DNA of 44,356 nucleotides, taken from assembly GCA_015711825.1 (NCBI GenBank), contig JACVJD010000011.1:1-44356 (forward strand), written 5' to 3'. The stretch comes from Candidatus Solincola daggyaiensis (GTDB taxonomy: Bacteria > Actinomycetota > Geothermincolia > Geothermincolales > RBG-13-55-18). Positions within the stretch are counted from its first letter, which is position 1, and each line of letters starts with the position of its first letter. The notes under the pieces are model-generated. The model was not told the origin of the DNA. It was given only the letters and a program-made list of their open reading frames with translations, and did no database searches. Positions 1 through 44,356 of the stretch are shown piece after piece. Made by a program: the position numbers and the translations under genes.

Positions 1-145
1 TAGCCATATTAATTACCCAATGCGTGGCACTAGTTTCAACCGTGGCTCCCAACCCGCAACGCATCTACCTGGGGTTTTATGTCCTAGGTGGGCCAAAATC
101 GGGGGTTAACTGTTCAAGATGAGTTATGGGAAAGGGGGTGAGAAG

Positions 146-478
146 ATGAAGGGTTTCATCGAGTTCATACGCAAGCAGGGCGTGGTGGGCCTGGCCATCG
201 GATTCATCGTGGGCGGCGCCACCGGCGTGGTGGTGAGCTCCCTGGTGACCGACCTCATCAACCCCATTATCGGGGCGGTTTTAGGACAGGGCAGCCTGGA
301 CACCTTGACCTTCCACATCGGCGACGCGGTGTTCAATTACGGCCACTTCATCGGCGTGCTCATCAATTTCGTGATCATCGTGGCCGTGGTCTATCTCATA
401 TTCAAGGTGCTGCGGCTGGAGAGGCTCGACCTAGAGGAAGAGGAGGGCTGCCCTCCGGCTCCCCGCCATGGAGCTTAA
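146..478 (+). CDS. mscL: Large-conductance mechanosensitive channel MscL
   Basis: A 110-residue membrane protein that forms a pentameric emergency pore releasing solutes on hypo-osmotic shock. Two hydrophobic helices are visible. The first (about residues 12-40) carries the MscL-type VVGLAIGFIVGGATG stretch and SSLVTDLINPIIG. The second (about 70-92) is GHFIGVLINFVIIVAVVYLIFKV. A short charged C-terminal tail (RLERLDLEEEE) follows. An ATG at 119 is in frame, but the ATG at 146 has the better ribosome site (AAAGGGGGTG at 131-140), so 146 is preferred. The length is somewhat short for the family because the C-terminal helix is small. It converges on the RuBisCO-like-protein operon and looks monocistronic. 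Confidence 0.93.
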   Translation: MKGFIEFIRKQGVVGLAIGFIVGGATGVVVSSLVTDLINPIIGAVLGQGSLDTLTFHIGDAVFNYGHFIGVLINFVIIVAVVYLIFKVLRLERLDLEEEEGCPPAPRHGA

Positions 479-540
479 CGCTCCCTCCTCGCGGTGTCCT
501 TAACCTCCCACGGCCTGGACGCCCCTTACTGGCAGTGAAC

Positions 541-1887
541 TCAGTGCTCGGCCAGGGATTCGATGGTGCCGTCCGCCCCGCAGGCGGCGGTGGTCTCCTT
601 GAAGGTGCCTTCCCACATCCCCAGCGCCACCGCCAGCTCCCGGTGCTCCTGGGCGTACTCATGGATGGGTACGCCGCACATGGTGGCCTCGATGGCCTGG
701 CGGAAGGCGCGTGCCCCCGCCGTAGGCCCCATGGGGTGGGCGTGGATGCCGCCGCCGGAGCCGATCATGATCTCCTTCCCGATGTCCGCCACACACACCG
801 GCACCATGTCCGGGGTGATGCCTCCCGAGGGCATGGGCATGGTGGGCTTGAGGTTGTGCAGCGGGTAGTGCATGACGTCGGCGGTGACCACGAAGCGGTC
901 CTTGAGATAGGGCGCCTTGCCGTAGGGGGCGGGGAAGACCACGGCGTCGGCTCCCGCCAGGCGGGGCAGCTTGCCCAGCACCAGATGGGAGGCGATGCCG
1001 GAGATGGGCGACTCGTAGAGGGCCCCGGCGCAGTCCATGTGGGCGAGGATGGGGACGTTGATCTCCGGGTCCTCGGCCAGGGCCTGCAGGGCGGGAAGCC
1101 CCACCGCCAGGTAGTTGACCATGATGGCGTTGGCCCCCGCGGCCACGGCACGCCTGGCGACCTCGAACATCTTGGGCAGGTTGTCGGACACGTTCACCGT
1201 GTACAGGGTATGCTCCCCCGTCTCCTCGTAAACCCGCTTTTCCATGGCCATGTAGGCCTTAACGCGGTCCTCCACGCGGTTGAAGGCCATGTCCGCGATG
1301 AGCTCGTCATCCTTGATGACGTCGCATCCCCCCAGGGCGGCCTCATAGAAGAGCTTCTCCCCTACCTCGCAGGAATACCCGGTACAGGGCTTGATCATGT
1401 TGTTGAGCAGAGGGCGCCGCTCCTTCATCCCCAGCGCCTCGTAGATGCCGTCGATGCCGAACTTGGGGCCGCCGAAACCCTCCGTGTAGCTCCTGGGGAA
1501 CCAGAGGTCGATGAGCTTTATCTTGCCCCCCATGGAGATGTTCCCCACCACCGCGGTGAGCAGCATGGGGATCTGGTGCTCGATGTTGCGCACCGGGAAA
1601 GCCACCTGCACCACGTAGGTGCGCTCATCCACCTCTTTCGGCACCTCGAACTCGAAGAAGGGCACCTCGTGGATGGCGATGACCTTGGCCACGTGCTTGG
1701 CCCTCACCTCCGGCGTCTCGCCCGGCACCGCGGTCCAGGTGCCGGTGGACTGCTCCACCGCCAGGAAGGGCGCCAGGTAATACATGATCATGTCCCGCGG
1801 CAGGGCGGCGTAATAGGTGGCGATGATGAAATCGTCGTCCACTATTCCCTCCGGCAGCGCCTTCGGTTGCGCCTCATAATGCAGCAT
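541..1887 (-). CDS. RuBisCO-like protein (form IV), probable sugar-phosphate enolase/isomerase/decarboxylase
   Basis: A 448-residue member of the RuBisCO large-subunit superfamily. Family landmarks by eye: E45 in EQSTGTWT (E60 of spinach RuBisCO), K166 in IKPCTG (K175), the metal/carbamate signature K192-D-D194-E195 in DVIKDDE (K201/D203/E204), H283 (H294), loop-6 K324 in FPAPYGK, S354 in MPSGG (S379) and the glycine-rich phosphate loop IGSGGGIHAHP. The second lysine of the IKPK motif (K177) is Cys168 and R295 is Met, so it should not fix CO2. Form IV proteins catalyse enolisation, isomerisation or decarboxylation of phosphorylated sugars and sugar acids; MtnW is the classic case. The ATG at 1887 has AAGGAGGTATGG just upstream. 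It lies 19 bp after the FGGY kinase, so its substrate is probably that kinase's product. The exact reaction is unknown. Confidence 0.88.
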   Translation of the reverse strand: MLHYEAQPKALPEGIVDDDFIIATYYAALPRDMIMYYLAPFLAVEQSTGTWTAVPGETPEVRAKHVAKVIAIHEVPFFEFEVPKEVDERTYVVQVAFPVRNIEHQIPMLLTAVVGNISMGGKIKLIDLWFPRSYTEGFGGPKFGIDGIYEALGMKERRPLLNNMIKPCTGYSCEVGEKLFYEAALGGCDVIKDDELIADMAFNRVEDRVKAYMAMEKRVYEETGEHTLYTVNVSDNLPKMFEVARRAVAAGANAIMVNYLAVGLPALQALAEDPEINVPILAHMDCAGALYESPISGIASHLVLGKLPRLAGADAVVFPAPYGKAPYLKDRFVVTADVMHYPLHNLKPTMPMPSGGITPDMVPVCVADIGKEIMIGSGGGIHAHPMGPTAGARAFRQAIEATMCGVPIHEYAQEHRELAVALGMWEGTFKETTAACGADGTIESLAEH

Positions 1888-1906
1888 TCTCCATACCTCC
1901 TTCTGC

Positions 1907-3466
1907 TCATGCCCCGCAGGCCTGTTCCGGCTCGTTGAGCATGCGGCAGACCCCGGTGAGGTTGCCGTAAAGCCTGCGGAAAACACCGTACAGCTCCTCG
2001 TACTCGTCGCAGCATCCCGGGTCCGGCTCGAAGGTCCTGCGCACCTCCACCACCTTCTTCAGCTCCCGGTAGCCTCCGTACTCCTTCAAGGCCACCGCCA
2101 CCGCCAGGGCGCATCCCACCGCCCCCGCCTCCTGGGGATCCTTGACCGCCTCCACCTCGCGCCGGGTGATGTCGGCCAGTATCTGCATCCAGAGGTCGGA
2201 GCGCGCTCCGCCCCCGATGGCGCGCAGGGTGGAGCAGCGCAGGCCCGCGCGGCCCACCGCGTCCACCAGCCAGCGGAAGTTGTAGGCCACTCCTTCGTAT
2301 ATGGAGCGCAGCAGGTGCTCGCGACGGTGTTCCAGGGACAGGTTCACGAAGGCGGCGCGCAGGGTGGTGTCGGTGATGGGCGCGCGCTCACCGAACATCC
2401 AGGGGGTGAAGAGAAGCCGTCCCGCTCCGGGCTCCACCTTCGAAGCCGTCTCGTCGAGCACCGAGAAGATGGCCATATCGCCCCCTATCTGACGCGCCTT
2501 CTCCCTTTCCTCCGCGCCGGCGAAGTTCTCCGCGAACCATTTCAGGCAGGCTCCGGCCGTCTCCGTCTCCCCGATCATCATGAACATCTCCGGGTCCGCG
2601 GAGACCACGGAGACGATGCCGTTGCGGCCGAGGTTCTTGGGCTTGGCCACCGTTATCACCAGCCACCCTGAGGTGCCGAGATAGACGTGGGCGTCCCCGT
2701 TCTCCAGCGCCCCGGAGCCGGTGGCGGCCGCGGGAACGTCCCCCATGCCCCCGATGACCGGGGTGCCCGGCTCCAGCCCCATCTCCTCCGCGGCCTCGCG
2801 CGTGAGCAGGCCCACCACCTCGACGGAGCTCTTCACCTCGGGCATCTTCTCCAGGGGGATGCCCAGCAGGCGGGCGAAAAAAGGGTCCCATTCCCGGGTC
2901 TTGTTCTTGAGCAACCCGGTCACCCCCGCGCCGGTGTGGTCTATGATCATGTTTCCGGTGGCGCGGCACACCAGGTAGCCGTTGACGTCCAGGATCTTGT
3001 GGGTCTCCCTGAACACCTGCGGCTCCTTTTCCTTGAGCCAGAGAATCTTGCAGATGACGTCCTTGCCGGAGGGGACCGCCCCCGCCACCGCCATGACCAC
3101 CCTCGGACCCCCCAGGCGGCGCACCAGGCGCTGCGCTTGCTCGTCGGCGCGGCTGTCTATCCAGATTATGGCAGGACGCAAAGGCGTGCCCTTGGGATCC
3201 ACCGGCAGGACGCCCAGCATCTGGGTGGCGAAGCCGGTGCCGATGACCTGCTTCGCATCGATCTTGCCCTCCTTCAACACCCTGCGGGTGCTCGCCGTGA
3301 CCGCATTCCACCAGTCGCGCGGGTCCTGCTCGGCCCAGTGGGGATGCGGGTAGGACACCCCGTAGGGCTCGAAACTCGAGGCCACGATGTTCCCCGCCAG
3401 GTCGGTGAGCACCGCCTTGCTCCCCCCCGTGCCCACGTCATGGCTGACCATGAACTTCTCGCCCAT
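1907..3466 (-). CDS. FGGY-family carbohydrate kinase (xylulokinase-like)
   Basis: A 519-residue ATP-dependent sugar kinase of the FGGY fold. Visible motifs: N-terminal phosphate-binding strand SHDVGTGGSKAVL, the substrate region IIWIDSRADEQ, GGMGDVPAAATGSGAL, YLGTSGWLV in the C-terminal actin-like domain, and the adenosine loop AIGGGARSDLWMQILAD. It should phosphorylate a ketose, sugar alcohol or sugar acid in the cytosol; the motifs do not fix the substrate. It is the third gene of a minus-strand operon and is followed closely by the RuBisCO-like protein, implying consecutive steps. The C-terminal tail (EPDPGCCDEYEELYGVFRRLY) is typical of the family. It differs from the glycerol kinase at 14.7 kb, which has canonical GlpK motifs. 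Confidence 0.9.
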   Translation of the reverse strand: MGEKFMVSHDVGTGGSKAVLTDLAGNIVASSFEPYGVSYPHPHWAEQDPRDWWNAVTASTRRVLKEGKIDAKQVIGTGFATQMLGVLPVDPKGTPLRPAIIWIDSRADEQAQRLVRRLGGPRVVMAVAGAVPSGKDVICKILWLKEKEPQVFRETHKILDVNGYLVCRATGNMIIDHTGAGVTGLLKNKTREWDPFFARLLGIPLEKMPEVKSSVEVVGLLTREAAEEMGLEPGTPVIGGMGDVPAAATGSGALENGDAHVYLGTSGWLVITVAKPKNLGRNGIVSVVSADPEMFMMIGETETAGACLKWFAENFAGAEEREKARQIGGDMAIFSVLDETASKVEPGAGRLLFTPWMFGERAPITDTTLRAAFVNLSLEHRREHLLRSIYEGVAYNFRWLVDAVGRAGLRCSTLRAIGGGARSDLWMQILADITRREVEAVKDPQEAGAVGCALAVAVALKEYGGYRELKKVVEVRRTFEPDPGCCDEYEELYGVFRRLYGNLTGVCRMLNEPEQACGA

Positions 3467-3545
3467 CCGCTACCCTTTCAGGTCTACCGCGCGACCGTCT
3501 TCAAGCCGCTCCCGTCCGGTTCATGCCATCCCCGCCTGGCCGCGC

Positions 3546-4766
3546 TCAGAGTTTGAGATCGACCGCCTCGACCTTTCCGTCCTTGTCTATATGCTCGATG
3601 AATATGGGGGCGCTGTCCCCTTTGCCGGAGGACTTTATCACCTCGCCCGCGAGCTGCATCATGTCCAGGGGATTTACCGCCGCCTCGGGCGGGAAGACGC
3701 CTTTGAGGTCGATCTTGCCCTGCCCCATGACGACGGCCCCCAGGGCGGCGGGTATGCCCGTCCCCTCGCCCATGCCCATACCGCTGGAGGACATCTGGAA
3801 GACGTAGGTGTGGGGCTCGCCTCCCTTTTCCCCCTTGACCACGATCTTGAGGCAGCCGCGCGGGGTGTCGATGCCCGCCTCCTTGAGCAGCCCGTCACGC
3901 CGGGAGATGACGAAGGCCACCGCGAACTCCCGCGGTATCACCGTCTGACCCTGCACCTCCAGCGGCTCGTCGGAGGTCAAGCCCAACCTGACCATGTCCT
4001 TGATGAGGTTGGCGTAGGACACGGGTATGACCAGGCCCAGGTTGGTCACCCTTTTGACGCCCTTGATATACCTGGGAAGGGTTATGGTCTCGGGATGGGG
4101 GTAGGCGTAAACGGGATAGATGCCCACGTCGCGGAACTCCGTTTCCTCCTCCAGCGCCCTTCCGCTCTCCTCGAAGAGCCGCACCGTCCTGTACTCGCCG
4201 TCCAGGAACATGGGGATGTCGATCTCCATGGAGTGGAAGCGGTGCTTTATCACCGCCGGCCCCTCCACCGGCTCGCCGCCGTGGGCGTGGTAGATGTCCA
4301 CGGACTCCACTTGGTCGAGGAGGGTCTCGGCGGTGAACTTCACCAGCAGGTTGGCCATTCCCGGAGAGCTGCCCATTCCCACCAGGGCGGAGATACCCGC
4401 CTCCTTGGCCTTCGCGTCCATGTCCAGCATGATCTCCGTGGCGTCCATATCGTCGCAGATATCCACGTAATCGATGCCCGTCGCGATGGCCGCCTCGAGG
4501 ATGACCGGGCCGTACTTGTAGAATGGCCCCACGCAGTTGAGCACCACCGAGGCGCCCTGCATGGCCTCACGCAGGCTTTTCGGGTCGTCGGCGTCGAGCT
4601 CGAAGGCCTTGACCCTGTCGGGCCCCAGCTCCGAGGAGAGCCTGCGCGCGGCCGCGATATCGCGGTCCGCGATCACGTACTCGTCGTAGTGACCCGTGCT
4701 AGCCAGGCTGCGCGCCGCGGTGCTCCCCACCGCGCCGCAACCGCCCATGATAACCAACTTGGACAT
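3546..4766 (-). CDS. Saccharopine-dehydrogenase-family NAD(P)-binding oxidoreductase
   Basis: A 406-residue protein with an N-terminal Rossmann fold: MSKLVIMGGCGAVGS is the dinucleotide-binding glycine loop, and IADRDIAAARRL places an acidic residue at the end of the second strand. VVLNCVGPFYKYGPVILEAAI is a hallmark of the saccharopine dehydrogenase-like / trans-acting reductase group. The C-terminal half is an alpha/beta domain ending in EVIKSSGKGDSAPIF. The family includes saccharopine, carboxynorspermidine and other amino-acid or lipid dehydrogenases, so the fold does not fix the substrate. The operon with a kinase and a RuBisCO-like protein suggests an oxidation or reduction of a sugar-derived metabolite. 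TetR lies 50 bp upstream and the kinase 79 bp downstream. Confidence 0.85.
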   Translation of the reverse strand: MSKLVIMGGCGAVGSTAARSLASTGHYDEYVIADRDIAAARRLSSELGPDRVKAFELDADDPKSLREAMQGASVVLNCVGPFYKYGPVILEAAIATGIDYVDICDDMDATEIMLDMDAKAKEAGISALVGMGSSPGMANLLVKFTAETLLDQVESVDIYHAHGGEPVEGPAVIKHRFHSMEIDIPMFLDGEYRTVRLFEESGRALEEETEFRDVGIYPVYAYPHPETITLPRYIKGVKRVTNLGLVIPVSYANLIKDMVRLGLTSDEPLEVQGQTVIPREFAVAFVISRRDGLLKEAGIDTPRGCLKIVVKGEKGGEPHTYVFQMSSSGMGMGEGTGIPAALGAVVMGQGKIDLKGVFPPEAAVNPLDMMQLAGEVIKSSGKGDSAPIFIEHIDKDGKVEAVDLKL

Positions 4767-4816
4767 CGCTCATACCTCCTTTTCACGGTCCTGACAGCGT
4801 GCTCGCCACGCCCGAC

Positions 4817-5464
4817 CTATGCCTTTTCCCGCGCCAAAAGCTTGCCCATGAGAGGCTGCGCCGTCGCTCCCAGGGAGATGACCATCTCCATGGCCCTGCG
4901 CAGGTCGAAGGCCTCGGGGTCCTCCAGCCACTGGATCTCCATGCCCTCCACCAGCCCCAGCAACATGCAGGCGAAATAATAGGGATCCACGGGGGGCAGG
5001 GAGCCCTCCTCGATGCCCTGCTCGATGATCCTCTGCAGCTCGCATTTGGTCTCGGCGTTGTTGGCGCGCATCCTCTCCACGTATTCCGGCGAGAAGGTCT
5101 CCAGCTCCTCCGCCCTCATCTTCCAGGAGAGCTTGGTGTAATCGCGCTCCCGGTAGTGGAGTTCCGCCGTCTCCCTTCCCAGCCAGGCCAGCTTCTCCAA
5201 GGCGCTGCCGTCCATTCCCGCCGCCCGCCTCACCAGGCCCACGAAATGCTGATGGGATTCCTGCACCAGAGCGAAATAGAGCTCTTCCTTGGATTTCCAG
5301 TACCAATAGAGGGTTCCTTTGCCGAAACCCGCCTCCAGGGCGATCTCCTGCATGGTGGTCTTATGGTAGCCCTTGGTGGAGAAAAGCTTGAGGGCCGCTT
5401 GCTTGAAGGCCCGCTCCCTTTCGTCCTTGACCGGGTTCTTTCTCAGCCCCAGGCTCCTGGCCAT
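4817..5464 (-). CDS. TetR-family transcriptional regulator
   Basis: A 215-residue repressor-type protein. The N-terminal helix-turn-helix is clear: ALKLFSTKGYHKTTMQEIALEAGFGKGTLYWYWKSKEEL in two stretches, with the typical T-x-x-x-I and G-x-G-T-x-Y-x-Y/H-F/W pattern. The rest is a helical ligand-binding domain. An upstream ATG at 5479 is in frame, but the ATG at 5464 has GGAGG (5473-5477) 8 nt away, so 5464 is preferred. It is first in the minus-strand operon with the oxidoreductase, kinase and RuBisCO-like protein. An imperfect palindrome sits between its putative -10 and its start codon, which suggests it represses its own operon. The inducer is unknown. Confidence 0.92.
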   Translation of the reverse strand: MARSLGLRKNPVKDERERAFKQAALKLFSTKGYHKTTMQEIALEAGFGKGTLYWYWKSKEELYFALVQESHQHFVGLVRRAAGMDGSALEKLAWLGRETAELHYRERDYTKLSWKMRAEELETFSPEYVERMRANNAETKCELQRIIEQGIEEGSLPPVDPYYFACMLLGLVEGMEIQWLEDPEAFDLRRAMEMVISLGATAQPLMGKLLAREKA

Positions 5465-5481
5465 GTCCTTTTCCTCCATTA

Positions 5482-5497
5482 GACCAACCGGTCAGTC
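5482..5497 (-). promoter_or_regulatory. Candidate TetR operator
   Basis: The sequence GACTGACCGGTTGGTC (minus strand) fits the palindrome GAC-NN-ACCGGT-NN-GTC: every position pairs except two on each arm. ACCGGT-centred sites of this size are common for TetR-type repressors. It lies immediately upstream of the TetR ribosome site and just downstream of the putative -10 box, the expected place for an autorepressor. Confidence 0.6.
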
Positions 5498-5499
5498 TT

Positions 5500-5528
5500 A
5501 AACTATCACGCGAGGCTTTGACCGTCAA
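5500..5528 (-). promoter_or_regulatory. Putative sigma70-type promoter of the tetR/RLP operon
   Basis: On the minus strand TTGACG (5523-5528) is followed after 17 bp by TAGTTT (5500-5505). The -35 is good and the -10 weak; GATAGT one register over is an alternative. The candidate operator starts 2 bp downstream of the -10. Confidence 0.4.
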
Positions 5529-5832
5529 GCGGGGCCTGTGCACGCCAGGGTGAGGGCGGGGAAAAGGCCGGCGGTATTCGCGACCATCGCGGGAGACGCT
5601 CGCACATGGGTATAAACGTCCTCACACCCGAAGCGTGTGCCGCCATGATCCACGGCGTCGCGCATACGACGGTAAAGCGCCAGGCGCGGTCTTCCTTTCG
5701 TGCCATGACTGCGCCGTTGTGTATCAAGCCTTGCGGCTGGACTCCCGCTAAGTCAGCATATAACATTCCCCTTGCTGGAAGAGCCGTTGGAAATAATGGC
5801 CGGGCTTTCTCGCTGGGGAATGGAGGTACGAG
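5529..5832. other. Divergent intergenic region, no gene seen
   Basis: About 300 bp between the divergent tetR operon and the Dph6-like gene. No convincing reading frame or strong hairpin was found. An AT-rich CATATAACATT near 5756-5766 could hold the -10 for the rightward gene, but no matching -35 at normal spacing is seen. Confidence 0.4.
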
Positions 5833-6489
5833 GTGACGCCATATACCGCTTTTTGCTCCTGGAGCGGGGGCAAGGATTCCTGTCATGCCCTCTATCGCGC
5901 GCTGCGCGAGGGACACCAGGTGAAGAGCCTGTTCACCATGCTGCACGAGAGCAGCAGGATATCCCGCGCCCATGGCATCTCACGGGCCCTCCACGAACTC
6001 CAGGCCGAGGCTTTGGAGATCCCCATGACTTTCGGCAGCGCCACCTGGGAGGAGTACGAACGGGCCTTCAAGGAACAGGTTTCGGGGCTGAAAGCCGCGG
6101 GCGTGGAGGCGGGGGTGTTCGGGGATATCGACCTGCCGGAGCACCGCGAGTGGGTGGAGCGGGTGTGCGGGGAGATGGGCATCGCCCCCCTGCTTCCCCT
6201 GTGGGGCGAAGACCACGCCTCGCTGGCCCGCGAGTTCGCGGAGCTCGGCTTCCACGCCGTGATCGTCTCGGTGAAAAGAGAGTTGCTGGGGGCGGAATGG
6301 CTGGGGAGGGATTTCGACCTCCGCGCCATAGAGGGACTGGAGGAGGTGGGCGTCGATCCCAGCGGCGAGGGCGGAGAGTTCCACACCTTCGTTTTCGACG
6401 GCCCCCTATTCCGGAGATGCGTGGGCTTTTCCATGGGGGAGATCAAAGAAAGAGACGGCTACCTGGGGCTGGAACTCCATCCCGCTTGA
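5833..6489 (+). CDS. PP-loop ATP-binding protein, Dph6 (diphthine--ammonia ligase) family
   Basis: A 218-residue N-type ATP pyrophosphatase. The PP-loop SGGKDS lies at about residues 10-15, and GEGGEFHTFVFDGPLF near the C-terminus is the GEGGE(F/Y)-HT signature of the Dph6/MJ0570-like group. These enzymes adenylate a carboxylate and transfer ammonia. Dph6 completes diphthamide in eukaryotes and archaea, but bacteria lack diphthamide, so the bacterial substrate is unknown. The start is a GTG at 5833 with GGAGG at 5822-5826. It appears to stand alone, divergent from the tetR operon and facing the flavoprotein operon. Confidence 0.85.
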   Translation: MTPYTAFCSWSGGKDSCHALYRALREGHQVKSLFTMLHESSRISRAHGISRALHELQAEALEIPMTFGSATWEEYERAFKEQVSGLKAAGVEAGVFGDIDLPEHREWVERVCGEMGIAPLLPLWGEDHASLAREFAELGFHAVIVSVKRELLGAEWLGRDFDLRAIEGLEEVGVDPSGEGGEFHTFVFDGPLFRRCVGFSMGEIKERDGYLGLELHPA

Positions 6490-6809
6490 GCCATGCCGCC
6501 GGGCGCAGGATCATCCCGTCACGGGCGCCGACGATCGCTTCGCGCCATTGTGCGCCGCTTCACCGGGCCCGCGCCGTAAGCTCATCACAAAACCATCGAC
6601 TCAATACGCCGGACCGCCCGCGGCGCCGCTTCCCCACCATGCAGCGCCGCGTCCGTCCAGCGGTTGCAAACCGCCATGAAGGCGTCGATAAAAACGAGGG
6701 TGAGACAACCCTCTTGTTGATCACTGTACTGTTCTCAAAGCATCCGCCTTGCGGGCTTTGTCCAAAGGAAAGGGGAGCGAACCCTTCGATGGATGACCGC
6801 GCGCTGCCC
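6490..6809. other. Convergent intergenic region, no gene seen
   Basis: A 320-bp gap between the converging PP-loop and flavoprotein genes. No plausible coding frame, RNA gene or U-tract terminator was recognised. Codon-like periodicity is absent, and short GC-rich inverted repeats are no more than expected at this base composition. Confidence 0.35.
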
Positions 6810-7478
6810 TCAAGGGTTCTCCAGGGCCCGGCGGCCGGCCTTGAGGAGGCGCGCCAGCTCCACGGCGCGCGACACCGTGGAGGCGGCGGCGGCCATCCCC
6901 AACTCGTCCCTGAGCACCAGCAACCTGTCGTCGCCCTCCCTTTTCCCCAGGCCCTCCAGCGAGGAGAAGGCGGAGCCGCCCTGCAGCCCGAACTCGGGGG
7001 TGGCCACGATCATGTTCACGGCGTGGAAGAACTGGTTCATGGTGAGCAAAGCCGTCTCCAAGCCCGCCATGCGGAACCAGGCCACGGCTATCGAGCCCCC
7101 CACTTTGTCCCTGAGCATGCCCGCGCTCTCGTTGCCGTGCACATAGGGGCGCATGCGGTCGATGAAGGCGGCCATGTAGCCGGAAAGGCGGCCGAAATAG
7201 ACCGGGGTAGCCAGGATCAACGCATCCGCTTTCTCGATGCGAGGGTAGAGCGCCGCCATGTCGTCTTCCACCGCGCACCTCTTTCCCCCGGACTGCCTGC
7301 GCAGGCACCAGTTGCAATGCCGGCAGTCCGCCACCTTATGCTCCGCTAGGGAAACCAGTTCGCCGTAAACCCCCGGCGTACCCTCCTGGCTTTCCAGCGC
7401 CCTCTGCATCAAGGCCTCAACGTTGCCGCCGCGCACCGGGCTGCCGCAGACCGCCGTTATTCTTACCTCCGGGATCAT
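6810..7478 (-). CDS. Iron-sulfur flavoprotein (Isf-like flavodoxin/NADPH-dependent FMN reductase fold)
   Basis: A 222-residue flavodoxin-fold protein. The N-terminal ITAVCGSPVRGGN is the FMN phosphate loop, and ILATPVYFGRLSGYMAAFIDRM is the conserved flavin-binding segment of this family. Between them sits a compact cysteine motif C-x2-C-x2-C-x8-C (CRHCNWC followed by KRC), which in archaeal and clostridial Isf proteins binds a [4Fe-4S] cluster. It likely shuttles electrons between ferredoxin and small oxidants such as oxygen species or quinones. The ATG at 7478 lies 2 bp after the stop of the PAS kinase, so the two are translationally coupled and probably functionally linked. Confidence 0.86.
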   Translation of the reverse strand: MIPEVRITAVCGSPVRGGNVEALMQRALESQEGTPGVYGELVSLAEHKVADCRHCNWCLRRQSGGKRCAVEDDMAALYPRIEKADALILATPVYFGRLSGYMAAFIDRMRPYVHGNESAGMLRDKVGGSIAVAWFRMAGLETALLTMNQFFHAVNMIVATPEFGLQGGSAFSSLEGLGKREGDDRLLVLRDELGMAAAASTVSRAVELARLLKAGRRALENP

Positions 7479-7480
7479 GG

Positions 7481-9946
7481 TCAGTCCCCCACCATGGGCA
7501 GAACCCTGAGCCTCACCAGGACCGTGGTCCCCTCCTCCGGCTTGCCCTTGATGGAGAGGGTGCCGCCCAGGGCGGACACGTAGCGGCGGCAGAGGAAGAG
7601 GCCGGTGATGCCCGCCCTGCCGTTCCCCATCGTTTTTCCGTTCGACTCCCCTCCCATGATCTTCTCCACCACCTCGTCGGGAATGCCCGGTCCCTGATCC
7701 TCCACCCTCAGGAGCACCTCGTCGCCCCAGCGCTCCGCGCCCAGGATAACCGGCGCTCCCGGCGGTGAATGCCTGACGGCGTTGTCCAGGAGGTGGTCGA
7801 GCGTCTCGCGTAAAAGCCTGCGGTCGGAGTGCAGTCGCGGGAGGTCCTCCTCCAGCTCCAGGAATATCTCCCCGCGCGGGATTCTCTTACCATAATATTC
7901 CTTCAACTCCCAGAGCAGATGCGCCAGGTCGAAACCTCGCGAGGAGGGGATCGCCCTCTCCTCCTCGTGCTCGGCGAACAGCGCGAGGTCGTCCGCGTCG
8001 TCCTGACCTTTCACCTCGCGCGCGATCTCAAAATAATCATGCTCATGCTCGGGGTGCATGGTGCGCGTACTCACCTGCACCTCGGACGTCTCTTCTTCAT
8101 AGGCGGCAGACGGCATGCGACCGGGATCGGCGCCGGCGGTTTCCCCGGCCGGGCTCCCGGTCTCCGTCGCCTTGCGGGTGATCACCGGCATGATGCGGCG
8201 CGGCTGCAGATCGGCCTCCCGGCGTTCTCCTTTCTCCTCCTCCCCGTCGCCTCCTGCGGCTTCACCGCGCCCGTCCTTCACGGGCGGCCTCCTCCTCAAG
8301 GCCGAAAGGGCGGCGGCAACCGCCTCGCCCAGGGCGGCAAAGACCCGCGCATCGCTGATGTCCAGCTTCACGGCCTCGCAGTCGGCCATGGCGACGAGGC
8401 CCGCCGCCTCCCCCTCTCCCCGCACGGGGATATTGACCAGGGATTTCCATCTTCTTTCCCTCAGCAAAGGCAGCAGGGCGTCGGCCCCCTCGATGAGGGA
8501 ATGGACCTCATCCCATCCCCTCCTGGGGACTCCTCCGTGTATCTCCACCTTCAGCATCTCCATCATCCCGCACAGCCGCGCGTGGCCGGGACGCAGTCGC
8601 AGCGTCCTCAATAAACTCGCTTCCTCGTCCTCCAGGCCAAGGCAAGCGCTAAGCTTAGCCTGCCCACGCTCCACGCAGAAGGCGGCCGCGGCGTCGCAGC
8701 AGAATTCTTCCTGCAGCAACTCCAGGCATCCCCGCAAAAACTCCTCTTCGTCCCGGCTCGCCGCCGCCAGCTTCAGGACGGCGGTGGTGCGCAGCATGGC
8801 CGCGCGCAAGGCCTCCGCCTCCTCCGCTTCCGAGACCTCCCTCCCGGGCTCGCGGAATACCGCCATGTACTCGCGGTTTACCCCGTTGGCCTCATACGCC
8901 GGGCGCAAGCTCACGAACAGGAGACTCCCTTTGCCGGCTTTTATCCGCTCGTCCCGCCATTCCTCCCCGCGCGCCGCCCTCTCCAGGAGGGGGACAAGCC
9001 CCTCGGCCATGGCGGCGGGAAGGATCTCGGGCAGCGAAGCGCCCACCGCCCGGTCGCTGCTGGTGCCGAGCAGCTCTTCCGCGGAGTGTGAGAGCATGGT
9101 CACGCGCAAGTCGGGGGTGAAACAGACCACGGCCACCCCTACCCTTTCCAGCATGCCCCACACCCTCCTCAATTCCTCCTCCCGCTCCCTGCGCAAGCGG
9201 GATTCGGTGGTGACGTCCCTTCCCAGGCACAGGAGAGCCTTTTTCCCGCCCCGCTTGCTCTTTATCTCGCTCACCGTGACCGCGATGCAGACGACGCCGC
9301 CGTCGCGGCGCGCGAACTCCAGCTCCCCCCTCCACGGCGCCTTATGGGCCGCCTCCACCAAGCGGTTCAGGGATCTCTTCGCGCCCTCGTTGCGCAGGAA
9401 AAAGGACAGCGGGCGCCCCGTCAGCTCCTCGCGCTCCTGGCCCAGCGATTCGCACATGGCGGCATTTACGAAAGAGAAATTGGCCTCCAGGTCGAGCAGG
9501 AACGCGGGCTCTATAAGAAAGTCGAGAAAACCCCGCAGGTCCTCGGGCTCGTGGGCTTCCGCCTCCTCGAGCGGGGCGGGTTCCTCCGGCGGTCGGCGCG
9601 CGGGAGCCGGGCGCAAGCCGGCGCTTTTTATGCTCACCAGGATCCCCGTTTCCCCAAGGGCTTCAAGGGGATAGGGGGACATGTCTATATTCAGGCGCAG
9701 GAGCCGCTTCCCCACCTTGTAGGCCATGGCATAATCCTCGACCCCGCGTCCGCGCCGCGTTTTGCCCAACAGCTCCTTCAGCGCGCCGTAAAGGGCGGGG
9801 TTCGCCTTACCGAGAGGGACCTTGCGCACCTCGTCCAGGGGCTTCTCGAAAAAGGCCTCGGCATCCCGGTTGCCCTCAAGGATCCTGTCCTCCCCGTCGA
9901 GGAGGAAGGAAGCGTTGAGGCCCGCTCCTTCTTCCCTGGCCTCCAA
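7481..9946 (-). CDS. Soluble multi-PAS/GAF sensor protein with HATPase_c domain
   Basis: An 821-residue cytosolic sensor with no membrane helix. PAS-like domains lie at about 10-105, 140-245 (FLIEPAFLLDLEANFSFVNAA) and 262-365; a GAF-like domain at about 385-550; a charged, low-complexity linker at 550-660; and a C-terminal ATPase at about 695-815. The N box is LLDNAVRHS (719-727) and G1 is VEDQGPGIP (748-756). The G2 region GRAGITGL is divergent from GxGLGL. No canonical HisKA H-box was found before the ATPase; the region has H631, H634 and H636 but not the H-E/D-x-x-T/N pattern. It starts at TTG 9946 with AGGAGG 6 nt upstream. The adjoining Fe-S flavoprotein suggests a redox or flavin-related signal. 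Confidence 0.85.
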   Translation of the reverse strand: MEAREEGAGLNASFLLDGEDRILEGNRDAEAFFEKPLDEVRKVPLGKANPALYGALKELLGKTRRGRGVEDYAMAYKVGKRLLRLNIDMSPYPLEALGETGILVSIKSAGLRPAPARRPPEEPAPLEEAEAHEPEDLRGFLDFLIEPAFLLDLEANFSFVNAAMCESLGQEREELTGRPLSFFLRNEGAKRSLNRLVEAAHKAPWRGELEFARRDGGVVCIAVTVSEIKSKRGGKKALLCLGRDVTTESRLRREREEELRRVWGMLERVGVAVVCFTPDLRVTMLSHSAEELLGTSSDRAVGASLPEILPAAMAEGLVPLLERAARGEEWRDERIKAGKGSLLFVSLRPAYEANGVNREYMAVFREPGREVSEAEEAEALRAAMLRTTAVLKLAAASRDEEEFLRGCLELLQEEFCCDAAAAFCVERGQAKLSACLGLEDEEASLLRTLRLRPGHARLCGMMEMLKVEIHGGVPRRGWDEVHSLIEGADALLPLLRERRWKSLVNIPVRGEGEAAGLVAMADCEAVKLDISDARVFAALGEAVAAALSALRRRPPVKDGRGEAAGGDGEEEKGERREADLQPRRIMPVITRKATETGSPAGETAGADPGRMPSAAYEEETSEVQVSTRTMHPEHEHDYFEIAREVKGQDDADDLALFAEHEEERAIPSSRGFDLAHLLWELKEYYGKRIPRGEIFLELEEDLPRLHSDRRLLRETLDHLLDNAVRHSPPGAPVILGAERWGDEVLLRVEDQGPGIPDEVVEKIMGGESNGKTMGNGRAGITGLFLCRRYVSALGGTLSIKGKPEEGTTVLVRLRVLPMVGD

Positions 9947-10361
9947 GAATATCCTCCTCCTTCCGGTCGCTTCTTAACAGGAGGACCCCGAACGCCACAT
10001 CGAGTGGGTTATGGCTGAGAACACGCTCCCGCCACGACTTCGAGGCCCGCCCGGTCGGCCATGCGCCTCGCTTCCCTGCATAGAATATTCGAGGGCGCCG
10101 CGCCGCCGCCCTTCCCGTGGCCCGGCGCCCAACCGTTATACATGCGATTCCGCGCCACCGGCGAACATGCCCATTGGCAACATGCGCCGCAGCCCTTTGC
10201 GCCAAAAACATCGGGTTGCGGGGTTAAGCGAGGCCGAACAGCCGCTTGATGGGGCGCGAGTCTTCAACCATATGGCGACCATCAAGCGCCGGCGCTGGGA
10301 GGTTAAACTTCTCGCCACGCGGTGTCGATAACAAACCCGACCGTTTCTCGGGGGGTTGATA
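9947..10361. other. Divergent intergenic region, no gene seen
   Basis: A 415-bp gap between the divergent PAS kinase and Fe-alcohol dehydrogenase genes. Overlapping short open frames have no ribosome sites and no recognisable protein. It must hold the promoters of both flanking genes, but no clear -35/-10 pair was identified. Confidence 0.35.
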
Positions 10362-11516
10362 ATGACGGCGAATGTTTACCGCTTTCCCGTGCAGGTGCTC
10401 TTCGGAGAGGGCTGCGTGAAAGAGCTGGGCGCCCTGCTGAAGAGCTTCGGGAAGCACGCCCTGCTGGTCACCGGAGCAGGGCCCACCTCGCGGAGCCCGG
10501 CGGTTGCCGTCCTCGCCCCTCTCCTGGAGGAAAACGGCATCGCCCTTTCCCGCTTCCAAGAGGTGATGCCGGATCCGGATATGGAGACGGTGGAGCGCGG
10601 GGCGGCCTTAGCCAGGGAGCGGGGATGCGATTTCGTCATCGGCCTGGGAGGAGGCAGCCCCCTGGATGCCGCCAAGATCATCGCGGCGCTGCTGGCCAAC
10701 GAGGGCGAGCCCGCCTCCTGGGAGGGTGTAGGGCGCGTTCCCCGCCGCTGTAAGCCCCTTATATGCATACCCACCACGGCGGGAACCGGGAGCGAGGTCA
10801 CCTCGGTGGCGGTGATCAAAGGGGGAAAACGCGGCCAGAAGATGTCCATCGTCAGCCATAACCTCTACCCCCTTCTCGCCGCCATCGACCCCGAGCTCAC
10901 CTACACCATGCCCCCGGGCCTCACCGCCTCAACGGGCATGGACGCGCTGACGCATGCCGTGGAGTCCTACGTGGCCCGTCGCGCCTGGGAGCCCACGCTG
11001 GCCCTTTCCCTGAGAGCGGTGCAGCTCATCTACTCCAACCTGGAAAGGGCCTGCGCGGACGGATCGGACGCGGAGGCCAGGCGCAGCATGTGCATGGGCT
11101 CTTTCCTGGCCGGGATGGCCGTTACCGCCTCGGGACTGGGCCTTGCCCACGCCCTCTCCCACGCCCTGGGAGCTCACAGCGGCGTGGCGCACGGCACCGC
11201 CGTCGCCATTCTCCTTCCACGCGTGATGCGCTTCAACCTCGAGGCGTGCCCGGAGCTGTACAGGGACATCGCGGCCACCATGGGCCTGGACGTTTCCGGC
11301 CTTCCGGCGCGCCGCGCCGCGGAGGCGGCGGCCGACGCAGTGGAGGAACTGGTGAGCGCGCTGCCCATACCCTCAAGCCTGAAAGAGGCGGGAGTGGTGG
11401 AGACGAGCATCGAGACCCTGGCGGCGGAGGCGTTTCTCAACACCAGGCTGCGCTCCTCCAACCCCCGGGATACGGTTCTGGAGGACCTGGTGGAGGTGCT
11501 GCGCGCCGCTCAATAA
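10362..11516 (+). CDS. Iron-containing alcohol dehydrogenase
   Basis: A 384-residue group III (Fe-dependent) alcohol dehydrogenase, interconverting an alcohol and aldehyde or ketone with NAD(P). Seen: YRFPVQVLFGEG at the N-terminus; the dinucleotide-binding loop FVIGLGGGSPLDAAK; the CIPTTAGTGSEVT signature; and metal ligands in GMDALTHAVESY (Asp and His) and in GLAHALSHALGAHSGVAHG (two His). The ATG at 10362 is preferred over a TTG at 10356 because GGGGGGTT (10350-10357) is then correctly spaced. The substrate cannot be read from the sequence. It is not clearly in an operon; the ferredoxin pair 400 bp downstream has its own control region. Confidence 0.92.
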   Translation: MTANVYRFPVQVLFGEGCVKELGALLKSFGKHALLVTGAGPTSRSPAVAVLAPLLEENGIALSRFQEVMPDPDMETVERGAALARERGCDFVIGLGGGSPLDAAKIIAALLANEGEPASWEGVGRVPRRCKPLICIPTTAGTGSEVTSVAVIKGGKRGQKMSIVSHNLYPLLAAIDPELTYTMPPGLTASTGMDALTHAVESYVARRAWEPTLALSLRAVQLIYSNLERACADGSDAEARRSMCMGSFLAGMAVTASGLGLAHALSHALGAHSGVAHGTAVAILLPRVMRFNLEACPELYRDIAATMGLDVSGLPARRAAEAAADAVEELVSALPIPSSLKEAGVVETSIETLAAEAFLNTRLRSSNPRDTVLEDLVEVLRAAQ

Positions 11517-11547
11517 CCCCGCAGGACCCGGCTTGAGAGCAAAAGGA

Positions 11548-11619
11548 CAGCTCCCGGAAAAAGCCTATCTCTGCCTATGCCGCGGAGATCCCCGCAATCT
11601 CGCTTATCCCCGGGAGCTG
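11548..11619 (+). repeat. 10-bp perfect inverted repeat downstream of the alcohol dehydrogenase
   Basis: CAGCTCCCGG (11548-11557) and CCGGGAGCTG (11610-11619) are exact complements enclosing 52 nt. A smaller GCGG/CCGC hairpin lies inside. No U-tract follows, so a classical terminator is not supported. It could fold as a closed RNA element in the 3' end of the adh transcript. Confidence 0.5.
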
Positions 11620-11671
11620 AACAACAGCGCCTCTACAATATCTACTCTACCACATTTTCTCCCCTCTTAAA

Positions 11672-11765
11672 CCTCCCTCCCCGCGTGAGCGGAACCGTTT
11701 CCCCGGAAGCGACAGGCGGGGGTCTGTTCTCCCTCCCTCCCTCCCCGCGTGAGCGGAGCCGTTGC
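11672..11765. repeat. Direct repeat pair, each with a GNRA-type mini hairpin
   Basis: Two near-identical copies of about 29 bp start at 11672 and 11736 (64 bp apart). Both contain CCTCCCTCCCCGCGTGAGCGG and differ at only two positions in the following bases. Within each, CCGC-GTGA-GCGG forms a small hairpin. The 397-bp gap 11517-11913 holds no gene; these repeats and the flanking inverted repeats are its only visible structure. The function is unknown; paired protein-binding sites are one option. Confidence 0.55.
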
Positions 11766-11881
11766 CATTGCTGCCGCGGATGCGATGATAGGCCTCCCCC
11801 ATGGCGCGGAACAACCGCGTGGCCGGGGCGGAAGCGGAAGGCGATGATCTACATCATCGATATCGCGCCCTCGGCGGGTTA

Positions 11882-11901
11882 ATATACCCCCATAGGTATA
11901 T
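11882..11901 (+). promoter_or_regulatory. CsoR/CstR-like palindromic operator candidate
   Basis: ATATACC-cccata-GGTATAT is a perfect 7-bp inverted repeat with a C-rich centre, directly before the ribosome site of the ferredoxin gene. It resembles TATACCC/GGGTATA-type sites bound by CsoR-family sensors of copper or reactive sulfur species. The resemblance is from memory of the motif class; no CsoR-family gene lies in the window. Confidence 0.45.
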
Positions 11902-11913
11902 GAGGAGGTTGTT

Positions 11914-12135
11914 TTGAGGACCAAGATGCCCTGGATAGACGTGGAAAGATGCGACGTCGCCGAGCGCTGCGAGGACTGCAAGGCGGCGCGTTTTTGTCGC
12001 CACGGCGCCTTCCAGGTCATCAGAGGCGGAAACGGTTCGGGCTCGACATGCCGCGTGGCCATAGATTTCGAGAAGTGCAGGCTGTGTGGCGAATGCTCTC
12101 ACGCTTGCGACCTCGGCGCGGTGAAGATGGTATGA
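11914..12135 (+). CDS. Small ferredoxin-type 4Fe-4S protein
   Basis: A 73-residue protein with two cysteine groups. The C-terminal one is a textbook [4Fe-4S] motif, C55-x2-C58-x2-C61-x3-C65 (KCRLCGECSHAC). The N-terminal one is C13-x5-C19-x2-C22-x5-C28, unusual in spacing and perhaps holding a second cluster or a metal. It begins with TTG at 11914, because AGGAGG at 11903-11908 is correctly spaced for it and too far for the ATG at 11926. Its stop overlaps an ATG (ATGA), although the next gene probably starts 15 nt later. It likely carries electrons for, or delivers a cluster to, the Cys-rich downstream partner. Confidence 0.8.
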   Translation: MRTKMPWIDVERCDVAERCEDCKAARFCRHGAFQVIRGGNGSGSTCRVAIDFEKCRLCGECSHACDLGAVKMV

Positions 12136-12149
12136 CACGAGGAGGAGTC

Positions 12150-12581
12150 ATGGGCGAGATAGAGCGCGATTTCTTCAAGAAATATCACCGGGCGGTGGTA
12201 AAGGCGAACGCCAAGGAAGTGGAGAAAATCAAGGCCAGAATGGGATCGGAGTGGGCGGATGAATTCCGGGCTCGGGCGGGATGCAAGCTTCAGGGAGAGG
12301 AATTCAACCGGGCGCTGGAAGATTACCTCGTGAACGAGCTGAGGTTCTGCGAGCAAGCAAGGGTAAGGGACGAGGAGAGCGGCCTGAGCATCGGGGTCAA
12401 AGGCTGCCATATATGCCACGGAAACGAGCTGCTCAAGGCGGAGGGCCAGCCCACGCTCTGCCCCATCGTTCCCACCGGCCTCTTCTCCATCTCCCGCGTG
12501 GCGGGGCGCAGGGCCAGCTTGCGAGAGGTACGCAAGAACGGCGTGGTGGGTGAATGCGAGATATGCTATGCGGTGGAGTGA
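12150..12581 (+). CDS. Cysteine-rich protein of unknown function, ferredoxin partner
   Basis: A 143-residue protein, not recognised with confidence. The first 65 residues are helical and charged. The C-terminal half contains C86-x2-C89 (GCHICHG), C104 in LCPIVPTG and C136-x2-C139 (GECEICYAVE), a plausible zinc or iron-sulfur site. The tail G-x-x-C-x-x-x-Y is faintly like V4R-type small-molecule-binding domains, but too weak to assign. The ATG at 12150 is chosen because GAGGAGGAG (12138-12147) precedes it; an ATG at 12132 overlaps the ferredoxin stop. Co-transcribed with the ferredoxin, so a redox role is likely. Confidence 0.65.
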   Translation: MGEIERDFFKKYHRAVVKANAKEVEKIKARMGSEWADEFRARAGCKLQGEEFNRALEDYLVNELRFCEQARVRDEESGLSIGVKGCHICHGNELLKAEGQPTLCPIVPTGLFSISRVAGRRASLREVRKNGVVGECEICYAVE

Positions 12582-12587
12582 ATCGGC

Positions 12588-12616
12588 TTGACCGCATGTT
12601 TATACTGAAATAGATA
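12588..12616 (+). promoter_or_regulatory. Possible promoter for the leader-peptide/PaaK-like/glpK transcript
   Basis: TTGACC (12588-12593), 17 bp, then TAGATA (12611-12616). The -35 is good; the -10 lacks the usual final T. It overlaps the end of the preceding gene by none and sits 57 bp before a small, well-initiated reading frame. Confidence 0.35.
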
Positions 12617-12672
12617 AGGCAGGCGGTGACTGAACGGTTGTCGGACCGCGAGAGAACGCAAGGAGGTGCGGC

Positions 12673-12738
12673 ATGAAGCGCTTCATGGTTCCACGCGTGG
12701 CGCATTGCTCCGAGGGGTGCTTACCCGGGCCCCGATGA
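12673..12738 (+). CDS. Possible leader peptide (21 codons)
   Basis: A 21-codon frame beginning MKRFMVPRVAHC and ending GCLPGPR. Its ATG is preceded by AAGGAGGTG (12660-12668), one of the best ribosome sites in the window. The stop TGA lies in the loop of a GGCCCC/GGGGCC hairpin (12728-12744), and it overlaps the ATG of another small frame (ATGA at 12735-12738). This arrangement, 290 bp ahead of the PaaK-like gene, is what a translated attenuator or a small peptide gene would look like. No known leader or peptide family is recognised. Confidence 0.4.
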   Translation: MKRFMVPRVAHCSEGCLPGPR

Positions 12739-12911
12739 GGGGCCTGAAGAGAGCGGAAATATCCTTGATTGACCTGGAGGCGGCGCAAGCCGCCTCCTTC
12801 GCATCCGGCACATATCTTATCAGCGTTTTTACGCTCTTATTCCCGCTCATGGGCTGCATGACCCGGCATGGCCACGGAAAAGCGCAGCGGGGAATGAACC
12901 AGTCGGCTTGA
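12735..12911 (+). CDS. Small hydrophobic ORF overlapping the leader peptide stop
   Basis: A 58-codon frame starting MRGLKRAEISLIDLEAAQAA, followed by a potential membrane-spanning stretch (GTYLISVFTLLFPLMGCM, about residues 25-42) and a basic tail. Its ATG overlaps the preceding stop as ATGA, so expression by translational coupling is possible. There is no independent ribosome site, and a perfect hairpin lies inside it. It may simply be an open frame in a regulatory leader. Confidence 0.25.
   Translation: MRGLKRAEISLIDLEAAQAASFASGTYLISVFTLLFPLMGCMTRHGHGKAQRGMNQSA
12776..12797 (+). terminator. Perfect 9-bp stem with GCAA tetraloop (attenuator-like)
   Basis: GGAGGCGGC (12776-12784), loop GCAA, GCCGCCTCC (12789-12797). 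It is a very stable GNRA-capped hairpin in the gap 12582-13029, between the leader-peptide frame and the PaaK-like gene. The downstream sequence is TTCGCATCC, not a U-run, so termination is uncertain; it could be an attenuator, a ribosome-site sequestering stem or an mRNA stabiliser. Confidence 0.45.
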
Positions 12912-13029
12912 AGAGGGCTTTTTTGTTTCTGCATGCGGCTTTTCGTGATAGTATCGATAAGCAAAGACCGCGGGAATCGATGCCGCCACCCACCGCCCCG
13001 GCGGCGCGTCAAGGGGAGGAAGATGCTCG

Positions 13030-14655
13030 ATGCGCAAGACATTTTGGGACAGGCTGCCGGCCAAGCAGTACCTTGCCGCCCAGGAACAGCACCTCGTGCG
13101 CTACATCAGGGAATCGGTATATCCTTTCAGCCCCTACTACCGCGAACTCCTCGACTACAACCGCATCAAGCCCGGGGTGATAAAATCCCTCCAAGACCTT
13201 TCGTGCATCCCCTTCACCACCAAGGCGGATATCGCGCCCCTGCCCGAAGACCCGGAAATACCTTTCAACCTGGTTCTGCGCCCCACCCCCGAGAGGCTCA
13301 AGGAAGCCGGCGCCGCCGCGCGCCTCAAGCGGTCCTGGCTGCGACTCACCCACGGGGCAAAGGGTTACCAGGAGCTGACGGATTACGAGTTCCTGCCCGT
13401 GCATCACCACTTCACCATAGGCCGCACCGCCCTCCCCACTCCCATCCTCTATACCGCCTACGACCTGGCGCGCATGCGCGAAGCGGGGAGGAGGCTCTTC
13501 GAGCTCCTGGAGCTGCAGCGCGGTGACCTGGTCATCAACGCTTTCCCCTTCGCCCCCCATCTCGCCTTCTGGATGACCTACTTCGCCACCGAGGCCTCGG
13601 GGATATCCGCTTTGCACACGGGCGGAGGGCGCATCCTGGGCACCCACCGCGTGCTGGAGGCCCTGGAGAGGCTTGGCGGGACGGTGCTGACCGCGACCCC
13701 CAGTTACGCGTATCACCTCCTGCGCACCTCGGCCAGGGAGGCACGCGACCTCTCTCGCCTGCACACCCTGGTCCTGGGGGGCGACCGGCTGCCTGTGGGG
13801 CTGAAGGACAAGATGCGCGACCTCCTTGCCAAGGTGGGAGCGGAAAAGGCGGTGGTGGCCTCCACCTACGGCTTCACCGAGGGGAGGGTGGCCTGGAGCG
13901 AGTGCAGGCCCTCGGCCGCGTCCAAGGAGAAGAGCTCCGGTTACCACCTTTTCCCGGATATGGAGGTCATGGAGATAATCGACCCCGAGAGCGGGAGGCG
14001 CCGCGACGAGGGCGAGGACGGGGAGATCGTCTATACCACCCTGGACTGGCGCGGGAGCGTGCTCCTGCGCTTCCGCACCGGGGACCTGGTAAAAGGCGGC
14101 ATAGAATACGGCCCATGCCCTTACTGCGGTCGCTCTCTCCCCCGCCTCGGATACGAGATCACACGCACCTCGGAATACAAGGAGTTCGAGCTGACCAAGG
14201 TCAAGGGCACCCTGGTGGACCTCAACGCCTTCTACCCGCTCCTCTCCGGCCACAAGGACGTGCTGGAGTGGCAGCTCGAGATCCGCAAGCGCAACGACGA
14301 CCCCTTCGACCTCGACGAGCTCTACCTGCACATCGCCCCCGCCGAGGGCATGTCCAAGAAGTACCTGGAGAAGGAGCTGCGGGAGCTCATGCTGCGGGAG
14401 ATCGAGGTCGCTCCCACGCGCATCGTCTTCCACAGCCTTCCCCGCCTGCTGCAGCGCCTGGGCCTGGACACCAAGGGCCGCGAGAAGCGCTTCCTCGACC
14501 TGAGATCCATGGCGGGAAGGGAGGCCGAGGAGGCTGAGGAACCTGAGCCCCAGGAAAGCATGGAGTTCGACGACCTCGACGCGGAAGAGGAAGAGGGGTG
14601 CCTCGAAGCCGATACCGAGAATCATACCTCCCGCGACCAAGAGGACGATTCCTGA
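13030..14655 (+). CDS. PaaK-like AMP-forming adenylating enzyme (phenylacetate-CoA ligase family), atypical
   Basis: A 541-residue protein similar in plan to phenylacetate-CoA ligase: YPFSPYYRELLDYNRI near the N-terminus, LPEDPEIPF, GRILGTHRVLEALERLGGTVLTATPSYAYHL split over the core, STYGFTEG (the A5-like motif), FRTGDLV (A7-like), a CPYCGRSLPRL cysteine pair, and a C-terminal REKRFLDLR lysine region. The usual SSGTTGKP phosphate loop is replaced by RLTHGAKGYQ, so ATP handling may differ. A 45-residue acidic tail (EEAEEPEPQESMEFDDLD...) is unusual. The ATG at 13030 follows GGGGAGGA. It probably activates a carboxylic acid as an acyl-adenylate/CoA ester. It is followed 23 bp later by glpK, suggesting co-expression. 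Confidence 0.78.
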   Translation: MRKTFWDRLPAKQYLAAQEQHLVRYIRESVYPFSPYYRELLDYNRIKPGVIKSLQDLSCIPFTTKADIAPLPEDPEIPFNLVLRPTPERLKEAGAAARLKRSWLRLTHGAKGYQELTDYEFLPVHHHFTIGRTALPTPILYTAYDLARMREAGRRLFELLELQRGDLVINAFPFAPHLAFWMTYFATEASGISALHTGGGRILGTHRVLEALERLGGTVLTATPSYAYHLLRTSAREARDLSRLHTLVLGGDRLPVGLKDKMRDLLAKVGAEKAVVASTYGFTEGRVAWSECRPSAASKEKSSGYHLFPDMEVMEIIDPESGRRRDEGEDGEIVYTTLDWRGSVLLRFRTGDLVKGGIEYGPCPYCGRSLPRLGYEITRTSEYKEFELTKVKGTLVDLNAFYPLLSGHKDVLEWQLEIRKRNDDPFDLDELYLHIAPAEGMSKKYLEKELRELMLREIEVAPTRIVFHSLPRLLQRLGLDTKGREKRFLDLRSMAGREAEEAEEPEPQESMEFDDLDAEEEEGCLEADTENHTSRDQEDDS

Positions 14656-14678
14656 CGCGACCCGGCGAGGTGGGAACC

Positions 14679-16190
14679 GTGATCATCCTGGCCATCGACG
14701 AGGGCACCACCGGCACCAGGTGCATCTGCTACGACCGCGACCAGCGCCCCGTGTGCAGCGCCAGCCGGGAGTTCACCCAGCACTACCCGCACCCGGGATG
14801 GGTGGAACACGACGCCGAGGAGATATGGGAGGCCACGCACGAGGCTGCTTCCACGGCCATGCACGAGGGAGGGATCTCCGCGAGAGACGTGGCCGCGGTC
14901 GGCATCACCAACCAGCGGGAGACCACGGTGATCTGGGACCGCCACACCGGCAAGCCGGTGCGTAAGGCCATCGTCTGGCAGTGCAGGCGGAGCGCCGATA
15001 TCTGCGCCCGGCTGCGCTCCCAGGGATACGAGGAGGCGGTGCACGAGAAGACGGGGCTGGTCCTGGACCCCTACTTCTCGGGCACTAAGCTGGCCTGGGT
15101 TATGGAGAACGAGCCCCAACTCGCCCGCCGGGCGGAAGCCGGAGAGCTGTGTTTCGGCACCATCGACTCCTGGCTGCTGTGGCGCCTCACGGGGGGGCGC
15201 GTACACGCCACCGACGTCTCCAACGCCAGCCGTACCCTGCTCTTCGATATCCATAGACTGGACTGGGACCCCGAACTCATGGCCATGTGCGGCGTGCCCG
15301 CACCCATTTTCCCCCAGGTTCGGGAATCGAGCTGCGTCTTCGGGGAGACCGACCCTTCCTCCTTCCTCGGCATCGCCGCCCCCATCGCCGGGGTGGCGGG
15401 AGACCAGCAGGCGGCCCTCTTCGGCCAGGCCTGCTTCCACCCCGGCATGACCAAGAACACCTACGGGACCGGGAGCTTCGTGCTCATGAACATCGGCGGG
15501 GAGCCCCGCATCTCGCGCCGCGGCATGCTCACCACCGTGGCCTGGTCCCTGGGGGGCAGGACCACCTACGCCCTCGAGGGGGCCATTTTCATCACCGGCG
15601 CCGCCGTGAACTGGCTGCGCGACGGTCTAGGCATCATCTCGGAGGTATCGGAGATAGACGAGCTGGCGGCGCAGGTGGAGGACACGGGAGGCGTCTATTT
15701 CGTGCCCGCCTTCGTGGGCCTGGGGGCGCCGTACTGGGATCCGCGCGCGCGGGCCCTGCTCATCGGCATGACGCGCGGCACCGGAAAGGCGCACCTTGCG
15801 CGGGCGGTCATCGAGTCCATGGCCCTGCAGACGGCGGACGTGGTGGAGGTGATGCAGGAGGAGACCGGGGTGCCCCTGCGCGAGCTGCGCGTGGACGGCG
15901 GGGCCAGCGTCATGGACATGCTCCTGCGTTACCAGGCGGACCTCCTCGGCGTCCCGGTGCGCAGGCCGGTGGTCTCCGAGACCACCTCCCTGGGAGCCGC
16001 GCTCCTGGCGGGGCTCGCGGTGGGCTTCTGGAAGGATCTGGAGGAGATCGAGGAGCGCTGGGCGGTGGAGCGCGAGGCCTTGCCCCATCCCGGAGCCGCG
16101 GAGCGTGTCCGCGTCATGCGCAGGGACTGGAAGCGAGCGGTGGAGCGTTGCCTCGAATGGGCCGGCGAGGACGCGGAGGCCGGGGTCTAA
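14679..16190 (+). CDS. glpK: Glycerol kinase
   Basis: A 503-residue FGGY kinase that makes sn-glycerol 3-phosphate from glycerol and ATP. Canonical GlpK features: ILAIDEGTTGTRCI at the N-terminus, VGITNQRETTVIWDRHTGKPV, IVWQCRRSADIC, GTIDSWLLWRLTGG, AGVAGDQQAALFGQ, KNTYGTGSFVLMN and FVPAFVGLGAPYWDP. The start is placed at GTG 14679, since GGCGAGGTGG lies 5-6 nt upstream and the preceding 27 codons overlap the PaaK-like gene. It is 23 bp downstream of the PaaK-like gene and ahead of an esterase, consistent with glycerolipid use. No glycerol 3-phosphate dehydrogenase or facilitator is in the window. Confidence 0.95.
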   Translation: MIILAIDEGTTGTRCICYDRDQRPVCSASREFTQHYPHPGWVEHDAEEIWEATHEAASTAMHEGGISARDVAAVGITNQRETTVIWDRHTGKPVRKAIVWQCRRSADICARLRSQGYEEAVHEKTGLVLDPYFSGTKLAWVMENEPQLARRAEAGELCFGTIDSWLLWRLTGGRVHATDVSNASRTLLFDIHRLDWDPELMAMCGVPAPIFPQVRESSCVFGETDPSSFLGIAAPIAGVAGDQQAALFGQACFHPGMTKNTYGTGSFVLMNIGGEPRISRRGMLTTVAWSLGGRTTYALEGAIFITGAAVNWLRDGLGIISEVSEIDELAAQVEDTGGVYFVPAFVGLGAPYWDPRARALLIGMTRGTGKAHLARAVIESMALQTADVVEVMQEETGVPLRELRVDGGASVMDMLLRYQADLLGVPVRRPVVSETTSLGAALLAGLAVGFWKDLEEIEERWAVEREALPHPGAAERVRVMRRDWKRAVERCLEWAGEDAEAGV

Positions 16191-16562
16191 AAGCCTGGGG
16201 TCCGCGTCGAGTTCTACGGACCTGCCGTGAGACGCCGGGGCTTGGTCCTCCCCCAGGGCGCGGTGGGGGGCGGCGAGAGCGCGGGGCGTTCTCCGCCTTG
16301 CCGCCGAGCATGGAGGCGCGCACGGTCGCACGGAGCCAAACCCCATGGACGAAAAAAGATATTCCCGCTTTTCCCGGCGCCGCGAACTCGCGGCTCGCGA
16401 GGCAAGCCGACCATTACCGCGCCCCCGAAGGCAGCGCGCTCTTCTCCTTCATGCCCAACGCCGTCGAGCGCATGGCGCTTCGCGTGCCTATTTTCGCGCG
16501 CGCCGCCGGATGATAGGCTAAGGGCGCGGGGGAGAAAGCAGAAAAAGAGGAGGAGGGTCAAG
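16191..16562. other. Intergenic region, no gene seen
   Basis: A 372-bp gap between glpK and the esterase gene. It is GC-rich, with a GCCGCG-AACT-CGCGGC hairpin at 16379-16394 but no U-tract. No convincing small gene was found. Confidence 0.35.
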
Positions 16563-17309
16563 ATGGCGGAGGAAGTCTGGCCGGACGCTGAACCGTTTTC
16601 CTTCGAGGGCGGAAAGACCGGGGTGCTGGTGGTGCACGGGTTCACCGGCTGCACCCAGAGCATGCTGCCCCTGGGGAAGGGGCTGGCGGACGCGGGGTTC
16701 ACGGTGCTGGGGCCGCGCCTGCCCGGGCACGGCACCTCGGTGAAGGACATGGGCACACGCAAGTGGCAGGAGTGGACGGGAGAAGCCGAGAAGGGCCTGG
16801 AGGAGCTCCTGGGGCGCTGCGACAAGGTCTTCGTCACCGGCCTCTCCATGGGCGGCACCATAACCTGCTTCCTGGGGGAGCGCTACCCGGACGGCATCGC
16901 CGGTCTTATGCCTATAAACGCCGCCGTGGCCAAGCTCAACCCGCTCATGCCCCTGACCCAGTACGCGAAATACGTGCTCAAGACCATACCCGGTGTGGGC
17001 AGCGATATCAAGGACCCCTCGGCCAAGGAATCCTGCTACGACAAGGTGCCGGTGGCCGCCGCCGCGGAGCTGCACGCGCTGATGAAGGTCACCCGGCGGG
17101 ACCTGGCGAAGATCACCGCGCCCATCCTCGTGTTCGCATCGCGCGAGGACCACGTGGTTCCCACCACCAACGGCCCCTATATCCTCGAGCGCGTGAGCTC
17201 CGCCGACAAGGAACTGGTGTGGCTGGAGAACTCCTACCACGTGGCCACCCTCGACCACGACAAGGACCTCATCGTCCGGCGCTGCGTGGAGTTCATCAAC
17301 GCCCACTGA
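16563..17309 (+). CDS. Alpha/beta-hydrolase, Est30-like carboxylesterase/monoacylglycerol lipase
   Basis: A 248-residue cytosolic serine hydrolase with no signal peptide. The oxyanion segment VVHGFTGCTQSMLPLGKGL matches Est30/YvaK-type esterases. The nucleophile elbow is GLSMG, the acid is in ASREDHVVP and the histidine in NSYHVATLDHD, a pattern shared with thermostable monoacylglycerol lipases. It probably hydrolyses short-chain esters or monoglycerides. The ATG at 16563 follows GGAGGAGGG. Position after glycerol kinase fits a glyceride-salvage theme, though a 372-bp gap separates them. Confidence 0.88.
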   Translation: MAEEVWPDAEPFSFEGGKTGVLVVHGFTGCTQSMLPLGKGLADAGFTVLGPRLPGHGTSVKDMGTRKWQEWTGEAEKGLEELLGRCDKVFVTGLSMGGTITCFLGERYPDGIAGLMPINAAVAKLNPLMPLTQYAKYVLKTIPGVGSDIKDPSAKESCYDKVPVAAAAELHALMKVTRRDLAKITAPILVFASREDHVVPTTNGPYILERVSSADKELVWLENSYHVATLDHDKDLIVRRCVEFINAH

Positions 17310-17495
17310 GGCCGGCCGCGGAGAGCCGTTCCCACCCCATATAGTTCGGGCACAAGGGAACATGGTGGCGCCGCCATCTCTTCTGCTGCGTGGCCGCTCT
17401 CACCCACCTGCGCGGGCTGGAGAAGAGACTCTCCATGCGGGAGTCGCCCGCTTCGTGCGGCGGGGTACGCATACAGACGCCCATCCCGTCGCGCG

Positions 17496-17511
17496 GAGCG
17501 GGCTCCCGCTC
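17496..17511 (-). terminator. Weak hairpin downstream of heliorhodopsin
   Basis: GAGCGGG-CT-CCCGCTC, a 7-bp perfect stem 17 bp beyond the heliorhodopsin stop. There is no U-tract on either side, so it may act as an mRNA end structure rather than an intrinsic terminator. Confidence 0.3.
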
Positions 17512-17528
17512 TTCCGGCGCGGCAGCGC

Positions 17529-18338
17529 TCAGGAGCCGCGCAGGGTGCCGGCGAAGACCTGCCAGGCGAGCACGGACTTGGCCAGCAGGCTCAAGATGAT
17601 GTACACCCTCTCGCCGTAGAGGTAATCGGACCACTTCCCCACCTTCTTGTACTGCAGGACCATGTTGATGGCGAAGATGTTGAAGAAAACGAAGAGGATG
17701 GGGAGGATAAAATATACGAAGGTGGGCACCTCCGCGTCGGGGTTGGCCACCGCCGAGAAGAAGTACAGCGCGATCACCACCCAGGGCACGATGCCCGCCA
17801 GGCAGCCGAACCAGAAGGCGGTCCAGTCCGTTTTCCGCGTGGTCTGGTTATGCAGCTCCATCATCCACCCGAAGAGGATCATCATCATGTTGAGGAAGAA
17901 GATGAGGATGAGGGTATTGAGGTCGAATACCCCGGACAACATGGCTATGACCACGATCATCAGCGAAGCGGTGATGGAATACTCCATCCAGCGGGCGTAG
18001 TTGGCGCCTTTCTTGAGGTTGGCCACGTACCATGCGAAAACCCGCGGCAAGGTGAGGATGAGCAGCGCCAATCCGCTCAGGAGCAGGAAAGCCGCCACCA
18101 TGGGCCCCAGCCTCACGCTACCGACCTGTGAGGGAGGAGGCAGGGTGCCGTCCCGGAAGGGGTCGCTCTTCAAGTAGTTTGTGGTGAGGGGCAAGGTGCT
18201 GTCGTTGCTCAGGATGAGCATGAGCACCCCCTGCAGCAGCAGGATCACGCCCACCACGCCGTTGAAGGGACGCAGTTTCGCGTACCTCGCCTCGCCTTCC
18301 GTCCCTTGCGGGCCTTCCGTTGCCTTTCCGGTTCCCAT
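17529..18338 (-). CDS. Heliorhodopsin
   Basis: A 269-residue seven-helix membrane protein of the heliorhodopsin family, which binds retinal through a Schiff base and has the N-terminus inside the cell. The helix-7 motif YGERVYIILSLLAK carries S250-x3-K254, the retinal lysine context, followed by SVLAWQVFAGTL. E119 in RWMEYSITASLM on helix 3 is the expected counter-ion. LRPFN-GVVGVILLLQGVLMLILSND is the typical first helix. The family lacks known ion pumping and is viewed as photosensory or enzyme-regulating. The ATG at 18338 has AAGGAGGTGG upstream; the longer frame to 18479 is not needed. No carotenoid or retinal synthesis gene is present nearby. The neighbours are a HTH-cupin regulator and an esterase, neither with a known link. 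Confidence 0.93.
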   Translation of the reverse strand: MGTGKATEGPQGTEGEARYAKLRPFNGVVGVILLLQGVLMLILSNDSTLPLTTNYLKSDPFRDGTLPPPSQVGSVRLGPMVAAFLLLSGLALLILTLPRVFAWYVANLKKGANYARWMEYSITASLMIVVIAMLSGVFDLNTLILIFFLNMMMILFGWMMELHNQTTRKTDWTAFWFGCLAGIVPWVVIALYFFSAVANPDAEVPTFVYFILPILFVFFNIFAINMVLQYKKVGKWSDYLYGERVYIILSLLAKSVLAWQVFAGTLRGS

Positions 18339-19365
18339 TACGCCACCTCCTTGCGCCTTGCGCATTTTTCGCACATTACGGTCCCGCCGTTCATCATGCT
18401 TTTTGCGCTGCCATCCGCATAGGGGCCTCGGCTCCCCCGCCGCATACCATCGCTTAACCTTCCCTTGCGCCGTCGGCAAGCTTCGGTTGTCGGCTACGGG
18501 CTTGCGTCAAGGCCTCCTCGTTACTTTTAGAGATCAACGACCGCCCCTTTCGGCCTCCGCCCTTTGCGCTCTCGCTTCGCGAGACCGCCACAAAGGCTTC
18601 CCTCGCGTGACGTCTCGCGAGTCCCTTGGGGAAACCGCCCCGCCCGCCTCCTCTTTCCCTTGGGCGATGGCTTGCCGCCTTGTAAGGTCCCTTCCCTCCG
18701 CGCCCCGGCTTCGAGAGGCCGCAGATCAAGGTCTCCTTACCGTTATGCCTCGCTGATCGCCTTGGGAAATCACCCCGCGCCGCCTCTCTTCTTTGTCACG
18801 TGAGCAATTCTTACCCATCTCTATGCCGCCTAAACATGGCCCGGTTATGCGGGCGCCCGCGGTCCAGGCTCGAGGCCGACCGAGAATTAATGATGCGGAA
18901 AATCCTGACCTGCGTTTTCCCAGCATATAGCTGGCATTTAATGGTATTTTTACGGCATTATCCCTATTCTCGGTCACCCTGTCGAGGCCGGCGGGCCGAG
19001 ATCCCGCGTCGTGCAAGCGGGCGAGACGACGGGAGGCGGAACTGCCGGAGATGGGAATATATGACAAGATAAGGGTGATAGCGAGATACACCGACATGCA
19101 AGCGGGCAAGGCAAAGCGGCTTAGCCGTCTCGCTTAAGCGCCCCGCCGCATCCGGGCAGACCCCTGATCCGTGCCCGAGCCGGTCATGCGGTCATGCGCG
19201 GTAAGACCGAACAGCGATTCCGACACACGCTCATGGATGTATAGATCGGAAACCCCGCTCGTGCGCTCGAGTACGGAAAGTCCGGGCTAGGATCGGGGCA
19301 TATGTCCACGCCCGGATCTGCCGCAAGCCGGCCGTTGGTTGGTGTTCTTAAAGTCAGGGCGGATC
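18339..19365. other. Long non-coding stretch upstream of heliorhodopsin
   Basis: About 1 kb with no recognisable gene. It holds small hairpins (TCTCGC-TTC-GCGAGA near 18570; CTCGCG/CGCGAG around 18602-18621) and two imperfect copies of a roughly 35-bp element starting CCTTGGG(G)AAA at about 18623 and 18759, each followed by a C- and CT-rich run. Purine/pyrimidine skew is marked. It may be a long 5' leader of the heliorhodopsin mRNA or remnants of lost genes. Confidence 0.4.
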
Positions 19366-19902
19366 CTACACCCCGGGCGGGGTGATGACCATGAGCAATA
19401 CCCCCTCGCCGTCCGAGAGATTTTCCCAGTTGTGGGGCTGTTCTCCCCTGAAATAAGCGCAGTCGCCCTCCCTTAGATGGTGAGCGGCGCCACCGACCTC
19501 GAAGCGAAACTCCCCTCTGAGCACCATGGCGAACTCCTCCCCGCCATGCTCCACGGGATCCTTGTACCTGGCGTGGGGCCTGAAGGTGCCGAGCAAGCCC
19601 TCCATCTCGGCCTCGGGATCGTCCACAAGCAGTTCCAGGGTGACGTCCTCCGGGCTCTCGATCCTGCGCCTGTCCTCTATCCTGTAGGTGATCCTCCTCC
19701 CCGAGGATTCCGAGAAGACGTCCGCCAAGGTCACGCCGTAAAAGCCCAACAGCTTGATGAGGTTCTTTACCGTGATGCTGCTCTTGCCCGTCTCCAGCTT
19801 GCTGAGGAAGGAAACGGAGAATCCCGTTTCCTCTGAGACCCTGCGGATGGATAGCCCCCTGCTTTTCCTCAGCTCCCTGAGCCTTTCGCCAACGTCATCC
19901 AT
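19366..19902 (-). CDS. XRE-family HTH regulator with C-terminal cupin domain
   Basis: A 178-residue regulator. The N-terminal XRE/Cro helix-turn-helix spans about residues 5-60 (LRELRKSRGLSIRRVSEETGFS, SFLSKLETGKSS). A cupin_2 barrel occupies about 95-175, with HGGEEFAMVLRGEFRF and the second motif GDCAYFRGEQPHNWEN containing metal-type His/Glu residues. Proteins of this plan (PuuR, YdcN types) sense a small metabolite and usually repress a neighbouring catabolic operon. The ATG at 19902 is used; its ribosome site (GGTGAAAG) is moderate. It points leftwards toward heliorhodopsin, about 1 kb away, but co-transcription is not evident. Confidence 0.9.
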   Translation of the reverse strand: MDDVGERLRELRKSRGLSIRRVSEETGFSVSFLSKLETGKSSITVKNLIKLLGFYGVTLADVFSESSGRRITYRIEDRRRIESPEDVTLELLVDDPEAEMEGLLGTFRPHARYKDPVEHGGEEFAMVLRGEFRFEVGGAAHHLREGDCAYFRGEQPHNWENLSDGEGVLLMVITPPGV

Positions 19903-20227
19903 GTGCTTTCACCGCTATCCCTATATCGCCTTGGCAACATCGTATATCACCCATACATCGCTGAGCCCTCAGCCCGGGAAAACAACCCCTGCCGTGCCCG
20001 AAAGGGAGGGGAAATGAGCTTGTCTGCCGCCTCCGCCGCCCCTTCGCTCAGGACGGCAGTCCCATATACCATCTTTCCACCTCGTCTTCGCTATATATTT
20101 TCCCACCAATGTTACTGTATAGAATAATATTATTATAATTATAGTAATTGGCTATCGTCATGATGTCAAATAGCCATACTTCGTTTTTGTTAAGAGTATT
20201 TATTATGACCTGTGAGGGATATTTCAC

Positions 20228-20258
20228 GCTTGCGAATCCCCTTAAGGGATTCCCAAGC
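20228..20258. repeat. 31-nt near-perfect hairpin
   Basis: GCTTG-c-GAATCCC, loop CTTAA, GGGATTC-c-CAAGC. Twelve base pairs are broken by one C-C mismatch. No U-tract follows on either strand, which argues against an intrinsic terminator. It lies in the AT-rich island. Confidence 0.55.
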
Positions 20259-20384
20259 AGGGGAGTAAAACGCCTTTCATGACCATAACACGCCTGGGTT
20301 AATGGGCTCTTGTATTCATACTACAGCATTATTCTCAGGGTGAAGATAGCTAATTATAATAAGCAATGAGATTGTGTTAGTTTT

Positions 20385-20615
20385 ATGAATAACAGAAGGA
20401 AGAGGCTCGTGAAGGTTATCAACAGCATCGGGGACGCGGAGCTTCGTAGTCTCGCCGAGAAGCGATATCCCTACCTTTCGCGTTACGGCCGTGGTATGCC
20501 CTTGCACCTGGCGTGCTGCCTCTGCTACCCGAGGCAGTCTGAGGGCAAGGCGAAAGAGAACGACTCGCCCGTCGCCTGGGACCGGCATTTGATATATAAA
20601 CGGGAGGCGGTCTAA
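20385..20615 (+). CDS. Doubtful small hypothetical protein
   Basis: A 76-codon frame (MNNRRKRLVKVINSIGDAEL at the start, ACCLCYPRQ in the middle). It has no visible ribosome site and no recognisable family. It is basic, with a Cys pair. It is listed because the AT content just before it and the frame's start context differ from the GC-rich shadows elsewhere, but it may not be expressed. Confidence 0.2.
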   Translation: MNNRRKRLVKVINSIGDAELRSLAEKRYPYLSRYGRGMPLHLACCLCYPRQSEGKAKENDSPVAWDRHLIYKREAV

Positions 20616-21046
20616 GCCTACCCGAAAGCGTCATTGCCTGATATCGTCCCTTCGCGCGGTCCCGGGCGACGGGATCCCATTTGCCGGACGGAACCTCGCG
20701 CCCTTTTCGCAACGAGGGCTCCAGGGGAAGCCGGCCTCCCAGGGACGTTGGTCCCGACCCGACACATCCTGCGACCAAGATGGGCGCATTTTTCCCCTAT
20801 TCCTGATCGCCTTCCACCTGCCCTCATTTCGGAATCCCGCACCCCCCGCCCCGGGTCCTGCCGCCGTCGCGGTGACGGCCCCCGGAGCTCCCTTACCTTC
20901 TTCCGCTTTGCCCACGGCCACCTCGCTCTCCCTTGCTCTCGCGGAGCCGCCAAGCCAGGCCGGGTCAGATCGGTCGGGCGTAGGACAATTTGTCACAACC
21001 TGAACGTGCAGCTATCATATTCATCGTTATCTATGAGTGATCGCCA

Positions 21047-21052
21047 TACAAT
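21047..21052 (+). promoter_or_regulatory. Candidate -10 box for the DUF3343/activase transcript
   Basis: TACAAT matches five of six consensus bases. Initiation about 7 nt on would leave a leader of only about 9 nt before the ATG at 21068, consistent with the absence of a ribosome site there. No good -35 is seen. Confidence 0.3.
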
Positions 21053-21067
21053 TCATTAGTTATTCTT

Positions 21068-21310
21068 ATGGAGGACCATAACTGTTACGTCATCCTTTTC
21101 GACTCCACGCACCAGGCCATGAGCGCCGAATCCGCGCTTAAAAGCGCCGGGGTGAGGCACGCCGTGATCAATACCCCCAGGGAGTTCACCGTCAACTGCG
21201 GCATATCCCTGCGCGTGCCCCGGGAGGACAAGGATGCCGCGATCGCTTGCCTGGAGGAAAAGGGCGTGATCTACGCCGAGGTCGAGCCTTATCGCTCGCG
21301 CTGGGTTTAG
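21068..21310 (+). CDS. DUF3343 protein (putative Se/S carrier-like)
   Basis: An 80-residue protein of the DUF3343 family: YVILFDSTHQAMSAESALKSAG, then INTPREFTVNCGISLRVP, with the conserved single cysteine in the NCGI/SCGI position, and a C-terminal VIYAEVEPYR. The family is described as possible selenium/sulfur carriers and often lies near cysteine desulfurases and selenium genes. Here a cysteine desulfurase of the matching subfamily is at 25.65 kb and an acyl-CoA dehydratase activase is close by. The ATG at 21068 has no ribosome site and may be near-leaderless. The amber stop at 21308 is in the same frame as the next ORF. Confidence 0.82.
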   Translation: MEDHNCYVILFDSTHQAMSAESALKSAGVRHAVINTPREFTVNCGISLRVPREDKDAAIACLEEKGVIYAEVEPYRSRWV

Positions 21311-21364
21311 GCCCGCTTTCCGAAAGGAGGGAGGAGGGCGATCCGTGCCATCAAAACCCCCGAC

Positions 21365-21607
21365 ATGGAACGCGTGGAACACCTAAAGGAGCTGGTGCGG
21401 GATTACGGCATCGACGCGGTGGCCTACTACGCCCTGCAGTTCTGCGATCCCTACACCGTGGAGGCCTCAGGGGTACAGCGCGAGCCGGAGAAGCTGGGCG
21501 TCCCCTTCCTGTATTTGGAAACCGATTACAGCGCCGAGGACGTAGGCCGGCTCTCCACCCGCGTGCAGGCGCTCCTCGAGATGGTGGGCAGCGAGAAGAA
21601 GGCTTGA
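21365..21607 (+). CDS. HgdB/BcrB-family 2-hydroxyacyl-CoA dehydratase, C-terminal piece only
   Basis: Eighty codons that match only the last domain of the 2-hydroxyacyl-CoA dehydratase D-component family: ERVEHLKELVRDYGIDAV, YYALQFCDPYTVEA with the conserved FCDPY, and ETDYSAEDVGRLSTRVQALLEM. Family members are normally about 350-430 residues, so most of the protein, including other cluster ligands, is missing. Family-like sequence (AIRAIKTPD) continues upstream of the ATG, in frame, back to the DUF3343 stop. The only good ribosome site (AAAGGAGGGAGGAGG at 21323-21337) is too far from the ATG. It is either a remnant, a read-through extension of DUF3343, or a genuine mini-protein. Confidence 0.6.
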   Translation: MERVEHLKELVRDYGIDAVAYYALQFCDPYTVEASGVQREPEKLGVPFLYLETDYSAEDVGRLSTRVQALLEMVGSEKKA

Positions 21608-21863
21608 ACGGCATCCGAGGTGCGGAGGCCGGCCGGACGGCCAGGCCTCCGCGCACTCTCCCTCCCAATGCCCAGAGGCCGGCGGCGCGCCTTTTTCCCC
21701 GGCGGTAACCGGCGCGGCCTTCGCCCATCCGTGCCGCTAACGGCCCGCGACCCGTGGCGAAGCCGGCCGCCTATGATGTATGCTTCCTTATTGACCGGGC
21801 GGCATGCGCGCCCGCGTTGTCGCTGGAGATGTACCCCTGCCCGGGAAGGCGAAGGAGGGAAGA

Positions 21864-22607
21864 GTGACCATAGGAGGATTGGATATCGGATCCCGCACCA
21901 TCGCCCTGGTGGAGATGGAGGGGGAAAGGATCCTGCGGGGAGAGGTGATCGCCACCACCTTCGACCCCCTGGAGCAGTGCCGCCGGCTCCTGGAGAACCG
22001 CAGCTTCGAGGTGCTGGTGGCCACGGGATACGGCCGGCACCTCGCCCAGGCCAATTTCGCCGACAGCACCATCACCGAGATCAAGGCCTTCGCGCTGGGT
22101 TGCTACAGCATCTTCCCGGAGTGCCGCACCATCCTGGATATAGGCGGGCAGGACACCAAGGCCATCTCCCTGGCCCCGAGCGGGAAGGTGGCCGACTTCC
22201 AGATGAACGACCGCTGCGCGGCGGGCACGGGGAAGTTCCTGGAGGTCATGGCCGCGGCCATGGGCCTCACCATAGAAGAGATGGGCCGCATCGCCCTGGA
22301 GACGGAGGCGGAGGTTAAGATCTCCAGCATGTGCACGGTGTTCGCGGAGTCCGAGGTGACCGGCCTCATCGCCCGCGGAACGCCCCGGCCGGAGATCGCC
22401 CGCGGCCTGCATGAGGCCATCTGCGACCGCGCGGTATCCCTGCTTAAGCGAGTGGGGGTCGAGCGCGAGGTGGTCTTCGCGGGCGGGGTAGCGAAAAACC
22501 CTTGCCTCAAGGCCCTGCTGGAGAAACGACTCGGGCTGCCTCTGCTCGTCCCCGAGGAACCCCAGCTCGTGGGAGCCATGGGCGCCGCCCTCTCCGCCCT
22601 TCAATAG
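21864..22607 (+). CDS. 2-hydroxyacyl-CoA dehydratase activase (HgdC/BadF-type ATPase)
   Basis: A 247-residue ASKHA-fold ATPase that drives a low-potential electron onto a dehydratase or double-cubane cluster protein. Seen: GLDIGSRTIAL (phosphate 1), ATGYGR, DIGGQDTKAI (phosphate 2), C118 in NDRCAAGTGKFLE and C157 in SSMCTVFAESEV (the two ligands by which the homodimer holds one [4Fe-4S] cluster), and FAGGVAKN (adenosine). The GTG start at 21864 has AAGGAGGG upstream; the longer in-frame region to 21804 is not needed. A full dehydratase partner is not in the window; only the short HgdB-like piece precedes it. The arrangement recalls yjiL/yjiM-type pairs. Confidence 0.93.
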   Translation: MTIGGLDIGSRTIALVEMEGERILRGEVIATTFDPLEQCRRLLENRSFEVLVATGYGRHLAQANFADSTITEIKAFALGCYSIFPECRTILDIGGQDTKAISLAPSGKVADFQMNDRCAAGTGKFLEVMAAAMGLTIEEMGRIALETEAEVKISSMCTVFAESEVTGLIARGTPRPEIARGLHEAICDRAVSLLKRVGVEREVVFAGGVAKNPCLKALLEKRLGLPLLVPEEPQLVGAMGAALSALQ

Positions 22608-22648
22608 CGGGATCACCATGGCCGCTTGCGATCATCAAAGACCGAGCG

Positions 22649-23032
22649 TCAATAAACGCCCAGATCGCGCAGGCGCTCCTCGTCCAGGCCGGCGCGGTGC
22701 CCCAGTTCGTGCAGCACCACCCGCCGCACTTTCTCGCGTACCTCCCCCTCATCTCGCGCCTCCGCCAGAATGGGCAAGCGGAAGATCCTTATCACGTCCG
22801 GCGGCCCCATGTAGCGGCTCCTGCCCCACTGCGTGAAGGGAACGCCGGTGTAGAGGCCCAGGAGCGTCATGGGATCGCTCACCCCGGCCCTCCGCGCTTC
22901 CCCGGGCGAGGCGACATCCTCCACCACCACCGCGAGGTTGTCGAAGACGAGGCGGCGCAACTCCTCCGGAAGTCCCGACAGGGCCTCATCGACCAGCCGC
23001 TCGAACTCCTCCCTGCTCGGTTTCTCCTTCAT
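22649..23032 (-). CDS. Zincin-like metallopeptidase family protein
   Basis: A 127-residue protein of the short zincin family (PF06262-type): SREEFERLVDEALSGLPEELR at the N-terminus, LLGLYTGVPFTQWG in the middle, IRIFRLPI, and the metal motif VVLHELGHRAGLDEERL near the C-terminus (HExxH). Members are about 100-140 residues, cytosolic and of unknown substrate. The ATG at 23032 is used. It converges on the activase with a 41-bp gap, and lies downstream of the large surface protein (85 bp), with which it does not seem to share function. Confidence 0.88.
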   Translation of the reverse strand: MKEKPSREEFERLVDEALSGLPEELRRLVFDNLAVVVEDVASPGEARRAGVSDPMTLLGLYTGVPFTQWGRSRYMGPPDVIRIFRLPILAEARDEGEVREKVRRVVLHELGHRAGLDEERLRDLGVY

Positions 23033-23117
23033 CGCTCTTGCCTTCCCCTCTCACCCGCCACCCTCTCGGCCATAGGCGATAAAGATGTGAGGCGGCTTGG
23101 GCGGGCGTCGCAGGCTC

Positions 23118-25517
23118 TCAGCCACCGGTGTAGCCCTCGGCGAAGAAGCGCCGCGTGGAAGGGCTTTCCAGAGCGGGGCAGTTGGTGCCTCCCGCACGGT
23201 CCTGGTAGAAGAAGTACATGGAGCGCTCCACGAAAAGGGGTTGGTCGCAATCCACGCGGGTGGAGAAGGAGCATCCCTCCAGCCCTTGGACCTCGTTGGC
23301 CAGGATGCTGGATCGCGAGGAGGCGGGGATGTCCAGTTTTTTCCTCACCTCCGTGCCGTCCTCGCGCGAGAAGGTCACGGTGGCGTGGGCGGTCTCGCGA
23401 TTGGGGTTGGCGAGCAGTATCCAGGTGTCGAAGTCCCCTCCCGTGTAGCCCTCGGCGAGGTACATGCTCCTCGACGGCCGTCCCACGGCGGCGGAGCAGT
23501 GTCCTCCCCCTACCTTGCCGTGGTAGTTGAAATACATGGCCCGTTCGGCGACGATCCCCACTCCGTTGCGGGAGGTGATGGAGATCCCGAAGGAGGCGTC
23601 GTCCACCAGCTCGCGGGCGTTGATGGTGAGGCGCGAAAACGGCTTTACCGTCCTGACCGTCCCCACGTTCTCCCCTCCCTGCACCAGGCAGGAGACCTCC
23701 ACCTCGGCGGGGTCAGGGTTGGGGTTGGCGAGCAGTATCCAGGTGTCGAAACCCTTACCCGTGTAACCCTCGGCGAGGTAAAGCCGGGTAGAGGTCTCCT
23801 CCACCGCCTGGGAGCAATGGCCGTCGATGACGCCGCGGTAATCGAAATAGACCGCCCTTTCCGCCGCCACGGGAACGCCGTTCAAGGAGCGGTAGGAAAT
23901 GCCCACGCCTCCCTGCCCCACCCCCTTCACCTCGTTTACCTTGACGGTGAAGCGGCTGTCGGGGGCGACGGCGTATTCCTCTATCACCGGGTCGGCGCCC
24001 TCGAGGAGGTAGGAGACCTCCACCCGCGCCTCCCCGCCCCCGGGGTTGGCGAGGAGCAGCCAGGTGTGGAAGCCCTGGCCGGTATAGCCCTCGGCGAAGT
24101 ACCCCTGCAGCCCCGCCTCCTCGTCGCCCACCGAGGCGTGGCCGCCGTCCGCCCAGTCCAGGTAATCAAAGTACATGGCGCGCTCCGCCACCACCCCCGG
24201 CTCGGGGGCGCTTACCTGCATGGAGAACTCGTCCCAGGGCAGCAGCTCGTCCACGGGCACGTTGTAGCGGCTGTGCGGCGATACGCTGTATTCCATGGTG
24301 CACGGCTCACCCCGCGGCAGAAGGTATTTGACCTCCACCGGCAGCTCCTGGTCCGAGGGGTTGTAAAGCAGCAGCCAGGTGTCGAAGCGGTCGTTGTAGG
24401 GGCCGCCGACCACCCTTCTGCCCCAGGCGAAGTGCTTGCCCCAGTAGTCGTTGTTGTCCAGGCAGTCGATGCCGACCCCGCCCTTGGAGCCGCTGGAATG
24501 GATGAAGAGGCCGTTGCCCACGTACATGCCGGCATGGCCTATATAGCTCGCGGGATTGGCGTCGGCTTCCTCGAAGAAGAAAATGGCGTCGCCGGGCTGC
24601 AGCGCCCCCCGGCTGACGTAAAGGTAGCGATTATCGCGGGCCTGGTCGTCGGCCACGCGCATCATGGGATAGCCGAGACGGATGCTCAGGGTGTTATAGA
24701 CGAATCCCGAGCAGTCGAAGCCTCCCTCCGACTCCCTTTCGCCGCCGTAAACATAGGGGCATCCCAGGCGCTCGAAAGCGAAGCTCACCGCCTGTAACTG
24801 CTCCGAGGAGGCCTCGGGCAGCCTGCAGGTGGCGGGGCTGAAGGATTCGCGCAGGTACCAAGGGCGCCAGCTCTCCAGGTTGTCTATTCTGTAAAGGGTG
24901 TAGGCCATCTCGCCGCGGGGATAGGACTGCCCGGGCCATACCTTGCTGTAACGGTATTTCAAGTACAGGTCCATGAACACGGTCATGGCGCCCCCGTAAT
25001 ACGGCGCCCCGCCCGTCAATCGGTCGACGTTCACGGCCACGTCGTCCAGCTCCATCCCTACCGCTGCCGCCTGGGCGACCCGCTCGAACAGCACTCCCTG
25101 GTTTGGAGCAAAAGAGCCGTCCGCCATCTTTTCCAGGTAACCGTGCTTGACCGCCAGGTTGGCCCATTTAAAGGAAGGATCGCTCTCATGAAGGTCGGTG
25201 AAAGTTATGGCGGGGTCGATGCCCTCATCCGCATGGCCGAATACGGTCACCAGCGCGCGGGCAAAGTCCAGGCGGGAGGTGGCCTCGTCGGGGTGAAAAC
25301 CGCCGTCGCCGTAGCCCTGCATGTATCCCTTGCGGGCGGCGTAATCTATCGCTTGCCGGATCTCCGCCGGCTGGCCGGCGATATCGTTGAAGCTCGCCTG
25401 GGCGGTGACGACGGGGCAGGTCGACGACGCGAGCAAACCGACGGTCACCAGCGCCGCCAGGGCCATCAAGCTCGCGCGATACCGCGTTCCGGTTCCGCTT
25501 CCGGGTTTATCTCCCAT
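23118..25517 (-). CDS. Secreted SLH-domain NlpC/P60 peptidoglycan hydrolase with C-terminal tandem repeats
   Basis: A 799-residue exported protein. Residues 1-40 form a signal peptide (basic start, then LMALAALVTVGLLA). SLH-like segments at about 42-210 (AIDYAARKGYMQGYGDGGF, FARALVTVFG) should anchor it to the wall. An NlpC/P60 domain spans about 235-365, with Cys269 (GGFDCSGF), His328 (IGHAGMYVG) and His340 as the catalytic set, so it cleaves peptide bonds in peptidoglycan. From about 375 there are four copies of a ~105-residue repeat marked by AEGYTG-x-x-F-DTWILLANPN and VAERAMYF-x-Y; the stop falls just after the AEGYTGG of a fifth. The repeats resemble beta-sandwich adhesion modules. It is divergent from the cysteine desulfurase. 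Confidence 0.9.
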   Translation of the reverse strand: MGDKPGSGTGTRYRASLMALAALVTVGLLASSTCPVVTAQASFNDIAGQPAEIRQAIDYAARKGYMQGYGDGGFHPDEATSRLDFARALVTVFGHADEGIDPAITFTDLHESDPSFKWANLAVKHGYLEKMADGSFAPNQGVLFERVAQAAAVGMELDDVAVNVDRLTGGAPYYGGAMTVFMDLYLKYRYSKVWPGQSYPRGEMAYTLYRIDNLESWRPWYLRESFSPATCRLPEASSEQLQAVSFAFERLGCPYVYGGERESEGGFDCSGFVYNTLSIRLGYPMMRVADDQARDNRYLYVSRGALQPGDAIFFFEEADANPASYIGHAGMYVGNGLFIHSSGSKGGVGIDCLDNNDYWGKHFAWGRRVVGGPYNDRFDTWLLLYNPSDQELPVEVKYLLPRGEPCTMEYSVSPHSRYNVPVDELLPWDEFSMQVSAPEPGVVAERAMYFDYLDWADGGHASVGDEEAGLQGYFAEGYTGQGFHTWLLLANPGGGEARVEVSYLLEGADPVIEEYAVAPDSRFTVKVNEVKGVGQGGVGISYRSLNGVPVAAERAVYFDYRGVIDGHCSQAVEETSTRLYLAEGYTGKGFDTWILLANPNPDPAEVEVSCLVQGGENVGTVRTVKPFSRLTINARELVDDASFGISITSRNGVGIVAERAMYFNYHGKVGGGHCSAAVGRPSRSMYLAEGYTGGDFDTWILLANPNRETAHATVTFSREDGTEVRKKLDIPASSRSSILANEVQGLEGCSFSTRVDCDQPLFVERSMYFFYQDRAGGTNCPALESPSTRRFFAEGYTGG

Positions 25518-25650
25518 GCAATTCCCTCGCGTCCTCTGCTCTCCATAAACATCGACCCCCTCCGCCCTCTCCTTAAACCGCCCGAGCTCCGGGCGGCGAG
25601 GCAGATGATATCATAGAAACTGGTTTTCCGGACCGCGTCGGAGCGGGCGC

Positions 25651-26838
25651 ATGTACATGAGCACGGAGGCGGACTTGCGCGAGGTTTACCTGGATAACGC
25701 GGCCACCACCTATCCCAAGCCGGAAGCGGTGTACGAGGCCCTGGACCGCTTCGCGCGCGAGGTGGGGGGCAACCCGGGACGCAGCGGCCACGCGCGCTCC
25801 CTGGAGGCGGGCCGTGAGGTGCTGCGGGCCCGGGAGGCGGTGGCGCGTCTACTGGGCGTCGGCGACCCCTCACGCATCCTCTTCACCAAGAACGCCACCG
25901 AGGCCTTGAACATCGCCATCCAGGGCGCGTTGCGGACGGGCGGGCACGCGGTGATCACCTCCCTGGAGCACAACTCGGTCTGGAGGCCGCTTGAGGCCAT
26001 GGCGCGGGCCGGGACCATCGCCTATTCGATGGTGGAATGCGGGAGCGACGGCAGCCTGGATCCCTCCAAGGTCGAGGCGGCCATGAGCGGCGAGACGCGC
26101 CTTATAGCCTGCGCCCACGCCTCCAACGTGACCGGAAGCCTCCTCCCCGTAGAGGAGGTGGCGGAGATCGCGCGTCGCCACCGCGTCCCCTTGCTGGTGG
26201 ACGCGGCACAGACCGCCGGCCGCTGCGAGCTCCGCCCCGAGGCGTGGGGGATCCAGTATCTGGCCTTCTCCGGGCACAAGGAGCTCTTCGGGCCGCAGGG
26301 AACGGGGGTGCTGTACATCGCGCCCGGCTGGGAGGTGGAGCCCCTGTGCTACGGGGGCACGGGCAGCCTCTCCGAGAGCTCCTCCCAGCCCGAGTTCCTC
26401 CCCGACCGCTACGAAAGCGGCACCCTCAACGCCTTCGGACTGGCAGGGCTGAGGGCGGGGGTGGAGTTCGTGCTGGCAACGGGCGTGGACAGGATCCGCG
26501 AGCACGAAGAGGCGTTGACCCTGCGCCTGCTGGAGGGGCTGCGGCGCATAGGCGGGGTGAGGATATACGGGCCCCAGGAATGGGAGCGCAGGGTGGGCAT
26601 CGTCTCCTTCAACCTCGCGGGGTTCACCTCCTCGGAGGTGGCCTCACGCCTGGACGAGGCCTATGGCATCCGCGTGCGCTCAGGGCTGCATTGCTCTCCC
26701 CTCGCCCACCGCACCATCGGTACCCTGGAGACCGGGGTGGTGCGCGCGGGACTCAGCTTCATGAACACCCCCGAGGACGTCGACCGCTTGCTGGAGGCCC
26801 TGGAGAGGATGTCGCTTGATTGCGGGGTTGGAAGCTAG
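25651..26838 (+). CDS. Cysteine desulfurase family protein (class V aminotransferase)
   Basis: A 395-residue PLP enzyme that removes sulfur (or selenium) from cysteine (selenocysteine). Seen: VYLDNAATTYPKPEAV at the N-terminus, FTKNATEALNIAIQGAL, the PLP-phosphate and aspartate region LLVDAAQTAG, the Schiff-base lysine in AFSGHKELFGPQGTG, and the catalytic cysteine in VRSGLHCSPLAH. The short loop and sequence style fit the EF2568-type subgroup linked to selenium or molybdenum hydroxylase clusters. The ATG at 25651 is followed by another at 25657; the ribosome site (CGGAGCGG) is modest. Association with DUF3343 4.5 kb upstream supports a sulfur/selenium delivery role; the gene itself stands alone. 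Confidence 0.88.
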   Translation: MYMSTEADLREVYLDNAATTYPKPEAVYEALDRFAREVGGNPGRSGHARSLEAGREVLRAREAVARLLGVGDPSRILFTKNATEALNIAIQGALRTGGHAVITSLEHNSVWRPLEAMARAGTIAYSMVECGSDGSLDPSKVEAAMSGETRLIACAHASNVTGSLLPVEEVAEIARRHRVPLLVDAAQTAGRCELRPEAWGIQYLAFSGHKELFGPQGTGVLYIAPGWEVEPLCYGGTGSLSESSSQPEFLPDRYESGTLNAFGLAGLRAGVEFVLATGVDRIREHEEALTLRLLEGLRRIGGVRIYGPQEWERRVGIVSFNLAGFTSSEVASRLDEAYGIRVRSGLHCSPLAHRTIGTLETGVVRAGLSFMNTPEDVDRLLEALERMSLDCGVGS

Positions 26839-26864
26839 TTCTTCTCCGTTCTTGAGAACGAATG

Positions 26865-26890
26865 AGGGGGCGCGGGTGGCCGCGCCCCCT
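26865..26890. terminator. Bidirectional terminator between convergent genes
   Basis: AGGGGGCGCGG, loop GTGG, CCGCGCCCCCT: an 11-bp perfect GC-rich stem in the 72-bp gap between the converging cysteine desulfurase and DUF35 genes. A second small hairpin, CGTTC-TTGA-GAACG, precedes it. There is no U-tract, but position and strength support transcription ending here from both sides. Confidence 0.7.
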
Positions 26891-26910
26891 CCGGTCTCGC
26901 TATCGTTCGC

Positions 26911-27354
26911 CTATTCCGGGACGAAATACTGCATGTCCTGCAGGGAGCCGGTGGTCTCCTCCGCCCAGTGCACCTTGACCCGCATGCCCACGTGCACATC
27001 CTCGGGCGCGCAACCCTGCATCACGCCCATGATCCAGGAATCGCAGCCGTCCAGCTTCACGATGGGGGCGATGCGCGGCTCGTCCAGGGGATTGCCGCGC
27101 ACGTCGGCGTAGCCGATGGTGAAGGTCATGACCTGGCCGTGGTCGCTGACCTCCGCGGGCTCGTCTATCCTGATATGGCACTTGCGGCAGTAGAAGGGGC
27201 CGGGAAGATAAACGGTGCCGCACTGGTGGCACTTGATGCCCATGAGCTTGCGGTCCTTCATGTGCTTGAGCATGAGCTGCAGGCCCCTGCCCTCGATGTT
27301 GAACTTGAAGGTGGAAAGCTCCCACGCGCCGGTGACTACTTTGGTCTCTTCCAT
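26911..27354 (-). CDS. DUF35 (rubredoxin-like zinc ribbon + OB-fold) protein
   Basis: A 147-residue protein with a zinc ribbon (CHQCG and CRKC, about residues 42-60) followed by an OB-fold of about 70 residues ending in GMRVKVHWAEE. DUF35 proteins bind acyl-CoA and act as obligate partners of SCP2-type thiolases and HMG-CoA synthases, passing or positioning the CoA thioester. It is last in a four-gene operon with two thiolase-like proteins and another DUF35 gene, 10 bp after the preceding stop. The start ATG is preceded by GAGGGAGAG. It probably forms a complex with the adjoining thiolase-like protein. Confidence 0.9.
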   Translation of the reverse strand: MEETKVVTGAWELSTFKFNIEGRGLQLMLKHMKDRKLMGIKCHQCGTVYLPGPFYCRKCHIRIDEPAEVSDHGQVMTFTIGYADVRGNPLDEPRIAPIVKLDGCDSWIMGVMQGCAPEDVHVGMRVKVHWAEETTGSLQDMQYFVPE

Positions 27355-27364
27355 CTCTCCCTCC

Positions 27365-28597
27365 TCACAGTTTCTTGGGCTTGTCGCCCAGGATGGTGAT
27401 GGTGCAGTACTGCATGAGGCCTCCCCAGCCGTGGGCCATGGCCTTGTGCACCTCTTTCTCCACCTGGTGCTCCCCCGCCTGCCCCATGATCTGCAGGGCG
27501 CACTCCGTGACGCGGTTGAGGGCGGAGGTGCCGATGGAGTTGGTGCTCACCACGCCTCCCGAGGCGTTCACCGGACAGCGGCCGTTCATCTCCAGCTCGC
27601 CCGCCTCCAGGAGCTTGTGGGCCTCTCCCACCTCGCACATGCCCACCTTTTCAAGGTACATCAGGGTCTGGTGGGCGAAGCCGTTGTAGATCTCCACGTA
27701 GTCGATCTCTTTTTTGGGATCCTCGATGCCCGCGCGCTCGCACGCCTTTTTCGACGCCATGATGGCCGGGAGCTGCTCGGCGGGGTCGGTGATCTGACTG
27801 TCGATGAGGTTGGCGGTGGTGGCGTCGGAGGCGCAGTTGGCCACCCCCAGCACCCAGGCGACCTTGTCGGCAATCTTGGCCGCCTTCTCCTCCGAGGCCA
27901 GGATGCACACCGTCGCCCCGTCGGTGGTGGGGCAGATGTGCCCGAAGCGGATGGGCCAGGAGACCATGGGGGTCTGGGCGATCTTCTCCGCCGTGGCCTC
28001 GGGGTCCTTGAGGTGGGCGTAGGGGTTCTTGGCGGCGTTGCGCCTCTCCATGGCGGCGATGGCGTCGATATGCTCGATGCCCGCCCCGGAACGGTGCAGG
28101 TAGGAAGAGGCCTGGAAGGAGATGCCTCCCGCGCTCCCCCCGCCGATGGCGCCCATGCCGCTCTGCCCGGTGACGTCGATGCCCGCCGACAGCATGGCCA
28201 TGAGCTCGGGGGTGATGATGCCCATCAGCCCCACCTGGGCGTCCCCCTCGGAATGCTTCTCGTAGGTGACCGCCATGGCGATGTCCGCCATCCCCGAGGC
28301 CACGTGGTAGTAGGCGCCGTGGAAGGCGGCCATGCCGATGGTGCCCCCGGTGGCGAAGCGCATGATGGGCTTGCCCCTGGCGTGCATGTGCTCGGTGGCC
28401 CAGAGATGGGGCATGTTCACCCCCTCGAAGGTGGCCATGTTGCCGAACACGTAGGCGTCGATGTCCTCGGGGGCAAGGCCGGTGTTCTTGAGGCCCGCGT
28501 CCACCGCCTCGGAGATCATCTCGACGATGCTGACGTCCTTTCTCTTGCTGACGAAGACGGGCGTGTATCCTATGCCGATTATCCCGACGTTACGCAT
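27365..28597 (-). CDS. Thiolase-superfamily protein lacking the nucleophilic Cys (Ltp2-like)
   Basis: A 410-residue thiolase-fold protein: NVGIIGIGYTPVF at the N-terminus, FATGGTIGMAAFHGAYYHVASG, IYNGFAHQTLMYLEKVG and NASGGVVSTNSIGTSAL. Aligned by eye with the canonical thiolase at 35.87 kb (NFCASGTEAF, VHDCFS, CFGHPIGASG), the nucleophilic Cys is Ala, the HDxF His is Tyr and the GHPxG His is Asn. Ordinary Claisen chemistry is therefore unlikely. Steroid-side-chain aldolases of the Ltp2 type, which work with a DUF35 partner and use tyrosines, are the nearest known precedent. The ATG at 28597 fits GGAGG best; an ATG two codons earlier is possible. Confidence 0.85.
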   Translation of the reverse strand: MRNVGIIGIGYTPVFVSKRKDVSIVEMISEAVDAGLKNTGLAPEDIDAYVFGNMATFEGVNMPHLWATEHMHARGKPIMRFATGGTIGMAAFHGAYYHVASGMADIAMAVTYEKHSEGDAQVGLMGIITPELMAMLSAGIDVTGQSGMGAIGGGSAGGISFQASSYLHRSGAGIEHIDAIAAMERRNAAKNPYAHLKDPEATAEKIAQTPMVSWPIRFGHICPTTDGATVCILASEEKAAKIADKVAWVLGVANCASDATTANLIDSQITDPAEQLPAIMASKKACERAGIEDPKKEIDYVEIYNGFAHQTLMYLEKVGMCEVGEAHKLLEAGELEMNGRCPVNASGGVVSTNSIGTSALNRVTECALQIMGQAGEHQVEKEVHKAMAHGWGGLMQYCTITILGDKPKKL

Positions 28598-28610
28598 CTC
28601 CATCACCTCC

Positions 28611-29756
28611 TCAGGTCCCCAGGATGACCACGGCGCTCTGCTGGGCGCACACGCCGTCCTGGCCATGCGCCAGGGCCACTCCCGCTTTCTTCACCTGGTT
28701 CTCGCCCGCCTCGCCCCTTAGCTGCCGCGCCGCCTCGGCCGCGCGGATCAGCCCGGTTGCGCAGATGGGATGGGCTCCCAGGGGGCCGCCGGAGGGATTG
28801 ATGGGCATCCTGCCCTCTACCGCGGTATCGCCCGCCTCATAGGCCGCCGCCGCCTTTCCTTTCTCCAATAGGCCCATGGCCTCAGCCAGGAGCGGCTCCT
28901 GGTGGGCGAAGAGGGACATTATCTCGGCCAAGTCGAGCTCGCTTGCGGGGTCCTTTATTCCCGCCATGGCGTATGCCCTCTCGGCCGCCTGCGCCGCGGA
29001 GAGGGAGGTCGAGAGGTCGCGGTCACCCAGGTAATAGATGTCGGTGCTGCGCCCCATGCCCAGCAGCCACACCGGCTTATCGGTAAGCTCTTTGGCCTTT
29101 TTCTCCGAGACCAGGAGCATGGCGCAACCCCCATCGGTGGGAGGATAGCAGTGCAGTTCCCTCAAGGGCTCGTAGTAATAAGGCGATCCCTTTATCCTCT
29201 CCCTGCTGACCCCGTCGATGCGGCGCGCCTGGCCGGGGTTGGCGGCGGCGTTTTTCAGGTCCTGGGCCGCCACTACGTCCAGGAGCTCCTCGGGATAGCC
29301 GCCCGCCGTCAGGTAGCTCCTGGCCTCCAGAGCCGCCGCCGACAGCTCGTTGAGCAGCTTGAGCTGGCGGTCGTAGGTGGGGTCCAGGCTGTAATCGGTA
29401 TAAAGATAGGGACTCGCCTGCGACCCCGTCAAGCTCAAGGCCACCACCATGGTCACGTCATACTGTCCCGAGATGATCCCCATGCTGGCGTAAATCATGG
29501 CGTTGAGGCCGTCCATCTCCACCTTGGTCTGGTCCTTCATGTATCCGCCCGCCGCGGGTCCGATGAAGACGTGGGAGATGGTCCTGCCGTCCATGAAATC
29601 GTTGGAGCAGAAGACGAAGTTGTCCACGGCGTCGCGGGTTATCCCCAGGTCGTCCAGGAGGCCCTTGGAGAGATCGAAGACCAGGCGCTCGCGCGTGGTC
29701 TCCAGGTCAGGGGCGGCCGCTATCCTGAAACCTGCGATGGCCACTTTCTTTTCCAC
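28611..29756 (-). CDS. Thiolase-superfamily protein, second Cys-less paralogue
   Basis: A 381-residue thiolase-fold protein beside the previous one. The N-terminus is KKVAIAGFRIAA; the region of the nucleophile reads KVEMDGLNAMIYA with Glu where Cys is expected (alignment by eye); EIMSLFAHQ replaces the HDxF histidine; but GGPLGAHPICATG keeps the HPxG histidine. It thus differs from its neighbour in which catalytic residue survives, and the two may assemble as a heteromer. The GTG at 29756 is chosen because AGGGGGTGAG lies just upstream, as for other genes here; a GTG at 29765 is in frame. It lies between a DUF35 gene (12 bp) and the other thiolase-like gene (13 bp). Confidence 0.84.
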   Translation of the reverse strand: MEKKVAIAGFRIAAAPDLETTRERLVFDLSKGLLDDLGITRDAVDNFVFCSNDFMDGRTISHVFIGPAAGGYMKDQTKVEMDGLNAMIYASMGIISGQYDVTMVVALSLTGSQASPYLYTDYSLDPTYDRQLKLLNELSAAALEARSYLTAGGYPEELLDVVAAQDLKNAAANPGQARRIDGVSRERIKGSPYYYEPLRELHCYPPTDGGCAMLLVSEKKAKELTDKPVWLLGMGRSTDIYYLGDRDLSTSLSAAQAAERAYAMAGIKDPASELDLAEIMSLFAHQEPLLAEAMGLLEKGKAAAAYEAGDTAVEGRMPINPSGGPLGAHPICATGLIRAAEAARQLRGEAGENQVKKAGVALAHGQDGVCAQQSAVVILGT

Positions 29757-29768
29757 TCTTCTCACCCC

Positions 29769-30224
29769 CTACGCCGGCTCGAAGCAGTCGAGGTCGGCGT
29801 GTTCTCCCTCGACCTGGTCCTTCCAGACCGCCTTCACCTTCATGCCCGCCCTCGCGTCGGCGGGAGAGACGTTCAGCCTTGCGAGCATGGCGTTGGCGGC
29901 GCCGTCCAGCCTCACCATGCCGATGACGTACGGGGCATCCGCCCTCTTCCACTGCCCCTTCTCGAGGTTCACGTGGCCGACGGTGAAGTTCTCCAGCGTC
30001 CCCTCCTGGGGAAGCTCGGTGAACTCCTCCATGACCAGGTTGCAGGCGCCGCAGTACTTGCGCGGCGGTACCACCACCCTGCCGCACTGCGAGCATTTGG
30101 CCCCCAGGATCTTCTTTTCCTTGAAACCATCGAGGTAGCGCTGCAGGTAGGCGCCCACCCGATAGTTGTTCTGGAAATCCAGGGGCACCACTGGGTGCAG
30201 GAAAGTGTCCTTGATTTCCTCCAT
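29769..30224 (-). CDS. DUF35 (zinc ribbon + OB-fold) protein
   Basis: A 151-residue DUF35 protein, first gene of the Cys-less thiolase operon. An N-terminal helix (DFQNNYRVGAYLQRYLDGF) precedes the zinc ribbon CSQCG and CGAC, then the OB-fold (LENFTVGHVNL, PYVIGMVRLDG, GMKVKAVWKDQ). It should bind the acyl-CoA substrate for the adjoining thiolase-like protein. The ATG at 30224 has AAGGAGGGAG immediately upstream; an in-frame upstream start at 30257 lacks one. A good promoter lies about 100 bp upstream. Confidence 0.9.
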   Translation of the reverse strand: MEEIKDTFLHPVVPLDFQNNYRVGAYLQRYLDGFKEKKILGAKCSQCGRVVVPPRKYCGACNLVMEEFTELPQEGTLENFTVGHVNLEKGQWKRADAPYVIGMVRLDGAANAMLARLNVSPADARAGMKVKAVWKDQVEGEHADLDCFEPA

Positions 30225-30325
30225 CTCTCCCTCCTTGGTCGGTCTCGCCATCCCCATCTCTTGGGTCTTTCCTGGATATGTGAAGCCTTGAAGCCCGAAT
30301 GAACGCCCGGCTACACCATCCTATA

Positions 30326-30354
30326 ATTTTATTCCCGGGTTGTAAATATCTTAA
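30326..30354 (-). promoter_or_regulatory. Promoter of the DUF35/thiolase-like operon
   Basis: On the minus strand TTAAGA (30349-30354) is followed after exactly 17 bp by TAAAAT (30326-30331). This AT-rich patch stands out in a GC-rich gap and lies about 100 bp before the operon's first start codon. Confidence 0.55.
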
Positions 30355-30640
30355 CTGGCGCTTAATACTTTTTACAGTCTTGGACCGGTAGCCCGCATTC
30401 CCTTCCGCGCGCCAGCACGGAGATTCGGTTTTTGGAAATCCTCCCTTTGCGCCCCAGGCGCACGGCAACACGCACAGCGCAGGCTGCAGACGCGGGCGAT
30501 GTCTTCAACCCCGCCCGCCACGCCTTACCAGATAGGACAAGCACGGTGGTTGGCCATGCCCCGTGCACGCATCACGGCGAAGATCCCTCACCATGACAGG
30601 TGACGCCATGGGCATGGCCGTTTGCTTGGTCTCTTGCCCT
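30355..30640. other. Intergenic region, no gene seen
   Basis: About 285 bp between the promoter above and the end of the methyltransferase gene (the full gap is 30225-30640). No coding frame, RNA gene or strong terminator hairpin was recognised. Confidence 0.35.
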
Positions 30641-31378
30641 TCAGGGTTTACGGGCCAGGACGGCGAGGGAGGAGCCGCCCCGCAGGTCCCACCGCGATAT
30701 GAGGCCGGCCTCCACCTCCAGCGCCTTTACCAGAAGGCGGTTGGTGGGGCGGAAGATGGTCTCCATTGCCTGGGTATATTTCCCATCTCCGCCGCTGAAA
30801 CTGCCGCGGCGGCGGTAGTAACGGATGAGGGGGTGGATAAGCACGGTGTATCCGGTGAGCCTCTCCACCTCCAGGCCGCTTTCGCGCATGAGCAGCCGCA
30901 CCTCCGGCAAGGTATAGCGGCGAAGATGCCCCGCCAGGCAGTCGAAATCGCTGTAGATGCCGGGCCCGGCGGGAAGGGTGGCCAGGACGTGGCCTCCTCT
31001 TTTCGCCACCCGCTTCAACTCCAGGAAAGCGGGGAGGTCGAGGCGCAGGTGCTCGATGACGTCCAGGCAGGTCACGAGGTCGAAGGAGTCGTCGGGGTAG
31101 GGAAGCTCGTATATGCTGGCCTCCCTTACCGCCGTCCCTCCCCTGAGCCGGCAGTAGCGCACCGCCTCCTCGGAATAGTCGCATCCCTCCACCTCGCCGT
31201 AGCGGGACAGGAAAGGGAAATTGCCCCCCGTGCCGCAGCCCACGTCCAGCACCCTCCAGTCGCCCGGCGGGCTAAGGCCGTCCAGCAGTGCGCCCAGAAC
31301 CATACGCCGGCCCACGAACCACCAGTGCCGGTCCTCTTTTTCGTACATGCTCTTGTAAGCCTGTTTTTCCAGCTTCAC
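30641..31378 (-). CDS. Class I SAM-dependent methyltransferase
   Basis: A 245-residue methyltransferase. The SAM-binding motif I is VLDVGCGTGGNFPFL; motif II EGCDYSEEAVRYCR provides the acidic residue; the DSFDLVTCLDVIEHL segment is motif IV. The N-terminal YEKEDRHWWFVGRRMVL is a signature of a Methyltransf_11/23 group often linked to polysaccharide or lipid modification. The C-terminal half (DFDCLAGHLRRYTLPEVRLLMRESG) carries the H-x-R-R-Y element of that group. The acceptor is unknown. It lies 69 bp downstream of the NMO-like gene on the same strand. Confidence 0.87.
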   Translation of the reverse strand: MKLEKQAYKSMYEKEDRHWWFVGRRMVLGALLDGLSPPGDWRVLDVGCGTGGNFPFLSRYGEVEGCDYSEEAVRYCRLRGGTAVREASIYELPYPDDSFDLVTCLDVIEHLRLDLPAFLELKRVAKRGGHVLATLPAGPGIYSDFDCLAGHLRRYTLPEVRLLMRESGLEVERLTGYTVLIHPLIRYYRRRGSFSGGDGKYTQAMETIFRPTNRLLVKALEVEAGLISRWDLRGGSSLAVLARKP

Positions 31379-31447
31379 GCCTTCCCCACCTCGCCGTGCG
31401 CAGCGGTCTAGCCGCTTCCCGTGGCCATCCCTATGCGGCCACGGGTT

Positions 31448-32380
31448 TCAGAGCTCGGCCGCTATGCGTCGGTACCCCTCAACGAGCTCCTGGATGATCT
31501 CGCGCGCGCTCTTCAGCTCCCGGATCATCCCCGCCACCTGGCCGCTCATGAAGGAGCCCTCGTCGAGGTCGCCCTCCAGGCAGGCCTTTATGGAGCGGCC
31601 GGACCCGATCATTTCCTGCACCTTCTCGGGCGGCATACCCTCCCTTTCCGCCTGCAGGATCATCTCCGCCAGCTTGTTGCGCAGCACGCGCACCGGGCCG
31701 AAGGCGCGTCCCGTGATCACCGTCGCGCAGTCTCCCGCCGAGAGGATAAGCTCTTTATAACGGGGATGGGCGGGGCTGTCGGTGGAGGCCAGGAAGCGCG
31801 TCCCCAACTGCACCCCTTCGGCGCCCAGGGCAAAGGCGGCCACCATGCCGCGCGCGTCGGCGATGCCGCCCGCCGCCACCACCGGCACCTCCACCGCGTC
31901 CACCACCTGGGGGACCAGGGCCATGGTGGTGAGCTCGTCGAAGCCGTTGTGCCCCCCGGCCTCGTACCCCTCGGCGACGATGACGTCCACCCCCGCATCC
32001 TGCGCCTTGCGCGCCATGCGCACGTTGGACACCACGTGCACCACCTTCATCCCCGCCTCCTTGGCGCGCGCGGTGAAGGTCATGGGGTTTCCCGCCGAGG
32101 TGGTGAGCACTGGGACGCCCAAGCGCGCCGAGGTCTCGAAGACCCCCTCGGCGAAGGGGCTGAGGATGGGGATATTGACGCCGAAGGGCTTGGAGGTAAG
32201 CCGCCTGGCCTTGTTTATCTCCTCCTCCACCGTCTCCGGCGGCATGCCTCCCGCGCCGATGACCCCCAGGCCGCCCGCCTCGGATACCGCCGCCGCCAAT
32301 CCCGCGTCCGAAACCCAGATCATCCCACCCTGAAGGATGGGATACGCTATGCCGAGAATGCCTGGAATCCTGCTCCTCAA
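31448..32380 (-). CDS. Nitronate monooxygenase / FabK-type FMN enoyl reductase family protein
   Basis: A 310-residue FMN-binding TIM barrel. Seen: LGIAYPILQGGMIWVSD at the N-terminus, GGLGVIGAGGM, FGVNIP, VVHVVSNVRMARKAQ, VAEGYEAGGHNG with the conserved histidine, VVAAGGIADARGM and GVQLGTRFLAS. The family oxidises alkyl nitronates (NMO) or reduces enoyl-ACP (FabK), and some members are enoyl-CoA reductases. The TTG at 32380 is chosen because GAGGAGG is then 6 nt away; the ATG at 32386 would abut the ribosome site. It sits between the C_GCAxxG_C_C gene and a methyltransferase, all on the minus strand. Confidence 0.88.
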   Translation of the reverse strand: MRSRIPGILGIAYPILQGGMIWVSDAGLAAAVSEAGGLGVIGAGGMPPETVEEEINKARRLTSKPFGVNIPILSPFAEGVFETSARLGVPVLTTSAGNPMTFTARAKEAGMKVVHVVSNVRMARKAQDAGVDVIVAEGYEAGGHNGFDELTTMALVPQVVDAVEVPVVAAGGIADARGMVAAFALGAEGVQLGTRFLASTDSPAHPRYKELILSAGDCATVITGRAFGPVRVLRNKLAEMILQAEREGMPPEKVQEMIGSGRSIKACLEGDLDEGSFMSGQVAGMIRELKSAREIIQELVEGYRRIAAEL

Positions 32381-32433
32381 GATCATCCTCCTCGCTTCTC
32401 TCGACCTTCTCCTACCGATCCCTCGCCTTTGCC

Positions 32434-33411
32434 TCAGGCCGCGAACACCCGGTGGGCGCAGATGAGCTCCGTGGCCCGCGCGCGGCACCACTCCTTGATC
32501 TCCGCGCACAGCTCCGAAGCCTCCATGTGCTCGGCAAGCCCGGTGCCGTCGCCGAAGCGGCGTCCCGTTATATCGCGACATTCCAGGGAGCCGAACCTCT
32601 GCTTGAACTCGCGCAGGAAGGGATTGGCCACCGCCCACAGCTCCGCCTCGCTGCGCCCCATGTAAAGGTTGACATGACCCCTGACGAAAGGCACCAGGGT
32701 GCCGATGATGCCCTCTTTCCTGGGATCCATGCCCCACACGAGCCCAAAGGAGAGAAGGGCCCCGCCCAGGGCGCCGCAAAGGCCTCCTGAGAGACCCGCG
32801 CCGCCGTCAAGGGCCGTGGAGAGCCGTTCCAGATAGAGGCTGCCGTGCCCGGTTTCTCCGCGAATGCCCCTCATCACCTCCGCGGCGCAGTAGCCGCCGC
32901 CGGCCGCCAGCCTGCCGTCCAGCTCGCTCGCCTCTCCCCCTCCCTCCAGGGGCAGGTTCATGAGCTCGATGAGGCGGGTGACCGCCTTGCCGATATGGTT
33001 CACGCACCGCGTCACCACCTTGCCGGTGAAGAGGTAATCCATGAAGCCCACGACCTCGTTCACGTTCACCCCGCTGCGCTCCCTGCAGAGAGTGCTTCCA
33101 AAGCTCTCCTCGAACCAGGTCGTGTACTCTCGCAGGCGCTGGTAGAGAGCCTCGCCCTTGCCCGCTTCCCCGCCCAGCACGTCCGCGAGATGGGCAAGAA
33201 CGATGGCCATGCAGCCGCCCGTGACCACGCCGCAGGTGGAACCCTCGCTGGCGCCGCCCCCCTCCAGGGGGCAACCGGCCGTCACCGCCGTCCTCTCGTT
33301 GACGCCCAGGTACCCCGCCAGGGTACCGAAGGTGGCCTGGGCGCAGTTGAGGTAGGTGAGCAAGCGCGCGCGCGCGAAGGCCGACACCCCCTTGTTGACC
33401 ATCTCATCCAT
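32434..33411 (-). CDS. C_GCAxxG_C_C family protein, internally duplicated
   Basis: A 325-residue protein made of two copies of the C_GCAxxG_C_C domain, normally about 120-150 residues. Copy 1 (about 15-120): LNCAQATFGTL, GSTCGVVTGGCMAI, STLCRERSG. Copy 2 (about 170-300): GGGYCAAEVMRG, SGGLCGALGGALLSF, GSLECRDITGR. The conserved cysteines suggest a redox or metal site; the function is unknown. In copy 2 the Gly-Gly-Cys after CGA is Gly-Gly-Ala, so one cysteine is lost. The ATG at 33411 follows AAAGGGGGTT. It precedes the NMO-like flavoprotein by 53 bp, so a shared redox pathway is plausible. Confidence 0.82.
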   Translation of the reverse strand: MDEMVNKGVSAFARARLLTYLNCAQATFGTLAGYLGVNERTAVTAGCPLEGGGASEGSTCGVVTGGCMAIVLAHLADVLGGEAGKGEALYQRLREYTTWFEESFGSTLCRERSGVNVNEVVGFMDYLFTGKVVTRCVNHIGKAVTRLIELMNLPLEGGGEASELDGRLAAGGGYCAAEVMRGIRGETGHGSLYLERLSTALDGGAGLSGGLCGALGGALLSFGLVWGMDPRKEGIIGTLVPFVRGHVNLYMGRSEAELWAVANPFLREFKQRFGSLECRDITGRRFGDGTGLAEHMEASELCAEIKEWCRARATELICAHRVFAA

Positions 33412-33452
33412 GCCGAACCCCCTTTGTAATCCTCCCGGGACCAGAAGGGACA

Positions 33453-33467
33453 GGGTTATTATAACCC
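33453..33467 (-). promoter_or_regulatory. Perfect TATAAT -10 within a small palindrome
   Basis: TATAAT (33458-33463, minus strand) lies inside GGGTTA-taa-TAACCC, a 6-bp inverted repeat, 46 bp upstream of the C_GCAxxG_C_C start. No -35 at normal spacing is apparent, so activation or an operator overlap is possible. Confidence 0.4.
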
Positions 33468-33634
33468 GGGCTTGTATCCCGTGATGGCCTTAAAGCGGCC
33501 CTATGCGGCGAGGCGCCTCAAGGGCGAGACGGGAACGAGATGCAGGGCGGCACAGAGGGGGCCCGCAGGTGCGGATTATCCCCTCCACAACCGTTTCGCT
33601 CTCAAGCCCGCCGTGGCGGGAGAGGGCGCAGAAG

Positions 33635-34354
33635 TCATGTCGCGGGCTTGCTTCCCCTGATGATCTTGAACGAGAACCGCGGCTCCGGAGGAAGGACGAT
33701 CTCAAGACGACCGAAGCCCGCTTCCTCGAGGGGCTTGATCCAGTCCTCCACGGTGGCCACGTATTCGTTTATCTCCTCGAGGTGCAGCGGGAGTTGCTGG
33801 CAGAGGAACACCGTCATCTCCGGCGCCCCTATCTCCAGGCAGTGAAGGGCGTACGCCGTCAGCTCCTCGATGACCTCCCTCATGCGCTCCGGGTCGTCCC
33901 GCTCGCCCTGGATATCCCAGAAGAGGTCGGAATACACCAGGCGTCCTCCCGGCTTGAGCACCCGCGCCAGCTCGGCGGCGCACAGGGGTCTCTCCTGCGG
34001 CAGAACGTGGTGCAGGGCGAGGTTGGAAACCACGCAGTCGAAATATCCCTCCGGATAAGGGATACTCGTTCCCTCTCCCTCCCTGATCTCGACCATGGAG
34101 TCGTCGCGAAAGCGCTCGCCGACCAGGCGCACCATGTTGCCCGCCGGGTCCACGCCGCAAACCCTCGCCCCGGGGCAGCCGGCGCGCAGCAGGGAGATGA
34201 CGTTGCCGGTGCCGCAGCCTATGTCCAACACCGTCTCGCCGTCACGCGGCGCCGCGCTCTCCGCGAGCGTTTCCAGCACCTTCCAATAAGGCCTGTCGTT
34301 GCTGAAGATGCGATGGTAATCCTCCGCTACCTCCTCCCACCTGGAGGGAATCAT
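33635..34354 (-). CDS. Class I SAM-dependent methyltransferase
   Basis: A 239-residue methyltransferase of the UbiE/Methyltransf_11 type. Motif I is VLDIGCGTGNVISLL, followed by VCGVDPAGNMVRL, GEGTSIPYPEGYFDCVVSNLALHHV (motif IV region) and LARVLKPGGRLVYSDLF. The acceptor is not identifiable. The ATG at 34354 is used because AAAGGAG lies correctly upstream; a GTG at 34369 is in frame. It is divergent from another methyltransferase at 34747 and lies 223 bp before the C_GCAxxG_C_C gene on the same strand. Confidence 0.87.
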   Translation of the reverse strand: MIPSRWEEVAEDYHRIFSNDRPYWKVLETLAESAAPRDGETVLDIGCGTGNVISLLRAGCPGARVCGVDPAGNMVRLVGERFRDDSMVEIREGEGTSIPYPEGYFDCVVSNLALHHVLPQERPLCAAELARVLKPGGRLVYSDLFWDIQGERDDPERMREVIEELTAYALHCLEIGAPEMTVFLCQQLPLHLEEINEYVATVEDWIKPLEEAGFGRLEIVLPPEPRFSFKIIRGSKPAT

Positions 34355-34746
34355 TTTTTCTCCTTTCACAAGTCGCTAAAGGCCGTGACATAGGGGTACC
34401 TCCAGAATACCATCAAAAAGCTCGCCTTGCTTGAACTCGGTCGCTCGCCGCCTCACCCTCTTTCGATGCCCACTGTCCAGGCCATGGTAGCGGTATCCCC
34501 TTTTCATCCACGTCTTTTCGGCGACTCACGCCGCCCTAGGCGATGAGGAAAGGAAAACGCTTCCCGCCGCGAAGGGCCGCCCACATCCACCTGCGCCTCG
34601 CGGCCTTACCCATGCCCTGTCACGGGTTCCCGAGGGGGCGGAAACCGCGGACGTACGGCGCCGGTCGTTTTCGCCTTGCCCACACGCGGAGAAAACCCTA
34701 TTATAAATCCCTATCATTAAAGGCCGCGCCTGGGAAAGGGAGGAAG
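34355..34746. other. Divergent intergenic region between two methyltransferases
   Basis: A 392-bp gap containing the rightward promoter listed below and nothing coding that can be supported. The leftward promoter was not identified. Confidence 0.35.
34676..34704 (+). promoter_or_regulatory. Promoter of the rightward methyltransferase
   Basis: TTGCCC (34676-34681), 17-bp spacer, TATTAT (34699-34704); the start codon is 42 bp further on, after a GGGAGGAAG ribosome site. It sits in a local AT-rich patch. Confidence 0.6.
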
Positions 34747-35403
34747 ATGACCGCACGTGACGGGACGACGGAATGGACGGGCCGTCGGGGCAGGCTGGGA
34801 GCCCTGCTGATGGTGAGCCCCATACGCAGGCTGGAGGAGTCCCTGCTCGGATGCAGCGGCATGAAGCTTCTGCGGCACGTATTTTCTTCCCTACGGGACG
34901 GGGCCACGGTTCTGGACGCCGGCTGCGGTTCCGGCTACCTCAGCCTCCCAATCGCCGCCAAGCTCTCCTTCGGAAAGGTCATCGGGGTGGACCTGTCGGA
35001 CGAGATGCTGGCCGCCCTGGGGAGACGGGCGCGCGCGAAGGCGGTGGACGACCGTGTTCAGACCCTGAAGGCGCCCGTGAGCTCGACGGGCCTCGAGGAG
35101 GGCTCGGTGGACCTGGTGGTATCCAACAACCTTTTACACGAGCTGCAGGACACCGCGGCCGCGCTCGCGGAGTGGAAGCGCGTGCTCAAGCCCGGTGGGC
35201 GCATGGTGCTCTCGGACTTCAGGTCCACCCGCTTGGTCAGGTTTATCATGAGCCGCGAGCACGGGGAGGAGGCCAGCAACCCCATGGACGTGGAAGACAT
35301 GGCTTCTCTGCTGGAGCAGGCGGGTCTTGAGAAGGTCGAGGTTATACCGTGCCGCCATAAGCTCCTCGCCCTGGCCGAGAAACCGTCCCCGCGCGCGCTT
35401 TAA
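34747..35403 (+). CDS. Class I SAM-dependent methyltransferase
   Basis: A 218-residue methyltransferase: VLDAGCGSGYLSLPIAAKL (motif I), VIGVDLSDEMLAALGRRA (motif II), GSVDLVVSNNLLHEL (motif IV) and WKRVLKPGGRMVLSDF (post-motif). Residues 1-45 contain a helical cap, ending in EESLLGCSGMKLLRHV. The acceptor is unknown. The ATG at 34747 is supported by its ribosome site; the frame is open to 34543 but that extension overlaps the promoter. It stands alone on the plus strand among minus-strand genes. Confidence 0.87.
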   Translation: MTARDGTTEWTGRRGRLGALLMVSPIRRLEESLLGCSGMKLLRHVFSSLRDGATVLDAGCGSGYLSLPIAAKLSFGKVIGVDLSDEMLAALGRRARAKAVDDRVQTLKAPVSSTGLEEGSVDLVVSNNLLHELQDTAAALAEWKRVLKPGGRMVLSDFRSTRLVRFIMSREHGEEASNPMDVEDMASLLEQAGLEKVEVIPCRHKLLALAEKPSPRAL

Positions 35404-35831
35404 GAAGGCGGGTCCGTGCATCCCTGTCCGATCCCAAACCCAACTTCCCTGAGCACGCCCTGAGAAGGCGTGCGCCGTCACTCCACCCCCATGCCGCCGA
35501 TCACCATGCCCAAGCGCGCTTTACGAAAGCGTGCCTGCCGGCAAAGACGCGCGGCCTGCCGCAGGCCCGCCCTATCCCCGCCGGGACCGGCATCTCCTGA
35601 GGCGCGGTTCCCACCCTGCGCCGATGTACGCTGGGAGCGATATGTCGAGACGGAGGTTTACCTGACCATCTCTTCAAGGCCATCGTTCCCCCCATTCCGC
35701 AACCTTCTTCAATCGCCGCCCAGGCCCTTATGAGGCGATAAGGTCCCCGAGTCGTGATCGGGCCCGCGACTTCCCACCGGGGACGAAAAAACGCGACGGA
35801 CATGGTAAAAGGATTTACGACCCTAAAAAAA
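35404..35831. other. Intergenic region with two hairpins, no gene seen
   Basis: A gap of about 430 bp between converging genes. GCACGCC/GGCGTGC (35453-35473, 7-nt loop) and CGCTTT-ACG-AAAGCG (35517-35531) are the only structures; neither is followed by a U-run. They could mark the 3' end of the methyltransferase transcript. Confidence 0.35.
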
Positions 35832-35853
35832 GGGCGCGGACGGAGCCGCGCCC
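35825..35853 (-). terminator. Intrinsic terminator of the HMGCS-like/thiolase operon
   Basis: On the minus strand an 8-bp stem GGGCGCGG/CCGCGCCC with a 6-nt loop (35832-35853) is followed by seven T residues (35825-35831). It lies 17 bp beyond the thiolase stop and is the clearest intrinsic terminator in the window. Confidence 0.88.
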
Positions 35854-35869
35854 CTCTTCCCGTTTCTTT

Positions 35870-37075
35870 CTAGTCCACGCCGAAGATGGCGATGGAGCAC
35901 ACGTTGTTGTTGGGAACCCCACCCAGGTTGTGGGTGAGCCCGAACTTGGGGTTCTTGACCGCGCGGTCCTCCGGCCAGCGCCCCAGGAGCTGGTTGTACA
36001 TCTCGAAGATCATGCGGATACCCGAGGCGCCGATGGGGTGTCCGAAACACTTCAGGCCCCCGTCCGGCTGGCACGGTATCTGCCCGTCGAGGTCGAAGAA
36101 ACCGTTGAGGATGTCGTCCGGCGCGCCGCCGTCCGGGGATATCCACAGGTCCTCCATGGTGCACAGCTCGGTGATGGAGAAACAGTCGTGCACCTCCATC
36201 ATGGAGATCTCCTTGCGCGGGTCCTTTATCCCCGCTTCCTCGTACGCGCGCTTGGAGGCGGCTCGGGTGGTCATAATGCTCGCCCCGTCCCATTTGTCGT
36301 AGGCGGCCTCCTCGCCGGAGCTCACCGCGATCTGCAGGGCCTTCACCTTCACCATGGGCTGGTTGGGCTTTAGCTTCTTGAACACCTCGGGGGTGCACAC
36401 GATGGCCGCCGCGGAGCCGTCGGAGACGCCGCAGCAGTCAAAGAGCCCCAGCGGGTAGGCCACCATGGGCGCGCCCATGATCTGCTCCTTGGTAACCGCC
36501 TTGCGCAGGTGGGCGCGGGGGTTCTTGGCCCCGTTCTGGTGGCTCTTCCACGACACGTGGGTCATGGCCTCCTTCACCCTCTCCATGGGGATCTTGTGCT
36601 TGGCGGCATAGGCCGTTGCCAGCTGGGCGAACATGCCCGGCGCGGTGGCATTGGGCCCCACCATCACCATCTCCTGCCCGAAGGCGGGGGAGTCCGGAAG
36701 CCCTCCGTAGCCGGTGTCCTTGAGCTTCTCGACCCCGATGGCCAGGGCGATGTCGTAGGCCCCCGAGGCCACGCCGTAGGCGGCGCCGCGGAAGGCCTCC
36801 GTGCCCGAGGCGCAGAAGTTGTCCAGACGGCTCACGGGGATGAAGGGTAGGTGCATGGCGTTGGAGGCGTAGGTGCCGCCTTTGCCGATGTTGATCTCGT
36901 CGATGTGCACGCCCAGCCAGGCGGCCTGGAGGTCCTTCTTCTCTATTCCCGCGTCCTCCAGGGCCTCGGTGAGGGCGTCCACCAGCAGGTCGCCGCCGCT
37001 CTTGTCCCAGCGCTCGCCGAACTTGGTGCATCCCATGCCCAGGATGACCACCTTATCCCTGATGCCCTCGGCCAT
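35870..37075 (-). CDS. Thiolase (acetyl-CoA acetyltransferase, SCP2 type)
   Basis: A 401-residue thiolase with a full catalytic set: the nucleophile in LDNFCASGTEAFRGA, His in MEVHDCFSITE, and CFGHPIGASG near the C-terminus. The N-terminus KVVILGMGCTKFGERWDKS and the overall length match archaeal/SCP2-type thiolases that associate with DUF35 proteins. It should make or cleave a 3-ketoacyl-CoA. The ATG at 37075 is only 1 bp after the stop of the HMGCS-like/DUF35 gene, with GAGGAGGTG inside that gene's end, so the two are coupled. In archaea thiolase, DUF35 and HMG-CoA synthase form one complex; this pair has the same parts. Confidence 0.9.
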   Translation of the reverse strand: MAEGIRDKVVILGMGCTKFGERWDKSGGDLLVDALTEALEDAGIEKKDLQAAWLGVHIDEINIGKGGTYASNAMHLPFIPVSRLDNFCASGTEAFRGAAYGVASGAYDIALAIGVEKLKDTGYGGLPDSPAFGQEMVMVGPNATAPGMFAQLATAYAAKHKIPMERVKEAMTHVSWKSHQNGAKNPRAHLRKAVTKEQIMGAPMVAYPLGLFDCCGVSDGSAAAIVCTPEVFKKLKPNQPMVKVKALQIAVSSGEEAAYDKWDGASIMTTRAASKRAYEEAGIKDPRKEISMMEVHDCFSITELCTMEDLWISPDGGAPDDILNGFFDLDGQIPCQPDGGLKCFGHPIGASGIRMIFEMYNQLLGRWPEDRAVKNPKFGLTHNLGGVPNNNVCSIAIFGVD

Positions 37076-37076
37076 C

Positions 37077-38537
37077 TCACTTCACCTCCTCGACCGCGGG
37101 TATCGCCTTCCAGAAGTAGTTGGTGATGTCCCGCTTGGGATCGTAGAACTTGATGCGGAAGCTGAACTCCACCGCATTGCCCACCGCCAGGTCCTCCACC
37201 GTGCAGTCGGTGAAATCCAGCACCGTGCGGCCGCCACCGTTGAAGGAGACGGTGCCGTACACGGCGGGCGGGTTGAGGGAGGCCGCGAGCATGTCGCCGG
37301 TGTAGGAGAAAATGGTCCCGCCCTTATCGGCGAGGTATACGGGCTCGAACTGGTCTATGGCGCCGCAGTCGGGATTCACGCACATGCGCTTCGCCGGCCA
37401 CTGCTGGGCGCCGCAGGCCTTGCACTTGCCGCCCCACAGGCCCAGGATGGACTTGCGATCCCTCCACACCAGCGACCAGCGGGTCTCCTTGTCCACCTCG
37501 CCCCGCAGACCCAGCTCCGGGGGCGCCATGCCCCTCCACACCAGGTACTTCTGGTAGTTGTCGAGGTCGGCGCGGCGAGCCAGCCAGCGCGAGGCGCCGC
37601 GGCCGTCCTGCATCTTGGAGACGGCGTCGGTAGCCTCGAACCACATGGCGTCGCACCCGCTGCCGAAGGACACCAGGAGGATCTTCTGCCCCGGCTGCGC
37701 GGTCTCCAGGGCCGCCGCCAGCATGAGCAGGGGGTGCGCTGCGCCGGTGTCCCCCACCGTGGCCAGCATGTCGTCCTGCACCTTCGCCGGGTCCTCGCCG
37801 AACATGGCGTTGATCTTCTTGCGCGCGCCGCCGTAGTAGCAGGGGTAGACCACCTTGTCGAAATCGGTGGGGCTCAAGCCGTACTTGGCGCAGAGCCCGT
37901 TCACCGCCTCGGGGATGAAGCTCTGGTAGCCTAGATCACGGATCCAGCGCTCCTCCCACATGCGGTCGTACTTGGTGTTGGCTCCCCGGAGGTGATCCAC
38001 GAAATCGTAGGACACCGAGTAGCATCCCTTGTACTCGGCGATGACGTCGCCGTCGCCCACCGCCACCGCTCCCCCGCCGTCCCCGAATACCATCTCCTGG
38101 GTGGAGGCCATCTTGCCCAGGCGGCAGTCGGCGGCGCAGACCACCGCCTTGCTGCCGGGGTTGGCCGCCGCGAACTCCAAAGCCGAAAGCAACGCCGTGG
38201 TCCCCGCCTTGAGCGAGGCGGAGAAATCCGCGGTGCGGATCTGCTCCCCCGCACCCAGGGCCCCCGCCACGATGTTGGCGTTCTGACGCTCCTTATACGG
38301 CGCGGTGGTGGAGGCGAAATACACCGCGTCGATGCCGGAGCGGTCGATCCCCCTCAGGCAGTCCATGCCCGCCGCCACCGCCATGGTGATGGCGTCCTCG
38401 TCGAAATTGGCCACCGCCTTCTCGCCCCTGGCGTTGGTGATGATCACCGGGTTCAACCACCCCATGCTGCCGAAGATGATCATGCGGTTCAGGCGGTATC
38501 GGGGCACGTATGCGCCGAACGAGGTGATACCTACCAT
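37077..38537 (-). CDS. HMG-CoA-synthase-like protein fused to a C-terminal DUF35 domain, catalytic residues substituted
   Basis: A 486-residue fusion. Residues 1 to about 350 have the HMGCS/KAS III fold (MVGITSFGAYVPRYRL, FGDGGGAVAVGDGD, LLVSFGSGCDAMWF). Residues about 355-486 form a DUF35 module with the zinc ribbon CKACG, C, DCG and an OB-fold (VYGTVSFNGGGRTVLDF). By eye against archaeal HMG-CoA synthases, the Glu (GSESHPY) is Thr in ASTTAPY, the Cys (FACKAGT) is replaced in SASLKAGT, and the His (FHQPNGK) is replaced in YPCYYGG. It is therefore probably not a standard HMG-CoA synthase and may be a scaffold or a new lyase/aldolase. The ATG at 38537 follows GGGAGGAAAGG. Confidence 0.85.
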   Translation of the reverse strand: MVGITSFGAYVPRYRLNRMIIFGSMGWLNPVIITNARGEKAVANFDEDAITMAVAAGMDCLRGIDRSGIDAVYFASTTAPYKERQNANIVAGALGAGEQIRTADFSASLKAGTTALLSALEFAAANPGSKAVVCAADCRLGKMASTQEMVFGDGGGAVAVGDGDVIAEYKGCYSVSYDFVDHLRGANTKYDRMWEERWIRDLGYQSFIPEAVNGLCAKYGLSPTDFDKVVYPCYYGGARKKINAMFGEDPAKVQDDMLATVGDTGAAHPLLMLAAALETAQPGQKILLVSFGSGCDAMWFEATDAVSKMQDGRGASRWLARRADLDNYQKYLVWRGMAPPELGLRGEVDKETRWSLVWRDRKSILGLWGGKCKACGAQQWPAKRMCVNPDCGAIDQFEPVYLADKGGTIFSYTGDMLAASLNPPAVYGTVSFNGGGRTVLDFTDCTVEDLAVGNAVEFSFRIKFYDPKRDITNYFWKAIPAVEEVK

Positions 38538-38653
38538 GTCCTTTCCTCCCTTCCCTCCGTCTCTACCTGGATCGAACCGGCTTACTTTCTCCGATGCCTG
38601 CACACAGATCTATACAAGAACCCGTCGCCCTCTTTTGGGCGGTCACCCGGACA

Positions 38654-38983
38654 TCAGGCGAAGTTGACCTGGTGAAAGCCGGGATGCCTCGCCCTGAGAA
38701 GCCTGGTTATCTCCCCGCGGTCCTCATCCCCCTCCACTCTTTCCACCTCCGAGACCCAGAGCCCGTTCCGGTTGCGTCTCGACTTCAAGGCCGTGACATA
38801 GCCGGGCACGTAGATGAACCCCATGCCTCCCCTTCCACAGCAAGAGGTCTCGATGGCCGCCATCTGCACCAGGTAAAGCACCTGGCGGCCCTTGTATTCT
38901 AACACGCCCTCCTCGAGCACCATATAATAGCCGGCTATGCTCCTTATCTCCTCCTCAAGAGGCTGGTGAACATGTTCGGCCAT
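38654..38983 (-). CDS. Small conserved-looking CCGxGG protein, function unknown
   Basis: A 109-residue soluble protein. Key features are a CC pair in TSCCGRGGMGFIYVPGYV, preceded by LVQMAAIE, and a C-terminal EVERVEGDEDRGEITRLLRARHP. A similar layout exists in uncharacterised proteins of anaerobic bacteria, recalled rather than searched. The vicinal cysteines could bind metal or form a redox disulfide. Its ATG overlaps the stop of the radical SAM gene (TGATG), so the two are translationally coupled and probably work together. Confidence 0.7.
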   Translation of the reverse strand: MAEHVHQPLEEEIRSIAGYYMVLEEGVLEYKGRQVLYLVQMAAIETSCCGRGGMGFIYVPGYVTALKSRRNRNGLWVSEVERVEGDEDRGEITRLLRARHPGFHQVNFA

Positions 38984-40485
38984 CACTTACCCGACCCCTC
39001 CCCTGCCGCATGTGAGCAGGCATCATAAAAGGCCGCCTCGGGCGATAAGCTGAAATCCCGCCCCTTCCTGGCATGGCGTCTCTCCATGAGCCGCCGGTGG
39101 ATATCCGCCAGGCGGTGGTTGGAATAGATCTTGGCCATGGACACCAGCCACAGCAGCTCCTTGAGCGGGCGGTGCCCCCGGTACACCATCAATGGGAACC
39201 AGTCCCGCCGCCTTCCCACCTGCCGCTTGCTGAAACCCGGCAGCTCCAGCACCGGCCTCCTGCGCTCCAGGTAGGAATCCAACGGTTTGTCCAGCAAGCC
39301 GAGTTTCGTGCACCTTTCATAGAGCTCCGTTCCCGGGTAGGGGAAGAAGACCGAGAGCAGGAACCAGTCCGGCTGGCATAGGCGGTTCACCTCCACCGTC
39401 CGGCGGAAATCGCGCGGCGTCTCCCCCGGCAGGCCGATGAGGTTGTAGATACCCACCTGCATGCCGTGGCGGCGCGCCGCCTTCACCGCGTTGACGATAT
39501 CCTGGTTGGAGTAGCGCCGGTTAAGCACCTCGCGGCGGATGCGCTCGCTTCCGGACTCCAGCCCGATATTCACGAAGCGGAAGTTGGCCTCCGCGAGCTT
39601 GGTGAAAAGGTCCTCGTAATCGGAGTTGGGAGTCACGCGCAGGTTGGCCCCGAAGGACACCGGTATCGCGAAACCGGCGTTCGCCCTCTTGAGTTCCGAG
39701 CATAACTCCGCCACCCACTCGCGGTTCGCGCCCAGGGTCTCCACCTCAAGATAAGCCTCGGCGAAGGTAGGCTCGGCCTCCTTGAGCGCCTTCAGCTCCT
39801 CGGCGATGTTCTCCGGGCTGCGCAGGCGCACGTACCTTCCCGGCGCCACCTTGCGCAGCGCGTGGTTGCAGCAATAGGTGCAGCTGAAGGGGCAACCCCG
39901 GCCCACCAGTATGGAGGGGCGCGAGACGGGATTGGCCACCCAGGGCAACCACATATCGCGGTCGGGAAAGGGCAGCGCGTCAAGGTCCTGCAGGAAGGGG
40001 CGCGGCGCGTTCCTCTCCAGGCTCCCGTCCGGGCGCCTGATGACGAGGTTGGCTATGCGGGAGGGAAAGCGTCCGGCCTCCAACTGCTCCACCAGCTCCA
40101 GGGTCGGGTACTCCCCCTCGCCCACGCACACGGCGTCGAAGGGCCCCTCCTTCAGGCAGTCGTCCGGCCGCAGCGTGGCGTGGGGTCCACCTAAAAGGGT
40201 AAACATCTCGGGGTGGCGCCTTTTCACCAGCGCCGCCGCCCTGGACATGGTGCCGAGTTCCGTGTAAACGCTGGTGAAGCACGCCAGGCCGGGATCGAAC
40301 CCCTCCACCGCCTCCAGGACGCGGGGCACGGTCTCCTCGCACAGCACCACCAAGCGGGTCTCGTGCCCCTCGCTTTTAAGAAGGGACGATATGTAGGAGA
40401 TGCCGAACTGCACCCGTTCCAGTATCTCCAGGGGCTTGTCGTGAGAATAGGGATCCTGCTCCGAGTGGACGAAAAGTACTCTCAT
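38983..40485 (-). CDS. B12-binding-domain radical SAM protein
   Basis: A 500-residue radical SAM enzyme. An N-terminal cobalamin-binding Rossmann domain (about 1-150: FVHSEQDPYS, ISYISSLLKSEGHE, LLGGPHATLRPDD) lacks the DxHxxG His and probably binds cobalamin base-off/His-off. The radical SAM core begins with GRGCPFSCTYCCNH (CxxxCxxC [4Fe-4S] motif), followed by FVNIGLESGSERIRREVLNR and YNLIGLPGET. The C-terminal domain, about 130 residues, ends in a basic region. Such proteins often methylate unactivated carbons or build hopanoids or antibiotics; the substrate here is unknown. It is coupled to the downstream CCGxGG protein. Ribosome site near the ATG at 40485 is weak. Confidence 0.9.
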   Translation of the reverse strand: MRVLFVHSEQDPYSHDKPLEILERVQFGISYISSLLKSEGHETRLVVLCEETVPRVLEAVEGFDPGLACFTSVYTELGTMSRAAALVKRRHPEMFTLLGGPHATLRPDDCLKEGPFDAVCVGEGEYPTLELVEQLEAGRFPSRIANLVIRRPDGSLERNAPRPFLQDLDALPFPDRDMWLPWVANPVSRPSILVGRGCPFSCTYCCNHALRKVAPGRYVRLRSPENIAEELKALKEAEPTFAEAYLEVETLGANREWVAELCSELKRANAGFAIPVSFGANLRVTPNSDYEDLFTKLAEANFRFVNIGLESGSERIRREVLNRRYSNQDIVNAVKAARRHGMQVGIYNLIGLPGETPRDFRRTVEVNRLCQPDWFLLSVFFPYPGTELYERCTKLGLLDKPLDSYLERRRPVLELPGFSKRQVGRRRDWFPLMVYRGHRPLKELLWLVSMAKIYSNHRLADIHRRLMERRHARKGRDFSLSPEAAFYDACSHAAGEGSGK

Positions 40486-40727
40486 CAGGCCTCGAATCCT
40501 GGTTCTTTTATCGCCTGGGAATTCCTGTCAAACACGGACAGCAATCCTACAACCGGCTCGATACAAACGCGTAGGCACAGGGTTCCGCGCATCGCTTTCA
40601 CCATGGCCATCACTGCCAATATATTTATAACAGCCAAGCCCGCTTACCGCCAGACAAGCTTCTTCCGCCCAGGTTGCGGGAACGGGTTCCCCGATCGCCC
40701 CCGCTCGCTAACCCTCGATAAGAAAGG

Positions 40728-40742
40728 GGGCCCTCGGGGCCC
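40728..40742 (-). terminator. Probable terminator of the ferritin gene
   Basis: GGGCCC-TCG-GGGCCC, a 6-bp GC stem, followed on the minus strand by CCTTTCTTATCG, a short T-rich run. It is 21 bp past the ferritin stop. Confidence 0.5.
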
Positions 40743-40763
40743 TGCACATCGCAGCGCAAAGGT

Positions 40764-41276
40764 CTATTCGGCCTGAACCGGCGGGTTGAAGACCCTCTGG
40801 GCCAGCTCGCGGTCCAGCATCATAAGGGCGTTACCCTCCTCCTTCACCAGCTCCAGCTGGTCGAGGATCTTCTGGGGAGAGGCCACCTCCTCCACCTGCT
40901 CCTTCACGAACCAGTCCAGGAAACCGGCGGTGGCGTAGTCCTTCTCCTCCAGGGCCAGGGCCATGAGGTCGTTGATGCGCCTGGTCACCAGCTTCTCGTG
41001 TTCCACCGTCTTGCGGAAGACGTCGGTGACCGACGCGTATTCGTTCTCCATCTGCTCGAAGGCGCGCACCTCCGGCCTGCCGCCGGCGTCGCCGATGTAG
41101 TCGAAGAACATCAGGGCATGGGCGTGCTCTTCCTGGGTCTGGACCATCATCCAGTTGGCGAAACCGTCCAGGCTCCTGGACTTGAAATAACCCGCCATGG
41201 CCAGGTAGAGGAACTCCGAGTAGAACTCCCATTTCATCTGGTCGTTCAGCGCCTCCTGCATCTTCTCGGATATCAT
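40764..41276 (-). CDS. ftnA: Ferritin (bacterial non-haem FtnA type)
   Basis: A 170-residue four-helix ferritin that oxidises and stores iron in a 24-mer. Ferroxidase-centre residues are visible: E in MKWEFYSEFLYLAM, the pair in QTQEEHAHALMFFDYI (E-x-x-H), and E in EHEKLVTRRI and EEKDYATAGFLDWFVKEQVEE. The start at ATG 41276 is chosen because GGAGG is then 6 nt away; ATG 41282 would abut it. The order of helices and lack of a haem Met support FtnA rather than bacterioferritin. It is probably monocistronic, with the hairpin above as terminator. Confidence 0.95.
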   Translation of the reverse strand: MISEKMQEALNDQMKWEFYSEFLYLAMAGYFKSRSLDGFANWMMVQTQEEHAHALMFFDYIGDAGGRPEVRAFEQMENEYASVTDVFRKTVEHEKLVTRRINDLMALALEEKDYATAGFLDWFVKEQVEEVASPQKILDQLELVKEEGNALMMLDRELAQRVFNPPVQAE

Positions 41277-41546
41277 GTTCATCCTCCTTCGATCGTCGCC
41301 GGCCTCGCTCTTTCCATGCCGGTCAACTTGTTTCCCTTACTTACATATTTATACTTATAATCACACATTCTATCCGCAAAAAGACAGAACAAACGTCATG
41401 CCGGATAAGCGCACGCCCACGCCCGACGGACGATAGCGCCAGGCTCCGCTTCTTCACGATCTTCATAAGAGGAGTGGTCATGATATGTAACGCGAGCAGA
41501 CGAGGGCACGGAACCATACAAAACAAACTGTTTATGTCGATTTGCG

Positions 41547-41575
41547 TTGACGTGTGCGATTTGGGATGATAGAAT
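41547..41575 (+). promoter_or_regulatory. Strong sigma70-type promoter upstream of etfAB
   Basis: TTGACG (41547-41552), 17-bp spacer, TAGAAT (41570-41575). Each box differs from consensus at one position. Initiation would fall near 41582, about 477 nt before the etfA start and exactly at the first base of an 8-bp stem. Confidence 0.75.
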
Positions 41576-41581
41576 GTGACA

Positions 41582-41794
41582 GCCAGTCATGTTTTCGGTA
41601 GCCATAGCGTGATGAGCCGGGTGTCCGGCGAACCATACCCTCTCGGAACGGTGACTGGCAGAGCGGCGTTACCCGCAGCAGGGAAAAACGCCGACATGGG
41701 CGACGGATGGTCGTTGGGTGCGGCAACTCGTTATGCCAAAGCCGCGTATTCACCTTGAGGCCTGGGCGAAAAAGCGCGTCGATGCTTCGCCCGG
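41582..41794 (+). ncRNA. Candidate structured RNA or riboswitch-like leader of etfAB
   Basis: From the predicted transcription start, GCCAGTCA (41582-41589) pairs with TGACTGGC (41652-41659), enclosing GCCGG-GTGT-CCGGC (41616-41629). Then CGGCGTT/AACGCCG (41664-41693) contains an inner CCC/GGG stem, and CTGGGCGAA/TTCGCCCGG (41762-41794) forms a further stem. The chain of perfect stems starting at the predicted +1, and the absence of a coding frame, support a folded RNA. It was compared from memory with common riboswitch cores and none matched. It could be a free small RNA or the etf leader. Confidence 0.45.
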
Positions 41795-42019
41795 CGTCAA
41801 AGGCGGCCGGGGACGGCAGGGAGCGGATGCATGCGGAGGCTCATTATTCGCCTATCGGATCCATTTGCGGCATCATCACATCGCTATGACAACCCGAGCA
41901 ATGCCTAGGGATATGGGTTAGATGGCGCATGGAAACGATGCGTATCGAGACGGAAAGCGAGGAGCCCTGCGATGTGCGTCGATCTCTCTCGACTTCGCCC
42001 CTATCCCCGGAGTTTATAT

Positions 42020-42037
42020 CTAAAAAGCAGGTTTTAG
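42020..42037. repeat. Small palindrome just before etfA
   Basis: CTAAAA-AGCAGG-TTTTAG, a 6-bp perfect inverted repeat 10 bp upstream of the etfA ribosome site. It could be an operator or an RNA stem controlling translation. Confidence 0.35.
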
Positions 42038-42058
42038 GGCACGAGTAGGGGGTGCGAC

Positions 42059-43045
42059 TTGGAACGTTCTGGAAAGATAATGGTACTCGCGGAGACGGCC
42101 AAAGGGGATAGGCCCGCCTCCATCTCCCTCGAATTGATGGGGCTGGGGCGCGAGCTCGCCGACGGCCTCGGGACAAGCCTGAGCGTGGTGATCCTGGGAA
42201 GCGGAGTCGGCGACGCGGCGCGGGAACTCGCTCGCTACGGGCCCGACGAGGTGCTCAGCCTCGACCACCCCTCCCTTGGTGCCTACAACCCCGATCTATA
42301 TAAGGAGGCGATACTGGGTTTGCTCAAATCGTCCCCTCCGCGGGCGCTTCTGGCCGGGCACACCTCGCTGGGACAGGACCTCCTGCCCCGCCTGGCCTTC
42401 TCGCTTGACTGCGGCCTGGTGACCGACTGCGTCGGAGTGAAGGTCGAGGGCGGAGAGATCCTCTTCATCCGCCCCGTTTTCGGCGGTAACGCCCTGGCCG
42501 TCCAGAAGGCGACCACGGACACGGCCATGGCCACGGTAAGGGCACGGGTGGGAGAGGTCCCGGCGCCTTCCGCCACCCCCTGTGAGGTAAGGCCCGTGGA
42601 GGTGGAGACCCCCGCCCCGCGCCTGGAAATCAAAGGCAGGGAGATCATCGAGGACAGGGAGTGCCCCCTGGAGGAGGCCCCGGTAGTGGTATCCGGCGGC
42701 AGGGGTATGGGCGGCGAGGAGGGTTTCTCGCAGCTGCGGGAACTCGCCTCCCTCCTCGGCGGAGCGGTAGGGGCTTCCCGCCCCCCCGTGGATTCGGGCT
42801 GGGCGCCGACCACCTGCCAGGTGGGGATCACCGGGAAGGTGGTGGCTCCCGACCTTTACATCGCCGTGGCCATCTCCGGCTCCACCCAGCACCTATCGGG
42901 GATGAGCGAGGCGGGCAAGATCGTGGCCATCAACAAGGACCCCGACGCGTACATATTCAAGGTCTCCGATTACGGCGTGGTGGGGGACTGGAAACAGGTG
43001 CTGCCGTCCTTTACCGCCGCGCTCAGGGAAACGGCAAGGGATTAG
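42059..43045 (+). CDS. etfA: Electron transfer flavoprotein alpha subunit
   Basis: A 328-residue EtfA/FixB. The N-terminal half (MVLAETAKGDRPASISLELMG, LAGHTSLGQDLLPRLAFSL, FIRPVFGGNALA) is the alpha domain I. The C-terminal FAD domain has VVSGGRGMGGEEGFSQL, GASRPPVDSGW, QVGITGKVVAPDLYIAVAISGSTQHLSGM and IVAINKDPDAYIFKVSDYGVVGD. With EtfB it carries electrons between acyl-CoA dehydrogenases and ferredoxin or the membrane. It starts at TTG 42059 with AGGGGGTG (42047-42054) upstream. The gene order here is alpha before beta, the reverse of most bacteria. Confidence 0.95.
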   Translation: MERSGKIMVLAETAKGDRPASISLELMGLGRELADGLGTSLSVVILGSGVGDAARELARYGPDEVLSLDHPSLGAYNPDLYKEAILGLLKSSPPRALLAGHTSLGQDLLPRLAFSLDCGLVTDCVGVKVEGGEILFIRPVFGGNALAVQKATTDTAMATVRARVGEVPAPSATPCEVRPVEVETPAPRLEIKGREIIEDRECPLEEAPVVVSGGRGMGGEEGFSQLRELASLLGGAVGASRPPVDSGWAPTTCQVGITGKVVAPDLYIAVAISGSTQHLSGMSEAGKIVAINKDPDAYIFKVSDYGVVGDWKQVLPSFTAALRETARD

Positions 43046-43055
43046 GGGGTGCGGG

Positions 43056-43853
43056 ATGAGCGTCAACATCATCGTGTGCGCGAAGCAGGTTCCCGATCCC
43101 GAGGGTCCACCCTCCTCCTTCGAGGTGAACGAGGCGGAGCGCAGGGTGATTCCGAGGGGTATCCCTCCGGTGATCAACCCCTTCGACGAAAACGCCCTGG
43201 AGGCGGCCATCCGCATCAAGGAAAGCAGCGGCGCGTTCATAACCCTGCTCTCTTTGGGTAGGTCCCTCTCACGCGCGGTGATCCTCAAAGCGGTGGCGTC
43301 GGGAGCCGACGCCTCCATGCTGGTGGAGGGAGACGCCTTCGATCCCTCCGGCCTTGACGCGTCCGCCACCGCCTCCCTTCTGGCGGCGGCGATCGAGAAG
43401 ATAGGGCCCTGTGACCTCATCCTCTGCGGCAGGCAGGCGGCTGATACCAACGCCGGCCTGGTGGGGCTGGGCCTGGCGGCGATACTCGGCCTACCCGCCG
43501 TCACCCTGGCCCAGAAAGTGGAGGTGGTTGACGGGCGGGTAAGGGTGGAGCGGGTGCTGCCCGACGGGTTAGAGGTGGTGGAGGCCCCCCTCCCCGCGCT
43601 GGTAACCGTTTCCGGAGAGGTAGGCGACCTGCGCTATCCGAGCCTGCAGGCGATCAAGGCCGCAAAGGCCCTGCCCCAGACGGTGCTGGGCCCGGAAGAC
43701 CTGGGAGTCGATCCCAGCGGGCTTAGGCGCGTCGAGACCGTCGCCCTCAAGGCCCCCAGTCGCGAGAGGAACTGCAAGCTGGTGGAGGCGGATACGCCGG
43801 AGGAGGCGGGCAGGAAGCTGGCGCTCACGCTGCGCCAGGATAAGGTCATCTAA
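43056..43853 (+). CDS. etfB: Electron transfer flavoprotein beta subunit
   Basis: A 265-residue EtfB/FixA. Seen: IIVCAKQVPDPEG at the N-terminus, INPFDENALEAAIRIKE, LILCGRQAADTNAGLVGLGLAAILGLP (the AMP/FAD-binding signature region) and LPALVTVSGEVGDLRYPSLQAIKAAK. It forms the EtfAB heterodimer. The ATG at 43056 follows AGGGGGTGCGG, 10 bp after the etfA stop. Whether it is the ordinary or the bifurcating type cannot be decided without its oxidoreductase partner; the next gene is cut by the window. Confidence 0.95.
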   Translation: MSVNIIVCAKQVPDPEGPPSSFEVNEAERRVIPRGIPPVINPFDENALEAAIRIKESSGAFITLLSLGRSLSRAVILKAVASGADASMLVEGDAFDPSGLDASATASLLAAAIEKIGPCDLILCGRQAADTNAGLVGLGLAAILGLPAVTLAQKVEVVDGRVRVERVLPDGLEVVEAPLPALVTVSGEVGDLRYPSLQAIKAAKALPQTVLGPEDLGVDPSGLRRVETVALKAPSRERNCKLVEADTPEEAGRKLALTLRQDKVI

Positions 43854-44247
43854 GGGGGGTTTGCGGGGCCCGGCCTTGGGGACGTGCGCGAAAGCGCGTG
43901 GGCGATAGAGGCAGGTTCGTACTGGCCAGGCCCGTTTTCCGCCATGTTCGCGGAGATAAGGCGGGGAGCTCGCTCAGCGCACACCATACAGGGTTTTTCT
44001 TCCACAATTGTGGGCGCAAGGATGGTGGCGATGCAATAAGGTTCAGGAACAAGCTGGTGGATGAGGAATGAGCTGGATCCTCGAGGGAAGGTTACGATCG
44101 GGAAACCCGCATCCTGCGGCGAAGAACCTGGTGAGGTTTCCACCCAAGCGGCGGACGCCAGATAGGAAGGTTTAAGGGCAAAGCGGTCATTTCGCTTCCC
44201 GGCACCCGGCGGCAAACCGGGCGCCGGAGGGAGAAAACACGGAGGTG
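43854..44247. other. Structured intergenic leader before the last gene
   Basis: A 394-bp gap. It contains the 12-bp palindrome CCACAATTGTGG (44002-44013), hairpins CCGCA-TCC-TGCGG and AACCT-GGTG-AGGTT around 44109-44140, and an 11-bp stem with one A-C mismatch at 44199-44227 just before a ribosome site. No gene is supported. It may hold an operator and a folded leader for the partial gene. Confidence 0.45.
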
Positions 44248-44356
44248 ATGGCATTGGCGCTCGACCCCGCGCAGGTGTTCAAGGTCATGCGCTGCGCCTG
44301 GCGCAACGGCGTGCTGGACAAGTTCATGGCCATCCAGGGAGAGGCCCTGGAGGGGG
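44248..44356 (+). CDS. Partial gene, start only, unknown
   Basis: An open frame running off the window edge: LDPAQVFKVMRCAWRNGV, then LDKFMAIQGEALEG. GGAGG at 44241-44245 serves either the ATG at 44248 or, with better spacing, a TTG at 44254. The 36 visible codons carry no recognisable family signature. It is same-strand with etfAB but separated by a long structured gap, so it may be separately regulated. Confidence 0.6.
   Translation, partial: MALALDPAQVFKVMRCAWRNGVLDKFMAIQGEALEG

Follow-up and report, generated by a model that had tools for sequence, protein, structure and literature searches.

The heliorhodopsin (HeR) 48C12 comes from a sunlit, aerobic habitat. The locus analyzed here lies in a 44,356-nucleotide stretch of DNA (henceforth the window) from Candidatus Solincola daggyaiensis, a member of the Actinomycetota class Candidatus Geothermincolia, and raises the question of what a protein of this kind does, and from where it could obtain retinal, in a class that looks anaerobic by its gene content. 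The source genome (G000) is a 190-contig draft of 3.0 Mb with a completeness of 95% and an estimated contamination of 2.2%. Among the genomes compared with it are the sister genome of isolate Ch49 (G001), Candidatus Solincola sediminis (G003), isolate SURF_21 (G012) as well as Candidatus Geothermincola primus and secundus (G016 and G017). Three genes of the window are central to the argument:

17529 to 18338, minus strand: HeR gene, 269 amino acids (PF18761 with E 4e-99, alignment to 6su3 and 6is6, structural model with Foldseek, residue survey)
19366 to 19902, minus strand: regulator with an XRE-family HTH and a cupin domain (PF01381 and PF07883), in tandem with and upstream of HeR
16512 to 17309, plus strand: Est30-like alpha/beta hydrolase (PF12146, E 5e-25), convergent with HeR

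Identity, inheritance and surroundings of the gene

The membership of the encoded protein in the HeR family is confirmed by homology, fold and invariant residues. The reading frame starts with an ATG at 18338, a short distance behind GGAGG, and ends with TGA. Its product covers PF18761 completely (profile positions 1-242 of 242; E 4.1e-99, 331 bits at a cut-off of 26.7), and phmmer relates it to TaHeR (6is6, 3e-75) and 48C12 (6su3, 7e-63). An AlphaFold2 model built from 45 relatives (pLDDT 88) adopts the seven-helix HeR fold: its ten best Foldseek matches are all HeR structures, with TM 0.84-0.87. Profile, phmmer and Foldseek searches hence bear out the preliminary description, which had read this frame, without giving a strand, as a heliorhodopsin and had named S250, K254 and E119 as its hallmarks. 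These residues, which form the SxxxK motif of helix 7 and the glutamate counterion of helix 3, are found at exactly these positions and are invariant among 170 distinct HeRs drawn from this class, the wider phylum, Chloroflexota, Patescibacteria and archaea; the same holds for the retinal-contact residues. With the 48C12 number in brackets, the window protein retains K254 (K241), E119 (E107), S250 (S237), Y104 (Y92), R116 (R104), E161 (E149), E243 (E230) and W259 (W246), and the counterpart of 48C12 N16 is kept as well. Retinal would accordingly sit on K254 with E119 as its counterion, and homology to 48C12 and TaHeR suggests an inverted topology with the N terminus inside.

Of the 31 genomes of the class, 24 have a HeR match, if a decayed copy (G015) and a copy cut by a contig end (G026) are counted, as do 14 of the 15 genomes of the window's family; HeR is therefore an old gene of the class that has mostly been inherited vertically and no oddity of a single genome. 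Moreover, dN/dS against four relatives, congeners included, amounts to only about 0.09-0.19 (simple counting method, dS 0.5-0.8), so the gene is maintained under purifying selection. The copy in G015, a genome of the same order, has decayed to two fragments (L135; about 68 and 28 amino acids), both below the cut-off.

In the window's family, the gene order runs from DUF3343, 2-hydroxyacyl-CoA dehydratase and BcrAD ATPase to the tandem of HTH-cupin regulator and HeR, followed by the convergent alpha/beta hydrolase, glycerol kinase and an AMP-binding enzyme. Could the regulator or the hydrolase, both of which had been proposed as partners, be dedicated to HeR? The HTH-cupin gene adjoins HeR in tandem in 10 of 14 family genomes, and a published survey (PMC11109279) that sorts HeR operons into ten groups assigns one of these to alpha/beta hydrolases. 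However, synteny extends over the entire block between BcrAD and glycerol kinase, so the adjacency of the regulator says little, and three genomes (G004, G008, G010) keep HeR but have no HTH-cupin gene there, which marks the regulator as a dispensable syntenic neighbor; in G003, the contig breaks off too early. The hydrolase lies on the opposite strand and is therefore no operon partner, HeR has a promoter motif of its own in its upstream gap (see below), and in families f3-f5 none of the window's neighbors adjoins HeR. Neither candidate rises above background synteny, the comparison of orthologous neighborhoods found no conserved operon partner beyond the synteny of the family, and we attach very little probability to a dedicated partner. 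The same gene order bears on a further reading, namely that the HeR gene is a product of contamination or misassembly or is itself decaying. The fragmented draft, its estimated contamination and the decay in G015 could be cited in its favor, but the intact reading frame, the purifying selection, the identical order in sister genomes and the near-complete occurrence in the family oppose it; the synteny makes this reading very unlikely, and we give it next to no credence.

Two further observations concern the surroundings. The window holds only the C-terminal 80 amino acids of the 2-hydroxyacyl-CoA dehydratase D subunit (21365-21607; PF06050 positions 270-341 of 342), and the stretch from this gene to DUF3343 measures 54 bp compared to 0.4-1.4 kb in most family relatives, where a larger part of the gene would fit in; this points to either a truncated gene or an assembly collapse. 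A second long gap separates the HTH-cupin gene from DUF3343 (19903-21067) and has a GC content of 0.54 as opposed to 0.64 in the window.

Retinal supply and the Schiff-base cavity

The source of the chromophore was sought in the whole class. None of the 31 genomes contains a match to SQS_PSY (PF00494, which covers phytoene synthase), to the RPE65-type carotenoid oxygenase (CCO; PF03055) or to Blh (PF15461); the first profile was detected in seven control genomes and one other genome of the phylum, the second in two controls, and the third in 11 of 198 phylum genomes. CrtI and lycopene cyclase were left out of this search because phytoene synthase was absent. Gaps in drafts cannot account for the missing genes across all 31 genomes. 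It had been noted beforehand that no retinal or carotenoid gene lies near HeR, and with controls that work this now extends to the whole genome and the class. Retinal from Blh, a CCO or carotenoid synthesis was rejected on these grounds: the class has preserved a retinal protein although no known route to retinal is encoded, and retinal, if used, must be of outside origin. Furthermore, no COX1 (haem-copper oxidase) exceeds the cut-off in the 31 class genomes and cytochrome bd is missing from the 30 that were searched; the class therefore looks anaerobic, as the low-oxygen metabolism read from the neighboring genes had implied. HeRs in anaerobes without retinal genes are already known and thus not new in kind: they are on record for strict anaerobes (PMC8612252) and for Bathyarchaeota, which have no complete retinal pathway (PMC7110647), and the host of TaHeR likewise lacks retinal synthesis, for which a lateral fenestration of the protein has been proposed as the entry of exogenous retinal (PMC9385722).

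The helix-1 signature, by contrast, is not as complete as the preliminary description had it. Compared with 48C12 (6su3), the window protein has L33 in place of H23, the conserved histidine of helix 1, L92 in place of H80 in helix 2, and T123 in place of S111. Both cavity histidines of the canonical HeR relay are hence replaced by leucine, while the end of the relay is retained in Q36 (Gln26) and W259 (Trp246). The 170 distinct HeRs comprise 155 His/His proteins, 14 Leu/Leu proteins and one Leu/His protein, with no other residue at either position; one of the 14 (L082) is shifted by a single column in the automatic alignment, but its Leu/Leu state is evident by eye. S111T accompanies the leucine pair in 11 of the 14 cases and is absent from all other surveyed HeRs. 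The two cavity histidines are consequently conserved in most HeRs but do not define the family, and the double-leucine variant appears to be new.

The position of Gln26 also varies within this set. It is occupied by glutamate in five of 13 Leu/Leu proteins (L023, L026, L027 and L124 from G017, G024, G014 and G012, respectively, and L069), possibly as a new protonatable group. Elsewhere, glutamate at this position was seen solely in L139 (G057, Actinomycetota family f20), which is also the only mixed HeR: H23 is leucine and H80 is kept. This protein is possibly an intermediate.

How often has the replacement occurred? In a HeR tree that was built with the state columns (H23, H80, S111) taken out, the residues at H23/H80 must change state five times, and at least four of these changes are forced by well-supported branches. 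Within the class, the Leu/Leu proteins form separate groups, one of them comprising genus g1, to which G012 and G014 are joined and which includes the window, the other belonging to f3/f4; a single origin within the class, i.e., one clade, was rejected by the AU test (p 0.006). Since His/His relatives stand between the two groups, the change is convergent or repeatedly reversed. H23L and H80L co-vary in the same direction in four of four independent pairs, which with about five events are too few for significance.

What these replacements entail can be gauged from the literature on the two solved proteins. In simulations of 48C12, the Schiff-base proton of the M state resides on His80/His23; H23F and H80F slow the photocycle, with no O state in H80F, and the TaHeR double mutant H23F/H82F still forms M (PMC9726877). 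From crystal structures determined at two pH values, a signal path has been proposed in which His23 turns, water is displaced, and Gln26 is freed together with the tryptophan (Trp246) that lies close to the extracellular surface (PMC9385722). On the other hand, H23A, H23S and H80A retain the wild-type color with its 550 nm band, and both histidines were called not essential (PMC6951262). By analogy with these mutants, Leu/Leu HeRs should still be able to bind retinal. Because both cavity histidines are leucine, they should, however, lack the canonical histidine proton store and the His23-Gln26-Trp246 relay, which would result in a slower or shortened photocycle, an O state that hardly or never accumulates, and an output via another route. 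Given the alanine and serine mutants, the change may be of small consequence.

Upstream gap, promoter motif and predicted regulon

The gap 5' of HeR spans 1027 bp in the window (GC 0.61) compared to 174-537 bp in relatives, and had been described as structured. A structured RNA was rejected: the gap folds no better than shuffled sequence (z -0.67), yields no Rfam match, has no second copy in the genome and finds no alignable counterpart in relatives. It is thus neither structured beyond chance nor conserved nor repeated. What the otherwise unalignable gaps of the family have in common is the element GTTTA-N14-(R)GGNAANAAT, whose copy in the window reads GTTTAGGCGGCATAGAGATGGGTAAGAAT on the minus strand and gives rise to two additional features:

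18807 to 18835, minus strand: SigB/SigF-type promoter motif GTTTA-N14-GGGTAAGAAT, equivalent to GTTT-N15-GGGTA (pattern search, leave-one-out scan, published consensus)
18339 to 18806, minus strand: putative 5' untranslated leader of HeR, deduced from the distance between motif and start

With its exact GTTT-N15-GGGTA, located 468 bp before the HeR ATG, the window copy falls within the mycobacterial SigF consensus GTTT-N14-19-GGGTA (PMC4694148); the SigB consensus is given as GTTTAA-N12-14-GGG(A/T)A(A/T) (PMC8346170). The distance to the start codon is 412 bp in the sister genome G001 and 38-87 bp in G002, G006 and G010. In 18 genomes, the strict pattern produces 39 forward matches against six in the reversed control, with zero to six forward matches per genome, and in G000, G001, G002, G006 and G010 one of only two to five genome-wide matches stands ahead of HeR (chance about 2e-4 to 4e-4 each). 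Of 23 HeR upstreams from the class, 16 have a site at p <= 0.03 when scanned with a leave-one-out weight matrix (the shuffles set a floor of p 0.005), the motif having been defined on the HeR upstreams of the family. It is missing in G003 (p 0.1), G015 and most f4/f5 genomes. A role as a general HeR feature was rejected: outside the class, only five of 149 HeR upstreams carry the motif, two of them from the same genus, compared to 1.1 expected, which makes it mostly class-specific. From the observed motif, we infer a dedicated general-stress promoter of the SigB/SigF type that drives the transcription of HeR. Such a promoter ahead of a HeR appears to be new.

A fitting sigma factor is encoded in the source genome (TIGR02980, 277.8 bits at a cut-off of 234; contig C57), with a STAS-domain gene nearby. 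The presence of the HeR motif tracks that of the SigBFG factor (Fisher p 0.003-0.005), and similar sites precede the sigma operon in several relatives; in G010 and G014, the motif is present and the sigma paralogues stay below the SigBFG cut-off. This factor thus probably recognizes the motif. A small open reading frame between the promoter-like site and sigB resembles the anti-sigma factor RsbW by eye; it has no Pfam match, and we do not claim it as such. Behind the motif, a glutaredoxin-like gene was found in four genomes (L167, L158, L175 and L156 on G000 contig C28, G001 contig C33, G002 contig C8 and G005 contig C4, respectively), which would fit a redox-stress regulon. Peroxiredoxin-like genes (G006, G007), a rubrerythrin-like gene (G010), a glycosyltransferase, CbiM and a cytochrome-b5-like lipoprotein are also preceded by it.

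Candidate role and relation to known systems

On balance, we lean, with a little more confidence than doubt, toward a scavenged-retinal HeR under stress-promoter control that acts as a light sensor with an altered photocycle. The inverted seven-helix membrane protein would bind retinal through K254, with the counterion provided by E119, whereby the cell, itself without retinal synthesis, would take up the chromophore from its surroundings. From the SigB/SigF-type promoter, HeR would be co-expressed with redox-defence genes such as glutaredoxin, and its most likely role would be to tell a stressed, oxygen-sensitive cell of its arrival in light. The Leu/Leu cavity would slow the cycle, leave little or no O state and direct the output along a non-canonical route. 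A bolder proposal, which we advance tentatively and at less than even confidence, generalizes the cavity: Leu/Leu(/Thr) HeRs might represent a recurrent, naturally selected sub-type with a different photocycle and no histidine relay, employed here as a scavenged-retinal sensor in the SigB/SigF regulon of strict anaerobes.

Two rival explanations concern the way in which the protein works. It could be an ordinary HeR that loads scavenged retinal and passes its signal on as 48C12 or TaHeR do, with H23L/H80L being nearly neutral: the 550 nm band of H23A, H23S and H80A (PMC6951262), the M state of TaHeR H23F/H82F (PMC9726877) and the conservation of everything else agree with this. Yet neutral drift predicts mixed states and varied residues, while 14 Leu/Leu proteins face a single mixed one among 170, and the roughly five independent changes, with S111T confined to the Leu/Leu set, point the same way, even if they are too few for a formal test; we consider near-neutrality rather unlikely. 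More radically, an anaerobe that never meets retinal might use the apoprotein, or the protein with another ligand, in a light-independent manner, e.g., as a membrane regulator or a lipid or metal binder. The lack of retinal genes in the class and the origin of relatives from groundwater, mines and sediments (according to record titles) would suit such a role, but without a chromophore in Schiff-base linkage, the invariance of K254, E119, S250 and the retinal contacts would be difficult to account for, and the fenestration proposed to admit exogenous retinal in TaHeR (PMC9385722) would offer a way in. We regard a light-independent role as improbable.

The preferred reading, a scavenged-retinal light sensor, touches on disputed questions, as both the function of HeR and the residue that carries the M-state proton are under debate (PMC9726877 versus PMC6951262). 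The double replacement of the histidines, which arose some five times while the rest of the protein stayed intact, provides wild-type proteins that test the role of H23/H80 directly. Moreover, a class of anaerobes that keeps HeR and its lysine without a retinal pathway renders the idea of a scavenged chromophore testable, and the stress promoter supplies a concrete hypothesis on when HeR is produced.

Among known systems, the mycobacterial SigF and Bacillus SigB regulons (PMC4694148, PMC8346170) share with the window the GTTT-N15-GGGTA promoter and redox-defence genes in the predicted set. They differ in that no HeR-bearing SigB/SigF-type regulon is apparent in the accessible parts of the searched literature naming both heliorhodopsin and a sigma factor; here, the connection of sigma factor and motif is the putative one made above. 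The MORN-HeRs of Dethiobacteria and the HeRs of Bathyarchaeota (PMC8612252, PMC7110647) likewise belong to anaerobic monoderms and sediment archaea without a complete retinal pathway, whereas the window HeR has neither an N-terminal MORN nor a Zn-ribbon fusion, and no adjoining histidine kinase was seen. 48C12 from a freshwater actinobacterium (6su3, 6uh3) is of the same family and fold at about 46% identity, and all of its catalytic carboxylates, Arg, Lys and Trp are kept in the window HeR, which differs in having Leu, Leu and Thr instead of H23, H80 and S111. The closest solved relative is TaHeR of the Thermoplasmatales archaeon SG8-52-1 (6is6, 7u55; about 51% identity, TM 0.87): it has the same Schiff-base lysine, glutamate counterion and serine, and its host is also reported to lack retinal synthesis, but its cavity differs in His23, His82 and Ser, the counterparts of Leu33, Leu92 and Thr123 in the window protein.
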